A stretch of 64,000 nt of DNA from Betaproteobacteria bacterium (GTDB lineage: Bacteria > Pseudomonadota > Gammaproteobacteria > Burkholderiales > SG8-39): NCBI GenBank assembly GCA_016195915.1, contig JACPYS010000058.1, positions 62,001 through 126,000 of the forward strand, in the 5' to 3' direction. Shown here piece by piece: positions 1 through 64,000 of this stretch. Numbering within the stretch: position 1 is the first letter of the stretch; every line of letters begins with the position of its first letter. Both the position numbers and the translations under genes were made by a program. The notes below the pieces were generated by a model. It did no database searches. It was not told where the DNA came from and saw nothing but the letters and a program-made list of their open reading frames with translations.

Positions 1-556
1 CGACAATAGCTACCACCTTCGGCTTATTGTTGATTGCGAGGTAGCTTGCGATCGCGGGACCCTGCTGGTCATCGCGCCCGACCACGCGAAACTGCACCTT
101 GAACCCCTGCTCGGTCAGCTTCGGGTTGGTCGCCGAACCGGAAATCACGGGAATGCCCGCTCCGTTGTAAACTTCGGAAGCCGGAATCGAAGTACCCGAA
201 TTGAGATGGCCTACCACACCGGCGACCTTGGCATCGGCCAATTTCTGCGCCACGGTCTTTCCGACCTTGGGATCGGCCTGATCGTCCTCGCTCATAATTA
301 CAAACTTCGCGTCCTTGCCGTCAATCTTGATCTTGCCTGCGTTCGCCTCGTCCAATGCCAAGAGCACGCCGTTCTCGTTGTCCTTGCCCAGATGCGCGAT
401 CCCCCCGGTCAGCGGCGCGACGCTTCCGATCTTGATCTCGATCGAAGGCGGCGGCGGCGCCGCGACTTTCGGCGGTTCGGGTTTCTTTTCCTCACCGCAG
501 CCGATCAGACCGACCGCAGCCGCAACAAGGGTCAATACCAGCTTCGATTGCTTCAT
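1..556 (-). CDS. Branched-chain amino acid-type ABC transporter substrate-binding lipoprotein (partial)
   Basis: The reading frame enters from the left edge and starts at an ATG whose complement is 554-556, so about 185 N-terminal residues are present and the C-terminus is missing. The N-terminus is a lipoprotein signal (MKQSKLVL, then a hydrophobic run and an LIGC lipobox). A Pro-rich linker and the segment IKIGSVAPLTGGIAHLGKDN follow, typical of the LivJ/periplasmic-binding type 1 fold. The family delivers Leu/Ile/Val or related small molecules to an ABC permease. The permease genes are not in the window, so the ligand cannot be assigned. Confidence 0.85.
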   Translation of the reverse strand, partial: MKQSKLVLTLVAAAVGLIGCGEEKKPEPPKVAAPPPPSIEIKIGSVAPLTGGIAHLGKDNENGVLLALDEANAGKIKIDGKDAKFVIMSEDDQADPKVGKTVAQKLADAKVAGVVGHLNSGTSIPASEVYNGAGIPVISGSATNPKLTEQGFKVQFRVVGRDDQQGPAIASYLAINNKPKVVAIV

Positions 557-655
557 GGCATCTCCAAGGGGGGTTGAAACGGGTCCGATATCATACTCCG
601 CGCCTCTGCGTGGAAACAGACGTACGCGCTAGCGGTACTCGGGTAGTCGAACACG

Positions 656-680
656 AAAAGAGCCGGGCTTGCCCGGTTCT
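656..680 (-). terminator. Rho-independent terminator of the cytochrome c gene
   Basis: A GC-rich hairpin (arms ACCGGGC and GCCCGGC around an AA loop when read on the minus strand) is followed by CTCTTTT. It lies about 25 bases beyond the minus-strand stop of the cytochrome c gene at 702. Confidence 0.7.
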
Positions 681-701
681 TGTTCCAGCGGACGGTCGCG
701 A

Positions 702-1013
702 TTATTTCAGCGACAGGACCCACTTCACGAGGGCGCTGACGTCAGCCGCGGGCAGCTTGTCGTTCGGCGGCATGGGCGTCTGGCCCCATACGCCGGCGCC
801 ACCCTTCTTCACCTTGTCTTCGAGCTTGGCTTGCGCGCCCTTGTCGGCTGCGTACTTCTTCGCCACGTCCTTGTATGCCGGCCCGACGCTCTTCTTGTCG
901 AGCGTGTGGCAGGCCATGCAGGCATATTTCTTGGCAAGCTCTTCGCTCGCCTGCGCCGGCGCGGCGCAGATGGCGCCGAGCATCACGACCGGCAATATCA
1001 GGTGTTTCATCAC
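702..1013 (-). CDS. Small periplasmic class I cytochrome c (c-551/c-552 type)
   Basis: This 103-residue protein has a Sec signal peptide ending near residue 22 (APAQA). One haem c site, CMACH, lies at residues 32-36, and a probable axial Met81 sits in TPMPPN. Length and motif spacing match cytochrome c-551/c-552 electron shuttles that link the bc1 complex to terminal oxidases or reductases. Translation may start at Met1 or Met2. It lies 29 bases downstream of the DUF255 gene on the same strand and is followed by its own terminator. The redox partner cannot be inferred. Confidence 0.9.
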   Translation of the reverse strand: MMKHLILPVVMLGAICAAPAQASEELAKKYACMACHTLDKKSVGPAYKDVAKKYAADKGAQAKLEDKVKKGGAGVWGQTPMPPNDKLPAADVSALVKWVLSLK

Positions 1014-1042
1014 GTCTCCCCAGGTAGAAAAACCGCGCCTCG

Positions 1043-3064
1043 CTAGCGGATATCCGCGCGTTCACAGGCCTTCTTGAGCGCGTCCAGGCCGTCGATCGGC
1101 AGCAGGCAAGTAACGCCCTGGCATATCCACGCGTTGACAGGCGGCTTTTCGAGCGGTTTATCCAGGGTCTGCGGCAGCCCCGCAGCCCCGGCCGGAACGG
1201 CAAGCACTACGCAATGAGGCAAATGCTCCTGCGCGAGCTCTCGTGTCCATGCGCGCGCTAGCACGGGGTCGCCGCGGATCACCACCGTTGTCGGCGGCAC
1301 CAGTGCCTCGCCCAAGGCCAGCTGGAGGGACGCAAATCCGCCCGGGTACTCGTGCATCGAGGGAAGGAACAACTCCAGCGTGCGCTCGGCGGCCGCGCTG
1401 TAGCGCGCATCGCCTGTGAGCGCCGCCAGCCGTTGCAGCGCATATGCCGCAATCCCGTTGCCAGAGGGCGTGGCGTTGTCGCGCCCCGGTTTCGGGCGGT
1501 GTATCAGCTGCTCGTGGTCGCGGGCGGTAAAGAAAAAACCTCCCGAGGCCGGGTCCTCGAATTGCTCCAGCAGCACGCCGGCCAGCTGTTCGGCGAATTC
1601 GAGATCGGCCGGAACAAACTCGGCCTGCATCAATTCGAGTACGGCATCGAGCAGAAAAGCGTAGTCGTCAAGATACGCCTTGAGGTGGGCGCGGCCATCC
1701 TTGCAGGTCGCGGCGAGCCGCCCTTCCCGCCACATTGCGCGGCGGATGAAATCGAGCGCGCGGCGCGCGGCATCAAGCCAGGCGCGCTCGCCGAATACCC
1801 GCGCCGCGCGCGCCAGTCCCTTGATCGCGAGGGCGTTCCAGGACACCAGCAGCTTCTCGTCGCGCCCGGGGCGAACGCGCTTTTCGCGCGCCGTGAACAG
1901 CTTCGTCCGCGCCGATTCCAACAACGCCTGCGCGCCCGTTGCGAGCGGTTTCGATACGTGCAGGTTCCAGTGACGGCCTTCGAAGTTCGCGGCTTCATCG
2001 AGCCCATAGTGCGGCGCCAGCACCGCGTATTCGGCGTCGCTGAGCAGCCCCCGTAGCTCCTCGCGCGACCAGACGTAGAACTTGCCTTCCTCGTGTTCCG
2101 AATCGGCATCGAGCGAAGAGTAGAAGCCCCCTTCCGGGGATTGCATCTCGCGCAGCATCCAGGCGGCGCATTCGCGTGCGACGCGCGCATAGAGCGGGTC
2201 GTGACAGGCCTGCCAGGCTTCGGCACACAAGCCGAGCAGCGGACCATTGTCGTAGAGCATCTTTTCGAAGTGCGGGATCAACCAGAACGCGTCAACGCTG
2301 TAGCGAGCGAACCCGCCGCCCAACTGATCGTAGATCCCGCCCTTCGCCATGTTCTCAAGCGTGGTCAGCGCCATCGCGCCCGCGTCGGCGTCTCCCGCGA
2401 CCCGCCAGCGGCGCAGGCACAATTCGAGATCGGCAGGGTGCGGAAACTTCGGCGCGCCGCCGAAGCCGCCGAAGCGCCGGTCGAAACTCGAGCGCAGCGC
2501 CTCGATCGCGCCTTCGATCGGCGCTGCGGAAAACCCGGAGCGGCGAGCGCTGCCGCGAGGCAGCGTGCGCGAGAACGCTGCAAGGATCTGCGCTCCCTGC
2601 TCTGTGAGCTCTGCGCGCCTGTTGCGCCATGTGGCTGCCACCCGCTCGAGCAGATCGGGAAATCCCGGCAAGCCGTAGCGCGCATCTTTCGGAAAGTAGG
2701 TCCCGCCGAAGAACGGCGTGCCGTCGGGCGCAAGGAACATCGTGAGCGGCCAGCCGCCGGAACGACGTGCGATCATCTGGTGGGCGCTCTGGTAGATCTG
2801 GTCGAGGTCGGGCCGCTCCTCCCGGTCCACCTTGATGTTGACGAACAGCCGATTCATCACCGCGGCGACTTCGGCATCCTCGAAGCTTTCGTGCGCCATC
2901 ACGTGACACCAGTGGCAAGCCGAGTATCCGATGGAAAGGAGGATCGGCCGGTCTTCGGCCTTTGCGCGCTCGAGCGCCTCGGGCCCCCACGCGTACCAAT
3001 CGACCGGGTTGGCTGCGTGCTGCAGAAGATAGGGCGAGGTTTCCTGCGCCAGGCGGTTGGGCAT
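1043..3064 (-). CDS. Thioredoxin-domain protein of the DUF255/YyaL family
   Basis: The start was chosen at the ATG at 3064, giving 673 residues beginning [20 protein letters not shown], which is the conserved N-terminus of the family. An upstream in-frame extension exists but is not conserved-looking. Residues 1 to about 170 form a thioredoxin-like domain with CHWC at 50-53. The rest resembles the alpha/alpha-barrel of N-acylglucosamine 2-epimerase/glycosyl hydrolase folds, with HFEKMLYDN and [17 protein letters not shown] motifs typical of YyaL/spermatogenesis-associated 20 proteins. The biochemical function of the family is not settled. It is divergent from the DUF924 gene, with 47 bases between start codons. 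Confidence 0.9.
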
Positions 3065-3111
3065 GCGAACGGTGATTTGCGGCGAGGCGGCGATTATTGC
3101 AGCATTGGTGC

Positions 3112-3696
3112 ATGCTGGATACGAAACACCCGCGCGCCGCAGACGTCCTGCGATTCTGGTTCGGCGTATACGAGCGCAGCGCATCTCGCGATCCGCGCTG
3201 GTTCAGAAAAGACCCTGCATTCGACGCGGAGATCGTGGCGCGGTTTCGCTCCCTGCACGAGCAAGGGGCAAACGGGAAACTGTCGGATTGGTCGAACGCG
3301 CCCGGCGATTGCCTTGCGCTGGCGATCGTTCTCGACCAGTTTCCACGCAACATGTTTCGCGGCAAGCCGCGTGCCTTCGCTACCGACTTCCTTGCACTTG
3401 ACGCCGCGCGGCACGCAGTCGATGCAGGTTACGACACTGGCATGCGGCCCGCGGAGCGCATGTTCCTCTACCTCCCGTTCGAGCACAGCGAGTCGCTCGA
3501 CGATCAGTGGCGCTCGCTCGCCCTCATGTCGCGGCTCGCGACCTATCCGGAAACCGACGACGTGTTCGAATACGCGGTCCGGCACTGGGAGATCGTGCGC
3601 CGGTTCGGGCGCTTTCCGCACCGCAACGCCGCGCTTGCGCGCACCGGCACGCCCGAGGAAACCGAGTTCCTCAAGCAGCCGGGATCCGGGTTCTGA
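3112..3696 (+). CDS. DUF924 family protein
   Basis: This is a 194-residue protein beginning [18 protein letters not shown]; an alternative TTG start lies 15 bases upstream at 3097. The motifs [37 protein letters not shown] and [16 protein letters not shown] are hallmarks of DUF924, an all-helical tetratricopeptide-like family of unknown function common in proteobacteria. It is convergent with ilvD, separated by a strong palindrome. No catalytic assignment is possible. Confidence 0.88.
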
Positions 3697-3708
3697 ATTC
3701 AGGAAGGG

Positions 3709-3736
3709 GTACGGGGGAACCCGGGTTCCCCTGTAC
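3709..3736. repeat. Palindromic intergenic repeat, copy 1
   Basis: This is a 14-base-pair inverted repeat with the core GGGGAACCCGGGTTCCCC and GTAC at both outer ends, with one G-T wobble. It lies between the convergent DUF924 and ilvD genes and may act as a bidirectional terminator, although no good U-run follows on either strand. A related hairpin is found at 44513-44542. Confidence 0.75.
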
Positions 3737-3738
3737 TT

Positions 3739-5412
3739 CTAATCTGTCACCGCACCCTTCGAAGCCGTCGACACCTGCTTCACGTACTTGCCGAGCAGAC
3801 CTCGCGTATAGCGCGGCTTGGGCTGCTTCCATTTCTTGCGCCGCGCGGCGAGTTCCTTTGCCGGCACATTGAGCTGGATCAGCCGTTTTTTCGCGTCGAT
3901 GGTGATTGAATCGCCTTCCTTCACCAGTGCAATGGTGCCGCCCACGTAGGCTTCGGGCGCGACGTGCCCCACTACCATGCCCCAGGTGCCACCGGAGAAC
4001 CGCCCGTCGGTAAGCAATCCGACGGATTCGCCCAGTCCCTGGCCGATCAGCGCAGAGGTGGGGGCGAGCATTTCCTGCATGCCCGGTCCGCCTTTGGGCC
4101 CTTCGTAGCGGATCACGATCACGTTGCCCGGCTTGATCCTGTTCGCCATGATGGCCTTCATCGCCAGCGGCTCGGAGTCGAACACCCGCGCCGGACCGGT
4201 AATCGACGTATTCTTCAACCCGGTGATCTTCGCCACGCACCCCTCGGTCGCGAGGTTGCCCTTGAGGATCGCCAGGTGTCCCTGCGCGTACATCGGGTCC
4301 GTCCAGGGCCGGATGACCTCCTGGTCCTTGCGCGGTTCAGCCGGAATGTCCTTCAACTCCTCCGCGAGAGTCTTGCCCGTGATGGTCACGCACTCGCCGT
4401 GCAGCAAGCCGTTCGCGAGCAGCATCTTCAGCACCTGCGGCACGCCGCCCGCACGGTGAAAGTCGGTCGCGACGTAGCGCCCGGATGGCTTGAGGTCGCA
4501 CAGCACCGGCACTTTTCTGCGCACGCGCTCGAAGTCGTCGATGGTCCACTTCACTTCCGCCGCGTGCGCGATCGCCAGGTAATGCAGCACTGCGTTCGTC
4601 GACCCGCCCGTGGCCATCACCAGGCTGATCGCGTTCTCGATCGATTTGCGCGTGATAATCTGCCGCGGCCGGAGATTGTTCCTGATCGCCGCGATCAGCA
4701 CCTTGGCCGAAGCGGCAGCACTGTCCGCCTTTTCCGCATCCGGTGACGCCATCTGAGAGGAACCGAGCAGGCTCATGCCGAGCGCCTCGAACGAAGACGA
4801 CATGGTGTTGGCGGTGTACATGCCGCCGCAGGCGCCCACCGTCGGGCAGGCGTTTCTTTCGATGCCGTCGTAGTCCTCCTTGGACATCTTGCCCGCCGCA
4901 AAGGCGCCGACCGCCTCGAAGGGACTTACGATGGTCAGCGCCTGGCCCTTCCACACGCCCGGCTTGATGGTACCGGCGTAGACGAAAATGCCCGGTACGT
5001 TCATGCGCGCGAGCGCCATCACCGCGCCCGGCATGTTCTTGTCGCAGCCGCCCACCACCAATGCGCCGTCCATCGCCTGGCCGTTCACGCTGGTCTCGAT
5101 GCAATCGGCGATCACCTCGCGCGACACGAGCGAGTATTTCATCGCTTCGGTGCCCATGCCGATGCCGTCAGTGACGGTCGGAAACCCGAATACCTGCGGC
5201 TTGGTGCCGCCCGCCTCGAGTGCGGCGATCGCCCGGTCCACCAGCGGCTGGATGCCGGCGTTGCACGGGTTCATGGTGGAGTGGCCATTCGCCACGCCGA
5301 CGATGGGCTTGTCGAAATCGCCATCCTTGAATCCTACGGCGCGCAACATTGCGCGGTTGGGCGAGCGCGCGACGCCCTGCGTGATGAGCTGACTGCGACG
5401 GTTGTCTGCCAT
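3739..5412 (-). CDS. ilvD: Dihydroxy-acid dehydratase
   Basis: This 557-residue protein dehydrates 2,3-dihydroxy-3-methylbutanoate and its homologue to 2-oxo acids in valine and isoleucine synthesis. The start was chosen at the ATG at 5412 ([10 protein letters not shown]), which matches the length of the family's shorter branch. Fe-S ligands are visible as Cys50 (NPCNAG), Cys123 (GGCDKNMPG) and Cys195 ([16 protein letters not shown]). The C-terminal GRFSGGTWG motif is also present. The gene is monocistronic here; no ilvBHC neighbours are seen. Confidence 0.96.
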
Positions 5413-5467
5413 GGAATGTCCTTGCGGGTAATAGAATCCCATTTTATCCGAGCGGGACGGGTCTTCC

Positions 5468-6259
5468 GTGCTGGTGCATCCGAATTTCGATCCCGTTGCC
5501 ATCGCCATCGGACCGCTCGCGGTGCGCTGGTATGGGCTGATGTACCTCGCTGCGTTTGCGGCATTCTGGTGGCTGGGGACGCGGCGTATCGCAGCAGGCC
5601 AGGCACAGATTACCCGCGTGCAATTCGACGACATGCTGTTCTTCGGCATCCTCGGCGTGATCGCGGGCGGGCGGCTCGGTTACGTCGTCTTCTACAAGCC
5701 TCTGTACTACCTCTCCCATCCACTCGAGATCTTCGCCATCTGGCAGGGCGGCATGTCGTTCCACGGCGGCTTTTTCGGCGTGCTGCTCGCGATGGCCTGG
5801 TTCTCCAGAAAGTCAGGCGGGCACTGGCTGGCGGTGATGGACTTCGTCGCCCCGCTGGTACCGCTCGGCCTCGCCACGGGCAGGCTTGGCAACTTCATCA
5901 ACGGCGAACTCTGGGGCCGCGTGACCGACGTTTCGTGGGGAATGCTGTTTCGCGGCGGCGGGCCGCTGCCGCGCCACCCTTCTCAGCTCTACGAGATGAC
6001 CGGCGAAGGCATCCTGCTGTTCGTTCTCTTGTGGTTCTATTCCGCCAAGCCGCGTCCGATGGGTGCTGTTTCGGGCATGTTCCTGGTCGGCTATGGCATC
6101 GCGCGCTTCGCCTGCGAGTTCGCGCGCGAGCCCGACGATTTTCTCGGCCTGCTCGCGCTCGGCATGAGCATGGGGCAGTGGCTTTCGGCGCCGATGGTGC
6201 TGGCCGGAGTCGCGATGCTCGTATGGTCCTACAAACGCACTCCGCGTTCCGACAGATAG
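5468..6259 (+). CDS. lgt: Prolipoprotein diacylglyceryl transferase
   Basis: This 263-residue inner-membrane enzyme transfers diacylglycerol from phosphatidylglycerol to the lipobox cysteine of prolipoproteins. The His-Gly-Gly motif at 99-101 and the Lgt signature [14 protein letters not shown] (138-151) are intact, with about seven membrane segments. A GTG start at 5468 gives MLVHPNFDP, the usual beta-proteobacterial N-terminus. It is divergent from ilvD by 55 bases. Its 3' end overlaps the end of the convergent glycosylase gene by 31 bases. Confidence 0.95.
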
Positions 6260-6780
6260 TAGTGCCACAACAACCGCGCGGCGGCAGCACGGTGCGGGCT
6301 CCATGCAACGGCGCGGCGCGCAAGGGATGGTGCCGAAGGCCGGGTGCGCAGCTTCCAAAGTTGCCGGACAGCCTCCGTCAGCGCGAGATCGGCGGCAGGG
6401 AACACGTCGGGCCGGCGCAGCGCGAACAGCAGGTAGCACTGCGCGGTCCAAGGCCCCACGCCGTGCAATTCGTCGAGGGCGGCGGCGGCGTCCGGCAACT
6501 CAGCGAGCGCATCGAGATCCAGCGCGCCTGATTCGAGTTCCCTCGCAAGCCGAGCGAGGTAGGCCGACTTCTGCCGCGTAACGCCGATCGCGCGCAACCC
6601 GGCTTCACCAAGCTTCGCGGTGTTCTCCGGTGTGACGCTGCCGGCGGCAAGCTCAATGCGCGCGTAAATCGCACGCGCCTGTGCGAGCGATACCTGCTGC
6701 TCCAGCATGAGCAGCGCGAGCGTCGCAAAGCCCGGTTCGCGCGGCCACAGCGGTGGCGGACCGTGACGCCCGAGGACCAA
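6229..6780 (-). CDS. DNA-3-methyladenine glycosylase, AlkA/HhH-GPD type (5' end uncertain)
   Basis: This base-excision repair enzyme belongs to the HhH-GPD superfamily. It shows the helix-hairpin-helix [14 protein letters not shown] followed by the catalytic-Asp region [12 protein letters not shown], and an N-terminal [25 protein letters not shown] block typical of AlkA. The only canonical start in frame is TTG at 6780. The reading frame continues upstream without ATG or GTG to a TGA at 6886-6888, and the intervening residues (for example [17 protein letters not shown]) look like the family's normal N-terminus. The true start may therefore lie near 6840 or have been lost. It is convergent with lgt. 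Confidence 0.8.
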
Positions 6781-6837
6781 AGCGAAGCGCGGCTCGGCGC
6801 GCGCCAGGATGCGGACCGAATCGAACAGGGAACGCTC

Positions 6838-6870
6838 GTCAAGCGGCCTGATTCCCGGACTCCTGGTTTT
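6838..6870. repeat. Imperfect direct repeat, left copy, beside the HEPN/MNT pair
   Basis: This 33-base segment matches 7941-7973 in the same orientation at 27 of 33 positions by eye, with the shared core TCCCGGAC and CCTGG ends. It begins where the glycosylase coding similarity runs out and ends 15 bases before the HEPN stop codon. Confidence 0.6.
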
Positions 6871-6885
6871 CAGGGTCGGTGCCGA

Positions 6886-7359
6886 TCAGCCCGGCGAGGT
6901 TTTGCGCGACACCGTTTTCGCAATGCGCGCGATCAATTTCCGCGCCGCGCTACTCGAGGGCGCCCCGCTCACGTCGTCAAGCGCACGCAGCAGATCGGCC
7001 AGCAGGGCCGACCCGGTCGCGGCGGCGGCGAGTGCGTCCTCGGTGCCGAACGGAATTGCCTCGTTGTAGTCGGCGTCGTGGCGTCCGGCCATCAGTGCCG
7101 AGAACTTCGCCGAGGTCTCGTGCGGCAGCGTGCCGGGACGCACGAAATGCAGCGCGAGCAGACCCGCCACCGCCTTGTGACTCGTCGCCTCGATGCCCTT
7201 CGCGTACAACAGCGACTCAGCAGCATGGAACACCGCGAAATACATGCTCGCTGCACATTCGCGCGGGTTGCGCGCCTGGAAGTTGGCGAGAAAGGACGTG
7301 AGCTTGGAGTCCAATTGCTCGAGCTTGAGCGCGACTCGCGCACGCGTCAGCTTGTCCAC
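6886..7359 (-). CDS. HEPN-domain protein (UPF0332-like), putative toxin of a HEPN/MNT pair
   Basis: This 157-residue all-helical protein starts at GTG 7359, overlapping the end of the nucleotidyltransferase gene by 13 bases, so the two are translationally coupled. The segments AASMYFAVFHAAESLLYAKG (38-56), SHKAVAGLLALHFV and RHDADYNE (93-100) match the HEPN/UPF0332 pattern. In characterised HepT toxins the RNase motif is R-x4-6-H. Here the corresponding Arg93 is followed by a DY pair, so nuclease activity is not assured. The partner upstream is an MNT-fold protein, the usual antitoxin arrangement. Toxicity is inferred, not shown. Confidence 0.78.
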   Translation of the reverse strand: MDKLTRARVALKLEQLDSKLTSFLANFQARNPRECAASMYFAVFHAAESLLYAKGIEATSHKAVAGLLALHFVRPGTLPHETSAKFSALMAGRHDADYNEAIPFGTEDALAAAATGSALLADLLRALDDVSGAPSSSAARKLIARIAKTVSRKTSPG

Positions 7360-7877
7360 GCTCGTCCCTCGCGTTCTACGATGTCGACGAAGCTTGTACG
7401 CGGACTTCCGGCGAAAATCACCGACGGCTGCAGCAGCGCCAGGTCCCCGCCCTCCAGCACAGCGGCGGCCTCGGCGGCGGCGGTATAGATTCCGGCGCGC
7501 AATGCGCGGTCCTCGTTTCCGGCCACGAACACGGCGACGTCCAGATCGGAGTCGGCCCGCGAACCGCCGCGCGCGCGGCTGCCGAATACGACCACGCGCT
7601 CCAGGCGCGCACCCGCCAGCGCGTGAACCCGTTCGAAAAACTCCGCAAGCAAGGCATTTTCAAGTGGCGTGAGCTGCGCGAGGCCGGGCGACGCAGCGCG
7701 CGAGCGCGCCGGTGGAGCAATGCGCGCAGCACGCGGGATCGCCCAGCGCGCGCCGATCCAACTCGCGCCGGCGATTCTTCCCGCATCGAGCAGCGCGAGC
7801 ACGCGCTGGCGGCTGATGCCGTGCAGGCTCGCGTATTCACGCGTCGAGCAGAGCCGGAATTCGGTGCGTTTGGGCAT
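7347..7877 (-). CDS. HTH-nucleotidyltransferase (MNT) fusion, putative antitoxin/regulator
   Basis: This 176-residue protein has two parts. Residues 8 to about 52 resemble an excisionase/MerR-like winged helix-turn-helix (CSTREYASLHGISRQRV, then WIGARWAIPRA). Residues 70-176 form a minimal nucleotidyltransferase domain with an intact GSx10DxD motif (Gly99, Ser100, Asp111, Asp113). In type VII systems the MNT partner adds AMP to the HEPN toxin and neutralises it. The DNA-binding fusion suggests that this protein also controls transcription. A perfect inverted repeat and a promoter lie just upstream (7887-7915). Confidence 0.82.
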   Translation of the reverse strand: MPKRTEFRLCSTREYASLHGISRQRVLALLDAGRIAGASWIGARWAIPRAARIAPPARSRAASPGLAQLTPLENALLAEFFERVHALAGARLERVVVFGSRARGGSRADSDLDVAVFVAGNEDRALRAGIYTAAAEAAAVLEGGDLALLQPSVIFAGSPRTSFVDIVEREGRAWTS

Positions 7878-7886
7878 GGCGCGGCG

Positions 7887-7915
7887 AGCCTAGCAGAGGC
7901 CTTGTCAAGTGACAA
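7887..7915 (-). promoter_or_regulatory. Promoter and candidate operator of the MNT/HEPN pair
   Basis: Minus-strand -35 TTGTCA (complement of 7910-7915) and -10 TAGGCT (complement of 7887-7892) are separated by 17 bases. The perfect inverted repeat TTGTCA-AG-TGACAA at 7902-7915 covers the -35 box. The predicted transcript would begin almost at the ATG at 7877, so the mRNA may be leaderless. Autorepression through the fused HTH is inferred. Confidence 0.5.
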
Positions 7916-7940
7916 TAGGACGGCGCGCGCCGCTGCGAGT

Positions 7941-7973
7941 GTCGAGCGGCCGGAATCCCGGACGCCTGGCTAT
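7941..7973. repeat. Imperfect direct repeat, right copy, beside the HEPN/MNT pair
   Basis: This is the partner of the 33-base repeat at 6838-6870. It covers the stop codon of the PilZ gene (7970-7972) and lies 64 bases upstream of the MNT start. Confidence 0.6.
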
Positions 7974-8689
7974 CCTTCATTGGCTTGGGCCGCGATCTCG
8001 CTCACGAAGACACCTATCAGCCGCTTGAGATCGCGCGTTGCCGTGACAAACCGGCAGCCCGCGCGCAGGGCGGATGTCCCGTCTTGCTGCGCGATCGTAC
8101 GCACATGCCGGACCTCGAGGTCCGCGAGCACTGCCCGGCCATTCGGGAAGATGATTTTCGAGCGCGGCAGATGGATGCCCGGCTCCAGGTGGACGTGGGT
8201 ATCGTAAACGATCGACCCGATTCCGCCGGGACTGACGTCCGTCACGCGCGCCTCGAACGGAACGGCGCCAGCGCTGTCGACGATGCAGCGCAGTGAAACG
8301 CTCTGCGGAACTTTGATTCGGGAGTGCGCGCGGCAATGCACGCGCACGAGTGCCTCCGGAAACAGCAGGCGAATCGCGGGGCGGCCTTCGTACTGCGTCT
8401 CCTGCGGGGTGCGCGCCGGGAATTCGATGCTGGCGGCGCTCTCGTAGCAGTGGAACGCCACCGAATCGAGCGCGAGCACGCTGGCGTTGGCGGACTTGCT
8501 GGTGCTGTATTCGACCAGAAGGTAGCCTTCCGAGCGCTCCACCAGCAGCAACCGGCTGATGAAGATCTGTTCGCCGCCGTCGAGATCGGCGGTGATCGGT
8601 TTGTTGGCGCGTCTGATTTCCTCCAGCATGCGCGCGATCTCGATGCGCGAGCGCACGAGTACCCCTGTGGCTTCGGTCTCCTTTTCCAT
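7970..8689 (-). CDS. PilZ-domain (YcgR-like) cyclic-di-GMP effector
   Basis: This 239-residue protein starts at the ATG at 8689 (MEKETEATG). Residues 10 to about 110 form a YcgR-N-like beta domain. Residues 115-235 form a PilZ domain with the c-di-GMP-binding RxxxR at 120-124 (RAHSR) and DVSPGGIG at 151-158 (D/NxSxxG). The family senses cyclic-di-GMP and brakes flagellar motors or tunes exopolysaccharide and pilus functions. It follows the FAD/Fe-S dehydrogenase gene by 16 bases on the same strand, but no motility gene is nearby. Confidence 0.9.
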   Translation of the reverse strand: MEKETEATGVLVRSRIEIARMLEEIRRANKPITADLDGGEQIFISRLLLVERSEGYLLVEYSTSKSANASVLALDSVAFHCYESAASIEFPARTPQETQYEGRPAIRLLFPEALVRVHCRAHSRIKVPQSVSLRCIVDSAGAVPFEARVTDVSPGGIGSIVYDTHVHLEPGIHLPRSKIIFPNGRAVLADLEVRHVRTIAQQDGTSALRAGCRFVTATRDLKRLIGVFVSEIAAQANEG

Positions 8690-8705
8690 TGGCCGTTTGG
8701 GCGCG

Positions 8706-11555
8706 CTATGCCAACGCCATCTCCAGCACCCGGGCGACGTGCAGCGCTTGCCTTTTCGCACCATCGGCAATCTGATGCCTGCAACTGGTGCCGTCGGCGA
8801 CGATCAGCGTCTGCGCATCGGCCGCGCGCACCGCGGGCAGCAGGCTCGCCTCCGCCATCTGCATCGAGACGCCGTAATGCTCGGCCTCGTAGCCGAAGCT
8901 GCCCGCCATCCCACAACAGGAGGATTCGATCGTTTCCACCACCAGTTGCGGAACAAGTCGCAGCGCCTGTTCGACCGCGGGCATTGCGCCGAAGGACTTC
9001 TGGTGGCAATGGCCGTGCAGCAGCGCTTTCTTCGCCACGGGTTTCAACGCGAGCTTGAGGGTTCCACGTGCGGCTTCGTGCGCAAGAAATTCTTCGAACA
9101 GGAACGCCCGCATCGCGAGCGCCTCGGTGCGCGCCCCGGGCAGGAGTACCTTGAACTCGTCGCGCAGCGAAAACAGGCACGAGGGCTCGAGACCCATGAC
9201 CGGGATCCCTCGCTCGACGTACGGCCCCAGTGCCTCCAGCATGCCGCGTGCCTCGGCGCGGGCCTCATCGACGCGCCCTACCGAAAGGAACGTCCGGCCG
9301 CAGCATGCGGGCGGCGGAACGTGCACGCGATAGCCGGCCGCCTGCAGGACCTTGAGCGCGGCGTGTGCGTTCTCGGGCTCGAACCAGCGATTGAAGGTAT
9401 CCACAAACAGCACGACGTCGCAATCCCCTCCGACAGTGGCTGGAGGCGCGCCGCTGCGCCATTTTGGGAGCGAGCGCTCGCTTGCGAATCCCAGCCACCC
9501 TTTGCCTAGGTCCTGGACGGTGTTGACGATGGGCGCCAGCCTCGACGCCCAAGGCGCGTAACGCGGCAGCCACCCGACCATCCGATCGCGCATCGTCAGC
9601 CCGTGGCGCCGCTTGTAATGATGTAGGAACTCGACCTTCATGCGGGCCATGTCCACGCCGGTGGGGCATTCGCGCCTGCAGCCCTTGCATGAGACGCACA
9701 GCTCCATCACCTCTCTGACAGCGTCGGCGGTGAGCGCGTCGGGCCCGAGTTGGCCCGAAAGTGCCAATCGCAGCGTATTAGCCCGGCCCCGCGTAAGGTG
9801 CTTTTCGTCCTGCGTTACGCGAAAAGACGGGCACATGCTGCCGGCATCGAACTTGCGGCAATGGCCGTTGTTGTTGCACATCTCGACGGCCTTGGCAAAA
9901 CCCTGGCCGCGGGCAGGCGCGTCAATCTCGAATTCCGACCAGTCCAGTGCCGGGGCGGGCACTTTGGTGGCGTAACCGGAGGAAAAACGAAACAGCGATC
10001 TGTCGTCCATCTTCGTGGGCCGGACGATCTTTCCTGGATTCATCAGGCCCTTGGGATCGATCCAACCCTTGATTTCACCGAGGACGGCGGTCAAGCGTGG
10101 TCCGAAGAATGGCGCGATCCATTCCGAGCGCACCAGCCCGTCGCCGTGCTCGCCCGAATAAGCGCCCTTGTACTCCTTGACCATCGCGCAGGCCTCTTCC
10201 GCGATCGCGCGCATCTTCTCCGCGCCACCGGCGCGCATGTCGAGGATCGGCCTCACGTGGAGCGTACCGACCGACGCGTGCGCGTACCAGGTCCCCCGCG
10301 TGCCATGCTTGCGAAACACCTGCGTGAGGCGGTCGGTGTACTCGGCGAGGTGCTCGAGGGGCACCGCGCAGTCTTCGATGAACGATACCGGCTTGCCGTC
10401 ACCCTTCATCGACATCATGATGTTGAGGCCGGCCTTCCTCACTTCCCAGATTTCCCTTTGCAGCTTTGCGTCGGTGACTTCGACCACGCTTCCGGGTTGC
10501 CCCAAGTCACCCATCAGCTGAACGAGCTGTCTGAGTTTGGCGACTTGCTCCTGGCCGTCCTCGCCGGAGAACTCCACCAGGAGAATCGCGTCGGGTTCGC
10601 CCCGGATAAAGCGCTCCACCGTCGCGCGAAACGCATCGATCTCGCGCGCCAGCCCGATCATGGTGCGATCAATCAGTTCGACCGCAGAAGGTCCGATCTT
10701 CACGATATGCCGCGTGAGATCCATCGCCGTGTAGAAACGGGAGAAGTGGACTACGCCAAGCGTTCTCGCCGGCGGGAGGCGCGAGAGCCTTAAATGTAAT
10801 CGTTCGGTTACAGCAAGAGTTCCTTCTGATCCGACAAGAATATGCGCCGCGTTGGCGTGCGGCGGTCCGAGGTGGTCAAGGTTGTAGCCCGCGACACGAC
10901 GCTGCACCTTGGGAAAACGCGCCTCGATTTCGGCTTTCTCTCGCTCGTACAGGTCGCGCAGCTTGCCTGCCAGGTCACGGTAACCGGCCGGTCCCTCGGA
11001 AGCCTCTTTCGCCGCCGACATCGGGCCGAATCTCCAACGTTCGCCACCGGCCGTGAGCGCGTCGATCGCGTTGACGTTGTGCACCATGTTGCCGTAGGCG
11101 ATCGAACGGGAGCCGCAGGAGTTGTTGCCCGCCATCCCGCCCAAGGTCGCCTGGGCACTGGTCGAGACATCGACCGGAAACCAGAGCCCGTCCGCACGCA
11201 GCGTGGCGTTAAGCTGGTCGAGCACCAGCCCCGGCTGCACCACCGCGGTGCGCGCCTCGGCGTCGTACTTGACTACCCGATTCAAATGCTTGGTGAAATC
11301 GATCACCAGCGCCCGGCCGACCGCCTGTCCGCACTGGGAGCTACCTGCGCCACGCGGCAGGATGGGCATCTCGGACTGCGCCGCGATCTGTACCGCGACC
11401 CGCACCGCCTCCTCGGTGCGCGGAACCACCACACCGAGTGGCTCGATCTGGTAGATGGACGCGTCGGTTGCGTAGCGCCCGCGGCTCGGCGAGTCGAAAT
11501 AGACCTCGCCGTCAAACTCGGCGCGCAGGCTGCGCTCGACTCCGGACATGTTCAT
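8706..11555 (-). CDS. FAD- and Fe-S-binding 2-hydroxyacid dehydrogenase-like fusion protein
   Basis: This 949-residue protein joins a GlcD/Dld-type flavoprotein to a GlpC-like Fe-S/CCG module. The N-terminal FAD-binding type 4 domain has LPRGAGSSQCGQA and GGMAGNNSCGSRSIAYGNMVHN. An FAD-oxidase C-terminal domain follows. The Fe-S ligands are CNNNGHC...MCPSFRVT and CVSCKGCRRECPTGVDM, then cysteine-rich CCG repeats (PPACCGRTF, IESSCCGMAGSFGYE). Relatives (YdiJ, D-2-hydroxyglutarate and D-lactate dehydrogenases) oxidise D-2-hydroxyacids and pass electrons to quinone or cytochrome. Its ATG overlaps the stop of the GntR gene (ATGA). The substrate may relate to glycolate, given the divergent glyoxylate-type aminotransferase; that is inference. 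Confidence 0.9.
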   Translation of the reverse strand: MNMSGVERSLRAEFDGEVYFDSPSRGRYATDASIYQIEPLGVVVPRTEEAVRVAVQIAAQSEMPILPRGAGSSQCGQAVGRALVIDFTKHLNRVVKYDAEARTAVVQPGLVLDQLNATLRADGLWFPVDVSTSAQATLGGMAGNNSCGSRSIAYGNMVHNVNAIDALTAGGERWRFGPMSAAKEASEGPAGYRDLAGKLRDLYEREKAEIEARFPKVQRRVAGYNLDHLGPPHANAAHILVGSEGTLAVTERLHLRLSRLPPARTLGVVHFSRFYTAMDLTRHIVKIGPSAVELIDRTMIGLAREIDAFRATVERFIRGEPDAILLVEFSGEDGQEQVAKLRQLVQLMGDLGQPGSVVEVTDAKLQREIWEVRKAGLNIMMSMKGDGKPVSFIEDCAVPLEHLAEYTDRLTQVFRKHGTRGTWYAHASVGTLHVRPILDMRAGGAEKMRAIAEEACAMVKEYKGAYSGEHGDGLVRSEWIAPFFGPRLTAVLGEIKGWIDPKGLMNPGKIVRPTKMDDRSLFRFSSGYATKVPAPALDWSEFEIDAPARGQGFAKAVEMCNNNGHCRKFDAGSMCPSFRVTQDEKHLTRGRANTLRLALSGQLGPDALTADAVREVMELCVSCKGCRRECPTGVDMARMKVEFLHHYKRRHGLTMRDRMVGWLPRYAPWASRLAPIVNTVQDLGKGWLGFASERSLPKWRSGAPPATVGGDCDVVLFVDTFNRWFEPENAHAALKVLQAAGYRVHVPPPACCGRTFLSVGRVDEARAEARGMLEALGPYVERGIPVMGLEPSCLFSLRDEFKVLLPGARTEALAMRAFLFEEFLAHEAARGTLKLALKPVAKKALLHGHCHQKSFGAMPAVEQALRLVPQLVVETIESSCCGMAGSFGYEAEHYGVSMQMAEASLLPAVRAADAQTLIVADGTSCRHQIADGAKRQALHVARVLEMALA

Positions 11556-12241
11556 GCTGCAGCCGGGGATGCAGCAATTGCGCCGATGACGCTGGAGAGT
11601 TTGTGCGCAAGATGATCGGCTAGCAGCGCCTTCAGGCGCGTGCTGTCCCGCACACCCAGCGCGGCCAGGATTTCCTCATGCTCGCGTATCGCTTCGTCCC
11701 AGCGCTGCCGGGTGAGGTTCGCCATATAGCGGGCGCGGCGCACGTTCGCGTTCAGCTGCCGGTAGATCTGGTAGAGCATCACGTTGCCCGAGGATTTCAC
11801 CAGTTTGAGGTGGATCGCCTGGTTGAACTTGAAATACCCGGCGAGGTCGCCGCGCGCATGCATGGCGAGCATTTCATAATGCAGGGCGCGGATTTCCGCG
11901 AGCTGGGCATCGTCTGCATTGCTGCAGGCGAGCTCGCCCGCGAGGGCCTCGAGCGCGCCCATGATCGCGAGCGTTTCAGCAACGCGTACCGCATCGATCT
12001 TCGCAACAATGGCTCCCCGGTTGGGCAGCAATTCGACCAGTCCCTCCGCAGCAAGAAGTTTGATCGCCTCGCGGAGCGGGGTGCGCGAAACGCCGAACTG
12101 CACGCACAAAACTCGCTCGTTCAAGCGCGTACTCGCGCCGAGCTGCCCGTGCACGATCAACTCGCGCAGCCGGTCGGCCGCCTCCTCGTGCAACGGGCGG
12201 CGAGCGATCTGCGGCAGCTCCAGCGCGGCGACATCCTCCAT
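11552..12241 (-). CDS. GntR-family transcriptional regulator, FCD (FadR) subfamily
   Basis: This 229-residue protein starts at the ATG at 12241 (MEDVAALELPQ). The N-terminal winged helix has RLRELIVHGQLGASTRLNERVLCVQFGVSRTPLREAI-type sequence. The C-terminal all-helical FCD effector domain contains the metal-ligand pattern FNQAIH and EHEEIL. It is translationally coupled to the dehydrogenase gene and divergent from the aminotransferase gene, so it probably controls both in response to a carboxylate. Two TTGnATGCA elements in the 113-base divergent gap are candidate operators. Confidence 0.93.
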   Translation of the reverse strand: MEDVAALELPQIARRPLHEEAADRLRELIVHGQLGASTRLNERVLCVQFGVSRTPLREAIKLLAAEGLVELLPNRGAIVAKIDAVRVAETLAIMGALEALAGELACSNADDAQLAEIRALHYEMLAMHARGDLAGYFKFNQAIHLKLVKSSGNVMLYQIYRQLNANVRRARYMANLTRQRWDEAIREHEEILAALGVRDSTRLKALLADHLAHKLSSVIGAIAASPAAA

Positions 12242-12259
12242 ACTTGCGCCCCCATAGAA

Positions 12260-12339
12260 TTGCATGCAGAATACAAAAAAACGCGGATATGCGCAACGTG
12301 TTGCCCTTCTGCCGCGCACAATAACCTGATTTGAATGCA
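12260..12339. promoter_or_regulatory. Divergent control region with two candidate GntR half-sites
   Basis: TTGCATGCA (12260-12268, containing the perfect palindrome TGCATGCA) and TTGAATGCA (12331-12339) lie between the gntR and aminotransferase starts. A strong Shine-Dalgarno sequence TTGGAGG follows at 12344-12350, before the ATG at 12355. Assignment to the neighbouring FCD regulator is inferred from position and symmetry. Confidence 0.4.
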
Positions 12340-12354
12340 AAATTTGGAGGCTTC

Positions 12355-13557
12355 ATGTCCCACCGCGCCGGCCGTCATTTCCTGCAGATTCCCGGTCCCA
12401 CCAACGTCCCGGACCGGGTGCTCAGAGCAATTGATTTCCCGACCATGGATCACCGGGGACCCGAGTTCGGTGAACTCGGAAAGTCGGTCATCGCCGACCT
12501 GAAGAAAGCGTTCAAGACTGCGGGTGACGTCGTCATCTATCCGGCCTCCGGAACCGGCGCATGGGAAGCGGCGCTGGTGAATGCGCTTTCGCCCGGGGAT
12601 GCGGTGCTGATGTATGAAACCGGGCAGTTCGCAGCCCTCTGGCACAAGCTTGCAACGCGATTGGGCCTTGCCCCGGAGTTCCTTCCAGGTGACTGGCGCA
12701 GCGGCGCGGACCCGGTCGCGATCGGGGACCGCCTGCGTGCAGACCCGCAGCATCAGATCAAGGCCGTTTGCCTCGTGCACAACGAGACGTCCACCGGCGT
12801 CACCTCGCGCATCGCCGATGTGCGCAAGGCGATCGACGCAGCAAAGCACCCCGCGTTGTTGATGGTCGATACCATCTCCTCGCTCGCCTCGATCGATTAC
12901 CGTCACGACGAATGGGGCGTGGACGTAACTGTTGCAGGCTCGCAAAAGGGATTGATGCTCCCGCCGGGACTCTCGTTCAACGCGATCTCGCGGAAGGCGC
13001 TGGAAGCATCGAAAACCGCAAAATTGCCGCGCAGCTACTGGGCGTGGGACGAGATGCTGGCAAGCGGCAAGAACGGCTACTTCCCCTACACGCCGGCGAC
13101 CAACCTGCTTTACGGCTTGCGAGAGGCCTTGGACATGCTGTTCGAAGAGGGACTGGACAATGTCTTCGCGCGCCACGCACGGCACGCCGAGGCGACGCGG
13201 CGCGCGGTACGTGCCTGGGGACTCGAAGTGCTGGCCAGGAATCCCGCCGAGTATTCCGGTGCGCTGACCGCAGTACTGGTTCCCACGGGCGTCGACGCCG
13301 ACCACGTACGCAAGGTCATCCTCGAGCATTTCGACATGTCGCTTGGCACCGGCCTGGGCAAACTTGCCGGCAAAGTGTTTCGCATCGGCCACCTGGGTGA
13401 TTTCAATGACCTGATGCTGATGGGCACGCTTGCGGGCGTGGAAATGGGATTGCAGATCGCGGGCGTGAAGGCGAAGCCCGCCGGGGTGCAGGCGGCGATG
13501 GATTACCTTTTCGCCTGCGCCCGCGGAGCGACCCCGGTGCAACGCGCCGCAGCATAA
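12355..13557 (+). CDS. Class V aminotransferase, serine/alanine-glyoxylate type
   Basis: This 400-residue PLP enzyme has the serine-glyoxylate aminotransferase start FLQIPGPTNVPDRVLRAID. The PLP phosphate-binding segment is YPASGTGAWEAAL and the probable Schiff-base Lys198 lies in VAGSQKGLMLPPG. The start is fixed by the GGAGG ribosome-binding site four bases upstream of the ATG. The family moves an amino group from Ser or Ala to glyoxylate, giving glycine. It is followed after 25 bases by the TRAP genes, suggesting co-transcription and use of a 2-oxo acid derived from the imported substrate. Confidence 0.92.
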   Translation: MSHRAGRHFLQIPGPTNVPDRVLRAIDFPTMDHRGPEFGELGKSVIADLKKAFKTAGDVVIYPASGTGAWEAALVNALSPGDAVLMYETGQFAALWHKLATRLGLAPEFLPGDWRSGADPVAIGDRLRADPQHQIKAVCLVHNETSTGVTSRIADVRKAIDAAKHPALLMVDTISSLASIDYRHDEWGVDVTVAGSQKGLMLPPGLSFNAISRKALEASKTAKLPRSYWAWDEMLASGKNGYFPYTPATNLLYGLREALDMLFEEGLDNVFARHARHAEATRRAVRAWGLEVLARNPAEYSGALTAVLVPTGVDADHVRKVILEHFDMSLGTGLGKLAGKVFRIGHLGDFNDLMLMGTLAGVEMGLQIAGVKAKPAGVQAAMDYLFACARGATPVQRAAA

Positions 13558-13582
13558 ATCAGATTCAAAAACGGAGAGGATC

Positions 13583-14551
13583 ATGCGCATGTTCAGATTT
13601 GTTGCGTTCGCCACGCTTGCCGTATCCGCCACCGCCTTCGGCCAGACCGAGCTCAAGCTCGGCCATGTCGGCGAGCCCGGTTCATTGATAGGCGCATCGG
13701 CCGACGAGTTCGCGAAGCGCGCCAATACGAAGCTGGTCGGGAAGATCAAGGTCGTCGTGTTCGGGTCGAGCCAGTTGGGTGGCGACAAGGAAATGCTGCA
13801 AAAGCTCAAGCTCGGGACGATTGACATGGTGGAACCGTCCACTGTGATGTCCTCCGAATCGGACATCTTCGGCGTGTTCGAGATGCCTTATCTCGTCAAG
13901 GACCGCAAACACATGCAACGCATCGAAAAGGAGCTGTTCTGGTCGAAATTCGAGCCTGAAGTGGAGAAGAAGGGCCTGAAGGTTCTCGCGGTGTGGGAAA
14001 ACGGCTACCGGCACATCACCAACAACAAGCGCCCGATCAATAAGCCCGCCGACCTGAACGGCATCAAATTGCGCGTGCCGGAAGGCAAGTGGCGGGTGAA
14101 AATGTTCCAGGCCTACGGTGCCAATCCCAGCCCGATGAAGTACTCCGAGGTGTTCACAGCGCTGCAGACCGGGGTCATGGACGGGCAGGAGAATCCTTTC
14201 GCCCAGATCGCGAGCGCCAAGTTCTACGAAGTGCAGAAGTACCTGTCGTTGACCGGCCACGTCTACACGCCGTCCTATCTCGTGGTCAGTGGCAAGAAAT
14301 GGGCGACCTTCCCCGCCGACGCGCGCAAGATCCTCGAGGACACAGCGAAAGAGACACAGGCATTCGTATACGAAAAAGCTGTGCGCGACGACGACGAGCT
14401 GCTTGCGAAGATGAAGGCGGCGGGGATCCAGGTGAACTCAGCCGACAAGGATGCCTTCATCGCCGCCAGCAAGGGCATCTACGATGAATTCGCCAAGGAA
14501 GTGCCGATCGCCAGGGAAGTCATCGAGCGCGCGATAGCGCTCGGAAAATAG
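13583..14551 (+). CDS. TRAP transporter periplasmic solute-binding protein, DctP family
   Basis: This 322-residue protein has a Sec signal (MRMFRFVAFATLAVSATAFGQ). It carries DctP-fold hallmarks: the LGHVGEPGSL start, the ligand-Arg segment NGIKLRVPEGKW, and EVFTALQTGVMDGQENPF. TRAP binding proteins capture carboxylates and deliver them to the DctQM permease, which is driven by Na+ or H+. DctQ follows after four bases. The ligand is unknown; a hydroxy- or dicarboxylate would fit the neighbouring dehydrogenase and aminotransferase. Confidence 0.94.
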   Translation: MRMFRFVAFATLAVSATAFGQTELKLGHVGEPGSLIGASADEFAKRANTKLVGKIKVVVFGSSQLGGDKEMLQKLKLGTIDMVEPSTVMSSESDIFGVFEMPYLVKDRKHMQRIEKELFWSKFEPEVEKKGLKVLAVWENGYRHITNNKRPINKPADLNGIKLRVPEGKWRVKMFQAYGANPSPMKYSEVFTALQTGVMDGQENPFAQIASAKFYEVQKYLSLTGHVYTPSYLVVSGKKWATFPADARKILEDTAKETQAFVYEKAVRDDDELLAKMKAAGIQVNSADKDAFIAASKGIYDEFAKEVPIAREVIERAIALGK

Positions 14552-14555
14552 CCGC

Positions 14556-15071
14556 ATGAATCTGGCTGCGGTGCGCGGGGGCTACGAACGGGCCCTCGAG
14601 TGGCTGGTTGTCGCTCTGATGGCGATGATTGCCGCGGAAGTCACGATGGGCGTGGTATTTCGGACCTTTGGCACCTCGCTCGTGTGGTACGACGAGGTCG
14701 CCTCGATCCTGCTCGCCTGGCTGACTTTCTACGGCTCGGCGCTGGCCGCGGTGAAACGCGCCCACATCGGCTGCCCGGAAGTCGTTGCCATGCTGCCTCC
14801 CAGGGTCAGGCTCGCCGCGCGCGTAGCCGCCGAGGTCTTGGTGGTTGGGTTCTTTCTGCTCGTGGGCTGGACCGGATATGCGGTACTTGGCGTACTCGCC
14901 ACCGACAATCTCGTCAGCCTGCCCATGGTCCCGGTGAACTGGATTCAGTCCGTAGTTCCGATCAGTGCGGTGCTGATCGTGATTGCCGAGCTGCTCACCT
15001 TGCCGCAGGCGCTCGCTGAGGCACGCTCGTCGCACCCTTGGAAGGAAGCGACTGGCGAGAGATCCCACTGA
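14556..15071 (+). CDS. TRAP transporter small permease subunit, DctQ family
   Basis: This 171-residue protein has four predicted membrane helices. It shows the DctQ motifs VVFRTFGTSLVWYDEVASILLAWLTFYGSALA and KRAHIG. It forms the membrane complex with DctM, whose gene starts one base after its stop. Confidence 0.93.
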   Translation: MNLAAVRGGYERALEWLVVALMAMIAAEVTMGVVFRTFGTSLVWYDEVASILLAWLTFYGSALAAVKRAHIGCPEVVAMLPPRVRLAARVAAEVLVVGFFLLVGWTGYAVLGVLATDNLVSLPMVPVNWIQSVVPISAVLIVIAELLTLPQALAEARSSHPWKEATGERSH

Positions 15072-15072
15072 A

Positions 15073-16356
15073 ATGGAAATCCTGCTGCTCTTCATTTGCG
15101 TGCTGGCGCTGGTGGTGATCGACGTGCCGATCGCAGTGGCGCTCGGCCTGGTGGCCGTGACGGCAATGGTGGTGAGCCAGGGCGCGGCATCGCTGCCCAA
15201 TCTGCCGCTCGTCCTGTACAACGGCGCCACCAACTTCCCGCTGATCGCGATCCCGCTGTTCATCCTTGCAGGCGCCATCATGAATGCTTCCGGCATCTCG
15301 ACGCGGTTGATCGCCTTCGCTTCCGCGCTGCTCGGTTTTGTCCGCGGCGGCCTCGCGATGGTGTCGATCGGCGCTTCGATGTTCTTCGCCGAAATCTCCG
15401 GTTCCGCCGTGGCGGACGTGTCCGCCCTCGGTTCGATCCTGATCCCGGCGATGAAACAGAAAGGCTACCCAAAGGCGGTGGCCGCGGCAGTGATGTCCTC
15501 GGCAGCGACACTGGCGGTGATTATCCCGCCTTCAATCCCGATGATCCTGTATGCAGTGATGGCGGAAACCTCCGTGGTGCAGATGTTCGTTGCCGGGATC
15601 GTGCCGGGTGTGCTGGGCGGATTCGGTTTGATGGGCATGGCGTACTGGTTCGCGCACCGCTACAACCTGCCCATCGAGGAGAAGTTCCAATGGGTGCGCG
15701 TCTGGCGCACCTTCCGCGAGGCGTTCTGGGCGTTTACGCTGCCGATCATCATTCTCGGCGCGATCTTCGGCGGCGTGGTCACCGCAACCGAGGGGGCGGC
15801 GCTTGCGGTGGTGGCCGCATTGTTCATCGGCCTGGTCGTGTACAGCGAGCTGGACGTTGCGCACCTCAAGAACGCGATGATCGAGGGCGGCGTGCAAACC
15901 GCGGTGGTGATGCTGCTGGTGGCCACCTCGGCGCTGCTCGGGTCGCATCTGACCGAAATCCAGGCGCCGCAGAAACTTGCACTCGCGATGTCTGAACTTA
16001 CGACCAACAAGTGGGTGGTGCTCGCGTTGCTCAATGTATTGTTCCTGATACTCGGGATGTTCCTGCATTCCGCGGCGGCGATCATCCTGGTGATTCCGGT
16101 GGTGATGCCGCTGGTGAAGGCCGTGGGCATCGACCCGGTGCATTTCGGCCTGGTGGTTACAATCAATCTCGGCATCGGTCAGCAGACCCCGCCGGTGGCA
16201 AGCGTGCTGATGGTCGCCTGCTCGATCGCGAAAGCGAGCGTCTGGGAGGTGACGAAGGTGAATATCTGGTTCATCGGCGTGCTGTTTGCGGTGCTGATGC
16301 TGGTGACTTACGTGCCCGTCACCGGGCTGGGACTCGTGCAACTTTTCTATAGGTGA
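15073..16356 (+). CDS. TRAP transporter large permease subunit, DctM family
   Basis: This 427-residue polytopic protein starts at the ATG at 15073 (MEILLLFICVLALVVIDVPIAVALG). Conserved DctM motifs include FPLIAIPLFILAG, EISGSAVADVSALGSILIPAMKQKGY and IIPPSIPMILYAV. It forms the transport channel with DctQ. The stop codon overlaps a possible GTG of the next gene, a crotonase, tying import to CoA-ester metabolism. Confidence 0.94.
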   Translation: MEILLLFICVLALVVIDVPIAVALGLVAVTAMVVSQGAASLPNLPLVLYNGATNFPLIAIPLFILAGAIMNASGISTRLIAFASALLGFVRGGLAMVSIGASMFFAEISGSAVADVSALGSILIPAMKQKGYPKAVAAAVMSSAATLAVIIPPSIPMILYAVMAETSVVQMFVAGIVPGVLGGFGLMGMAYWFAHRYNLPIEEKFQWVRVWRTFREAFWAFTLPIIILGAIFGGVVTATEGAALAVVAALFIGLVVYSELDVAHLKNAMIEGGVQTAVVMLLVATSALLGSHLTEIQAPQKLALAMSELTTNKWVVLALLNVLFLILGMFLHSAAAIILVIPVVMPLVKAVGIDPVHFGLVVTINLGIGQQTPPVASVLMVACSIAKASVWEVTKVNIWFIGVLFAVLMLVTYVPVTGLGLVQLFYR

Positions 16357-16358
16357 GT

Positions 16359-17138
16359 ATGACCGCTTCCATCCTTTGCGCCCGCGATGGCGCCATCGCC
16401 ACCGTCACGCTCTCCAACCCGGGCAAGCTCAACGCGCTCACCAGACCGATGTGGATGCGCGTCGGTGAGCTGATGCGCGAACTCTCCGCCGATGACTCGG
16501 TGCGTTGCATCGTGCTGCGCGGCGACGGCGAGCAGGCTTTTGCCGCCGGCGCCGACATCTCCGAATTCGAGTCGGTGCGGTCGAACGTGGAGCAGGCCAG
16601 GCGGTACGGCGAAGACATCGCCGGCAGCATGCATGCCGTGGCGGAGTGCAGACATCCCACGGTCGCCCTGATCCAGGGTGCCTGCGTGGGCGGAGGACTG
16701 GAACTCGCCTCGCAGTGTGATCTGCGCATCTGCGGGGAATCTTCCCGCTTCGGCGTGCCGATCAAGAACCTCGGCCTGGTGGTCGCCTACGCGGAAATGC
16801 AGGGGCTCATCAACGTGGTCGGACGGCCCGTCGCGCTCGAGATCCTGCTGGAAGGCCGCATCCTCGGCGCCCGCGAGGCCTACGAGAAAGGCCTCGTCAA
16901 CAGGGTCGTGCCCGACACGAAGGCCGTCGAGGAAGCATATGCGTTGGCGCGCCGCGTGGCCGATGGCGCGCCGCTGGTGGCGCGCTGGCACAAGAAGTTC
17001 GCACGGCGGCTCGCCGATCCGCGCCCGCTTGGCCCGGACGAGTACGCGGAATCCTACGCCTGCTTCGGCACCGAGGACTTCCACATCGGGGTGAAGGCTT
17101 TCCTCGCCAAGAAGAAGCCCGAATTCACGGGGCGATAA
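16359..17138 (+). CDS. Enoyl-CoA hydratase/isomerase (crotonase) family protein, copy 1
   Basis: This 259-residue crotonase uses the ATG at 16359, which aligns with the start of its close paralogue at 26047; a GTG at 16353 would overlap the dctM stop. The oxyanion-hole segments FAAGADISEFE and GACVGGGLELASQCDLRI are present. The position of the second catalytic Glu of classical hydratases (rat Glu164, usual context QPE) reads VPI here, so hydration may not be the reaction. It is the last gene of the TRAP operon and is convergent with a CoA-transferase gene. Confidence 0.88.
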   Translation: MTASILCARDGAIATVTLSNPGKLNALTRPMWMRVGELMRELSADDSVRCIVLRGDGEQAFAAGADISEFESVRSNVEQARRYGEDIAGSMHAVAECRHPTVALIQGACVGGGLELASQCDLRICGESSRFGVPIKNLGLVVAYAEMQGLINVVGRPVALEILLEGRILGAREAYEKGLVNRVVPDTKAVEEAYALARRVADGAPLVARWHKKFARRLADPRPLGPDEYAESYACFGTEDFHIGVKAFLAKKKPEFTGR

Positions 17139-17177
17139 GACGGCAACCGAAATGAGCGACCTGCGCGCTTCAACTGG

Positions 17178-18413
17178 CTAGCGCAGCACGCCAATCACGC
17201 CTTCGGCTTCCAGCCGGACCAACTCCGTTTCGCCCATCCCGAGTTCCTCTCCGAGCACCTCGCGCGTGTGCTGGCCAAGCAAGGGCGGCGCACGGCAGTA
17301 TTCGACGGGCGTCTCGGAAAAACGCATCGGATTCGCCACCCCCGGCACGCGCACGCCGTGCGGGTGCTCAAGTTCGATCTTGGTGCCGTGATGTGCGGCC
17401 TGCGGATGGGCGAGCGCCTGGCGATAGTCATTGATCGGCCCGCAGGGTACGCCCGCGCGATAGCAGATGTCCTCCCACTCGGCGCAGGTCCTGGTGCGAA
17501 ATACCGACGAAAGCGCTTCGAACAGCGCATCGTGGTTCGCCATTCGCGCAGCGTTGTCAGCGAAACGCTCGTCGGCGGCGAGTTCGGGCTTGTCCATCGC
17601 GCGGCACAGCGATTCGAACTGGGAATGGTTGGCACTCGCCACGACCATCTGTCCGTCGGCGCAGGGGAACACGTCGTAAGGCGTGATGTTGGCCGACGCT
17701 GTGCCGATGCGTCCCGGTACCTTGCCGCTGAAGAAATAGTTCGACAGCTGTCCCGAACTCATCGCCATTGCCGTGTCGAACAGCGAGACGTCGACGTACT
17801 GCCCGGCGCCGCAGATGTCACGATGATGCAGCGCAGCCAGGATCGAAACAGTCGCGTACATGCCGGTGAACAGATCCACGATCGGAATACCGATCTTCTG
17901 CGGCCCGCCTCCGGGCCGGTCGTCGCGCTCGCCGGTAACGCTCATCAGGCCGCCCAGTCCCTGGAACAGATAGTCGTATCCAGGCCGCTCGGCGTAAGGC
18001 CCGTCCTGGCCGAACCCGGTGATGGAGCAATACACGATACGAGGGTTGACGGCTCGCATCGCTTGATAGTCGAGCCCGAATTTCTTCATGCCGCCGACCT
18101 TGTAATTCTCGATCACGACGTCGGCTCGCTTCGCGAGGTCCCGCACCAGCTGCTGGCCTTGCGGCACCGAAATGTCGATTGCCACCGAGCGCTTGTTGCG
18201 ATTGGCCGAGAGGTAATAGGCCGATTCCCGCGTCGCTTCGCCTTGGGCGTTTTTCAGCCAGGGTGGCCCCCAGTGGCGCGAGTCGTCGCCGGCCACCGGG
18301 CGCTCCACCTTGATCACGTCGGCACCGAGGTCCCCCAGGTTCTGCACGCACCAGGGCCCCGCGAGCACACGCGAAAGGTCGAGCACGCGCACGCCAGTCA
18401 AAGGCCCGGGCAT
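17178..18413 (-). CDS. Family III CoA-transferase (CaiB/BaiF), copy 1
   Basis: This 411-residue protein has the family start GVRVLDLSRVLAGPWCVQNL, the CoA-site segment ENYKVGGMKKFGLDY and SITGFGQDGPYAERPGYD. The presumed catalytic Asp180 lies in GIPIVDLFTG, where the family forms an acyl anhydride with the acid. It activates a carboxylic acid by moving CoA from a donor thioester. It is the last gene of the carboxylase operon, 12 bases after the hydratase. It is closely related to the protein at 26869-28092. Confidence 0.93.
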   Translation of the reverse strand: MPGPLTGVRVLDLSRVLAGPWCVQNLGDLGADVIKVERPVAGDDSRHWGPPWLKNAQGEATRESAYYLSANRNKRSVAIDISVPQGQQLVRDLAKRADVVIENYKVGGMKKFGLDYQAMRAVNPRIVYCSITGFGQDGPYAERPGYDYLFQGLGGLMSVTGERDDRPGGGPQKIGIPIVDLFTGMYATVSILAALHHRDICGAGQYVDVSLFDTAMAMSSGQLSNYFFSGKVPGRIGTASANITPYDVFPCADGQMVVASANHSQFESLCRAMDKPELAADERFADNAARMANHDALFEALSSVFRTRTCAEWEDICYRAGVPCGPINDYRQALAHPQAAHHGTKIELEHPHGVRVPGVANPMRFSETPVEYCRAPPLLGQHTREVLGEELGMGETELVRLEAEGVIGVLR

Positions 18414-18425
18414 CGTTCCCCTCCC

Positions 18426-19214
18426 TCAGCTTGTGCGTGACCAGCGCGGCCTGCGCTTTTCGTAGAAGGCGGCGATCCCTTCGCGCGCATCGTCGGTTTC
18501 CCACAGGTCCGCAAGCACCCGAGCGGTATGCACGATTGCGGCCGCTTGCTCCAGCCGCGGGACTTCAGCGATCAACCGCTTGCATGCCGCAAGCGCGCTC
18601 GGCGAGCATCGCAGGATCGCATCCAACTCCTGCGTTACTGCCGCATCGAGCGCGCTTCGAGGTACGACGCGATCGAACAGCCCCAGGCGCAGGCCCTCCT
18701 CCGCCGGAAAGCGCTGCGCTGTGAGAAACAGCCTGCGCGCCGCTGCCGCGCCGATGCGCTCCAGAACGTAGGGGGAAATCGTTGCCGGCGCGATGCCGAT
18801 TCTTGGCTCGGTGAATCCGAAGGTCGCGGTTTCGGAGGCAATCGCGATGTCGGCGACCGACACGAGCCCTGCGCCTCCGCCATGCGCCGGGCCGTTCACG
18901 CGCGCGAGCACTGGAACGGGAAGCGCGCGCATCGCGGCAAGCAACCCCGCGAACCGCTCGCTGCGCTGCGCGCGCAGCGAGCGGTCGCCCGCCACGGCTT
19001 CGCGCATCGACTTGATGTCTCCACCCGCGCAAAAGCTCTCCCCCGCCCCGGTAAGAACCACGGCGCGCAACTCATTGTCACCGTGCAACGCCTCCACGCA
19101 ATGCTCTAGTTCGCCTGCCAGCTCCGGACTGAGCGCGTTGTGCGCGTCCGGGCGATTAAGCGTGAGCGTCACGATATGTTCCGCATGGCGCTCGACCATG
19201 AGAACGGCGCTCAC
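18426..19214 (-). CDS. Enoyl-CoA hydratase, LiuC/AtuE-like (methylglutaconyl-type)
   Basis: This 262-residue crotonase uses the GTG at 19214, which overlaps the stop of the carboxylase alpha gene (GTGA). It has FCAGGDIKSM and HGGGAGLVSVADIAIAS. The block EPRIGIAPATISPYVLERIG is characteristic of 3-methylglutaconyl-CoA and isohexenylglutaconyl-CoA hydratases (LiuC/AtuE) and retains the second catalytic Glu. Directly downstream of both carboxylase subunits, it is placed to hydrate the carboxylated enoyl-CoA. It belongs to a different subgroup from the crotonases at 16359 and 26047. Confidence 0.88.
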   Translation of the reverse strand: MSAVLMVERHAEHIVTLTLNRPDAHNALSPELAGELEHCVEALHGDNELRAVVLTGAGESFCAGGDIKSMREAVAGDRSLRAQRSERFAGLLAAMRALPVPVLARVNGPAHGGGAGLVSVADIAIASETATFGFTEPRIGIAPATISPYVLERIGAAAARRLFLTAQRFPAEEGLRLGLFDRVVPRSALDAAVTQELDAILRCSPSALAACKRLIAEVPRLEQAAAIVHTARVLADLWETDDAREGIAAFYEKRRPRWSRTS

Positions 19215-21151
19215 GCCTGCACCGCCTGCCGTGCGCCGATCACGGCCAGTCGCGCGCCCGGGGCAACCTGCATTCCGACATGCACCAGGATCTCCTCGAC
19301 GACCCCCGACACGCCGGCGGCCACGTGGTTCTCCATCTTCATCGATTCGATCACCACCACTGATTGTCCCCGCTTCACCACCTCGCCGGGTCTGGCAAGA
19401 ACCGCGCTCACCCGGCCGGCAAGCGGCGAACGCACCAGTGCCTCGCCCGCGCTGGCGCTTATGCCGGGCGCCAAGGTCACTTCGCGGAAGCGCCGCATCG
19501 GGCCGCCGGCCTGCAGCCACAGGAGCTCCTCGGTCCATGCGCAATCGAACGCAACGCTCACGCCGCCGATCTCGAGTTCGCGACCCCGGATCGCCGCGGA
19601 CACTGGCTCGCCTTTTTCGCTCGCTATCCAGAGAGCCTCGCGGTCGCGCCGGACTTGCAGCTTGCGGCGCATCCCGTCGCACTCGATTTCAACCGCCTGG
19701 GTCAGCGCTCCCACCGGAAGCTGCATCCCGGGAACCGCGCGGGGGCCTTCGGCATAATAAATCAGCGCAGCGCGCAGGAAATCACCCTCGAGCGGTGCGG
19801 GCGGCGAAAGCGCCGCTCTGCTCCCTTCGATGAACCCGGTGCCCGCGCTTCCGGCCGCAAACTCGGGGTGCGCAAGACACGCGATGAGGAAATCGCGATT
19901 GGTGACGACGCCGAGCGCGCAGGTCTCGCGCAATGCCGCGATCAGCCGGTGACGCGCCTCGTTGCGGGTAGCTCCGTGCGCGACAATCTTGGCGAGCATC
20001 GGATCGTAATAGGGCGTGACCTGCGCGCCCTGCACGATTCCGGCATCCACGCGCACGCGCTGAGGGACCCGCCAGAGCGCGACCGTGCCGGTTTGCGGCA
20101 GGAAATCCTGCTCGGGGTCTTCAGCGTACAGGCGCGCCTCGATCGCATGGCCGCGCATTTCCACGTCTTCCTGCGCGAACGGCAGCGCCTCGCCTTGCGC
20201 AATCCGCAGCTGCAGTTCGACCAGGTCGAGTCCTGTCACCATCTCGGTCACCGGATGCTCGACCTGCAGGCGGGTGTTCATTTCCATGAAAAAACATTCG
20301 CCGCCCGGATCGAGCAGGCATTCCACCGTGCCCGCGCCGATGTAGCCGATCGCGCGCGCAGCCGTGACCGCCAACTCGCCGAGCCGGTGGCGCAGCTTCG
20401 CGTCCACCGCGGGGGACGGACATTCCTCGATCACCTTCTGGTGGCGGCGCTGCACCGAGCAATCGCGCTCGCCCAGGTGCACGACGTGGCCGTGCGCATC
20501 GGCCAATACCTGCACTTCCACGTGGCGCGCTTGCTCCAGAGCCCGCTCGAGCAGGACCTCGCGCGAGCCAAACGCCTGCTCGCTTTCCGTTCGTGCGGAC
20601 GTGAGCGCGGCCTGGAACGCGTCCCGGCTTGCGACGCGTCGCATGCCGCGACCGCCGCCGCCATCGGCCGCCTTGATCATCAACGGATAGCCGATGCTCC
20701 CGGCTTCGCCCGCAAGCCTCGCATCGGACTGATCCTCGCCGCAATAGCCGGGGATGCAGGCGACCCCCGCCGCCTGCATGCGGCGCTTGGCAGCAGACTT
20801 GTTGGCCATCGCGACGATCGCCTCGGCCGGCGGGCCGACAAATACGATTCCCGCCTCTCGGCAGGCGCGCGCGAAGTGCGGATTCTCCGACAGAAAACCG
20901 TAACCCGGATGCACCGCCTGTGCAGCCGTGCGGCGGCACGCATCGAGTATCCGCGCGATCGAAAGGTAGGACTCTGCCACGGCTGCCGGTCCGATCCACA
21001 CCGCGGCGTCGGCGGCGCGAACGTGCGGCGCATCGCGGTCGGCATCGGAGTACACGGCCACGCAACGCAAGCCCAGCCGGCGGGCGCTGCGCATCACGCG
21101 CAACGCAATTTCGCCGCGGTTCGCAATCAGCAGCGTCTCGAATCGCATCAT
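19211..21151 (-). CDS. Acyl-CoA carboxylase alpha subunit (biotin carboxylase plus biotin carrier)
   Basis: This 646-residue protein starts at the ATG at 21151, overlapping the beta-subunit stop (ATGA). The biotin carboxylase N-domain has LLIANRGEIALRVMR, the ATP-grasp loop KAADGGGGRGMRRV, and FMEMNTRLQVEHPVTEMVTGLDLVE. The C-terminal biotinyl domain carries Lys605 in ESMKMEN instead of the usual EAMKM. This size matches the methylcrotonyl-, geranyl- and propionyl-CoA carboxylase alpha chains rather than AccC. It carboxylates biotin with bicarbonate and ATP. Confidence 0.93.
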   Translation of the reverse strand: MMRFETLLIANRGEIALRVMRSARRLGLRCVAVYSDADRDAPHVRAADAAVWIGPAAVAESYLSIARILDACRRTAAQAVHPGYGFLSENPHFARACREAGIVFVGPPAEAIVAMANKSAAKRRMQAAGVACIPGYCGEDQSDARLAGEAGSIGYPLMIKAADGGGGRGMRRVASRDAFQAALTSARTESEQAFGSREVLLERALEQARHVEVQVLADAHGHVVHLGERDCSVQRRHQKVIEECPSPAVDAKLRHRLGELAVTAARAIGYIGAGTVECLLDPGGECFFMEMNTRLQVEHPVTEMVTGLDLVELQLRIAQGEALPFAQEDVEMRGHAIEARLYAEDPEQDFLPQTGTVALWRVPQRVRVDAGIVQGAQVTPYYDPMLAKIVAHGATRNEARHRLIAALRETCALGVVTNRDFLIACLAHPEFAAGSAGTGFIEGSRAALSPPAPLEGDFLRAALIYYAEGPRAVPGMQLPVGALTQAVEIECDGMRRKLQVRRDREALWIASEKGEPVSAAIRGRELEIGGVSVAFDCAWTEELLWLQAGGPMRRFREVTLAPGISASAGEALVRSPLAGRVSAVLARPGEVVKRGQSVVVIESMKMENHVAAGVSGVVEEILVHVGMQVAPGARLAVIGARQAVQA

Positions 21152-22761
21152 GGCCGCGCCACGCCGAATTGCACCGGCCGCAGGCTGCGCCGGCGTGCGC
21201 TCGCGCACAGATCCAGCGCCATGCCGAGAACCGCCCGGGTATCTCGCGGGTCGATGATGCCGTCGTCGAGCAGCAGTCCGGAAGTGTAGAACGCGTCCGC
21301 CTGGCGCTCGAAGCCGGCGACGATGCGCGCATGCTGTTCGGCCAGCATTGCCTCATCGAGTGACGCACCACGACGCTTCGCCGCGGCTCGCGCGACGAAC
21401 TCCATGGTGAGTGCCGCCTGCTCGCCGCCCATGACGGTGGTGTTCGCGTTTGGCCAGGTAAAGGCGAAATCAGGGTTGAAGGCGCGGCCGCACATGCCGT
21501 AATTGCCCGCCCCCACGGAAGCGCCGATGTGAAGCGCGATTCGTGGCACGTTGGCGTTGGCCACCGCCTGGATCATCTTGGAGCCGTGCTTGATCATGCC
21601 ACCGCGCTCGGAATCGACGCCGACGATATAGCCCGTGGTGTTATGCAGGAATATCAGGGGCGTACCCGACTGGCAGCACAACTGGATGAAATGCGTCGCC
21701 TTGTTGGCGCCGGCCGGATCGAGCGGTCCATTGTTGCCGATGAATCCAACCGCGCGACTCGCGAGCCGGGCATGCGCGCAGACCGTCGCCGCGCCGTAGA
21801 GCGGCTTGAAATCCGCAATCACCGATCCGTCCACGATGCGTGCCAGCACTTCGCGCACGTCATACGGCCTGCGCGCCTCGAGCGGCACGAAATCGAGCAG
21901 TTCCTCCGCCGCGCAAGCCGGCGGATCGCCGGGATCGGATTGCATGGCCCTCTCCCACTCGAGCAGGCCTATCAGTTCGCGCGCGAGGCGGATCGCATCG
22001 CGATCATCCTCCGCGAGGTATTCGGCGAGTCCCGAAATCGTGGCGTGCATTTCCGCGCCCCCGATGGTTTCCTCGTCGGCCTCTTCTCCCGTTGCCGCCT
22101 TTAGCAGCGCCGGCCCGGCGAGGAAAGCACGCGAGCGGTTTCTCACCATGACGACGTAATCCGACATCCCCGGCATGTAGGCGCCGCCCGCGGTGGAAGC
22201 GCCATGCACGATGGTGATCAATGGATTTCCCGCCGCGGAGAGCTTCGCCAGGCGGTAATAAAGGCCTCCGCCGCGGATGAAATGCTCGACCTGATAGGTG
22301 AGCAGGTTCGCGCCGGCGGATTCGACCAGATGCACGAACGGCAGTTTTTGCTCGAGCGCGATGTCCATCGCGCGCAGTTGTTTCTCGAGGCCCATCGGCT
22401 GGCGCGCACCCGCGGCAATCGCGCTGTTGGTGGCCGATATCAGGCAGCGCACGCCTGAGACCACCCCGATACCGGTAATCGTCCCGCCGCCGGGGATCGA
22501 TTTGCGCGGATCGTCCACCTCCTGCGCATAACCGGCGAGCGAGGAAAGCTGGAGCCACGACGAGCCCGTGTCGAGCAGCAGCGCCACGCGTTCCTGCGGC
22601 ATCAGCTGGCCGCGCTCGCGAAAGCGTTTTTCGGCGGCATGGGCCGCATCGAGCGACCGGCGCTCGAGTGCACGCCATTCGGCGATTCGTGCGAGCCACT
22701 GCCCCCGGTTCCGGGTCGCCGCGGGGCCTTGCACGTCGATGCGTGATTCGAACTTCGGCAT
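21148..22761 (-). CDS. Acyl-CoA carboxylase beta subunit (carboxyltransferase)
   Basis: This 537-residue carboxyltransferase has paired crotonase-like halves, with HGASTAGGAYMPGMSDYVVMV in the first and GASVGAGNYGMCGRAFNPDF plus MGGEQAALTM in the second. It moves carboxyl from biotin to an acyl-CoA. Gene order beta-alpha-hydratase and the AtuA-like neighbour recall leucine/isovalerate (liu) and acyclic terpene (atu) clusters. The active-site segment RGGGLYYRLAKLSA differs from the usual methylcrotonyl-CoA carboxylase HFGRIFFNQANMSA, so the substrate remains open. It is the first gene of the minus-strand operon, divergent from the AtuA-like gene. Confidence 0.92.
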   Translation of the reverse strand: MPKFESRIDVQGPAATRNRGQWLARIAEWRALERRSLDAAHAAEKRFRERGQLMPQERVALLLDTGSSWLQLSSLAGYAQEVDDPRKSIPGGGTITGIGVVSGVRCLISATNSAIAAGARQPMGLEKQLRAMDIALEQKLPFVHLVESAGANLLTYQVEHFIRGGGLYYRLAKLSAAGNPLITIVHGASTAGGAYMPGMSDYVVMVRNRSRAFLAGPALLKAATGEEADEETIGGAEMHATISGLAEYLAEDDRDAIRLARELIGLLEWERAMQSDPGDPPACAAEELLDFVPLEARRPYDVREVLARIVDGSVIADFKPLYGAATVCAHARLASRAVGFIGNNGPLDPAGANKATHFIQLCCQSGTPLIFLHNTTGYIVGVDSERGGMIKHGSKMIQAVANANVPRIALHIGASVGAGNYGMCGRAFNPDFAFTWPNANTTVMGGEQAALTMEFVARAAAKRRGASLDEAMLAEQHARIVAGFERQADAFYTSGLLLDDGIIDPRDTRAVLGMALDLCASARRRSLRPVQFGVARP

Positions 22762-22826
22762 GCGCTCCTCTCAGTGCTGACGGTGCAACAGCTGCCGCTT
22801 GCTTCGTCACAGGGCGCAAGGCTAGC

Positions 22827-24641
22827 ATGGGCATGATGGCAAATGACAAGATCGTTCGCATCGGGGGCGCCAGCGCCGCGTGGGGCGACTCCACGCTCGC
22901 CACCCCGCAGTTGCTCGCTGCACCGAGCATCGACTACCTGGTCTACGACTACCTCGCCGAAACGACGATGGCGATCCTTGCGCGTCAGAAACAGAAGCAC
23001 CCGGATATGGGTTACGCGCACGATTTCGTTACCGGCGCGATCGGTGAACACCTCGAGACGATCGCGCGGCGGGGCGTGAAACTGGTGGCGAACGCGGGCG
23101 GGCTGAACCCGGTGGCCTGTGCGCGGGCGATCGAAAGATTGGCACGCGATGCGGGCGTTTCCCTCAGGGTCGCCGCGGTGGTGGGTGACGACGTGATGGC
23201 CGAGATCCCCGCCCTGCGTGCCGTGGGAGCGCGCTGTTTCGAAACCGGGGAACCGCTGCCCGGGAGCGTTCTTTCGGCCAACGCGTATACGGGCGCCGCC
23301 GGCATTGCCAGGGCCCTGGCGCTCGGCGCGCAGGTCGTGGTTACCGGTCGTTGCGTGGACAGCGCGGTCGCACTCGGACCGCTGGCCCACGAATTTGGCT
23401 GGGCGTGGGACGACTTCGACCGGCTCGCGCAAGGTTCGCTCGCAGGGCACATCATCGAATGTGGCGCGCAGGCGACGGGCGGCCTGTTTACCGACTGGGA
23501 CCAGGTGCCGGATTGGGACTGCATCGGTTACCCGATCCTCGAATGCGCCGCCGACGGATCGTTTGTCGTCACCAAACCCGAAGAGACCGGAGGGCTGGTG
23601 TCGCCCGCCGCGGTCGCCGAACAGATACTCTATGAACTCGGCGATCCCGCCGCTTACATACTGGCCGACGTCATCTGCGACTTCCGCAACCTGCGGGTCG
23701 AAACCGCCGGAACGGAGCGGGTCCGCGTCTCGGGTGCATGTGGACGAGCGCCGACCAACGACTACAAGGTCTCGGTCACCTACGAGCGCGATTTCCAGAT
23801 CGAAGCGCTGCAGATGATCCGGGGTCTGAACGCGCAGGCGAAGGCGAAGAAGACGGCGGAGGCGTTCCTCGCGCGTACGCGCCGCATGATGGCCGCGAAG
23901 GGTCTCGGCGATTACGCCGAAACGCGCGTGGAATATCTCGGTACGGAATCGATGTACGGCCCTCATGGCCGGATCAAGGACGCGCGCGAAGTGGTGCTCC
24001 GGATTGCGGCGCGCCATCCCTCGCGTGCGGCGCTGGAGTGCCTGCGCAAGGAACTCGCCTCGGCCGGCGTTTCGATGGGACCCGGTACGCGCGGGCATTT
24101 CGGCGGCCGGCCGGAAATCCGCGCCTGCATCCGGCATTTCGCGACCCTGATACCCAAGCAGAAGGTGAAGCTCAGAGTGCTGCTCGAGGACCGCGAAACA
24201 CCGGTGGAGGTGATGGCGCCGGTCGCTGATCCCGCGCCTCGGGCGCCGGAGGCCACCGGCGTCGTCGCGGGTCCGCCCGAAAAACCCGTCACTGTGCCGC
24301 TGCTACGGCTTGCGCACGCAAGAAGCGGCGACAAGGGCAATACCTCGAACATCGGAGTCATCGCGCGCAAGCCCGAGTACCTGCCCTGGATCCGCCGCGC
24401 CCTCACCCCGGAGGCTGTGGGACGATACTTTGCCCACCTGATGACCGGCAACCGCGTCGAGCGCCATGAGCTGCCCGGGTTGAACGCACTCAATTTTCTG
24501 CTGCACGATGCGCTCGCCGGTGGCGGAACGTCCTCGCTCTCTTCGGATCCGCTGGGCAAGTCGTATGCCCAGATCCTGCTCGATTTCCCGGTCGAGATTC
24601 CGGCCGATCTGGCGATCAAACACGGCCGGCTTGACGCCTGA
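22827..24641 (+). CDS. Acyclic terpene utilisation AtuA-like protein (DUF1446)
   Basis: This is a 604-residue protein with the start chosen at 22827; further ATGs at 22833 and 22836 are possible. Residues 6 to about 450 form the AtuA/DUF1446 domain (IVRIGGASAAWGDS, DYLAETTMAILARQK, LVANAGGLNPVACA, YTGAAGIARAL). The C-terminal 110 residues form the AtuA-associated ferredoxin-fold domain (LRLAHARSGDKGNTSNIGVIA). AtuA is required for citronellol and geraniol degradation in Pseudomonas, but its reaction is unknown. It lies divergent from the carboxylase operon across 65 bases and heads the plus-strand operon. Confidence 0.9.
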   Translation: MGMMANDKIVRIGGASAAWGDSTLATPQLLAAPSIDYLVYDYLAETTMAILARQKQKHPDMGYAHDFVTGAIGEHLETIARRGVKLVANAGGLNPVACARAIERLARDAGVSLRVAAVVGDDVMAEIPALRAVGARCFETGEPLPGSVLSANAYTGAAGIARALALGAQVVVTGRCVDSAVALGPLAHEFGWAWDDFDRLAQGSLAGHIIECGAQATGGLFTDWDQVPDWDCIGYPILECAADGSFVVTKPEETGGLVSPAAVAEQILYELGDPAAYILADVICDFRNLRVETAGTERVRVSGACGRAPTNDYKVSVTYERDFQIEALQMIRGLNAQAKAKKTAEAFLARTRRMMAAKGLGDYAETRVEYLGTESMYGPHGRIKDAREVVLRIAARHPSRAALECLRKELASAGVSMGPGTRGHFGGRPEIRACIRHFATLIPKQKVKLRVLLEDRETPVEVMAPVADPAPRAPEATGVVAGPPEKPVTVPLLRLAHARSGDKGNTSNIGVIARKPEYLPWIRRALTPEAVGRYFAHLMTGNRVERHELPGLNALNFLLHDALAGGGTSSLSSDPLGKSYAQILLDFPVEIPADLAIKHGRLDA

Positions 24642-24668
24642 TACCGCGCACCTACAATCGGACGAGCC

Positions 24669-25973
24669 ATGTTCGAAGGACTCAAGAAGGCGCGCCAGCG
24701 CGCACGCGACCGCGCTTCCGTGCGAACTGTACGCAATGCCTGCAGGATGCTGATGAGCGAGCGCGGAACGGCGAACAGCGTCAAGTTCGCAGCGCAAGTC
24801 ATCGAGCAGTACGAAGCGCTGTCCGGCGAGGCGCACGCAGAATTCGTGACCATGCTCGCCGAGGAATTCTCTCCAGACCCGCAACGCGTGCTCGAGCAGG
24901 CCCACCGGTACGCCGAGACGCGCTCGGCAGAATCCCTGGTCGAGCTGTTCAACGAGGTCGAACCGCCGCGCCAGGAACTTCTGCGCCGCATTAACCGCGC
25001 CCCGAGAGGGGCCGCGACGTTGCTGCGCATTCGGACCGAGCTGTTGCGCGATCTCAAGCAACACCCGGAGCTGGCTGCCGTCGAAGCCGATTTTCATCAC
25101 CTGCTCAGTTCCTGGTACGACCCCGGATTCCTGAAGTTGGCGTGCGTGGACTGGCATTCTCCGGCGCACCTGCTGGAGCAGATCATCCACCACGAGGCGG
25201 TGCACGCCATTCGTGACTGGGGCGATCTGCGGCGCCGCCTGCAGCCCGACCGGCGGTGCTTCACGTTTCTTCATCCCATACTGCCGGAGGATCTGCTGAT
25301 TTTTGTGGAGGTTGCGCTGGTCAACGCGATGCCCGACGCGATCGCGCCGTTGATCGACGGCGACAACGTGGATCTGCATCCGGAGCGCGCGCGTTGTGCG
25401 GTGTTTTATTCGATTTCCAATTGCCAGCCCGGTCTGCGCGGCGTCTCGCTTGGGAACTTTCTCATCAAACAGGTGTGCGAAACGCTGAAGACGGAGTTTC
25501 CGCGCCTGACGCGTTTTTGCACGCTTTCCCCGATGCCGGGTTTTGCGTCATGGTTGCGGCGCGGTTCGCCCGTTGATGCGAAACGGCTTCCCAAGGGGGC
25601 GGAGGCGCGCGTGAACCAGGCGCGCAACCTGTTGCATGAGGCGTTCGGCGATCCTCTCCAGGTGCCTGAGCTTGCCGCATTGGAGGCTGCCGAAAAACCG
25701 GTGCGCGAGGCGTTGCTGCGACTGGGCGGCGCTTATCTCCTGATCACGCAATACCGCGAGGCGGAAAGCGACCCGGTGGCTAGTTTTCACCTCGGCAACG
25801 GCGCGCGCATCGAGCGCCTGAACTATCTCGCCAACCGTTCAACGCGGGGATTGCGTGAATCCTGCGGATTGATGGTCAATTACGTCTACGATCTGCCCGC
25901 GATAGAGCGTTGCCACGAAAATTTCGTCGCAGGCAAGGTCGAGGCTGCGCGCGAGGTGTTGCGCCTCGTTTGA
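24669..25973 (+). CDS. Malonyl-CoA decarboxylase
   Basis: This 434-residue protein has a helical N-terminal region and a GNAT-like catalytic region. The family motifs are VHAIRDWGDLRRRLQPDRRCFTF, FYSISNCQPGLRGVSLGNFL and FCTLSPMPGFASW. The enzyme converts malonyl-CoA to acetyl-CoA and CO2; some homologues accept methylmalonyl-CoA. Paired with an acyl-CoA carboxylase and CoA-transferases, it could remove malonyl-CoA formed by the pathway or by carboxylase side reactions. It starts 27 bases after the AtuA-like gene. Confidence 0.93.
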   Translation: MFEGLKKARQRARDRASVRTVRNACRMLMSERGTANSVKFAAQVIEQYEALSGEAHAEFVTMLAEEFSPDPQRVLEQAHRYAETRSAESLVELFNEVEPPRQELLRRINRAPRGAATLLRIRTELLRDLKQHPELAAVEADFHHLLSSWYDPGFLKLACVDWHSPAHLLEQIIHHEAVHAIRDWGDLRRRLQPDRRCFTFLHPILPEDLLIFVEVALVNAMPDAIAPLIDGDNVDLHPERARCAVFYSISNCQPGLRGVSLGNFLIKQVCETLKTEFPRLTRFCTLSPMPGFASWLRRGSPVDAKRLPKGAEARVNQARNLLHEAFGDPLQVPELAALEAAEKPVREALLRLGGAYLLITQYREAESDPVASFHLGNGARIERLNYLANRSTRGLRESCGLMVNYVYDLPAIERCHENFVAGKVEAAREVLRLV

Positions 25974-26046
25974 GAGGTGCTGCGGGAGCACGCGTATCAC
26001 GTGCGGGCGCGCGGTAAAATCGGCGTCGAACTCGAATGGGAAACCC

Positions 26047-26832
26047 ATGACTCCAGGCATTCGCGTGGTGCGCGACGGCGAAATCGCGACCGTCGCGCTG
26101 GACAATCCGGGCAAGCTCAACGCCCTGACGCTCGCGATGTGGGGCGAACTCGCCGCTTGCCTGCGAACACTTTCCGCAGACGACAGCCTGCGCTGTGTCG
26201 TACTGCGCGGAGCGGGAAGTGAAGCGTTTGCCGCTGGCGCGGACATCGCCGAATTCGAGCGCGTGCGCGATACGCGTGAGCAGGCGAAGGCCTATCATCG
26301 CGAGTACGTGTTCGGCGCCCTGCGCGCAGTCGCCGAATGCCCCCATCCCACCGTCGCGATGATCATGGGTCCGTGCGCGGGCGGCGGGCTGGAGATTGCC
26401 TGCCAGTGCGACCTGCGCATCGCGGGACGTTCCGCGCGTTTCGGCGTTCCCATCAACCGGCTGGGATTCGCCATCGCCTACGATGAGCTCGCCTCGCTAC
26501 TGCCGTTGATCGGCAAGGCGACGGCGCTGGAAATCCTGCTCGAGGGGCGCATGCTGAAGGCAGACGAGGCTTTTGCGAAGGGACTGCTCACGCGGGTCGT
26601 CGCCGACGCCAAGATCGAGGAAGAAGCCTATGCAGCCGCGAAGCGCATCGCGGCAGGCGCACCGCTGGTCGCGCGCTGGCACAAGCACTACGTGCGTCGG
26701 CTGCTACCGGCCGCCCCGCCCCTTACGGAAGCGGAAATCGACGCGAACTTCGAGTCGCTGGACACCGAGGACTACCGTATCGGGCGCGCGGCGTTCCTCG
26801 CCAAGACCAAACCCAAGTTCGTCGGCCGCTAG
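26047..26832 (+). CDS. Enoyl-CoA hydratase/isomerase (crotonase) family protein, copy 2
   Basis: This 261-residue crotonase is strikingly similar to the one at 16359-17138 (shared NPGKLNALT, LSADDS-RC, FAAGADI-EFE-VR and FGVPI). As in copy 1, the expected QPE catalytic-Glu motif is replaced by VPI, whereas GGGLEIA is kept. It precedes a family III CoA-transferase by 36 bases, the same pairing as around 17.2 kb. The reaction is unassigned; isomerase, hydrolase or decarboxylase roles are possible. Confidence 0.88.
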   Translation: MTPGIRVVRDGEIATVALDNPGKLNALTLAMWGELAACLRTLSADDSLRCVVLRGAGSEAFAAGADIAEFERVRDTREQAKAYHREYVFGALRAVAECPHPTVAMIMGPCAGGGLEIACQCDLRIAGRSARFGVPINRLGFAIAYDELASLLPLIGKATALEILLEGRMLKADEAFAKGLLTRVVADAKIEEEAYAAAKRIAAGAPLVARWHKHYVRRLLPAAPPLTEAEIDANFESLDTEDYRIGRAAFLAKTKPKFVGR

Positions 26833-26868
26833 AAGCGCGCGCTGGCGCAGTTCCTGAAAGGAAATACC

Positions 26869-28092
26869 ATGGCAGGCCCTCTTTCGCATATCCGGGTACT
26901 CGACCTCTCGCGCGTGCTGGCGGCGCCCTGGACCGGACAGAACCTCGCTGACCTCGGCGCCGAAGTGATCAAGATCGAACGCCCCGGATCCGGCGACGAT
27001 TCGCGCGCCTTTGGACCGCCTTGGCTGAAAAACCCGCAGGGCAATGACACGAGTGAATCGGCGTATTTCGCCTGCGCCAATCGCGGCAAGAGGTCGGTTA
27101 CCCTCAACCTGTCGAAACCCGAAGGCCAGCGTATCGTGCGCGAACTCGCCGCGAAGTGCGACGTGCTGCTGGAGAACTACAAGGTCGGAGACCTGGCGCG
27201 CTACGGTCTCGCATGGGATGACCTGAAGAAGATTAACCCGCGGCTCATCTACTGTTCGGTCACCGGATTCGGCCAGACCGGACCGTACCGGGAGCGACCC
27301 GGCTACGATTTCATGATTCAGGGCATGGGCGGGCTGATGAGCATCACGGGCGAGCGCGACGACCTGCCCGGCGGCGGTCCGCAGAAGGCGGGCATTCCCA
27401 TTGCCGACGTCATGACCGGGATGTACGCCACGATTGCGGTGTGCGCGGCGCTCGCGCATCGGGCGGAGACCGGCGTGGGCCAGCATCTCGATCTGGCGCT
27501 GCTCGATGTACAGGTCGCGGTCCTCGCCAACCAGGGCGCGAATTATCTCGCCACGGGGATCTCGCCCAAGCGCCTGGGAAATGCGCATCCGAACATCGTG
27601 CCGTACCAGACGTTCAGGACCGCCGATGGCGACATGATCCTCGCGTGCGGCAATGACAAGCTGTTCCGCAGATTCTGCGAAGTCGCGAAATGCACTGAAC
27701 TTGCCGACGACGCGCGCTTCGCGACCAATGGCAAGCGCGTCGAAAATCGGGCCGCGCTCACTGCGACCCTGAATGCGATCGTCGCCAGGCGCGCGACCCG
27801 CGACTGGGTCGATGCGCTGGAAGCCGCGGGCGTGCCGAACGGCCCGATCAACACCCTCGAGCAGGTATTTCAGGAACCGCAGGCGATCGCGCGCGGCCTG
27901 AAATTCGAGCTTCCGCACCCGATCGCGGGCAAAGTGCAGCTGACGCGCAGCCCGATGCGGTTTTCCGAGACGCCAATCGAGCACACCGTGCCCCCGCCCA
28001 CGCTCGGCCAGCACACGGCGGACGTCCTGCAGGGAATGCTGGGGATGAGCGACGACGAAATACTGCGGCTGCGGAGCGAGGGTGTCGTCTGA
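26869..28092 (+). CDS. Family III CoA-transferase (CaiB/BaiF), copy 2
   Basis: This 407-residue protein aligns without gaps over at least its first 180 residues with the copy at 17178-18413 (GERDD-PGGGPQK, ENYKVG, PPWLKN). The catalytic Asp180 lies in GIPIADVMTGMYA. The family transfers CoA to carboxylates such as carnitine, oxalate, succinate or mesaconate. It is the last gene of the plus-strand operon and converges on the M20 peptidase gene with seven bases between them. Confidence 0.93.
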   Translation: MAGPLSHIRVLDLSRVLAAPWTGQNLADLGAEVIKIERPGSGDDSRAFGPPWLKNPQGNDTSESAYFACANRGKRSVTLNLSKPEGQRIVRELAAKCDVLLENYKVGDLARYGLAWDDLKKINPRLIYCSVTGFGQTGPYRERPGYDFMIQGMGGLMSITGERDDLPGGGPQKAGIPIADVMTGMYATIAVCAALAHRAETGVGQHLDLALLDVQVAVLANQGANYLATGISPKRLGNAHPNIVPYQTFRTADGDMILACGNDKLFRRFCEVAKCTELADDARFATNGKRVENRAALTATLNAIVARRATRDWVDALEAAGVPNGPINTLEQVFQEPQAIARGLKFELPHPIAGKVQLTRSPMRFSETPIEHTVPPPTLGQHTADVLQGMLGMSDDEILRLRSEGVV

Positions 28093-28099
28093 GCGGAAG

Positions 28100-29494
28100 T
28101 TACGGACGCTTCGGCGTACCGCGCTCTCCCAGGTCCCACCACAGTCCCGTCATGATGCGCAGCGCATCGCGCGCCAATGGCGCGAGCAGGTGCTCGTCGG
28201 GCGCGTGCTGCGAGCAGGCCGCATAGGAGTGAGGCACCCAGACGGTCGGCAACCCGAGTACGTCTGCAAACACGTCGTTCGGGAGCGAACCGCCTATATT
28301 GGGCAGGATCGCAGGCTTGGCTCCGGTCGTGGCCTGAATCGATCTCACGGCCCAGTGTACCCACGGATGCTGCGGATCGAGGCGCGTGGCGGCGAAGAAA
28401 CCATCGCGCGCCTGCGTCGCCCTCACCATCGCGAATCCGTTTCTGTCCAGATGGCGGCGCAAAGCCGGAACGATGTCGGCAGGGTCGATTCCGACCACAT
28501 AGCGCAATTGGCAATGCGCATTGGCGCGGGGAGGAATCGCGTTGACCGGACGGTCCGGATCGCCGGTGCGAAATGCGAGCACCTCAAAACTCGACCAGCC
28601 GTAGACCTTTTCCGCCGCGCTCAGGCCGGGTTCGCCCCAATGCGGATCGATATCCGGGGCATCCGGCCCGCCGCTGACTTCGCAATCGGCGAGCACCGCT
28701 CGAACTGCACTGGTCAGCGTCTTGGGCCGCCATTCGGGAACGCGGATTCCGCCGCTTGAAGTCGTGATGCCCGCGATCGCATGCGCGAGGATGGTGCCGG
28801 GGTTGGCAAGCAGCCCGCCCCAGTTGCCCGAATGGTGCCCGCCCTTGCGCAGATCGACGGAAAGATCGAAGTTGAGTACCCCGCGGGAACCGAGAAAGAT
28901 GGTCGCTCGCTCGGGCGACAGGCGCGGCCCGTCGGAGGCGATGAACACATCCGCGCGGAACACATCGCACTGCTGCTCGCACACCGCGCGCAGTCCGGGA
29001 GAGCCGACTTCCTCGCCCGTTTCGATCAGAAGCTTGAAATTGAAACCAAGCCGCCCGCGTGCCTCGAGCACCGCTGCCACCGCGCCGAGGTTGATGCTGT
29101 GCTGGCCCTTGTTGTCGGCGGTACCGCGTCCGTACCAACGCTCGCCTTCGACGGTGATGCGCCAGGGAGACAGGCCGTCGCGCCACTGCGCGTCCTGCCC
29201 GCGTATCACATCGCCATGCCCATAGCTGAAAGCGGTCACCAGCTCCGCGCTTTCAATCCGCTCGGCGTACAGGAACGGACCGCCCTGTCGCGCCGGGTTC
29301 GGCAGGATCCGGCAGCGAAAACCCAGCTTTTCAAAGGCCGGCTGCAGTTCCGACGACAGGTAGCGCTCCAGTTCGCCGGCGCGCTCCGGATTCTGGCTTT
29401 CCGTGGGAATCGCTACACGACGAGCCAGCTCGGCACGAAACCCGCCGCCGTCGAAATAGCGCTCGGCGTTTGCAATCGCGGCTTGGCGTGTCAT
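28100..29494 (-). CDS. M20-family metallopeptidase/deacylase (ArgE/DapE/CPG2 type)
   Basis: This 464-residue cytosolic dizinc hydrolase has the metal-site motifs SYGHGDVIRGQ (first His), GRGTADNKGQHSINLGA (bridging Asp) and ETGEEVGSPGL (Glu-Glu). A dimerisation domain is inserted in the middle and a C-terminal His segment lies near PHSYAACSQHAPDEH. M20 enzymes remove acyl or amino-acid groups from amides and peptides. The substrate cannot be named from context, because the neighbours are not an amino-acid pathway. Confidence 0.88.
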   Translation of the reverse strand: MTRQAAIANAERYFDGGGFRAELARRVAIPTESQNPERAGELERYLSSELQPAFEKLGFRCRILPNPARQGGPFLYAERIESAELVTAFSYGHGDVIRGQDAQWRDGLSPWRITVEGERWYGRGTADNKGQHSINLGAVAAVLEARGRLGFNFKLLIETGEEVGSPGLRAVCEQQCDVFRADVFIASDGPRLSPERATIFLGSRGVLNFDLSVDLRKGGHHSGNWGGLLANPGTILAHAIAGITTSSGGIRVPEWRPKTLTSAVRAVLADCEVSGGPDAPDIDPHWGEPGLSAAEKVYGWSSFEVLAFRTGDPDRPVNAIPPRANAHCQLRYVVGIDPADIVPALRRHLDRNGFAMVRATQARDGFFAATRLDPQHPWVHWAVRSIQATTGAKPAILPNIGGSLPNDVFADVLGLPTVWVPHSYAACSQHAPDEHLLAPLARDALRIMTGLWWDLGERGTPKRP

Positions 29495-29515
29495 CTCACG
29501 AGCGGTCCGAAAACA

Positions 29516-29596
29516 TCAGCGAATGCAAAGCATGCGTCCGGCGAGAGCGTACAGCAAGAGCGCGGACACCACGCGCAGTTTCACAACCGGCGTCTG
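29516..29596 (-). pseudogene. Orphan C-terminal tail of a TauE/SafE-type permease
   Basis: About 27 codons ending at a TGA (29516-29518) read PVVKLRVVSALLLYALAGRML. This is nearly the same as the C-terminus of the intact permease at 38652-39446 (PVARLRVAFALLLYALAGRML). No upstream permease sequence was seen, so this looks like a remnant of deletion or rearrangement between the peptidase and Rieske genes. Confidence 0.55.
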
Positions 29597-29625
29597 TCGG
29601 GGGAATGCCCGCTGTGCCGACCCGC

Positions 29626-29641
29626 TGTCAACCAGTTGACA
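29626..29641. promoter_or_regulatory. Palindromic operator candidate upstream of the Rieske gene
   Basis: The perfect inverted repeat TGTCAACCAGTTGACA has Crp-type geometry (TGTCA-N6-TGACA). It is centred about 70 bases before the Rieske ATG and about 60 bases before the start site expected from a TAGAAT at 29681-29686. The identical 16-mer occurs at 38564-38579. Confidence 0.6.
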
Positions 29642-29702
29642 AATCCGGCGACATTCACCGCGACACGCAGGGCAAACCGGTAGAATCGGGCGATTGAAAG
29701 CC

Positions 29703-30008
29703 ATGGCGAAAACGCTGCTCTGCAAAGTGTCCGAGGTTCGCGTCGGCGCGCTCAAACAGGTAGAAACCGGGGATGGACGCGAGGTGTGCGTCGTCCATGC
29801 CGAATCCGGATTCTTCGCGTGCAGGGCCTATTGCCCTCATCAGGGCACTGCATTGTGCGAAGGCTCGATCGACGGCACCACGCTCACGTGTCTGGAGCAC
29901 CTTTGGCAGTGGGATCTGCGCACCGGCGAAACCCTCGGCCTCGCGGCGGAGAGGCTCGAAGTCTATCCGGTCAAAGTCGAGAATGGATCGGTGTTCCTGA
30001 TACGCTGA
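29703..30008 (+). CDS. Rieske-type [2Fe-2S] ferredoxin
   Basis: This is a 101-residue soluble protein; an in-frame TTG lies nine bases upstream of the chosen ATG. Cluster ligands are Cys44 and His46 in CPHQGTALCEG, and Cys63 and His66 in CLEHLWQWD. There is no signal peptide or membrane helix, so it is a cytosolic carrier like those serving aromatic-ring and alkene oxygenases. No oxygenase is encoded nearby. It is convergent with the Crp/Fnr regulator gene and shares an upstream palindrome with the ferredoxin gene at 38176-38496. Confidence 0.92.
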   Translation: MAKTLLCKVSEVRVGALKQVETGDGREVCVVHAESGFFACRAYCPHQGTALCEGSIDGTTLTCLEHLWQWDLRTGETLGLAAERLEVYPVKVENGSVFLIR

Positions 30009-30029
30009 TACCTTCATGGCGGTATGGCC

Positions 30030-30728
30030 CTAACGCAGATAGGCGAGCGCCGCGAGCGCATCAAGGTCGGTGAGGATCAGGCTGCGCTTGCGCGTGACGA
30101 GCAGTCCGCGCTTCTGAAGCGAGCGCAGCGTCGTGTTCGCGAACTGGCGCGAAACGCCCGCGATTGCGGCGAGGTCTTCGTGGGTGAGCCGGATGTCGAC
30201 CAGCACGCCGAGATCGCTCGGCGCACCAAAACGCTCGGCGAGCGCGCAAAGAATGGCGCAGATGCGCTCAAACGCTGACTGGGTCTCGAGTATTACCGCG
30301 AGTTGCGCCACCCAGCGCAGGCGCACCGAGAGCGCGCGAATCATTGCCTGCGCGAGTTCCGGAAAGCGCCGCACCAGCGCGTTGAAGCGCTCGTGGGAGA
30401 GGGTGTAGATGATGCACTCGTCCATGCAGCGCAGGGTCATCATGCGGGTCATCGAAGAGCCGAGGTCGCCCGCGCCGAGAATGTCGCCGGGACACCAGAA
30501 CCCAGTGGTCCCCGTCTTGCCGTTGCGGCTCTGGTAGGACGACATTGCCTTGCCGCTCATGACGAACGCGACGTAGTCCGCAGGCTCACCCTGCGACCAG
30601 ATCGTCCCGCCCTTGCGCAATACGCGCCGCTCGCACTGCTCGAGCACCGCCTTGCGGTATTCGGCGGGGATTGCTCCGAGCACGTCGAGGTGCCCATCGG
30701 CGCGCTTGTCGTTGCCCGTATGCGGCAT
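30030..30728 (-). CDS. Crp/Fnr-family transcriptional regulator
   Basis: This is a 232-residue protein with an N-terminal cyclic-nucleotide-binding-type beta barrel (RKGGTIWSQGEPADYVAFVMSG) and a C-terminal winged helix (RLTHEDLAAIAGVSRQFANTTLRSLQKRG). It lacks the N-terminal cysteine cluster of Fnr, so it is not an oxygen-labile Fe-S sensor of that type. An exact TTGAT-N4-ATCAA box and a TATAAT lie directly upstream. It is a plausible regulator of the palindromes at 29626 and 38564, which have Crp-like spacing. Confidence 0.92.
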   Translation of the reverse strand: MPHTGNDKRADGHLDVLGAIPAEYRKAVLEQCERRVLRKGGTIWSQGEPADYVAFVMSGKAMSSYQSRNGKTGTTGFWCPGDILGAGDLGSSMTRMMTLRCMDECIIYTLSHERFNALVRRFPELAQAMIRALSVRLRWVAQLAVILETQSAFERICAILCALAERFGAPSDLGVLVDIRLTHEDLAAIAGVSRQFANTTLRSLQKRGLLVTRKRSLILTDLDALAALAYLR

Positions 30729-30734
30729 CGTTCG

Positions 30735-30773
30735 ATTATATTCGGAGCCCTTCGGCGGATTGATCTGGATCAA
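30735..30773 (-). promoter_or_regulatory. Fnr/Anr-type box and -10 element of the Crp/Fnr gene
   Basis: TTGATCTGGATCAA at 30760-30773 is an exact Fnr consensus palindrome. On the minus strand a perfect -10 TATAAT (complement of 30735-30740) follows, and transcription would begin at about the ATG at 30728, suggesting a leaderless message. The box overlaps the -35 position. It also lies about 78 bases upstream of the small plus-strand gene at 30845. Confidence 0.6.
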
Positions 30774-30844
30774 CGGATGCATGCCTGGCGCGTGGCGAAA
30801 TGCGAATATCCGCGTAGCCTCAACATCGCCAGGAGGAGGAGACC

Positions 30845-31048
30845 ATGCCGGAACGCAATGCGAAGAAGGCTGCGCGATCGAGCAAGCCGCGCGGTGAGGA
30901 TATCAGGCGCGAATGCATCGCCCATAATGCGGGCGCCTGCGACGAAACCGGCGTGTGCTTGGAGTGCAGCCCGGTCCATCAGGCGATGCGTACCGCGGGT
31001 TGGGCACTTGCCCGCTGGCCGCGCATCAAGGGCAGCCGGCGGGCCTGA
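30845..31048 (+). CDS. Small cysteine-containing protein of unknown function
   Basis: This 67-residue protein is supported by an excellent Shine-Dalgarno run, AGGAGGAGGAG, at 30831-30841. It has a basic N-terminus and four cysteines (24, 32, 38, 41) in RRECIAHNAGACDETGVCLECSP, suggesting a metal- or Fe-S-binding knuckle. It lies alone between the divergent Crp/Fnr gene and the convergent SoxD-like gene, with an Fnr-type box upstream. The family is not recognised. Confidence 0.55.
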   Translation: MPERNAKKAARSSKPRGEDIRRECIAHNAGACDETGVCLECSPVHQAMRTAGWALARWPRIKGSRRA

Positions 31049-31070
31049 CGATCCCGCCCGCGGCGACGCA

Positions 31071-31634
31071 TTACCTGCAGTCGTTGCGGCAGGGAACGTT
31101 GACGATGTCAGGCCGCGGATCGACGGTGAAGCCCTTGCGATTCGGCATCTGCACCATCGGCAGCGACGACGCGTCCATCACCTCGTTCTCGCCGATGATG
31201 CCATTCACGAACAGCAGGTACGCCGTGATTCCATAGATCTCGTCCGGCGCAAGCGATTGCGGCGCGTTGAACGGCATGGCGCGATTGACGTAGTCATAGA
31301 CGGTAGGCGCGTAGGGCCAGTAGCTGCCGACGGTCATCACCGGGTTGTCGGTATTGAGTGTGCCCCGTCCGCCTACCAGCCGGTCGGCCGGCTTGCCCTC
31401 GCCTGTCATGCCGTGGCACGCGCCGCAGTGCAATTCATAGAGCGGTTTGCCCTTCGCCGCCGTGCTGCTCCCCTTTGGCAGACCCTTGCCGTCGGGGGAG
31501 ACATCGATGTCCCAGCCGGCGATCTCGCGCCCGGTCGCCGGCTTGCCGAATCCGAAGGTTTGCGCCGGGAGCGGGCTCGCCACCGCCGCAAGGCCAAGTG
31601 CGTACAGTACCGCGAATACCTCAGACCTGGACAT
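31071..31634 (-). CDS. SoxD-like periplasmic cytochrome c
   Basis: This 187-residue protein has a signal peptide (ALGLAAVASPLPAQ), one haem c site CGACH at 70-74 and a probable axial Met120 in NRAMPF. The blocks GGRGTLN, TVGSYWPYAPTVYDYVNRAMPF and MPNRKGF match the haem domain of SoxD, the electron-accepting subunit of sulfane/sulfite dehydrogenase. It is shorter than di-haem SoxD proteins. The start overlaps the SoxC-like gene by 14 bases. It would pass electrons to the respiratory chain. Confidence 0.88.
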   Translation of the reverse strand: MSRSEVFAVLYALGLAAVASPLPAQTFGFGKPATGREIAGWDIDVSPDGKGLPKGSSTAAKGKPLYELHCGACHGMTGEGKPADRLVGGRGTLNTDNPVMTVGSYWPYAPTVYDYVNRAMPFNAPQSLAPDEIYGITAYLLFVNGIIGENEVMDASSLPMVQMPNRKGFTVDPRPDIVNVPCRNDCR

Positions 31635-32868
31635 GGGTCACCTCCCCGCTCGCGGCGATGCCCCAGCTCTGGATCGCGTTGTAGTGGTAGCGCGAGTTGA
31701 AGCCGCGTAACGCAATCATCTGCGCGCGCGTCGGCTGGACGTAGCCCGTCTCGTCCATCGCACGGCTCTGCAACAGCGCCGCGCTGCCGTCCCAGTTCCA
31801 GGCGAAGCGAAAGCGCGTCAGCGCTCGATGCAGCACCGGTTCCTGCAGCGCGGCCTCACGCCAGTTGCGACCGCCATCGGTCGAAACGTCGACGCGGCGG
31901 ATGCGCCCCTGGCCGCTCCATGCAAGCCCGGAGATTTCGTGGAACCCTCTGTAGGTGACCCGGTGCCCGCCCGAGGGGCGCGTGATCACCGATTTCGCCT
32001 CCATCGCGAACGAGAACTGGCGCGCGCTGCCGTCGGGCATCAGGTCGGTGTAGCGTGAGGTTTCCTGCCGCGTATGGAACGGCGCATCGCCCACTTTCAA
32101 CCGGCGCAGCCACTTCACGCATACATTGCCCTCCCAACCCGGAACGATGAGCCGGAGCGGATATCCCTGCTCGGGCCTCAGCATCTCCCCGTTTTGCGCG
32201 TAGACCACCAGGATGTCCTCCAGACATTTCTCCACCGGGAGGCTGCGCGTATGGCCCGAGGCGTCGCCGCCCTCGGCGAGCACCCAGCGCGCGTCCGGCT
32301 GCAGGCCCGCTTCGTCGAGCAGCGTGGCGAGCGGCACGCCGGTCCATTCACAGCACGACAGCAGCCCGTGCGTCTGCTGTACGTCCTTCGACACCGGACT
32401 GCGCCAGTCGCGCGAGGTGTTGCCGGAGCACTCGAGAAACAATACCCGCGACACCGAAGGAAAGTGCAGCAGATCGTCCATCGTCCAGATCAGCGGCCTT
32501 CTCACCATTCCGTGGAGCATCAGCCGGTGCTGCGCCGGATCGATGTTCGGAACGCCGCCGTGCTGGCGCTCGAATACCAGTCCGCTCGGGGTGATCGTGC
32601 CGTGCAGATGCTGCAGCGGCGTGAGCGAAACACCCTCGGTCGGCTGCACCGAGGCGCGCTTGAATTTCACCACGCGCTTTTCAAACTCGGAAGGCAGTCC
32701 GTACGGATGCCAGTTGACCGGCTCGCCCTGGATTTTCATCCATTGCGGAATGTTCGATGGCAGATTACCCGCATCCTGGGCGCGCAGCGGCGCGGCGGTG
32801 AATGCTGCACTGGCCAAGGCCGCGCGCTCGAGAAAAGCGCGGCGCGAACGGTTCTGCGTGCTTGCCAT
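31621..32868 (-). CDS. SoxC-like molybdopterin sulfite/sulfane dehydrogenase
   Basis: This 415-residue protein begins MASTQNRSRRAFLERAALAS, a Tat signal (SRRAFLE at 8-14) expected of a cofactor-loaded periplasmic enzyme. The molybdenum ligand is Cys147 in FLECSGNTSRDW. SoxC/sulfite-oxidase motifs follow: VPGWEGNVCVKWLRRLKVGD, SRYTDLMPDGSARQFSF and GLAWSGQGRIRRVDVSTDGG. No SoxXYZAB genes are in the window, so it may oxidise free sulfite rather than carrier-bound sulfane sulfur. It is the seventh gene of a minus-strand run with transporters and an amidohydrolase. Confidence 0.9.
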   Translation of the reverse strand: MASTQNRSRRAFLERAALASAAFTAAPLRAQDAGNLPSNIPQWMKIQGEPVNWHPYGLPSEFEKRVVKFKRASVQPTEGVSLTPLQHLHGTITPSGLVFERQHGGVPNIDPAQHRLMLHGMVRRPLIWTMDDLLHFPSVSRVLFLECSGNTSRDWRSPVSKDVQQTHGLLSCCEWTGVPLATLLDEAGLQPDARWVLAEGGDASGHTRSLPVEKCLEDILVVYAQNGEMLRPEQGYPLRLIVPGWEGNVCVKWLRRLKVGDAPFHTRQETSRYTDLMPDGSARQFSFAMEAKSVITRPSGGHRVTYRGFHEISGLAWSGQGRIRRVDVSTDGGRNWREAALQEPVLHRALTRFRFAWNWDGSAALLQSRAMDETGYVQPTRAQMIALRGFNSRYHYNAIQSWGIAASGEVTHVQV

Positions 32869-32881
32869 TGGAGACCTCCTT

Positions 32882-33790
32882 TCAGAACAACACGTAGTGC
32901 ACGCCGATCGCGAGCAGCACGACGGCAACGAATGTCTTGAGCGCCTTTTCGTTCATGTAGCGGTTGAGCAACGGACCGAGAAACGAACCGGCGAGCACGC
33001 CGGGCACCTCGATCGCCACCAGCCGCCAGTCGATGTTTACCTGCAGCGCAATGTATGTAAGCACACTCACGGTAAGAGGAATCATCAATGCGACCAGGCT
33101 GGTACCGACCACCAGATACATCGGGAACAACAGCAGGCTCGCCATGAATGGCGTGACGAGAAACCCTCCGCCCACGCCGAGCATCGATCCGATGAACGAG
33201 ATCGCGAAACCACCGGCTGCGGCTGCCATCGGGTTGAATTCGAAGTGCTCGCCGCCGAAGCGCACGCGGCTCATCCACCGGCCGAAATGCGTGGTGCACG
33301 GGGCATCACCGTCCGACGGGGACGTAGCGCCGGCCGCACGGGCGCTTTTCGCGACACGATCGGATGCCTCCTGCGCCTTGCGCAGGCCGGCGTGCGTCAG
33401 CATGGCCTTTCCCCAGCCTTCGTACAACACGCGCGCCGCGACAAATGCCACCAGCAGCCCGAACAGGGAACGATACACCGCCATGTCCGACAAGTACGCC
33501 TTCGAGATCCACGAGCCCGCGATAGCGCCGATCGGCGCGCCCAGGCCAAAGCTGAGCGCGAGGCTCCACACCAGGCGCTTCTGGCGGTGGTAGAGCGGAA
33601 CCGAGACGATGCGGCTGGAGAATTCGAGTATCTGGTTCACGACCTTGATCATGTTCGCATCGCCGATCCCGAGAATCGAGATGTGACCGATGCCCGCGAG
33701 TATGCCGCCTCCGCCCGCGCCCATCGACATCATGAAACCGGCCAACACGCACCAGCTGAACGCCAGATAGGGATTGAACGTGAGATCCAT
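32882..33790 (-). CDS. TSUP-family permease (TauE/SafE type), copy 1
   Basis: This 302-residue polytopic protein uses the ATG at 33790 (MDLTFNPYLAFSW). The two family repeats are visible as GFMMSMGAGGGGILAG and GSMLGVGGGFLVTPFM, separated by a hydrophilic loop. TauE/SafE proteins export sulfite, sulfoacetate or other organosulfur anions. Its position 13 bases before the SoxC-like gene fits sulfite or sulfate handling. It starts five bases after the TctA stop. Confidence 0.9.
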   Translation of the reverse strand: MDLTFNPYLAFSWCVLAGFMMSMGAGGGGILAGIGHISILGIGDANMIKVVNQILEFSSRIVSVPLYHRQKRLVWSLALSFGLGAPIGAIAGSWISKAYLSDMAVYRSLFGLLVAFVAARVLYEGWGKAMLTHAGLRKAQEASDRVAKSARAAGATSPSDGDAPCTTHFGRWMSRVRFGGEHFEFNPMAAAAGGFAISFIGSMLGVGGGFLVTPFMASLLLFPMYLVVGTSLVALMIPLTVSVLTYIALQVNIDWRLVAIEVPGVLAGSFLGPLLNRYMNEKALKTFVAVVLLAIGVHYVLF

Positions 33791-33795
33791 CCGGG

Positions 33796-35295
33796 TCAGC
33801 CCCGCACCCGCCGCCACACGGCTCTAAGCTCCGGCGCGAGCGCCCAAAAGATGAACCCGAACGCCAACGCCATCAGTGCGCCACTCCTGGGCCGCGTGAA
33901 GAAGATGCTGAGATCGTCGTGGTAATTCGCCATCGACGTGAGAAAGTAGCTCTCGGCAAGCGGGCCGAGGATCACGCCCAGCACCAGGGGCGCAGTGGGG
34001 AAGCCGAAGCGCTTCATGTAGAAGCCGGCAATGCCGAAGCCGAGGCAGATGTACACGTCGGCGATGTTGTTGCGCACGCCGAATGCACCGACGACGCTGA
34101 ACACGACGATGAAGGCGCAGATGACCGTCGGATCGGTCTTCATCAGCATGCCGAAAGCGCGCGCCACCAACACCGAGATCGCGACCATGAACAGATTGGC
34201 GAGTGTGAAACTGGCGAAGATCGCGTACAGCATCTCGGGGTTCTTGCTGTACAACAGCGGCCCTGGTTGAACGCCGTGCAGCGTCAGCGCCGCGAGCATG
34301 ATCGCCGCGCCGGCACTACCCGGGATGCCGAGGGTAAGCAACGGAATCATCGCAGTTCCGGTGGTGGCGTTCTTGGAGGCCTCGGGCGCAGCGAGGCCGT
34401 CTTCGATCCCAGTGCCGAATTCGCTGCGGCGGCGATTCACCTGCCGCTCCACGCCGTAGGCAACGAGTGCACCCACCGCGGCTCCGGCGCCGGGAATGAT
34501 GCCGATCACGCTGCCCACGCCGGTGCCGCGCGAGATCGAGCCGCGCAGCTTCCATATGTCACGCAAGCCGAGGACTTTCATGGCTCCCTTGCGTTTGACG
34601 TTGAAATCGTAACCCTGGCGCGACGCGAGCGCGTCAATGACCTCGCCAATGGCGAACAGTCCGATCATCACCACGACGAAATCGATGCCGTTGTCGAGCA
34701 GGCCGATGCCGAACGTAAGCCGCGTCACCCCGTAAAGCGGGTCGGTGCCGATGGAGCCGATTGCCACGCCGAGGAACAACGACAGCAGCGATAGCAGCAG
34801 ATTGCCCTTGGAGATGGAAAGCACGCTGACCAACCCCATGAAGGTCGCGGCGAAGAACTCCGGTTGGTCGAACGACAGCGCGAGGCGCGCGAACGGCGGC
34901 GAGGCAAACGACAGCAGAAACGCGCTGAAAAGCCCGCCGATGGCACTGGCAGTGATGGCAATCGACAACGAGCGCTCGGGACCGTCACGCAGCGTGATCG
35001 GATACCCGTCCCAGCAGCTGGGCAGTGAGTCCGGATCACCCGGGATGTTGACCAATAGCGAGGAGATCGAGCCGCCGAATACGCCGCCGACGTAGATGCC
35101 GCCGAGAAACACCATCGCGACCAGCGGCGACATCAAATAGGTAAACGGCAGGCTGATGGCCATCGCGTTGACGAACGAAATTCCCGGCAGCGCGCCGGCG
35201 ATCACGCCGACCAGCACGCCGACGATCATCAGCGCCAGATGCAGCGGCTGGAGCGCGACGACCATCCCGTTGGCGAAGCCGGCGAGCGCTTCCAT
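33796..35295 (-). CDS. Tripartite tricarboxylate transporter large permease, TctA family
   Basis: This is a 499-residue protein with about ten to twelve membrane helices. It has the TctA signatures GVIAGALPGISFVNAMAISLPFTY, GGIYVGGVFGGSISSLLVNIPGDPDSLPSCWDGYP and the internal second copy GIIPGAGAAVGALVAYGVE. It forms the transport pore with TctB and is fed by the binding protein encoded at 35853-36818. Confidence 0.95.
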   Translation of the reverse strand: MEALAGFANGMVVALQPLHLALMIVGVLVGVIAGALPGISFVNAMAISLPFTYLMSPLVAMVFLGGIYVGGVFGGSISSLLVNIPGDPDSLPSCWDGYPITLRDGPERSLSIAITASAIGGLFSAFLLSFASPPFARLALSFDQPEFFAATFMGLVSVLSISKGNLLLSLLSLFLGVAIGSIGTDPLYGVTRLTFGIGLLDNGIDFVVVMIGLFAIGEVIDALASRQGYDFNVKRKGAMKVLGLRDIWKLRGSISRGTGVGSVIGIIPGAGAAVGALVAYGVERQVNRRRSEFGTGIEDGLAAPEASKNATTGTAMIPLLTLGIPGSAGAAIMLAALTLHGVQPGPLLYSKNPEMLYAIFASFTLANLFMVAISVLVARAFGMLMKTDPTVICAFIVVFSVVGAFGVRNNIADVYICLGFGIAGFYMKRFGFPTAPLVLGVILGPLAESYFLTSMANYHDDLSIFFTRPRSGALMALAFGFIFWALAPELRAVWRRVRG

Positions 35296-35313
35296 ACGCG
35301 GGTCGCGCCGCCC

Positions 35314-35856
35314 CTAATAGATTCCGAGTACCCGATACAGGGCCACGGTCGCCTGCTCGAATACGCCCTTGCCGCGGTCGAGCGGCATCGACGAGACCTT
35401 GACGAACAGGTAAAGGAGCGCGGTTGTTCCGATCGCGCTCGTGAGCACGATCGCGACCGGCCTGCGAACGCCGCCGAGCACCATCCAGGCGAGCAGGAAT
35501 AACAGCGTCGCCCAAGCGAATCCGATCGCGGAAATTGCGTAGCCATAGCAAATCAGCAGCGCGATGCCGGCGGCCAGTCGGGTCTCGTCATAGCCGTCGT
35601 TCTCGGCTTGCGGCTGCTCTGCCGCGCGCGCGCCGGCAATCACGCCAAACAGCATCCGCACAAACATTGCGCAGGCGCAGGCGGCTACGCAGTACAGGAT
35701 CACCTCCGGCCAGGTCGTCGGTCCGGCAATGCCCCGCTTGATCGCCTCTACGTCCACCCCTGGCGCGAGATGCCGATTCGCGACGAGCCACGCACCGCCC
35801 GCGACTGCGAGCGGGAAACCCAGCCGGGCGAGTTCCGTGACTGCCGGTCGTTTCAC
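35314..35856 (-). CDS. Tripartite tricarboxylate transporter small permease, TctB family
   Basis: This 180-residue membrane protein uses the GTG at 35856, which overlaps the TctC stop (GTGA). It has about four helices (GFPLAVAGGAWLVAN; EVILYCVAACACAMFVRMLFGV; AGIALLICYGYAISAIGFAWATLLFLLAWMVLGG; IVLTSAIGTTALLYLFV). It is poorly conserved, as is usual for TctB, and is identified largely by topology and position between TctC and TctA. Confidence 0.85.
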   Translation of the reverse strand: MKRPAVTELARLGFPLAVAGGAWLVANRHLAPGVDVEAIKRGIAGPTTWPEVILYCVAACACAMFVRMLFGVIAGARAAEQPQAENDGYDETRLAAGIALLICYGYAISAIGFAWATLLFLLAWMVLGGVRRPVAIVLTSAIGTTALLYLFVKVSSMPLDRGKGVFEQATVALYRVLGIY

Positions 35857-36818
35857 TTGATCATGCCGTAGTCTTTCATGAACTTCGAGACATCGTCGTA
35901 GTTCCGCTGCGCAAACTGGCGGCTCTCCTCGGGCGACTTGCGTTCGATGCAGGTATAGGTCTCGCCGCAGAACTTCCTCCAATCCGGAGAATCGAGCGCT
36001 TTCGCGACCGCTGCATTGAGTGCCGCGAGCGTGTCCGCCGGCACCTTCGCCGCGGCGACGATCGCGCGCCAGTTGGGGAGATCGACGTCGTGGCCGAATT
36101 CACCGGATGCCGGCGTGTCCGGAAACGCCGGGTGGCGCCGCGCGCCGAACACGACGATCGGGCGATACTGCTTTGAATCGATAAACTGCACCACGTCGCC
36201 AGGCTCCTCGAACAGGATCTCGCTATGGCCGCCAAGCGGCGACATGTAGCGCTCGCCAGGTTTGGCGAACGGCACGTTCACCATCGGAAAGCCCTTGGTT
36301 GCCAGAAATTTTACGGCGATGTCGTCCAGCGTCCCGTATCCCGCGGTCGCCACGCGCAGCTTGCCGGGATTGGCCTTGGCCGCGTCGAGCATTCGTCTGT
36401 AGTCCAGGATCCTGCTGTCATTGGGCACAAACAGCATCGACGGCGAGGACTGCACCACCGCGATGAACGCGAAGTCGCGGATCTGCAGCTTGCCAAGGCC
36501 GCCCGCCCACGCCGAGACCGAAAGACCCGTGAGCGTGCCGAGCGTGTAGCCATCGGGCGTGCTGCCAAGCACCTTGGACAGGCCCGCATTACCCGAGGCT
36601 CCCGCGATGTTCGACACCGGTACCGGCACGCCGAGAACCGGCTCGAGCAGCTTGGACATGATGCGCCCGAGTTGATCGGCCCCGCCGCCCGGTCCGAAAT
36701 TGACGATCATGTCGACCGGGCGCGACGGATACTTCCTTTCCTGCGCCTGCGCGCTGGCGCAGGCCGCGGCCAGCAGGGCGATCGTGCACGCAATCCGGAC
36801 GCGGATCTGCCTGTCCAT
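35853..36818 (-). CDS. Tripartite tricarboxylate transporter substrate-binding protein, TctC/Bug family
   Basis: This 321-residue periplasmic protein has a signal peptide (ALLAAACASAQAQ) and the Bug start YPSRPVDMIVNFGPGGGADQLGRIM. Other family features are VPVSNIAGASGNAGLSKV, TPDGYTLGTLT and DDIAVKFL. A purine-rich GGAGGAGGAGG ribosome-binding site precedes the ATG at 36818. Bug proteins bind carboxylates, amino acids or sulfonates; the ligand here is unknown. Together with the SoxCD-like genes, an organosulfur carboxylate would be consistent. Confidence 0.93.
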   Translation of the reverse strand: MDRQIRVRIACTIALLAAACASAQAQERKYPSRPVDMIVNFGPGGGADQLGRIMSKLLEPVLGVPVPVSNIAGASGNAGLSKVLGSTPDGYTLGTLTGLSVSAWAGGLGKLQIRDFAFIAVVQSSPSMLFVPNDSRILDYRRMLDAAKANPGKLRVATAGYGTLDDIAVKFLATKGFPMVNVPFAKPGERYMSPLGGHSEILFEEPGDVVQFIDSKQYRPIVVFGARRHPAFPDTPASGEFGHDVDLPNWRAIVAAAKVPADTLAALNAAVAKALDSPDWRKFCGETYTCIERKSPEESRQFAQRNYDDVSKFMKDYGMIK

Positions 36819-36946
36819 AGCCTCCTCCTCCTTCGCTGTTCCGAGCAACGCGATCAGCGCCGCGCAAGTTCGGTCCCTCGGAAGCCGCCTGTTTACATTA
36901 GTCTGCGCCTCTTCGTGGCCGCACGCCAGCCGCCGCCCCGCGCACG

Positions 36947-38137
36947 CTACAAACCCAGTGCATCGATCGCCGCGCGCGAGAAGAAGTTGATGCGTGACTG
37001 CGCGTCCATGTCCGGATAGTTGTTCATGTAGCGAACCACACCGGACACGCCGCTCGAGTCCCAGTGCGGATAGTCGCTGGTACAGGCCATGTTCTTTCCC
37101 TTGAACCAGTCCATGGTTTCGCGCAGCAGCGCCTCCTCCGGCTCGAACGAACAGATCACGCACTGGCGCTTGAAGTACTCCGACGGCGCCATGCCAAGGC
37201 CGGTCATTTCCTTGGGCCGCGCGCCGTAATGGTTGTCGAGGCGGAACAACATGTAGGGAACCCACGTCGCGCCGGCCTCGCAAAACAGCACCTGCAGCCT
37301 CGGGTGGCGCTCCAGGACGCCGTAGCCGATGATCCCGCACATCGCGCTCGCCATCTCGAGCGGATGCGACACAACGTGTGCCAGCCAGTAACGGTCGAAC
37401 TTGTAATCGGTGCTGTAGCTCGCGTTGTAGGTGCCCGTCGCCTCGTGGAAGACCAGCGCCATGCCGAGCTCGGTCATGGTCTTCCACACCGGGTCCCAGT
37501 CCTCGCCCCACCAGCGGACGTCCTGCATCACGTTCGGCCGCATCCAGACCGCCGTGGCGCCGAGCTTGCGGCATCGCTTGATCTCCTGCACCGCCCACTC
37601 GGGATTGAGCGGAATCGTCACGCACCAAAGATGTCGCTTGCCGGTCGCATATACCTTCGCGGTCCAATCATTCAAAGCCCGCATCACCGCATACTGGAAA
37701 TCCCAGTTCATGATGTCTGGCGTGAACAAACCAAGCGTCGGAATCCACACCGCCGCGTCAATCCCGCTCAGGTCCATGTCGATATCGCGATTCGCGAACG
37801 CATGCTTGTGCGCGCGCTCGTAGGACAGGCCTTCGCCGCGCGGGCGCTGATCGCCGCAGCCTTCGGTACGGCCTGGCCCCCAGCCGGCGGGCTTCTGGTA
37901 GAGGCGGCCCTCGACCATCAGGCGCGGCGCGCCGGTGTTGTCAGTAGCCGGCTTCGGCGCCATATGCTGCCACTCCTTGTCCAGATACATCGTAAACGCC
38001 TCGGGCGGTTCGATGATGTGCCGGTCGCAATCGACGACAAAGTACTCCTGGCCAAGCTTCTTATTGCCGGAGCGGTAGCTGTCCTCTGCGGCCTTGTAGT
38101 GGTCGCGGGGTTTGTCCTTGCGTGCGGTTTGAGCCAT
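36947..38137 (-). CDS. Amidohydrolase-2 family metal-dependent hydrolase/decarboxylase
   Basis: This 396-residue protein starts at the ATG at 38137. The TIM-barrel amidohydrolase-2 features are YFVVDCDRHIIEPPEAF near the N-terminus (usually DxHxxxP, here DRH), DMDLSGIDAAVWIPT, GATAVWMRPNV, AHVVSHPLEMA and the C-terminal ACTSDYPHWD (catalytic Asp). Related enzymes decarboxylate or hydrolyse aromatic and enol acids such as 2-amino-3-carboxymuconate semialdehyde. It lies between the ferredoxin and tctC genes, making it the best candidate for the first catabolic step on the imported compound. Confidence 0.88.
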   Translation of the reverse strand: MAQTARKDKPRDHYKAAEDSYRSGNKKLGQEYFVVDCDRHIIEPPEAFTMYLDKEWQHMAPKPATDNTGAPRLMVEGRLYQKPAGWGPGRTEGCGDQRPRGEGLSYERAHKHAFANRDIDMDLSGIDAAVWIPTLGLFTPDIMNWDFQYAVMRALNDWTAKVYATGKRHLWCVTIPLNPEWAVQEIKRCRKLGATAVWMRPNVMQDVRWWGEDWDPVWKTMTELGMALVFHEATGTYNASYSTDYKFDRYWLAHVVSHPLEMASAMCGIIGYGVLERHPRLQVLFCEAGATWVPYMLFRLDNHYGARPKEMTGLGMAPSEYFKRQCVICSFEPEEALLRETMDWFKGKNMACTSDYPHWDSSGVSGVVRYMNNYPDMDAQSRINFFSRAAIDALGL

Positions 38138-38175
38138 GTTGCGATCTCCTCTTTCCAGTTCCGCGCGGGGCGGGG

Positions 38176-38496
38176 TCATCCCATGTTATCCATGAGCAGG
38201 CGCTCGACGATCTTGCCACCGACGACATGAGTTCGAAGGATCTCATTCGCGTCGTCTACAGTTGGCACGTGATACCAGGCGGCTTCCGGATACACCACCA
38301 CCGTCGGGCCGTATTCGCAGTGATCCAGGCATCCTGCGCGATTGATCCGCACATCGCCCTCGAGTCCGGCTTTGCCCGCGCCTTCCTTCAGGACCTTGAA
38401 AATGCCTTCGGCGCCGCGGTGCTTGCAGCTGCCGCGCGGGTCGGCCGGATCCCGCTCGTTGAGACATACGAAGACGTGCCGCTTGTACCCTGTCAT
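38176..38496 (-). CDS. Thioredoxin-fold [2Fe-2S] ferredoxin
   Basis: This 106-residue soluble protein has cluster ligands Cys11 (HVFVCLNER), Cys24 (GSCKHRG), Cys56 and Cys60 (GCLDHCEYGP), the spacing of Aquifex/Azotobacter-type thioredoxin-like ferredoxins. It ends with PTVVVYPEAAWYHVPTVDDANEIL, usual for the family. It heads the minus-strand run down to 31071 and starts 38 bases before the amidohydrolase gene. The shared palindrome lies 68 bases upstream of its start. Confidence 0.92.
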   Translation of the reverse strand: MTGYKRHVFVCLNERDPADPRGSCKHRGAEGIFKVLKEGAGKAGLEGDVRINRAGCLDHCEYGPTVVVYPEAAWYHVPTVDDANEILRTHVVGGKIVERLLMDNMG

Positions 38497-38563
38497 CAGG
38501 ATGGTCCTTCAAAGTGGGTCGCATCGAAACGGCGAACAGTAGCGCACCGCGCGGCGGGCGCGA

Positions 38564-38579
38564 TGTCAACCAGTTGACA
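38564..38579. promoter_or_regulatory. Palindromic operator candidate upstream of the ferredoxin-led operon
   Basis: TGTCAACCAGTTGACA is identical to the site at 29626-29641; the next six bases on the plus strand (AATCCG) are also shared. It is centred about 75 bases before the ferredoxin start. Each arm contains a TTGACA that could serve as a -35 element. Confidence 0.6.
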
Positions 38580-38651
38580 AATCCGTCGACTCGAGCGATC
38601 AGCCGCCGAGATCGCGCGCGACCCTCGCACGGGGCGACCAGGCGGCCTGCT

Positions 38652-39446
38652 TTACCACAGGGTCCAAAGCATGCGTCCAGCAAGAGCGTACAAGAGCAGG
38701 GCGAACGCGACACGCAGTCTCGCGACGGGCAACCGGTGCGCAAGACGCGCACCCCACGGCGCGCAGAGCATGCTCGGAACGACCACCAGCAGCAGCGCCG
38801 GGAGATGGACGAAGCCCACGCTTCCTGCCGGCAGGCCCTGCGCACCCAGACCATTCAACACATAGCCGATCGAGCCTGCCACTGCGATCGGAAATCCGAT
38901 CGCAGCGGCTGTTCCAATCGCGCGCCGCAGGGGCACGTTGCACTTGGTCATGAATGGAATTGAGAGAAATGCGCCCCCGGCGGCGAACAAGCTTGAAACC
39001 CCGCCGATCACCGCCCCCGCGGTGAACAGTCCCGCGCCTCCCGGCAACTCGCGCGATGACCGGGGCCTCGCGTCGAAGAACATCTGCGTCGCGGCGTAAA
39101 TTACGAACGCGGTGAAGATCAGCGCCAGCGGCCGGGTCGGAATGAAGCCGGCAATTTGCGATGCGAGAAACGAGCCCGTGAGGATTCCCGGCACGATCGC
39201 CCGCGCGATGGCCCAATCGACGACGCCCTGCTGGTGGTGTGCCCGAACGCTGGACACCGACGTGAACACCACCGTCGCCAGCGACGTCGCGATCGACAGG
39301 TGCATCAGGTGCTCGGCCGGAAAACCCTTGGCGGTGAAAATCAGCACCAGGATTGGTACCAGCGTCAGTCCGCCACCGATCCCGAGCAAACCTGCGAGGA
39401 ATCCGACCAGCGCGCCGGACGAAAGGTAGACCCACCACCAGTCCAC
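38652..39446 (-). CDS. TSUP-family permease (TauE/SafE type), copy 2
   Basis: This 264-residue membrane protein has a GTG start at 39446, one base after the HAD gene stop. The repeats are LSSGALVGFLAGLLGIGGGLTLVPILVLIF and GGVSSLFAAGGAFLSIPFM. This is a different subgroup from the permease at 32882. Its C-terminus matches the orphan tail at 29516-29596. Members export small anions such as sulfite or sulfonates. It is likely co-transcribed with the phosphatase and glpD genes. Confidence 0.9.
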   Translation of the reverse strand: MDWWWVYLSSGALVGFLAGLLGIGGGLTLVPILVLIFTAKGFPAEHLMHLSIATSLATVVFTSVSSVRAHHQQGVVDWAIARAIVPGILTGSFLASQIAGFIPTRPLALIFTAFVIYAATQMFFDARPRSSRELPGGAGLFTAGAVIGGVSSLFAAGGAFLSIPFMTKCNVPLRRAIGTAAAIGFPIAVAGSIGYVLNGLGAQGLPAGSVGFVHLPALLLVVVPSMLCAPWGARLAHRLPVARLRVAFALLLYALAGRMLWTLW

Positions 39447-39447
39447 T

Positions 39448-40233
39448 TCAGTCCTTTAGAAGGTGCTCGACCAGTTCGGCGAAACCCGCACCGGCCGCCT
39501 CGCGCGTCACGTAGATGGGAGCAACATCCAGGTGCCCTGCAAAGCGCGCGATGTTCGCCACCCCGACCGAGATCGGGAAATAGCCGAACATCGGCGCGTC
39601 GTTGGGCGAGTCGCCAGCGAATACGAACTGATCCCTCACCGTATCCAGATCGAAGCCGAAGCGCTCGCGCGCGAGGAGCTTCGTCATGCCAAGCTTGTCG
39701 TAGTCGCCAAACCAGCCGTTGACGTGGATCGAACTGATCTTTGCGGTCATGCCTTCGGCGCGCATGAGCTGCGCTATTCTCGCCGCAGCCTCGAGCGAAA
39801 GCGCCGGAACATCCTCGCAGAAATCGATCGCGAGATCGGATTCGCGATAGTTCTGGTCGGAAGCCAACGCGCATCCTGGGACCGCCGCAACAATCCCGCG
39901 GGCGATCGCGTCGAAACGCGCCCGGCCCGCGGCCCGCGTTTGCGCATCGGCCGCGTACCGTCTGCCGAGCTTCCTGGATTGACGGTCGTGCCAGAAATAG
40001 AAAGCACCGTTTTCGCCCACGACGGCGTCGACCGGCCACATGCGCGCGATGTGATCGCACCATCCTGCCGGTCGACCCGTGATGGGCACCACCAGCCTTC
40101 CGGAAGCCTTTAAACGCTCCATCGCGCAATATGCCTGCGCTGTAAGCGTGCCGTCGGTGGTAAGAGTATCGTCAATGTCGAAAAATACGCCGCGCGCCCC
40201 TCCGGCACCGTACAGTTCGCCGAGCGGGCGCAT
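39448..40233 (-). CDS. HAD-IIB family sugar-phosphatase-like hydrolase
   Basis: This 261-residue protein starts at the ATG at 40233, overlapping the glpD stop (TGATG). Motif I is FFDIDDTLTT (Asp19, Asp21), motif II is VVPITGRP, and motif IV is FAGDSPNDAPMF. The capped IIB architecture resembles sucrose-phosphate and mannosyl-3-phosphoglycerate phosphatases. Its coupling to glpD hints at a phosphorylated C3 or glyceryl substrate, but this is weak. Confidence 0.88.
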   Translation of the reverse strand: MRPLGELYGAGGARGVFFDIDDTLTTDGTLTAQAYCAMERLKASGRLVVPITGRPAGWCDHIARMWPVDAVVGENGAFYFWHDRQSRKLGRRYAADAQTRAAGRARFDAIARGIVAAVPGCALASDQNYRESDLAIDFCEDVPALSLEAAARIAQLMRAEGMTAKISSIHVNGWFGDYDKLGMTKLLARERFGFDLDTVRDQFVFAGDSPNDAPMFGYFPISVGVANIARFAGHLDVAPIYVTREAAGAGFAELVEHLLKD

Positions 40234-41717
40234 CAGTGCGTCGCGATCCAGCCAGCGAGCCCGGTGCGCTCGTCCGGCGTCATGTGCAAACCGCACTTGG
40301 TCCGACGCCAGAGGATGTCGTCGAGGTCGCGCGCCCACTCGTGCTCGCACAGGTAGCGCACCTCTCGCTCGTAGAGCCCGGCGCCGAAATGTGCGCCAAG
40401 GTCTTCGGCGGTCTTGGCGTCTCCCGCGATCTGCGTCGCGAGCAGGCCGTGGCGGCGGTGCACACCGTGCAGGAATTCGCTTGGCAGCCGCGGGTAGCGG
40501 CGCGCGAGATCGAGGAACACCTCGCGCCGCGCCGCGGGATGAAAATCCCCACCAGGCAGCGGTGCGGTGCCGGTCCAGGCCGGCTTGAGATCCGGAAAAT
40601 ACGGCGCGAGCCGATCCATCACATGCTCTGCAAGCCGCCGATAGGTGGTGATCTTGCCGCCGAACACCGAAAGCACCGGGGCGCGACCCTCCACGTCGTC
40701 CACGCGCAAGGTGTAATCGCGCGTCACTTTGGATGGATCGCTGGTGCCATCGTCATACAGCGGACGAACGCCCGAGTAGGTCCATACCACGTCGGCCGGT
40801 GCGACCGGATTCGCAAGGTAACGGTTCGCGGCGCGACACAGGTAGGCGATTTCCTCGGCCGATGCGTGTGGATCGCCGGGGTCGCCGTCGAGTAGAATAT
40901 CGGTGGTGCCTATGAGCGTGTAATTCCGCTCATAGGGAATCATGAACACGACCCGGCGATCGTCGTTCTGCAATATGAATGCGTGCTCGCCCTCGTAGCG
41001 CTTGCCCATGACGATATGGCTGCCCTTGATGAGCCGAACGGCGTCGCGCGAAGGCTGCCCGAGATTCCCGTTGAGCACTTCCTTGACCCAGGGGCCGGCG
41101 GCATTCACCACCGCACGTGCGCGAACTTCACTCGTTTTGCCATCGCCCACGAGTTCAATCCGCCATTCGCCTTGTTCCCGCTGCGCACGTGCGCAGGCGG
41201 TCTGCGTCAGGATTTGCGCGCCCTGCTCGCGCGCGCTCATCGCGTTCGTCACCACCAGACGAGCGTCGTCGACGCGACAGTCCGAGTACATGAAACCATG
41301 CCTCAGCCCGGGCTTGAGTCCGGAGTCGTACGGGGGAACCGAGAGATCGATCCCGTGCGAGCCCTCGAGCGTCGAACGGCGCGAGAGGTGGTCATACAGG
41401 AACAGCCCCATCCGGATCATCCAGCGCGGCAGAAGGTCGGGCACGTGCGGCATGATGAATCGCGCCGGCCATACCAGATGCGGAGCGATGTTGAGCACGA
41501 TCTCGCGCTCGGCAAGCGCTTCAGCGACAAGGCGGAACTCATAGAGCTCCAGATAGCGCAATCCGCCGTGGATCAGCTTGGATGACCAGGATGACGTCTG
41601 CGAAGCGAGATCGCCCTTCTCCGCGAGCAGCACCTTCAGCCCGCGCCCTGCCGCATCGCGCGCAATCCCTACGCCATTGATGCCGCCGCCAATGACGAGG
41701 AGGTCGTAGGTATGCAT
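40233..41717 (-). CDS. glpD: Aerobic glycerol-3-phosphate dehydrogenase
   Basis: This 494-residue flavoprotein oxidises sn-glycerol-3-phosphate to dihydroxyacetone phosphate and reduces ubiquinone at the inner membrane. It has the FAD-binding GGGINGVGIARDAAGRG, SSWSSKLIHGGLRYLE, TIGTTD-like YTLIGTTDILLDGDP and SVFGGKITTYRRLAE. The chosen start at 41717 gives MHTYDLLVIGGG. It lies only 28 bases behind atpC on the same strand. No glpFK or glpR is nearby. Confidence 0.95.
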   Translation of the reverse strand: MHTYDLLVIGGGINGVGIARDAAGRGLKVLLAEKGDLASQTSSWSSKLIHGGLRYLELYEFRLVAEALAEREIVLNIAPHLVWPARFIMPHVPDLLPRWMIRMGLFLYDHLSRRSTLEGSHGIDLSVPPYDSGLKPGLRHGFMYSDCRVDDARLVVTNAMSAREQGAQILTQTACARAQREQGEWRIELVGDGKTSEVRARAVVNAAGPWVKEVLNGNLGQPSRDAVRLIKGSHIVMGKRYEGEHAFILQNDDRRVVFMIPYERNYTLIGTTDILLDGDPGDPHASAEEIAYLCRAANRYLANPVAPADVVWTYSGVRPLYDDGTSDPSKVTRDYTLRVDDVEGRAPVLSVFGGKITTYRRLAEHVMDRLAPYFPDLKPAWTGTAPLPGGDFHPAARREVFLDLARRYPRLPSEFLHGVHRRHGLLATQIAGDAKTAEDLGAHFGAGLYEREVRYLCEHEWARDLDDILWRRTKCGLHMTPDERTGLAGWIATH

Positions 41718-41745
41718 GCGACGCGGTGTCGCGCGCCGCCCGGGA

Positions 41746-42167
41746 CTATTTCTTCCGCCGCAACTTGCGGATGGCCGCCAGCTGCGCAGCGAGCATCGCA
41801 AGCTCGCTCTCCACTGCGGCAATTTCCTGCTTGTCCTGGGCCGACGCGCGCGCTTCCTCGGCCTTCTTGATCGCCTCGCTGGCTTTCGCCTCGTCGAGAT
41901 CGTGGCCGCGGATCGCCGTATCGGCGAGCACGGTGATCACGCTCGGCTGCACCTCCAGGATGCCGCCTGCGACAAAAATAAACTCCTCGTCCCCGCCCCC
42001 CGCCGGTTGGATGCGCACCTCACCGGGTTTGATGCGCGTGATGAGCGGCGCGTGGCGCGGATAGATGCCCAGTTCTCCCGCCTCGCCTGGCAGCACGACG
42101 AATTCCGCCTCGCCCGAGTAGATCGACTGCTCGGCGCTCACGACATCTACGTGGATCGTATGGGCCA

Positions 42168-42168
<1 letters not shown>
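41746..42168 (-). CDS. atpC: ATP synthase epsilon subunit
   Basis: This 140-residue F1 stalk subunit has an N-terminal beta sandwich ([26 protein letters not shown]) and a C-terminal helical hairpin ending in RKLRRKK. It couples rotation to catalysis and inhibits hydrolysis. Its ATG overlaps the atpD stop by one base (TAATG). It is the last gene of the operon. Confidence 0.95.
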
Positions 42169-44505
<2,337 letters not shown>

Positions 44506-44512
44506 GTCCCTC

Positions 44513-44542
44513 GTAACAGGGGAATCCTGGTTCCCCTGTTAC
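44513..44542. repeat. Palindromic repeat, copy 2, inside the ATP synthase operon
   Basis: The arms GTAACAGGGGAA and TTCCCCTGTTAC pair perfectly over 12 bases around TCCTGG. The sequence resembles the palindrome at 3709-3736. It sits between the atpA stop and the atpG start, where it may stabilise or segment the mRNA. Confidence 0.75.
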
Positions 44543-44551
44543 CCTCTCCTG

Positions 44552-46099
<1,548 letters not shown>

Positions 46100-46110
46100 G
46101 TGTTTTCCTC

Positions 46111-46647
46111 TCAATTCTTCAATGCGCTTTCGAGCGCCGCCAGCTGCGCGCGCGCCGATGCCTCGATGACCTTGTCGCCGATTGCGACACGCACGCCGCC
46201 GATCAACTCTTGATTGACCGAAACGCTTGCTTTCACCTTGCGGCCGGTGTGCTTCTCGATACGCGCCACCAGGTCGGCGAGCTGCGCGTCATCCAGAGGG
46301 AACGCGGTTTCGACGCGCGCCTCGACCACGCCCTCGCGCTCATGCTTGAGCGCCTCGAACTGCTTGTGAATCTCACCGAGCACCGTGAGGCGCCGGTTTT
46401 CGGCCAGCACGCGGACAAAATTCTCCGCCTCGCCCGATAGTCTGCCCGAGAGAACGGAGAGGATCATTCCGGCGACCGCGGCCGTGGACAGCCGCGGATC
46501 ACGGATTGCGCGCAGCACTCGCTCGTCGGCGGCGACCTGCGTGAGATTCGCAAAGCTCGCAGACCATTCAGCAAGCCTGCCGCCGGCGTCGGCCAGGCGA
46601 AACACCGCCTCGGCATACGGACGCGCGATTGAGCTCGGCTCGGCCAT
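46111..46647 (-). CDS. atpH: ATP synthase delta subunit
   Basis: This 178-residue peripheral-stalk subunit is chosen to start at [16 protein letters not shown] (46647). The N-terminal six-helix domain and the C-terminal [26 protein letters not shown] signature are intact. It links the AtpF dimer to the top of F1. Confidence 0.94.
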
Positions 46648-46657
46648 GGACTTGGAT

Positions 46658-47128
46658 CTAGAGTTGCTGCTTGATGCCGTTGAGCAAGTCGGCGTGCGCC
46701 TTGGCATCGACTTCGCGGCGCAGGATCTTTTCCGCACCCGCCACCGCGAGCGAGGCGACTTGCTCGCGCAGCGCTTCGCGCGCCTTCGATACCTCTTGCT
46801 GAATTTCAGCCTTGGCAGCGATTTTCTCGCGCTCGCCTTCGGCCTTGGCCGAGGTCTTGGCTTCTTCGATCATCTGCGTAGCGCGCTTCTCCGCCTGCGA
46901 CACAATCTCGCTCGCCCGGTCGCGCGCGCCCGCGATTTCGACGTCAGCACGTTTCGCCGAGGACTCCAGCGCGCGCTTGCCTTGCTCGGCGGCCGCCAGG
47001 CCGTCGGCGATGGTCTTCTGCCGCTGCTCGATCGCGCGCAGCATCGGCGGCCACACGAACTTGACCGTAAACCAGATGAAAAGCGCAAACGCGACCGCTT
47101 GGGCAAACAGGGTCAGGTTGATGTTCAT
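46658..47128 (-). CDS. atpF: ATP synthase b subunit
   Basis: This is a 156-residue protein with a single N-terminal membrane helix ([22 protein letters not shown]) and a long Ala/Glu/Lys-rich coiled coil. It forms the peripheral stalk as a dimer. Length and start ([10 protein letters not shown]) are typical of beta- and gammaproteobacteria. Confidence 0.95.
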
Positions 47129-47172
47129 GACGTTTCCCTAAGACTCCATGGACCGCTTGCGCGGCCGGGCGA

Positions 47173-48324
<1,152 letters not shown>

Positions 48325-48693
48325 TCAGTTCTCGCGGACGAAGATCGCCATCGCGAAAATTACCACCGTCACGAGGAACGATCCGATCAGTCCCGCCGCG
48401 ACAACGTCCTCGTACATCGTAAGCACCAGCCACAATAACAACACCATCAGGCCGATTTTTGCGGCCTCGGCGCGCAACATGCTGAGTAATGCCGGACCTG
48501 CAGACCGCGTGGCTCCCCATCCGCCTGCGACCGCAAACACCCACCCCGCTGCGATGCTGATCATGCCGCCGAGCAGCGCGGATACTCCGGTATGCTTTCC
48601 CCAGAGCAGACCCCCGGCCAGCGCCAGTACGACGGTCGCATAGGCCTGCCAGCGCAGAACCGTGCGGATCGGCTTGCTACGGACCTCGAGCAC
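48325..48693 (-). CDS. atpI: ATP synthase assembly protein subunit I
   Basis: This is a 122-residue protein with four membrane helices, starting at GTG 48693 ([18 protein letters not shown]). The only upstream alternative is a TTG inside the parB stop codon, which would add 35 poorly conserved-looking residues. AtpI proteins assist c-ring assembly and are weakly conserved. The identification rests on topology and on position between parB and atpB. Confidence 0.85.
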
Positions 48694-48794
48694 GACCTTA
48701 TCGCCCCGGTGCCAGAGAAAACCGCGAGATTCTAGGGGAACGGGGCATGCTTGGTCAACGCCTGTGCGCTGCAACAATTGCGGGGTTCGCGAAA

Positions 48795-49634
48795 TCAACG
48801 CAACTTCACTATCAAACCGTCGAGATGCTCCAAGCTCGCATAACGGATCACGAGCTTGCCCGAACCCTTTTGTCCTGGCTTGATTTCAACGCTGGTGCCG
48901 AGACTCTCGGAGAGTTCCTCCTCAAGTCGCGTCAGGTCACGATCCACGCGCTTGCGCCTGCGTATTCCGCCAGTGCCCTTCAACTGAGACTGCACCAAGG
49001 CCTCCGTTTCGCGCACCGACAGTCCGCGCGCCGCAACCTTGTTTGCGGCCTCGATCTGGCGCGCGGCGTCGAGCGCGAGCAGTGCACGCGCGTGACCCAT
49101 CTCAAGCACGCTTTCCATCAACATCGCCTGCACGGGCTTCGCGAGTCCAAGCAGGCGTAACAGATTGGTGGTCGCGCTCCTCGAACGGCCCACCGCTTCA
49201 GCAACTTGCTGATGCGTGAGTTTGAACTCCCCGGCAAGGCGAGCCAGTCCGGCGGCTTCCTCCATCGGGTTGAGATTCTCGCGTTGGATGTTCTCGATCA
49301 GTGACATGGCCAAAGCGGACTCGTCGGGAACTTCGCGGACGATCGCTGGCACCATTTCGAGGCCAGCCATTTGCGCCGCGCGCCAACGGCGCTCTCCTGC
49401 GATCAATTCATACCGGTCGCGCTCGATCGGCCGCACCAGGACCGGCTGCATCAGGCCTTGAGCCTTGATCGAGGCAGCAAGCTCGGCGAGCGCTTCCTGG
49501 TCCATGCGCGTACGCGGCTGATATTTGCCAGGGCGGATACGGTTGACCGGCAAGCTGCCGAGCGCGTCGCGCGGCGGCGAATCCGAGCCGAGCAACGCAT
49601 CCAGGCCGCGTCCGAGCCCCTTCGGTTTGATCAT
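48795..49634 (-). CDS. parB: Chromosome-partitioning protein ParB
   Basis: This 279-residue CTPase and parS-binding clamp has the CTP-binding GERRWRAAQMAG motif. The DNA-binding helix-turn-helix is LTHQQVAEAVGRSRSATTNLLRLL, and the C-terminal dimer domain ends LEHLDGLIVKLR. It acts with ParA on the two parS sites at 53010-53057. It starts seven bases after the parA stop. Confidence 0.96.
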   Translation of the reverse strand: MIKPKGLGRGLDALLGSDSPPRDALGSLPVNRIRPGKYQPRTRMDQEALAELAASIKAQGLMQPVLVRPIERDRYELIAGERRWRAAQMAGLEMVPAIVREVPDESALAMSLIENIQRENLNPMEEAAGLARLAGEFKLTHQQVAEAVGRSRSATTNLLRLLGLAKPVQAMLMESVLEMGHARALLALDAARQIEAANKVAARGLSVRETEALVQSQLKGTGGIRRRKRVDRDLTRLEEELSESLGTSVEIKPGQKGSGKLVIRYASLEHLDGLIVKLR

Positions 49635-49641
49635 GGTCTGT

Positions 49642-50433
49642 TCACGCGCTCACGGCGCGATTCTCCGTTTCGATGTCACGCGCAAGGATTTCCTGCACCA
49701 GCGCAAGATAGGCCTGCGCTCCCCTGGACGCGCGGTCCCAGACCACGGCCGGCGTGCCATAGCTGGGGGCTTCCGCCAGCCGTACGTTGCGCGGAACCAG
49801 CGTGCGATAGACCTTTTCGCCGAAGTGTTCTTCCAGCTGCGCTGAAACCTGCTGCGAAAGCGTATTTCGCGCGTCGTACATGGTCCGCAGCAGGCCCGCG
49901 ATCTCGAGCTGCGGATTCAGGTTCGAGCGCACCCTCTTGACCGTTCCAACCAGGTCCGAGAGTCCTTCCAGCGCGTAGTACTCGCACTGCATTGGAATCA
50001 ATACCTTTTGCGCCGCGACCAAAGCATTCAAGGTCAACAGCGAAAGCGACGGCGGGCAATCGATCAGGATGTAGTCGTACTCGGTGGCCAGCGGGGCGAG
50101 CGCGCTCTTGAGCCTTGATTCGCGATTCGGCAGCTCGACGAGCTCGACTTCGGCACCCGCCAGTTCGCGGTTGGCGGGCAACAGGTCGTAGGAACCCGAC
50201 TCCGAGCGCGCCATGACGCTCGACGCTTCGCCGAGGCCGAGCAGCACGTGATAAATAGTGCGTGCGAGTTTGCGTTTGTCGATGCCGCTGCCCATGGTCG
50301 CGTTGCCTTGGGGATCGAGGTCCACGAGCAGGACGCGTCTTCCCTGCCCGGCGAGCCCTGCCGCGAGGTTGACGCTCGTAGTCGTCTTGCCCACACCGCC
50401 CTTCTGGTTCACCACGGCGAACAGGCGCGCCAT
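49642..50433 (-). CDS. parA: Chromosome-partitioning ATPase ParA
   Basis: This 263-residue deviant-Walker ATPase has VNQKGGVGKTTTSVNLA at the N-terminus, VDLDPQGNATMG and the switch region DCPPSLSLLTLNAL. It forms gradients on the nucleoid that move ParB-parS complexes. It lies three bases behind rsmG in the conserved mnmG-rsmG-parAB order. Confidence 0.96.
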   Translation of the reverse strand: MARLFAVVNQKGGVGKTTTSVNLAAGLAGQGRRVLLVDLDPQGNATMGSGIDKRKLARTIYHVLLGLGEASSVMARSESGSYDLLPANRELAGAEVELVELPNRESRLKSALAPLATEYDYILIDCPPSLSLLTLNALVAAQKVLIPMQCEYYALEGLSDLVGTVKRVRSNLNPQLEIAGLLRTMYDARNTLSQQVSAQLEEHFGEKVYRTLVPRNVRLAEAPSYGTPAVVWDRASRGAQAYLALVQEILARDIETENRAVSA

Positions 50434-50436
50434 GGC

Positions 50437-51063
50437 TCAGAGATCCCTGTGGCAAAGGACCAGGTGTCGCTCGGCCGCGACGAGGGGAATGTCCAGTACC
50501 ACGACCTTGTCGCACCGAAATCCCGACGGGAGCCGCGCAAGTTCCTCGTGGGGGTAGACGCCCTTCATCGCAGCAAACTGCCCTCCCCGTCGCACCAGAT
50601 GCCGGCTCGAATTGAGAAAATCCGCGAGCTCCGCAAATGCACGCGAGATTACGCAAGCAAATTTTTCGCGCGGTTGCCAGTCCTCCGCACGCAGATTCAC
50701 AACGGTCACGTTGCCCAGGCCGAGCTCGGTCACCGCCTGCTTCAGAAACGTCGCTTTCTTATGGCCCGAGTCGTTTAGGCTGATTGGGCGCTCCGGCTGT
50801 GCAATCGCCAGTGGGATGCCCGGCAACCCGGCGCCAGAGCCTATGTCGGCGATCGGCCCCGCGGCAAGATACGGGACGACAGCCAGCGAATCCAGCAAGT
50901 GATGGGTCACCATTTTCCCCGGTTCGCGAATCGCGGTCAGGTTGTAGGTCTTGTTCCACTTGAGGAGTAACTCGAGGTAGGCAAGTAATCTTGCCTCCGC
51001 CCCGTCGGGGAGGAATATGCGCAAGTCGGCGAGCCCGCGCGCCAGCATCGCCGCCGGGATCAT
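50437..51063 (-). CDS. rsmG: 16S rRNA (guanine-N7) methyltransferase
   Basis: This 208-residue SAM-dependent enzyme methylates G527 of 16S rRNA. The SAM site is [18 protein letters not shown], preceded by [26 protein letters not shown], the family signature. Its ATG overlaps the mnmG stop (ATGA). Confidence 0.96.
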
Positions 51064-52964
51064 GCCGCGGTCCGCGATTGCTTGAGTCCGCGACGCAGAT
51101 GCACCAGCAGGAGCGAAATCGCGGCGGGAGTCACACCCGAGATGCGCGCAGCCTGTCCCACCGTTTCGGGTTTGTGTCGATCTAGTTTCTGCTGTACTTC
51201 GATGGACAGTCCCCGCACTTGCCGATAATCGAGTTCGGCCGGCAGCCGCAGAGAGTCTTGAGCCTCGCGCCGACCGACTTCATCTTTTTGTCGTTCGATG
51301 TAGCCGGCGTATTTGGCCTGTATTTCCACTTGCCGGGCAACCTGATCATCCGCTCCCTGAAATGCCGCGGAGGGCACTGCGCCGGGCAAGCTCATCAGGC
51401 TCGCATACGTAACATCTGGTCTGCGCAATAACTCCAAGAGCGAGTGCTCACGTTCGATTTGCTTGCCAAGCACGCGCTCAGCATCTGCGGCGGACAAAAT
51501 CCGTGGATTGAGCCACGTTGACTTCAGTCGCTCATGTTCTACTGCGATCGCCTCCCGCTTGCGCTCGAAGGCTTCCCACCGCACGTCATCCACGACCCCC
51601 AGCCTTCGGCCGGTTTCGGTCAGACGCAAGTCCGCATTGTCCTCGCGGAGCATCAACCGAAACTCTGCTCGGCTGGTAAACATTCGGTAGGGTTCCGACA
51701 CACCCCGGACGATCAGATCGTCAACCAGGACGCCCAGATAGGCCTCATCGCGGCGGGGACACCATGCCGCTTCCCCCTTTGCCGCCAAGGCGGCATTCAC
51801 ACCAGCAAGCAAGCCTTGAGCGGCAGCTTCCTCATAGCCGGTCGTGCCATTGATTTGACCAGCGAAATATAGACCTGGGATCGACTTCGTTTCAAGTGAG
51901 GACTTGAGATCGCGCGGATCGAAGTAATCGTACTCGATCGCGTAACCTGGACGAAGGATGTGTGCTTGCTGTAGCCCATTGATCGAATGCAATAAATCCA
52001 ACTGAACGTCAAACGGAAGACTCGTCGATATCCCGTTCGGGTAATACTCGTTGGTGGTGAGCCCCTCGGGTTCAAGAAAGATTTGGTGGCTGGGCTTTTC
52101 GGAAAAGCGATGAACCTTGTCTTCAATCGAAGGGCAGTACCGAGGTCCAACACCCTTGATCACGCCCGTAAACATCGGTGAACGATCCAGCCCGCGCCGG
52201 ATGATATCGTGCGTTCTCTGGTTGGTATGGGTAATCCAGCAGGGCAACTGAGGGGGATGCATCTCACGGCGACCGATAAAGGAAAACACCGGCACCGGAT
52301 CGTCTCCGGGTTGCACAGCCATCACGGAAAAATTGATACTGCGGCCATCGATGCGCGGTGGTGTTCCCGTCTTAAGGCGCCCCACCGGAAGCTGAAGTTC
52401 CCGCAGGCGTTTGGCCAGGGTTACGGACGCCGGATCGCCCGCACGGCCCGCTTGGTACTGGTCGAGTCCGACGTGAATCAACCCGCCAAGGAAAGTGCCG
52501 GTGGTCAGGACGACTGCGCGGCTCCGAAATCGGATTCCGACCTGAGTGGCGACTCCCGCCGCCCTGTCGCCGTCAAGCAGGATGTCATCAACCGGTTGCT
52601 GAAACAGTGTCAAATTCGGCTGGTTTTCAATCCGGAGCCGGATTGCTTGGCGATAGAGGATACGATCAGCCTGAGCGCGAGTGGCGCGCACTGCCGCGCC
52701 CTTGGAAGCGTTCAGCGTCCGAAACTGGATTCCGGCTTCGTCGGTGGCGAGACCCATCGCTCCGCCAAGCGCATCGACCTCCTTCACCAGATGCCCCTTT
52801 CCGATCCCTCCGATCGAGGGATTGCAGGACATTTGCCCGAGCGATTCGATGCTGTGCGTGAGCAGCAATGTGCGGGATCCTGTTCGCGCGCTTGCGAGCG
52901 CGGCCTCGGTGCCGGCGTGGCCGCCGCCAACTACGATGACATCAAATTCGGTCGGAAAAAGCAC
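51060..52964 (-). CDS. mnmG: tRNA uridine-5-carboxymethylaminomethyl modification enzyme
   Basis: This FAD enzyme works with MnmE to modify the wobble uridine of several tRNAs. The chosen GTG at 52964 gives a 634-residue protein beginning [15 protein letters not shown], the standard beta-proteobacterial start. A TTG eight codons upstream is possible. The FAD site is [12 protein letters not shown] and the family signature is [12 protein letters not shown]. It is the first gene of the mnmG-rsmG-parAB-atp run; parS sites lie upstream. Confidence 0.95.
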
Positions 52965-53009
52965 GGATGGATCCTGCGGGAGGCGCAATCATACGTGAAT
53001 AGGTATGTG

Positions 53010-53023
53010 GTTTCACGTGAAAC
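53010..53023. other. parS centromere site 1
   Basis: GTTTCACGTGAAAC is a perfect 14-base ParB-binding palindrome. It lies 46 bases upstream of the mnmG start, in the only sizeable gap of this part of the window. Confidence 0.9.
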
Positions 53024-53043
53024 ATTTGAGGCAGGAAACGGAT

Positions 53044-53057
53044 GTTTCACGTGAAAC
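53044..53057. other. parS centromere site 2
   Basis: This is a second perfect GTTTCACGTGAAAC, separated by 20 bases from the first. Together with parAB it marks the origin-proximal partition region. The rest of the 235-base gap is AT-rich without other recognised signals. Confidence 0.9.
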
Positions 53058-53199
53058 GTTCTCCGCGCCTCGGTTTTCGAATCGACTGTAACTATATGTA
53101 TTTCAGCAGGTTGCCTATTTCCTTTGCCACCTTTCATAGCGGCATTCCGCAGGCTCCGCGAAGGTTTGTGAGACAATCCGGCGCCGCAATTTTCCGCCT

Positions 53200-54375
53200 G
53201 TGATCTCCCTCTCCCGCTACCGCGTCCTACTCGCCAATCGCCCCCTGCGTTCGCTCGCAATCGCCTCGATCATCGGGCGATTGCCGATTGGCGTGGCCGG
53301 GCTCGCGATCATGCTTATGACCCAGGCAGCGAGTGGCTCGTTCGCGCAGTCAGGCATCGCCACTGCGGGATACGTCGCAGGGCTCGCAATATTCTCGCCG
53401 TTACTGGGGCGCTTTATCGATCGCCACGGACCGCGACTCATCCTGGCCGGATCCGTCCTGCTCTACCCCTGCGCAATGCTGGCACTTTCGGCCGCAACGC
53501 TGTCTGTAGCACCGCGCTGGATGGTTTTGCTCACGGGACTCGCCGCGGGAGCAAGCTTTCCACCGATCACCGTATGCATGCGCACGATCATCAAGCGCCT
53601 GTTCGCTGACGACGAGCAGATCCAGACCGCCTATTCTTTGGAGTCGGTGTTGATCGAGCTGATCTTCATCGCCGGACCACTGATCGTCGCTCTCCTGGTC
53701 GCACTCATCGCGCCGCTCGCGGCCGTTGTCTTTGCCGCCGTGTGCGCTTCCATTGGTACGCTTCTGTTCCTGCGGGCGCCGGCGCTACGCGGGTGGCGAA
53801 TCGAACCCCGCGCGCAGGCAAGTCTGCTGGGACCTCTCACGGCGCCTGGTTTTGCGAGCCTTTTGATTGTCGTGCTCTTTTACAGTGCGGCGTTCGGGTT
53901 GATCGAGATTGCGGTTACGGGGTATGCGCGTTCTCGCGGACAGCCCGCTCTCGCCGGCGTGATGCTTGGTCTGATGAGTGTCGGAAGCGTTTCCGGAGCG
54001 TTGGCGTACGGGTCGCGAACCTGGCGCTGGCCTCTGGCGCAGCAGTTCGGGGCGGCGCTTGCCCTGCTGGGCGCTGGCGCTGCGCTGCTGTCAATCGTCG
54101 GCCACCCTCTTGCGTTTTCAATTGCCTGCGTACTCGCGGGCTTGATGATGTCGCCCCCGTTGATCATGCAGTCGATGCTGGTTGCGAAGGCGGTCCGCAC
54201 GGAGCATTCGACCGAGGCCTTCACGTGGGCTTCGACCAGTCTGCTCGCGGGTGTCAGCTTGGGCATCGCCGCCGGAGGCGCAATTCTCGAAGCAGGAGGA
54301 TCCGCCGAGGCCTTCCGTGCCGCATCCGCAGCCGGTTTCGTTGCCGCCGTGTTGGCCGGCATGCGGCGCGACTAA
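53200..54375 (+). CDS. Major facilitator superfamily transporter
   Basis: This is a 391-residue protein with twelve predicted membrane helices and a GTG start. The MFS loop 2-3 motif is GRFIDRHGPRLIL (motif A-like), and a long AASGSFAQSGIATAGYVAGLAIFSPLLG helix pair precedes it. It resembles drug/efflux-type carriers of the YfcJ/nitrate-like group, but no substrate can be inferred. It is divergent from mnmG and overlaps the convergent aminotransferase gene by four bases. Confidence 0.88.
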   Translation: MISLSRYRVLLANRPLRSLAIASIIGRLPIGVAGLAIMLMTQAASGSFAQSGIATAGYVAGLAIFSPLLGRFIDRHGPRLILAGSVLLYPCAMLALSAATLSVAPRWMVLLTGLAAGASFPPITVCMRTIIKRLFADDEQIQTAYSLESVLIELIFIAGPLIVALLVALIAPLAAVVFAAVCASIGTLLFLRAPALRGWRIEPRAQASLLGPLTAPGFASLLIVVLFYSAAFGLIEIAVTGYARSRGQPALAGVMLGLMSVGSVSGALAYGSRTWRWPLAQQFGAALALLGAGAALLSIVGHPLAFSIACVLAGLMMSPPLIMQSMLVAKAVRTEHSTEAFTWASTSLLAGVSLGIAAGGAILEAGGSAEAFRAASAAGFVAAVLAGMRRD

Positions 54376-55712
54376 AGTGGTGGAAAGGACGCGTTCAAAA
54401 CCACATCCAGCGCGCGGCTGAATTTTTCCACCAATTCGTCAAGCTGTGCCGGCTCGATGATGAAGGGCGGTGCAAACAGTACATGGTCGCCCCGCGTTCC
54501 ATCGACCGTCCCCCCCATCGGGTAGCACATCAACCCCTCGGCAAGCGCAGCTTTTTTCAATTGAGCGTTGAGCTTTCTCTTTGGATCAAACGGTTCCTTC
54601 TCGACACGGTCTTCAACCAACTCGAGCGTCCAGAACAATCCCCTGCCCCGTATGTCACCCACGTGCACGTGCATTTCGAACGCTGCGCGAAGCTTGGACT
54701 CGAGCATCCGCCCCATGGGTGTGACACGCTCGAGCAACCCGCCCCGGTAAAGTCTCCGGTGCACCGCGAGCGCACCTGCGCACGCCGCGGCGTGGCCAAG
54801 ATAAGTATGGCCATGCTGGAAAAATCCGCTGCCGGATACGACCGCCTGATAAATCTTGCGGGATGCGATGACGGCGCCAATGGCTTGATAGCCCGCGCCT
54901 AGCCCCTTTGCGATCGCCACCAGGTCGGGAACGATGCCCTCCTGTTCGAACGCAAAAAGTGAGCCGCAGCGCCCCATCCCGCACATCACTTCGTCGAGGA
55001 TGAGCAACACGCCGTGACGGTCGCAAACCTCGCGCATCCGCCGGAAATAGCCGGGCACGGGAGGAACGGTACCGATGGTGGCGCCCCCCACGGTCTCGGC
55101 CACAAATGCGATCACACTGTCCGCGCCAAGCGCAAGAATCCTGCTTTCGAGCTCTTGCGCCAACCTCTCGCCGTACTGTTCTTCGGCTTCGCCGGGCTGC
55201 CTGCCGCGGTAAGCGTAACAGGGCGATACGTGTGTCGCCTCGATGAGCAACGGTTCGAACTGCTTGCGCCGCGCCGCGTTTCCGCCGACAGCGAGCGCGC
55301 CCAGCGTATTGCCGTGGTAGGACTGCCGGCGCGCGATGATGTGTCGGCGCCGCGGCTGGCCGACTTCTATGAAGTACTGTCGCGCGAGCTTGAGGGCGGC
55401 CTCCATGGCCTCGGACCCGCCGGAGACAAAATAGACACGCTCCATTTCCGGCGGCGAGTGCCGAATGAGTTCCTCGGCCAACGCCTCCATCGGCTCATTG
55501 GTGAAGAACGACGTATGCGCGAATGCCAAGCGTTCCAACTGCTGCTGGATCGCCTCGATGACGGTGCGATCCGAGTGCCCGAGGCACGATACCGCCGCCC
55601 CGCCGCAAGCATCCAGGTAGCGCTTGCCGTGCGCATCGATCAGGTAGGCCCCGTCGCCGCCTACGGCAACCGGATAATCGTCAAGCGGATTGCGGTGGAA
55701 AACCTTGCTCAC
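54372..55712 (-). CDS. Class III PLP-dependent aminotransferase
   Basis: This 446-residue protein belongs to the ornithine/omega-aminotransferase fold. It has [21 protein letters not shown] (PLP phosphate contact), [55 protein letters not shown] (Asp and Schiff-base Lys) and [18 protein letters not shown]. Annotated relatives are often called aspartate-family or beta-alanine-type aminotransferases. It is translationally coupled to pckG (ATGA overlap). The amino donor is unknown. Confidence 0.9.
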
Positions 55713-57574
55713 GCTTCCAGCTGAGCATGCAGCTTCGCGCGGCGCTGCTCGAGCGCCGCGGGTAAATGGTCGCCAAGCTTCTCGAACAGTTCGTCATGCG
55801 AGGCAAGCTCCGCCCGCCACGCGGGAGCATCCACTCTGGTAATCTCGCCAAACTGCTCCCGCGAGAATTGTTCGAGACCGTTCCAGGCAAGATCCTCCCA
55901 GCGCGGCATCAACCCAAGCGGCGTTTCGATCGCACCCGCCTTCCCCTGGCAGCATTCGACCACCCACTTGAGCACGCGCATGTTTTCGCCGTATCCAGGC
56001 CATATGAATTTTCCGCTCGCGTCGCGCCTGAACCAATTCACGCGGAAAAGACGCGGCGGGTTCTCAACCGAGGTGCCCATCTTCAGCCAATGGGCGAAGT
56101 AATCGCCCATGTTGTAACCGCAAAACGCAAGCATCGCCATCGGATCGCGGCGCACAACGCCCACCTTCCCGGTAATCGCGGCAGTGGTTTCCGATCCAAG
56201 CGTGGCGGCCATATAAACGCCATCCTCCCAACTTGGCGCCTCGACCACCAGCGGTACTGTGCCGCCTCGCCGACCGCCGAAGAGAAATGCGCTGATCGGG
56301 ACGCCCGCGGGATCCTCCCAAGCGGGATCGATCGACGGGCACTGCGCGGCCGGTACCGTGAAGCGAGAATTCGGGTGTGCCGCAAGCCCTCCCGATTTCT
56401 TGCCTGCCTCGGGCGTCCACGCCTTGCCCTGCCAGTCGATGAGGCTGGCTGGAGCCGTATCCGTCATGCCCTCCCACCACACGTCTCCTTCGGGCGTGAG
56501 CGCGACATTGGTGAAGATGGTATTGGCGTGCAGCATGTTCATGGCGTTGAGGTTCGTTTGAACCGATGTCCCTGGAGCCACGCCGAAGAACCCAGCTTCC
56601 GGATTGATCGCGTGAAACCGGCCGTCTTTCCCCGGCTTGATCCAAGCAATGTCCTCGCCAATTGTTGTCACTTTCCAGCCTTTAAGCGGGGCTGGGGGAA
56701 TCAGCATGGCAAGATTGGTCTTTCCGCAAGCGCTCGGAAACGCCGCTGAAATATAGCTTTTCTGTCCGTCGGGTGCCTCCAGACCGAGAATCAGCATGTG
56801 CTCCGCGAGCCAGCCCTCGTCCCGTGCCATGACCGAGGCGATCCTCAATGCGAGACATTTCTTTCCCAGCAGGGCGTTGCCGCCGTAGCCCGAGCCGAAG
56901 GACCAGATCTCGCGCGTTTCCGGAAAATGGACAATCCACTTCTCTTCCTTGTTGCATGGCCAGGGAACGTCCTCGAAGCGATTCCCGGCAGCGTCCACCA
57001 GAGGCGCGCCGACGGAATGCACGCACGGCACGAACTCGCCATCGGCTCCGAGTTGCTCGACCACCGGGCGGCCCATGCGGGTCATGATGCGCATGCTCAC
57101 CACTACATAGGCCGAATCGGTGATCTCGACGCCGATCTGCGCGATGGGGGATCCTATCGGACCCATCGAGAACGGCACCACATACATCGTTCGTCCGCGC
57201 ATGCATCCGTCGAACAGGCGAGCGAGCGTCGTACGCATCTGCGCTGGCGCTATCCAGTTGTTGGTCGGGCCAGCATCGTCCCGTTTCGCGCTGCAGATGA
57301 AAGTGCGATCCTCCATGCGTGCGACGTCGCTCGGATCCGAGCGCGCAAGGAAACTGTTCGGCCGAAGTTTCTCATTGAGTTTCAGGAGTGCACCGCTTTG
57401 CACGAGTTCCGCGCAAAGGCCGTCGTACTCCGTCGCGCTGCCATCGCACCACAAGATGCGGTCCGGCTTCGCAAGGACCGCGACCTCCGCAACCCATAGT
57501 CGCAATCGCCTGTGCTGAACATAGGCGGGGGCGTTGGAGGAATTGTCGCTGCAGTCGCTCATGAGCGCGGGCAT
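55709..57574 (-). CDS. pckG: Phosphoenolpyruvate carboxykinase (GTP)
   Basis: This 621-residue enzyme decarboxylates and phosphorylates oxaloacetate with GTP to PEP in gluconeogenesis. The kinase-1a P-loop containing the reactive Cys is [31 protein letters not shown] and [17 protein letters not shown] are GTP-type signatures, as is the length. ATG codons at 57574 and 57562 are both possible starts. A terminator separates it from the gene upstream. Confidence 0.96.
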
Positions 57575-57585
57575 GGGGTCAGGCT

Positions 57586-57615
57586 CCCAAAAAACAAACG
57601 GCCCGCGAGGGGCCG
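57586..57615 (-). terminator. Rho-independent terminator after the abrB-type gene
   Basis: On the minus strand a six-base-pair stem CGGCCC/GGGCCG around a five-base loop (57599-57615) is followed by GTTTGTTTTTTGGG. It lies 29 bases past the stop of the AbrB-type gene at 57644, ending the rpmH-to-abrB transcription unit before pckG. Confidence 0.75.
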
Positions 57616-57643
57616 GGATGACAGGCGACGGAATTTTAGCACT

Positions 57644-58702
57644 TCAACGCTTCCCGGCACCCTCGGACAGGCGGCGGGCCAAATGGTAAACCGGCCCGGT
57701 GCTCGTCACCAGCACGACGACACGGGTTACCTGGGTCGCGGTGACCAGCGGCACGCCGAGTTGAAGCACTTTGGCAGTAATTGCCATCTCCGCCATTCCG
57801 TCGGGAGCGGTAGCGAGCAGCAGACTGGGCAGCGGCAGTCCGGAGAGCCGGGCCAAACCGGCCAAAGCCGCGAGTACGATCGAGATCAGTACGCTCGCCA
57901 GCACGCCGATGATATAGCGCGGCGCCCCGCGAAGAAAACGCTGCTCGAATCGCGCACCCAGGGCGCAGCCGATCAAGGCCTGGCCCACATTTGAGATCAC
58001 CGAAGGCATCGACGAAAACCGTGCGTCATACACGGAGAGCGCGATCACTGCCGCGAGAGGCCCAAGCATGAACGCATTGGGCACGCGCGCCATCAGGCAG
58101 GCGCCGCCCACCGCCGTCGCGATGCCGAACAAAGTCCGCAGCCCGCGCCAATCGAAATCCATCGATCGCGGCTCGTAGACGTCTGCGCCATGTGCACCCG
58201 AGTAAGTTAGTACGCACGGGATGAGGATGACTACCACGAGGATGCGCAGTGACTGCGCCATGGCGACGCGATCCGTGCGCGCGCCGTAACGCTCGCCCAA
58301 CACCACCATCTCGGTCGCGCCGCCAGGAACGCTGGCAAAAAAAGCTGTCGTGCGGTCGGTGCCGGTCACGCGCGACAAGAACCATCCGCTCACGCTTCCG
58401 AGGACGATCGCGAGCAACGCCGCCATCAACTGGATAGGCCAGTACGAAGCAACCTCACGCGCGACCACCGGCGTGAAGTACAGACGCAGCGCGGTCCCGA
58501 TGATCACCTGCCCCGCTTCTCTTCCGCCGAAAGGCGCACGCAACCCCAGTCCTCCGCAGTTGCAAACCGCCATGACGCTCAACGGACCGATTATCCAGGG
58601 ATGCGGCGTCTTCAACCAGGCGAAGAGCGTGCCCGCGAGTGCACATAGGGCGAGGCTCAGAAACGGGTTGAGAATAGAGTCGCCGGCAGCGCGCATCGCC
58701 AT
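57644..58702 (-). CDS. AbrB-family integral membrane protein
   Basis: This 352-residue protein has about ten membrane helices built from two repeats, each with a PGG/PDG-type motif: FFASVPGGATEMVVLGERYGAR and LLATAPDGMAEMAITAKVLQLG. It belongs to the AbrB duplication family, sometimes mislabelled ammonia monooxygenase or regulator. A transporter role is suspected, and the substrate is unknown. Its start overlaps the mnmE stop by one base. Confidence 0.88.
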   Translation of the reverse strand: MAMRAAGDSILNPFLSLALCALAGTLFAWLKTPHPWIIGPLSVMAVCNCGGLGLRAPFGGREAGQVIIGTALRLYFTPVVAREVASYWPIQLMAALLAIVLGSVSGWFLSRVTGTDRTTAFFASVPGGATEMVVLGERYGARTDRVAMAQSLRILVVVILIPCVLTYSGAHGADVYEPRSMDFDWRGLRTLFGIATAVGGACLMARVPNAFMLGPLAAVIALSVYDARFSSMPSVISNVGQALIGCALGARFEQRFLRGAPRYIIGVLASVLISIVLAALAGLARLSGLPLPSLLLATAPDGMAEMAITAKVLQLGVPLVTATQVTRVVVLVTSTGPVYHLARRLSEGAGKR

Positions 58703-60093
58703 TATTTTCCGATGCAGAATCGCGAGAAGATCTCCCCCAGCAAGTCATCCGAGGTAAATTCCCCGGTAATCTGATTGAGCGATTCTTGGGCAAGGCGAAG
58801 TTCCTCGGCAAACAATTCCCAGCGCGGCAGCGCATCCCCAGCCACCGCCAGGTTGTGCTGAGCCGACTCGAGCGCGCGCAAATGCCGGGCGCGCGCGAGA
58901 AACAGCGTTTCCCCGCTCCTCTGCCAGCCCGCGGCGGCGAGCAATGCGTGACGAAGCAACTCCAGCCCGTCGCCGGTCTTTGCCGACAGGTACACCTGCT
59001 GAGGTGTTGTTTCGATAGACCTTGCGGGGATGCCGGCAATGTCTATCTTGTTGAACAGATCGATGCGTACCGCACCGGCCGGCAGCTCGTTCTCGAAGCG
59101 CTCGAGAATCGTGCGATCCGCGGCCTGTACCCCCTCTGCAGCGTCAAACACCGCAAGCACGACGTCTGCGCGCCCGAGTTCCTGCCAGGCCCGTTCGACG
59201 CCGATCCGCTCGATTTCATCGACTGCCTCGCGCAGCCCGGCCGTATCCACGACACGCAGCGGCACACCTTCGATCTGGATGTCTTCGCGGAGCGCGTCGC
59301 GCGTGGTGCCGGCGATCGGCGTGACGATCGCACGCTCCGCGCCTGCAAGGCGATTTAGCAAACTTGACTTGCCGACGTTTGGTCGCCCGGCGATGACCAC
59401 CCGGATGCCCTCTCGAAGCAGACTCCCCTGCCTGCTCCTCGCCAATATCTCGTCGAGCGCAACACGCACCCGATTTAATCCCCTAAGCGCGTCATCCCGA
59501 TGCAACGAATCCACTTCGTCCTCGGGAAAATCGAGCATCGCCTCGGTGAGGGCGCGCAGTTCAGTCAGCTTTGCGACAAGCCCGCGTACGGCGGACGAAA
59601 ACTCCCCGGAGAGCGAGCGCAACGCGCAACGCGCGGCGTCATTGCTCGCTGACTCGATCAGATCCGCAACCGCCTCTGACTGAGCCAGGTCGAGTTTGCC
59701 GTTCAGGAAGGCACGCCGCGTGAACTCTCCGGGCTCGGCCAGCCGCGCTCCGGCGTCCAGGCAGGCCGTGAGCAGGAGTTGCATCACCACCATGCCGCCG
59801 TGGCCGTGGAGTTCGAGTACCGGCTCACCGGTGTAAGAGTACGGCGCAGGGAAAAAAAGCGCGAGCCCGCTATCGATCAATGTCCCTTGCGCATCGCGGA
59901 ACTCAGCGCGCGTTGCTCGCCGCGCCGGAGAAAGCCGCCCGGTCAGAGCCCGCGAAACGTCCGCTGCCCGACCTCCCGCAACCCGAACGATACCGATACC
60001 GCCGCGCCCCGGAGGAGTGGCGATGGCAGCAATCGTGTCAGCGTGTCCGAACGACGACGCCGGCGCGTCGGCGAGGTTCTCAGCGCTTCGCAT
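58702..60093 (-). CDS. mnmE: tRNA modification GTPase
   Basis: This 463-residue GTPase partners MnmG in wobble-uridine modification. The N-terminal formyl-THF-like domain has [13 protein letters not shown], the G1 motif is [13 protein letters not shown], the G3 region is DTAGLRE, and the conserved C-terminus FCIGK is intact. It overlaps the yidC end by 14 bases. Confidence 0.97.
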
Positions 60094-61750
60094 GGGCAGG
60101 TTTGTCGCGGTCGAACATCCGCTGGATCTGCCACTGCTGAAGGATGGATAGGATGTTGTTGACCAGCCAGTAGAGGACGAGGCCGGCGGGAAAGAAAAAG
60201 AAAAACACGCTGAAAATGTACGGCATGGTCGCCATCACCTTGGCCTGTACAGGATCCGGCGGCGTCGGGTTCATGCGCGTCTGAAGGATCATCGTGATCG
60301 TCATGAGCACGGGCAGAACATAATACGGGTCCAGCGCCGATAGATCCTTGATCCAAAGGATGAACGGAGCGTGGCGCAACTCGATCGCGGCCAGCAACGT
60401 CCAGTACAGCGCGATGAACACCGGAATTTGCACCACCACCGGAAAACAACCGCCAAGAGGATTGATTTTCTCTGTCTTGTACAACTCCATCATTGCCTGA
60501 TTCTGGCGCGCACGGTCGTTTGCGTACATCTCGCGCAGTTTGGTAAGCCGCGGCGTGATCAGTTTCATCTTCGCCATCGACTTGTAACTTGCGGCCGAGA
60601 GCGGGAAGAACAGAAGCTTGAGAGACACGGTAAGCAGGATGATTGCCACACCCCAGTTGCCGCTCAATTCGTGGAATTTCTCCAATACCCAGAACAGAGG
60701 CCAGGCAATAATCGTCAGCCAGCCGAAGTCGACCACCAGATCGAGCCCGGGCGCCGCAGTGCGGAGCCTTTGCTGTTCCTGCGGACCGGAAAAAAGCGGA
60801 ACCGCGATACGCGCGCTCGCCCCGGGTTCTATCGTCGGGGTAGCGACGATCAAACCAGCGGCGTACAGCCCGTCAGGCTGCTTTTTCGTGTAGTACTCGC
60901 GCGCCAGCTTGTCCGCAGGCAGCCACGCCGCGACGAAGTAGTGCTGCACCATTGCTATCCAACCATCGCTCGCCTGACGGGGATAGTCCGTCTTCCCCTT
61001 CTCGATCGCGGAATACTCGATCTTCTGGAAATTCTTTTCGATCGTGTACACCGCCGCCCCGGTGTAGGTCTGCATCATCGCCGTTTCCCCGGCGGGCGCC
61101 TTGTCGTCTCGCACCAGCTGAAAATAGGCATGCGTCGCCAGAGGCTGAGCAGTCCCGTTCTTCACCTCCAACGCGACCTCGACCAGGTAGCTGTCGCGGC
61201 GGAAAACATAGACCTTCTCGACCGAGACCCCGTTGCCGCTTTCGGCAAGCATGCGCACTTCCAGCGCCGCGGAGCCCGCACCGAGGGAGCGCTCGCCGGG
61301 AAGAACGCGATACAGGGTGCGATGATTGGGCAATCCCTCGCCGATCAGGCCGCTCTGCGCGCCATACGAATGTTCCGGGCCGAACAACACGAGCGGCTTG
61401 TTGGCCTCCTTGGCATCCATGTGTTTCAGCAACTCGAGCCGCCTCAAAGTTCCCCCGAGCGCGTCGATCTCCGCGGAAAACAGGTCAGTGGTGATCGTTA
61501 CGACCTCACCCTTCGGCGCCGCCGTCGCGGTCGCGCCGGGCACAGCTGCGGCTTTGTCCGCTATGGGCGCGCTCGTGCTTCCGGCGTGCGCCTTGGGAGG
61601 CGAACTTGGCGAAGGAACGCCCGCTGGAAGCGAGGCTGTGGGGCTGTTGGCGGGTGCCACCTTCGGCCGCTTGTCCTTCTCCCAGGCGTCCCAGAGCAAG
61701 AACACCGAAAAACAGAACACGAACAACAGGATTAGGCGTTGGGTTTCCAT
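60080..61750 (-). CDS. yidC: Membrane protein insertase YidC
   Basis: This is a 556-residue inner-membrane insertase with an N-terminal anchor ([18 protein letters not shown]), a Pro/Ala-rich linker and a large periplasmic beta domain (residues about 65-340). The five-helix core includes [31 protein letters not shown] and the signature [24 protein letters not shown]. It inserts Sec-dependent and Sec-independent proteins, including the ATP synthase c subunit. Confidence 0.96.
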
Positions 61751-61779
61751 GCGAGGTGCGCTGCTTTAGCCCGGTAGTT

Positions 61780-62010
61780 TCAGTGTTTGGGACGCGCGGT
61801 TTCGGGTACCGGATCATAGCCGCCCAGATGCCAAGGGTGGCAGCAGGCTATGCGTCGCGCCGCGAGCCAGCTTCCGTGCAACGCTCCATGCCGCGTAATC
61901 GCCTCGTCCGCATACTCGGAGCAACTGGGATGAAAGCGGCAACTCGGGCCGAGCATCGGGCTCAACGCGTAGCGGTAAAAACGGATCGGGTAGATCAGCA
62001 GCCTTCTCAT
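61780..62010 (-). CDS. yidD: Membrane protein insertion efficiency factor YidD
   Basis: This is a 76-residue protein with an amphipathic N-terminus ([17 protein letters not shown]) and the family signature [46 protein letters not shown]. It overlaps the rnpA end by four bases. Confidence 0.94.
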
Positions 62011-62366
62011 CGTTTCAACCTCGAGAATGCATCGCGCAATCGGCCAAGCATGTCATGCTCAAGCCGGATATTCTGCGGTGGGCGCACCAGTACGTCGACC
62101 GGTGCCAGCGCCCGCTGTTCAAGCCGGAACGCCTCGCGAATGCAACGCTTGACGCGGTTGCGTACGTTCGCGCGCCGCGATACGCGTAGCGACATCAGAA
62201 CGCCAAGGCGGGCGGAGCCAACATCATTCGGCGTTACGATAAAGGTAAACCCGGAAAACGTTCGCCGCGTACCGCCGCGCAAAAGGCCCTCGTATTGCGC
62301 CTTGGAACGAATGCGACGCTCGGGGCCGAAACGCAATCGCTCTCGCGGCGGCGTTGCGCCGGTCAC
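62007..62366 (-). CDS. rnpA: Ribonuclease P protein component
   Basis: This 119-residue basic protein has a GTG start. The RNR motif region [19 protein letters not shown] binds the RNase P RNA, with a central cleft [13 protein letters not shown]. It follows rpmH by 17 bases. Confidence 0.95.
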
Positions 62367-62383
62367 GCGCGCAACGATCCCGT

Positions 62384-62518
62384 TCAGACGGAGAGGCGCC
62401 TGCGGCCCTTCGCGCGCCGGGCGGCAATCACCTTGCGACCACCCCGTGTACGCATCCGGGTGAGAAATCCGTGGCGGCGCGAGCGCCTTGTCTTGGAAGG
62501 TTGGTAGGTTCGCTTCAT
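62384..62518 (-). CDS. rpmH: 50S ribosomal protein L34
   Basis: This 44-residue, highly basic protein begins [20 protein letters not shown] and ends [11 protein letters not shown], an almost exact L34 consensus. It is the first gene of the rpmH-rnpA-yidD-yidC-mnmE-abrB run, divergent from dnaA. Confidence 0.97.
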
Positions 62519-62545
62519 GGGTGTCTCGGCTGGCGAAAACCTACG

Positions 62546-62575
62546 ATTACAGCCTTTTATCTACGTCGTTGTCAA
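62546..62575 (-). promoter_or_regulatory. Sigma-70 promoter of the rpmH operon
   Basis: On the minus strand, -35 TTGACA (complement of 62570-62575) and -10 TGTAAT (complement of 62546-62551) are spaced by 18 bases. This gives a leader of about 20 bases before the rpmH ATG. A degenerate DnaA-like box TTATCTACG (62557-62565) lies within the spacer. Confidence 0.65.
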
Positions 62576-62600
62576 ATTTCGTTTATTTCTCTGTCCAACC

Positions 62601-62609
62601 TGTGGATAA
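62601..62609 (-). other. DnaA box in the rpmH-dnaA intergenic region
   Basis: TGTGGATAA is the complement of the consensus DnaA box TTATCCACA. It lies 109 bases upstream of dnaA, beside an AT-rich tract (62626-62646, TAAAATACC then TATTATTAAAT). It could serve dnaA autoregulation or be part of oriC; only one perfect box was found in this gap. Confidence 0.65.
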
Positions 62610-62717
62610 CTCGCGTCGAACTGGGTAAAATACCTATTATTAAATCGGCTCGCTCGGCAACCGGCGCGCGCCTTTCGCGTGAGTCCAGGCACGACCAAAA
62701 AAGAGCCCTAATCCGAG

Positions 62718-64000
62718 ATGCGAAACCTCTGGGACGCATGCCTGCGGCGCCTCGAACAGGAACTCCCTGCGCAGCAGTTCAATACGTGGATCCGGCCTCT
62801 TACGCTAGACGCCACGGGATCGGATGTCGGCCAGCTTAGACTGGTCGCGCCGAATCGGTTCGTGCTCGAACTGGTGCGTGAGCGCTTCAGCGAGCGGATC
62901 AGAAAATTTGCCGGTGAGGCCGGGCCGCAGCCAGTGGAAATCAACGTCGTGCTGGCGCGCGGACCCGAGCCACAGCCCCGCCAGCCCCCTCGCGCCAACG
63001 GCTCTCCGTCTCCGCCAACGTTGGATCGGGCACGGCTCAATCCCGGCTTTACCTTCGACGGATTTGTCACGGGAAAGGCAAACCAGCTTGCGCGTGCTGC
63101 AGCGCTGCAGGTCGCCGAAAATCCGGGCATCTCCTACAACCCGCTTTTTGTTTATGGCGGAGTGGGGCTGGGTAAGACACATCTGGTCCAGGCCATCGGC
63201 AACGCCTTAGCCAGCCAAAGGCCCACGGCCAAGATTCGCTATACCCACGCCGAGCAGTACGTGACCGACGTGGTGCGCGCTTACCAGCAGCGTTCCTTCG
63301 AGGAATTCAAGCGCTATTACCACTCGCTCGACCTGCTGTTGATCGACGATATACAGTTCATCTCGAACAAGGGCCGCACGCAAGAGGAGTTCTTCTACGC
63401 GTTCAACGCACTGGTCGAAGCGCACAAACAAATCGTAATCACCTGCGACACTTATCCGAAGGAGATTTCCGGCATGGAAGAACGCCTGATCTCGCGCTTC
63501 GGGTGGGGCCTCACGGTTGCCATCGAACCGCCGGAACTGGAAATGAGGGTGGCCATCGTACTCAAGAAAGCGGCAGCAGAAGGCGTTCCACTCACCGAGG
63601 ACATCGCCTTTTTCATTGCCAAGCACATTCGATCCAACGTACGCGAACTCGAAGGCGCGCTGAAAAAAGTCCTGGCCTTTTCACGCTTCAACAACAGAGA
63701 GTTGTCCCTCGAACTCGCCAAGGAGGCGCTGCGTGACATCCTGAACATGGCCAATCGCCAGATCACGGTAGAGAACATCCAGAAGACGGTGGCGGAATTC
63801 TTCAAGCTCAAACCTTCGGATATGCATTCAAAAAAACGCACGCGCCAGGTCGCCCGCCCGCGCCAAGTGGCGATGGCGCTTGCCAAGGACCTGACGCAGA
63901 TGAGCTTGCCCGAGATCGGCAATGCATTCGGTGGCCGTGACCACACAACCGTATTGCACGCCTGCCGCACAATATCAAGTCTGCGCAAGCAGGATCAGAC
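62718..64000 (+). CDS. dnaA: Chromosomal replication initiator protein DnaA (partial)
   Basis: The first 427 residues are present and the frame runs off the right edge; judged by the family, only a short C-terminal tail is missing. Domain I is [28 protein letters not shown], and the linker is Pro-rich (residues 80-103). The AAA+ domain has Walker A GGVGLGKT (147-154) and Walker B LLLIDD (about 206-211). Domain IV carries the signature [15 protein letters not shown] that reads DnaA boxes. Confidence 0.97.

Follow-up and report, generated by a model that had tools for sequence, protein, structure and literature searches.

A candidate regulon for organosulfur-acid catabolism centred on a predicted amidohydrolase-related dinuclear oxygenase

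Only a handful of amidohydrolase-related dinuclear oxygenases (AROs) are known, and for four candidates the natural substrates could not be inferred from genomic data (PMC10811679). The dinuclear site of AibH2 is built from D25, H27, H211, E265, D337 and H340 (PMC7782822); SfbO, which binds sulfate, accepts sulfonated buffers as substrates (PMC10811679). In Filomicrobium strain Y a methanesulfonate monooxygenase shares one 20.3-kb segment with a TauE/SafE gene and a SoxC-cytochrome pair, the cytochrome partner being about 190 aa long (ORF 6389-6967; PMC4433239). Carriers of the TctABC type are known for organosulfur acids: SlcHFG for sulfolactate and the TctCBA system of Advenella for 3,3′-dithiodipropionate (PMC5812351).

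Within the window (the whole 64,000-nucleotide stretch of DNA that was analysed) the minus strand carries eight genes in head-to-tail order between 38496 and 31071, all with open reading frames (Table 1). A first-pass annotation had read this run as a complete pathway of organosulfur uptake and oxidation. It was right that the run is real, and right about the gaps (mostly under 40 bases or overlaps, the largest 128 bases, before tctC): successive genes are separated by 38, 128, −4, 18, 5, 13 and −14 bases, a spacing that supports one transcription unit. That the pathway is complete within this span did not stand: genes for a small Rieske ferredoxin and for a regulator of the Crp/Fnr type lie outside it, and the functional unit probably reaches below 31071 to take in both. 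No ferredoxin reductase gene is present in the operon. No Rfam family reached its gathering score in the 64 kb, and a scan for promoter-like sites (0, with 1.8 expected) and terminator-like sites (10, with 7.2 expected) was not informative.

Table 1. Features of the candidate unit, in window coordinates.
Feature	Position	Strand	Basis
Thioredoxin-like [2Fe-2S] ferredoxin, 106 aa	38176..38496	-	PF01257 E=0.004, NF041612/NF041613, all sub-threshold
PF04909 protein, predicted ARO, 396 aa	36947..38137	-	PF04909; PDB relatives; ligand positions; orthologues 77-87% identical
TctC, tripartite tricarboxylate transporter solute-binding protein, 321 aa	35853..36818	-	PF03401
TctB, small membrane subunit, 180 aa	35314..35856	-	PF07331
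TctA, large membrane subunit, 499 aa	33796..35295	-	PF01970, 440 bits
TauE/SafE-family permease, 302 aa; possible exporter of sulfite or another anion	32882..33790	-	PF01925
Stand-alone SoxC-type molybdopterin enzyme, 415 aa; probable periplasmic sulfite dehydrogenase	31621..32868	-	TIGR04555, 641 bits
Cytochrome c with one haem, 187 aa; probably accepts electrons from the SoxC-type enzyme	31071..31634	-	PF00034; CxxCH
Crp/Fnr-family regulator, probably controlling the unit	30030..30782	-	PF13545, PF00027
Small Rieske ferredoxin, 101 aa; predicted ARO electron donor	29703..30008	+	motif C-x-H ... C-x2-H
Palindrome TGTCAACCAGTTGACA, probable operator, upstream of the ferredoxin-ARO operon	38564..38579	.	
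Identical palindrome, probable operator, upstream of the Rieske ferredoxin gene	29626..29641	.	

The PF04909 protein (51 bits, gathering threshold 26.4) had been taken for an amidohydrolase that cleaves or decarboxylates its substrate. Its start is most likely at 38137, a choice preferred because this position aligns with the start of the orthologue at locus L001. The best relatives in the PDB are PtmU3 (77.8 bits), 8SM9 (73.5), 8SM7 (55.7), AibH2 (55) and SfbO (53.3); the ARO structures 8SM6-8SM9, PtmU3 and AibH2 are found among the relatives by profile search too, and the uncharacterised 4dzi (54 bits) falls among the ARO matches. By alignment the predicted dinuclear metal ligands are D38, H40, H231, E287, D355 and H358, so that all six ligand positions of AibH2 are filled, and the second-sphere D360 takes the place of AibH2 Asp342. 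The protein is thus probably an ARO, an identity we consider well supported; its cofactor would be Fe/Fe or Mn/Fe and its reaction an O2-dependent hydroxylation. The sulfate-contacting residues R232 and R235 of SfbO are replaced by V255 and H258, leaving W341 (W359 here) as the sole residue kept of the three on which the comparison rests, since N67 and Y280 have no reliable place in the alignment. Three distant homologues, from two genomes, also possess all six ligands, and a TctC-like gene lies one or two positions away from each; no Rieske gene is present in the ∼4 kb around each. Because these homologues combine ligands and TctC without a Rieske gene nearby, the two features alone prove little. 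An AlphaFold2 model built with four close orthologues (mean pLDDT 37, pTM 0.45) was too poor to use.

Orthologues of the oxygenase, 77-87% identical, are rare. Exact peptide patterns, a method that finds close relatives only, returned four orthologous loci in 84,980 genomes. Among 101 genomes (the window's own and its relatives) an orthologue occurs in the window genome and in G033, with two further genomes matching at only 33-36% identity; the counts are 2 of 399 genomes for the order, 1 of 369 for the class (the window genome itself) and 1 of 250 for the cyanobacterial order, where the broken copy of G450 is not among the matches (an effect of threshold or sample). Seven plasmid records matched, all below 60% identity.

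At all five orthologous loci, the window included, a small Rieske ferredoxin gene lies within the cluster. It directly follows the oxygenase gene in the two cyanobacterial loci (L002, with a 4-bp overlap, and L004) and is one gene away in two relatives (L001 and L003); in the window it is seven genes away from the ARO gene, at a distance of 6.9 kb. Under the neighbour rule of PMC10811679, which asks for a Rieske ferredoxin gene no more than three coding regions away, L001, L002, L003 and L004 fall inside (four of five) and the window locus outside; here the Rieske gene appears tied to the operon only by a palindrome. The operon's own [2Fe-2S] ferredoxin has cysteines at positions 11, 24, 56 and 60 and scores below the cut-offs (Pfam 17.4 against 24.8; both NCBIfam matches likewise). 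Its orthologue immediately precedes the oxygenase gene in L001 (69%) and L003 (71%); none was found in L002 or L004.

The palindrome is perfect, 16 bp long and of the form TGTCA-N6-TGACA; the upper limit assigned to the run by the first-pass annotation (38579) is its final base. Two perfect copies exist in the 6.84-Mb genome, one before the operon and one before the Rieske gene; both are in the window, against none in 100 shuffles of it. At up to three mismatches the excess is not significant (3 matches in the window, a number reached by 17 of 100 shuffles). Both sites of G033 fall in its orthologous cluster. The single site of G449 is on a different contig, flanked by the orthologues of tctC and tauE, so that transporter genes bear the palindrome in both relatives; the palindrome was not found in the cyanobacterial loci (about 21 kb each). 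Orthologues of the Crp-type regulator (66-68%) are present in L001 and L003. Probably this regulator controls both promoters through the shared palindrome, which it would itself bind.

The window genome, G033 and G449 have in common a unit of Rieske ferredoxin, Crp-type regulator, [2Fe-2S] ferredoxin, oxygenase, TctABC and TauE. G033 keeps the last four of these components together, with three other genes inserted, and G449 keeps the first six operon genes split over two contigs. Together with the palindrome beside the TctABC-TauE orthologues of G449, this bears out the claim that ferredoxin, central enzyme, carrier and permease belong together. The expected conservation of the whole gene set in relatives was found for these six genes and not for the SoxC pair, which G033 is without. 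In L001 an iron-sulfur molybdoenzyme (PsrA/PhsA/Fdh-like) sits between the oxygenase gene and tctC; it may be a sulfite oxidiser like SoeABC.

TctC (PF03401), TctB (PF07331) and TctA (PF01970) all exceed their cut-offs and make up a complete tripartite tricarboxylate transporter. Identities of the orthologues in L001 and L116 are 70% and 64% for TctC, 50% and 46% for TctB, 83% and 71% for TctA, and 62% and 67% for TauE. The TauE protein scores 111.9 bits against PF01925 (cut-off 32.6); TauE/SafE is a broad family, and the permease is a possible exporter of sulfite or another anion. A TctC query matched 13 of 199 genomes at E ≤ 1e-60; besides the window gene and that of G033 (71%) identities were 37-45%. 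Of these other eleven genomes, the four whose loci were compared (L106-L109) all combine TctC with TctA, TctB or both, and none of the four gave an oxygenase match (tblastn, 1e-8).

The six-gene set does not extend to the cyanobacteria: in their two loci (about 21 kb each) TctABC, TauE, Crp and [2Fe-2S] ferredoxin gave no match, and the oxygenase gene of L004 is broken. Two genes stand beside the L002 oxygenase: one encodes a protein of the SsuA family (222.8 bits, cut-off 163.5), the other an oxidoreductase resembling DszC/SfnB that falls under both cut-offs; their homologues in L004 are 75-76% identical. The SsuA-like gene occurs in three cyanobacterial genomes, in one of them without an ARO beside it.

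The last two genes of the operon had been labelled SoxCD. The SoxC-type enzyme scores 641.3 bits against TIGR04555 (cut-off 420) and 411 bits to 2xts, and has an SRRAFL motif close to its start; its gene begins 13 bp past tauE and shares 14 bp with the cytochrome gene. The label does not fit: this is a stand-alone SoxC whose partner, a cytochrome of 187 aa, has a single CxxCH, at residue 70, whereas the SoxD partners in sox operons have 347-450 aa and two CxxCH in eight of eight pairs. In a tree the SoxC rows from sox operons, eight in all, cluster together (97/89) with the window gene outside their group. The soxYZAXB genes lie on a different contig (C18, L071) from the window (C7) and have no soxCD beside them; elsewhere in the genome, C43 encodes one further TIGR04555 protein that passes the cut-off and C28 a partial match of 37%. 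Identity as SorA or SorT finds no backing at the NCBIfam cut-offs (151.9 of 600 and 123 of 570 bits). Because the pair is stand-alone, has a mono-haem partner and is absent from G033 (no SoxC relative at E ≤ 1e-10), we regard it as an accessory, variable part of the predicted unit. An active-site tyrosine was considered as a marker of sulfite versus sulfane activity and rejected: Tyr223 matches the Tyr of sulfite oxidase where 2xts has Phe, yet over 36 SoxC rows the residue does not discriminate (sox-operon SoxC Trp 5, Tyr 3; stand-alone Tyr 13, Leu 13, Trp 2).

These data can be assembled into an ARO-based regulon for organosulfur-acid catabolism with TctABC, TauE and SoxC-type sulfite oxidation, a reading to which we give nearly as much credence as doubt. 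TctC would bind an organic acid, most likely one that bears oxidised sulfur such as a sulfonate group; TctAB would carry it into the cytoplasm. There the ARO would hydroxylate it with electrons from the Rieske ferredoxin and perhaps also from the thioredoxin-like [2Fe-2S] ferredoxin; hydroxylation at the sulfur-bearing carbon would set sulfite free. TauE may export the sulfite, which the Tat-exported SoxC-type molybdenum enzyme would oxidise to sulfate in the periplasm, handing electrons to the mono-haem cytochrome c. The Crp/Fnr-type regulator would govern both transcripts. An organosulfur role is plausible given its context: the shared set includes TauE, the window has SoxC and its cytochrome as well, and L002 and L004 have the SsuA-family and DszC/SfnB-like proteins. 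Against it, none of the shared genes is specific to sulfur as judged by sequence. We infer the sulfonate substrate and no more, because the SfbO arginines are not conserved and the cyanobacterial loci are without TctABC and TauE.

A sulfur-free substrate, a carboxylate or an amine as for AibH2, would leave the protein an ARO monooxygenase, make TauE the carrier of an organic anion and turn the SoxC pair into a passenger. We hold this possible though unlikely; the variable SoxC pair, the altered SfbO sulfate residues and the breadth of the TauE/SafE family all favour it. AROs that have been characterised act, moreover, on aminoisobutyrate and diterpenoids (PMC7782822). The tight junctions of soxC with tauE and the cytochrome gene speak against a passenger, as do the organosulfur-type genes flanking the oxygenase in two cyanobacteria and the segment in which TauE and a SoxC-cytochrome pair accompany a sulfonate monooxygenase (PMC4433239).

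The original proposal has a sulfonated or thio-carboxylate cleaved by an amidohydrolase or decarboxylase of the classical mononuclear type, with SoxCD oxidising the sulfur thus set free; we now judge it improbable. Decarboxylases of PF04909 (LigW, ACMSD and 2,3-dihydroxybenzoate decarboxylase) do match, at 42.8-45.4 bits, and the window's Rieske gene is distant; AROs score higher, however, the dinuclear-site His358 and Asp360 are present with the full ligand set, the Rieske gene found in all five clusters has no role in hydrolysis, and the SoxC partner is no di-haem SoxD. It is more doubtful still, and in our view very unlikely, that the SoxC pair is the sulfane dehydrogenase of a thiosulfate-oxidising system, serving the soxYZAXB genes of contig C18 while the rest of the operon is unrelated. 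The lack of soxCD beside those genes and the scarcity of other TIGR04555 proteins in the genome would suit such a role; the tree, the two-CxxCH SoxD partners of sox-operon SoxC and the placement of the window gene in one operon with carrier and oxygenase count against it.

If the ARO-based organosulfur reading is true, a recently recognised enzyme family has a new job, and the operon gives an ARO a physiological setting, with a carrier and a regulator, a palindrome of sharply defined form, a Rieske partner and an outlet for sulfite. More tentatively, and with doubt outweighing confidence, the enzyme may represent a class of desulfonating oxygenase that is structurally new, a dinuclear-metal monooxygenase with the amidohydrolase fold and its own Rieske ferredoxin that would cleave the C-S bond of a carboxylated sulfonate and be wired to TctABC, TauE and a SoxC-type enzyme through one palindromic operator. 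ARO and Rieske ferredoxin also stand beside sulfonate-uptake-type and DszC-like genes in two cyanobacteria (one ARO copy broken). Among the open-licence papers listed in literature searches, none describes an ARO that degrades sulfonates alongside TauE or SoxC, an absence of little weight. Genes of PF04909 labelled amidohydrolases may hide further oxygenases, and the label SoxC covers two kinds of protein, one in sox operons with di-haem SoxD and one stand-alone with a mono-haem cytochrome.

Among known systems, the SoxCD of thiosulfate oxidation (2xts) has the SoxC subunit family TIGR04555 in common with the window; the window's partner is mono-haem, however, with no soxYZAXB alongside, and its SoxC lies outside the sox-operon tree group. 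SlcHFG and Advenella TctCBA, which serve organosulfur acids (PMC5812351), are of the same carrier type as the window's TctABC. With the AibH1H2-G-F 2-aminoisobutyrate monooxygenase of Rhodococcus, PtmU3 and SfbO the central protein shares PF04909; likeness to AibH1H2-G-F and the ARO family extends to the ligands (Asp-x-His, His, Glu and Asp-x2-His), to clustering with a small Rieske ferredoxin gene and to nearby permease genes. In contrast to AibH1H2-G-F, the window has one PF04909 gene rather than two, and TctABC and TauE where that system has an amino-acid permease; the thioredoxin-like ferredoxin is additional, the operon lacks a reductase gene and the Rieske gene is 6.9 kb away. From SfbO it differs in the sulfate-binding arginines. 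The msm cluster of Filomicrobium strain Y uses a Rieske terminal oxygenase and an ABC importer, but it matches the window in overall composition: an importer, a monooxygenase, a TauE-type exporter and a SoxC with its cytochrome (PMC4433239).

Eight minus-strand genes run from 38496 to 31071 on contig C7 of a 6.84-Mb genome, separated by gaps of 38, 128, −4, 18, 5, 13 and −14 bases; their coordinates and spacing confirm the run as the first-pass annotation described it. Pfam and NCBIfam identify PF04909, TctC, TctB, TctA, TauE, SoxC and cytochrome c proteins, and the ferredoxin call is based on matches under the curated cut-offs plus four cysteines. The outline of the pathway read into these genes, organosulfur uptake followed by oxidation, is partly right; its key enzyme (a hydrolase), its Sox pair (SoxCD) and its unit borders are probably wrong.

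Coordinates of features in the window and in the other loci named (L001, L003 and L004, orthologous loci in two relatives and a cyanobacterium; L015, L016 and L071, further SoxC or sox loci)
Feature	Location	Orientation	Remark
Palindrome, Rieske gene	window 29626-29641		upstream of gene
Small Rieske ferredoxin gene	window 29703-30008	convergent with regulator gene	C-x-H and C-x2-H motifs
Crp/Fnr-type regulator gene	window 30030-30782	minus	downstream of run; Pfam
PF04909 gene (predicted oxygenase)	window 36947-38137	minus	396 aa
Ferredoxin gene	window 38176-38496	minus	
Palindrome, operon	window 38564-38579		upstream of operon
Second TauE/SafE-family gene	window 38652-39446	minus	directly upstream
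HAD-type phosphatase gene	window 39448-40350		recognised by eye
Three inserted genes	L001 3377-7098		between oxygenase and tctC
ComA-family gene	L003 5808-6638	opposite to oxygenase	PF02679, 181 bits
Broken oxygenase gene	L004 9990-10770		
Possible second sulfonate cluster	L015 1-11300		contig C43
Apparent Rieske fusion gene	L015 3517-4248		
Apparent Rieske fusion gene	L016 4292-5020		
soxYZAXB set	L071 3179-7161		contig C18

The PF04909 protein, annotated as an amidohydrolase, is probably an oxygenase. Its top PDB relatives are PtmU3 (77.8 bits), 8SM9 (73.5), 8SM7 (55.7) and AibH2 (55), followed by the uncharacterised 4dzi (54), SfbO (53.3) and 8SM8 (47.9); decarboxylases rank lower (42.8-45.4 bits). 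The class of amidohydrolase-related dinuclear oxygenases (AROs) includes PtmU3, AibH2, SfbO and the 8SM7-8SM9 proteins as members or candidates (PMC10811679, PMC10401708 and PMC7782822, in excerpt). The metal ligands reported for AibH2 (Asp25, His27, His211, Glu265, Asp337 and His340; PMC7782822, in excerpt) align in printed alignments with D38, H40, H231, E287, D355 and H358, so all six dinuclear positions are filled, and D360 occupies the place of AibH2 Asp342. The ligands are kept in L001 and in the cyanobacterial locus L002, and in L003 up to the contig end at residue 307. As a control, three distant PF04909 homologues from two genomes (33-36% identical) also carry these ligands. In each case a TctC-like gene is either adjacent to the PF04909 gene or one gene removed from it, and the roughly 4 kb of sequence covered contains no Rieske motif. 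A PF04909 gene close to TctC is therefore unremarkable, and the ligands do not settle the question by themselves.

SfbO and the ARO candidates were found through the gene of a small Rieske protein in their vicinity, the neighbour rule being within three coding regions (PMC10811679, in excerpt). At all five orthologous loci the cluster includes a Rieske homologue with intact motif: directly after the oxygenase gene in both cyanobacteria (with a 4-bp overlap in L002), separated from it by one gene in L001 and L003, and past the regulator at a distance of 6.9 kb in the window. The rule thus holds at four loci. The window is the exception; there a shared palindrome ties the Rieske gene to the operon.

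This perfect palindrome, TGTCAAC-CA-GTTGACA, precedes both the operon and the Rieske gene; these are its only perfect matches in the window, and 100 shuffles gave none. The operon's copy sits between the operon and the second TauE/SafE-family gene, which the phosphatase gene adjoins. Five whole genomes were scanned at up to one mismatch. The window's genome holds the two perfect copies and a single-mismatch copy inside an open reading frame elsewhere. Both sites of the relative G033 fall in the orthologous cluster, a one-mismatch copy between the Rieske and ferredoxin genes and a perfect copy before tctC. The only site in the relative G449 is perfect; it lies between tctC and tauE orthologues, and the oxygenase gene is on a different contig. 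The two cyanobacterial genomes have none at this threshold; a control pattern gave 0, 1, 0, 0 and 0 sites. A 3-mismatch copy between the Rieske and ferredoxin genes of L003 is weak. The geometry TGTCA-N6-TGACA is that of Crp/Fnr-family sites, and the Crp-type protein, kept in L001 and L003 at 66-68% identity, may bind it. With this regulator and the palindrome-bearing Rieske gene found beyond 31071, the unit borders first drawn are probably too narrow. Three genomes (the window's, G033 and G449) have a common set of Rieske, Crp, ferredoxin, oxygenase, TctABC and TauE genes; it forms one cluster in the first two and is split over two contigs in the third. In G449 crp also adjoins the 3′ remnant of a tauE gene. 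The cyanobacterial loci have only oxygenase and Rieske genes in common with this set.

Close orthologues are rare in the genomes searched: exact patterns found four loci in 84,980 genomes, and an order-level sample of 399 genomes yielded only the window's genome and G033. Among the nearest named records for the PF04909 protein are two betaproteobacterial MAGs, together with two cyanobacteria; the 77-78% identity of the L002 protein suggests horizontal transfer.

The SoxC-like protein scores 641 bits against TIGR04555 (cut-off 420), a model that covers nearly all of the fetched SoxC proteins of both sox operons and stand-alone loci and matched 66 of 300 genomes in an order-level survey. Our tree has 36 rows: the window gene, L015, L016 and 33 survey places picked by hand in favour of two-copy genomes and low scores (two under the cut-off; some stretches short). 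Eight rows, those whose fetched stretch includes SoxY or SoxB at over 40% identity, make up a single group (97/89), each with a 347-450-aa SoxD bearing two CxxCH motifs. In the remaining 27 fetched rows the partner is 174-286 aa long and has only one such motif, as in the window pair. Stand-alone SoxC thus outnumbers sox-operon SoxC 27 to 8 among these non-randomly chosen loci. Label and tree match imperfectly, since two one-CxxCH rows from a single genome (L080 and L082) fall beside the sox-operon group. The window SoxC lies within no starred set, its nearest row being 61% identical, and G033 lacks any SoxC relative at E ≤ 1e-10. Judged by its one-CxxCH partner and its absence from G033, the pair is probably an accessory rather than SoxCD proper. 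The soxYZAXB set of the window's genome, on contig C18, has no soxCD beside it; its SoxY ends in GGCGG, and its other genes, recognised by eye, found each other's homologues in the sox operons of other genomes when used as queries.

In the pathway we propose, TctABC would import the substrate and the ARO would hydroxylate it with electrons from the Rieske protein; were the hydroxylated carbon to carry a sulfonate, sulfite would be lost, to be exported by TauE and oxidised by SoxC and the cytochrome. A periplasmic place for the latter two would fit the SRRAFL motif near the SoxC start and the signal-like start of the cytochrome. Sulfolactate and dithiodipropionate are substrates of carriers of the TctABC type (PMC5812351, in excerpt), and TauE sulfite export is discussed in PMC5373536 (in excerpt).

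That the substrate is a sulfonate is a prediction we favour only slightly. For a sulfur role speak TauE in the common set and SoxC with its cytochrome in the operon. Two genes diverge from the L002 oxygenase gene: one for a protein of the SsuA family (222.8 bits against a cut-off of 163.5), the other for a DszC/SfnB-like oxidoreductase that scores below both cut-offs (321.7 against 850 bits and 229 against 430.9). Their homologues in L004 are 76% and 75% identical. A ComA-family (phosphosulfolactate synthase) gene below its NCBIfam cut-off, about 2 kb from the L003 oxygenase and near crp and the tauE remnant, also speaks for it. Against it, the SoxC pair is not conserved, SfbO R232 and R235 are replaced by V255 and H258, and of the three cyanobacterial genomes (among 250 searched) with the SsuA-like gene, one lacks an adjacent oxygenase gene. 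A further point against is that the L004 oxygenase gene is itself broken in its record, having lost an internal segment and its continuous reading frame (a pseudogene or assembly error). Where the window has only the 128-bp gap, L001, apparently the G033 contig with the orthologous cluster, carries genes for a membrane protein, a 4Fe-4S protein and a PsrA/PhsA-like molybdoenzyme, the last possibly an alternative sulfite-handling enzyme.

Elsewhere in the window's genome, L015 is possibly a second sulfonate cluster: it encodes two Rieske oxygenase alpha subunits accompanied by beta subunits, a ferredoxin reductase, an importer of the SsuABC type and a stand-alone SoxC paired with a mono-haem cytochrome. 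L016, in G449, is similar in gene set and order; neither has the palindrome at up to two mismatches. In both, an apparent N-terminal Rieske ferredoxin is fused to a cyclic-nucleotide-binding-like domain (recognised by eye only), whereas the Rieske and Crp genes of the window are separate neighbours.

Every part of the system is a member of a known family; the gene combination, like the chemistry it probably carries out, appears to be new among the open-licence papers that the searches listed. A comparable association occurs in Filomicrobium strain Y, where the 20.3-kb segment with the methanesulfonate monooxygenase genes also encodes a TauE/SafE protein and a SoxC accompanied by a ∼190-aa cytochrome (PMC4433239, in excerpt).
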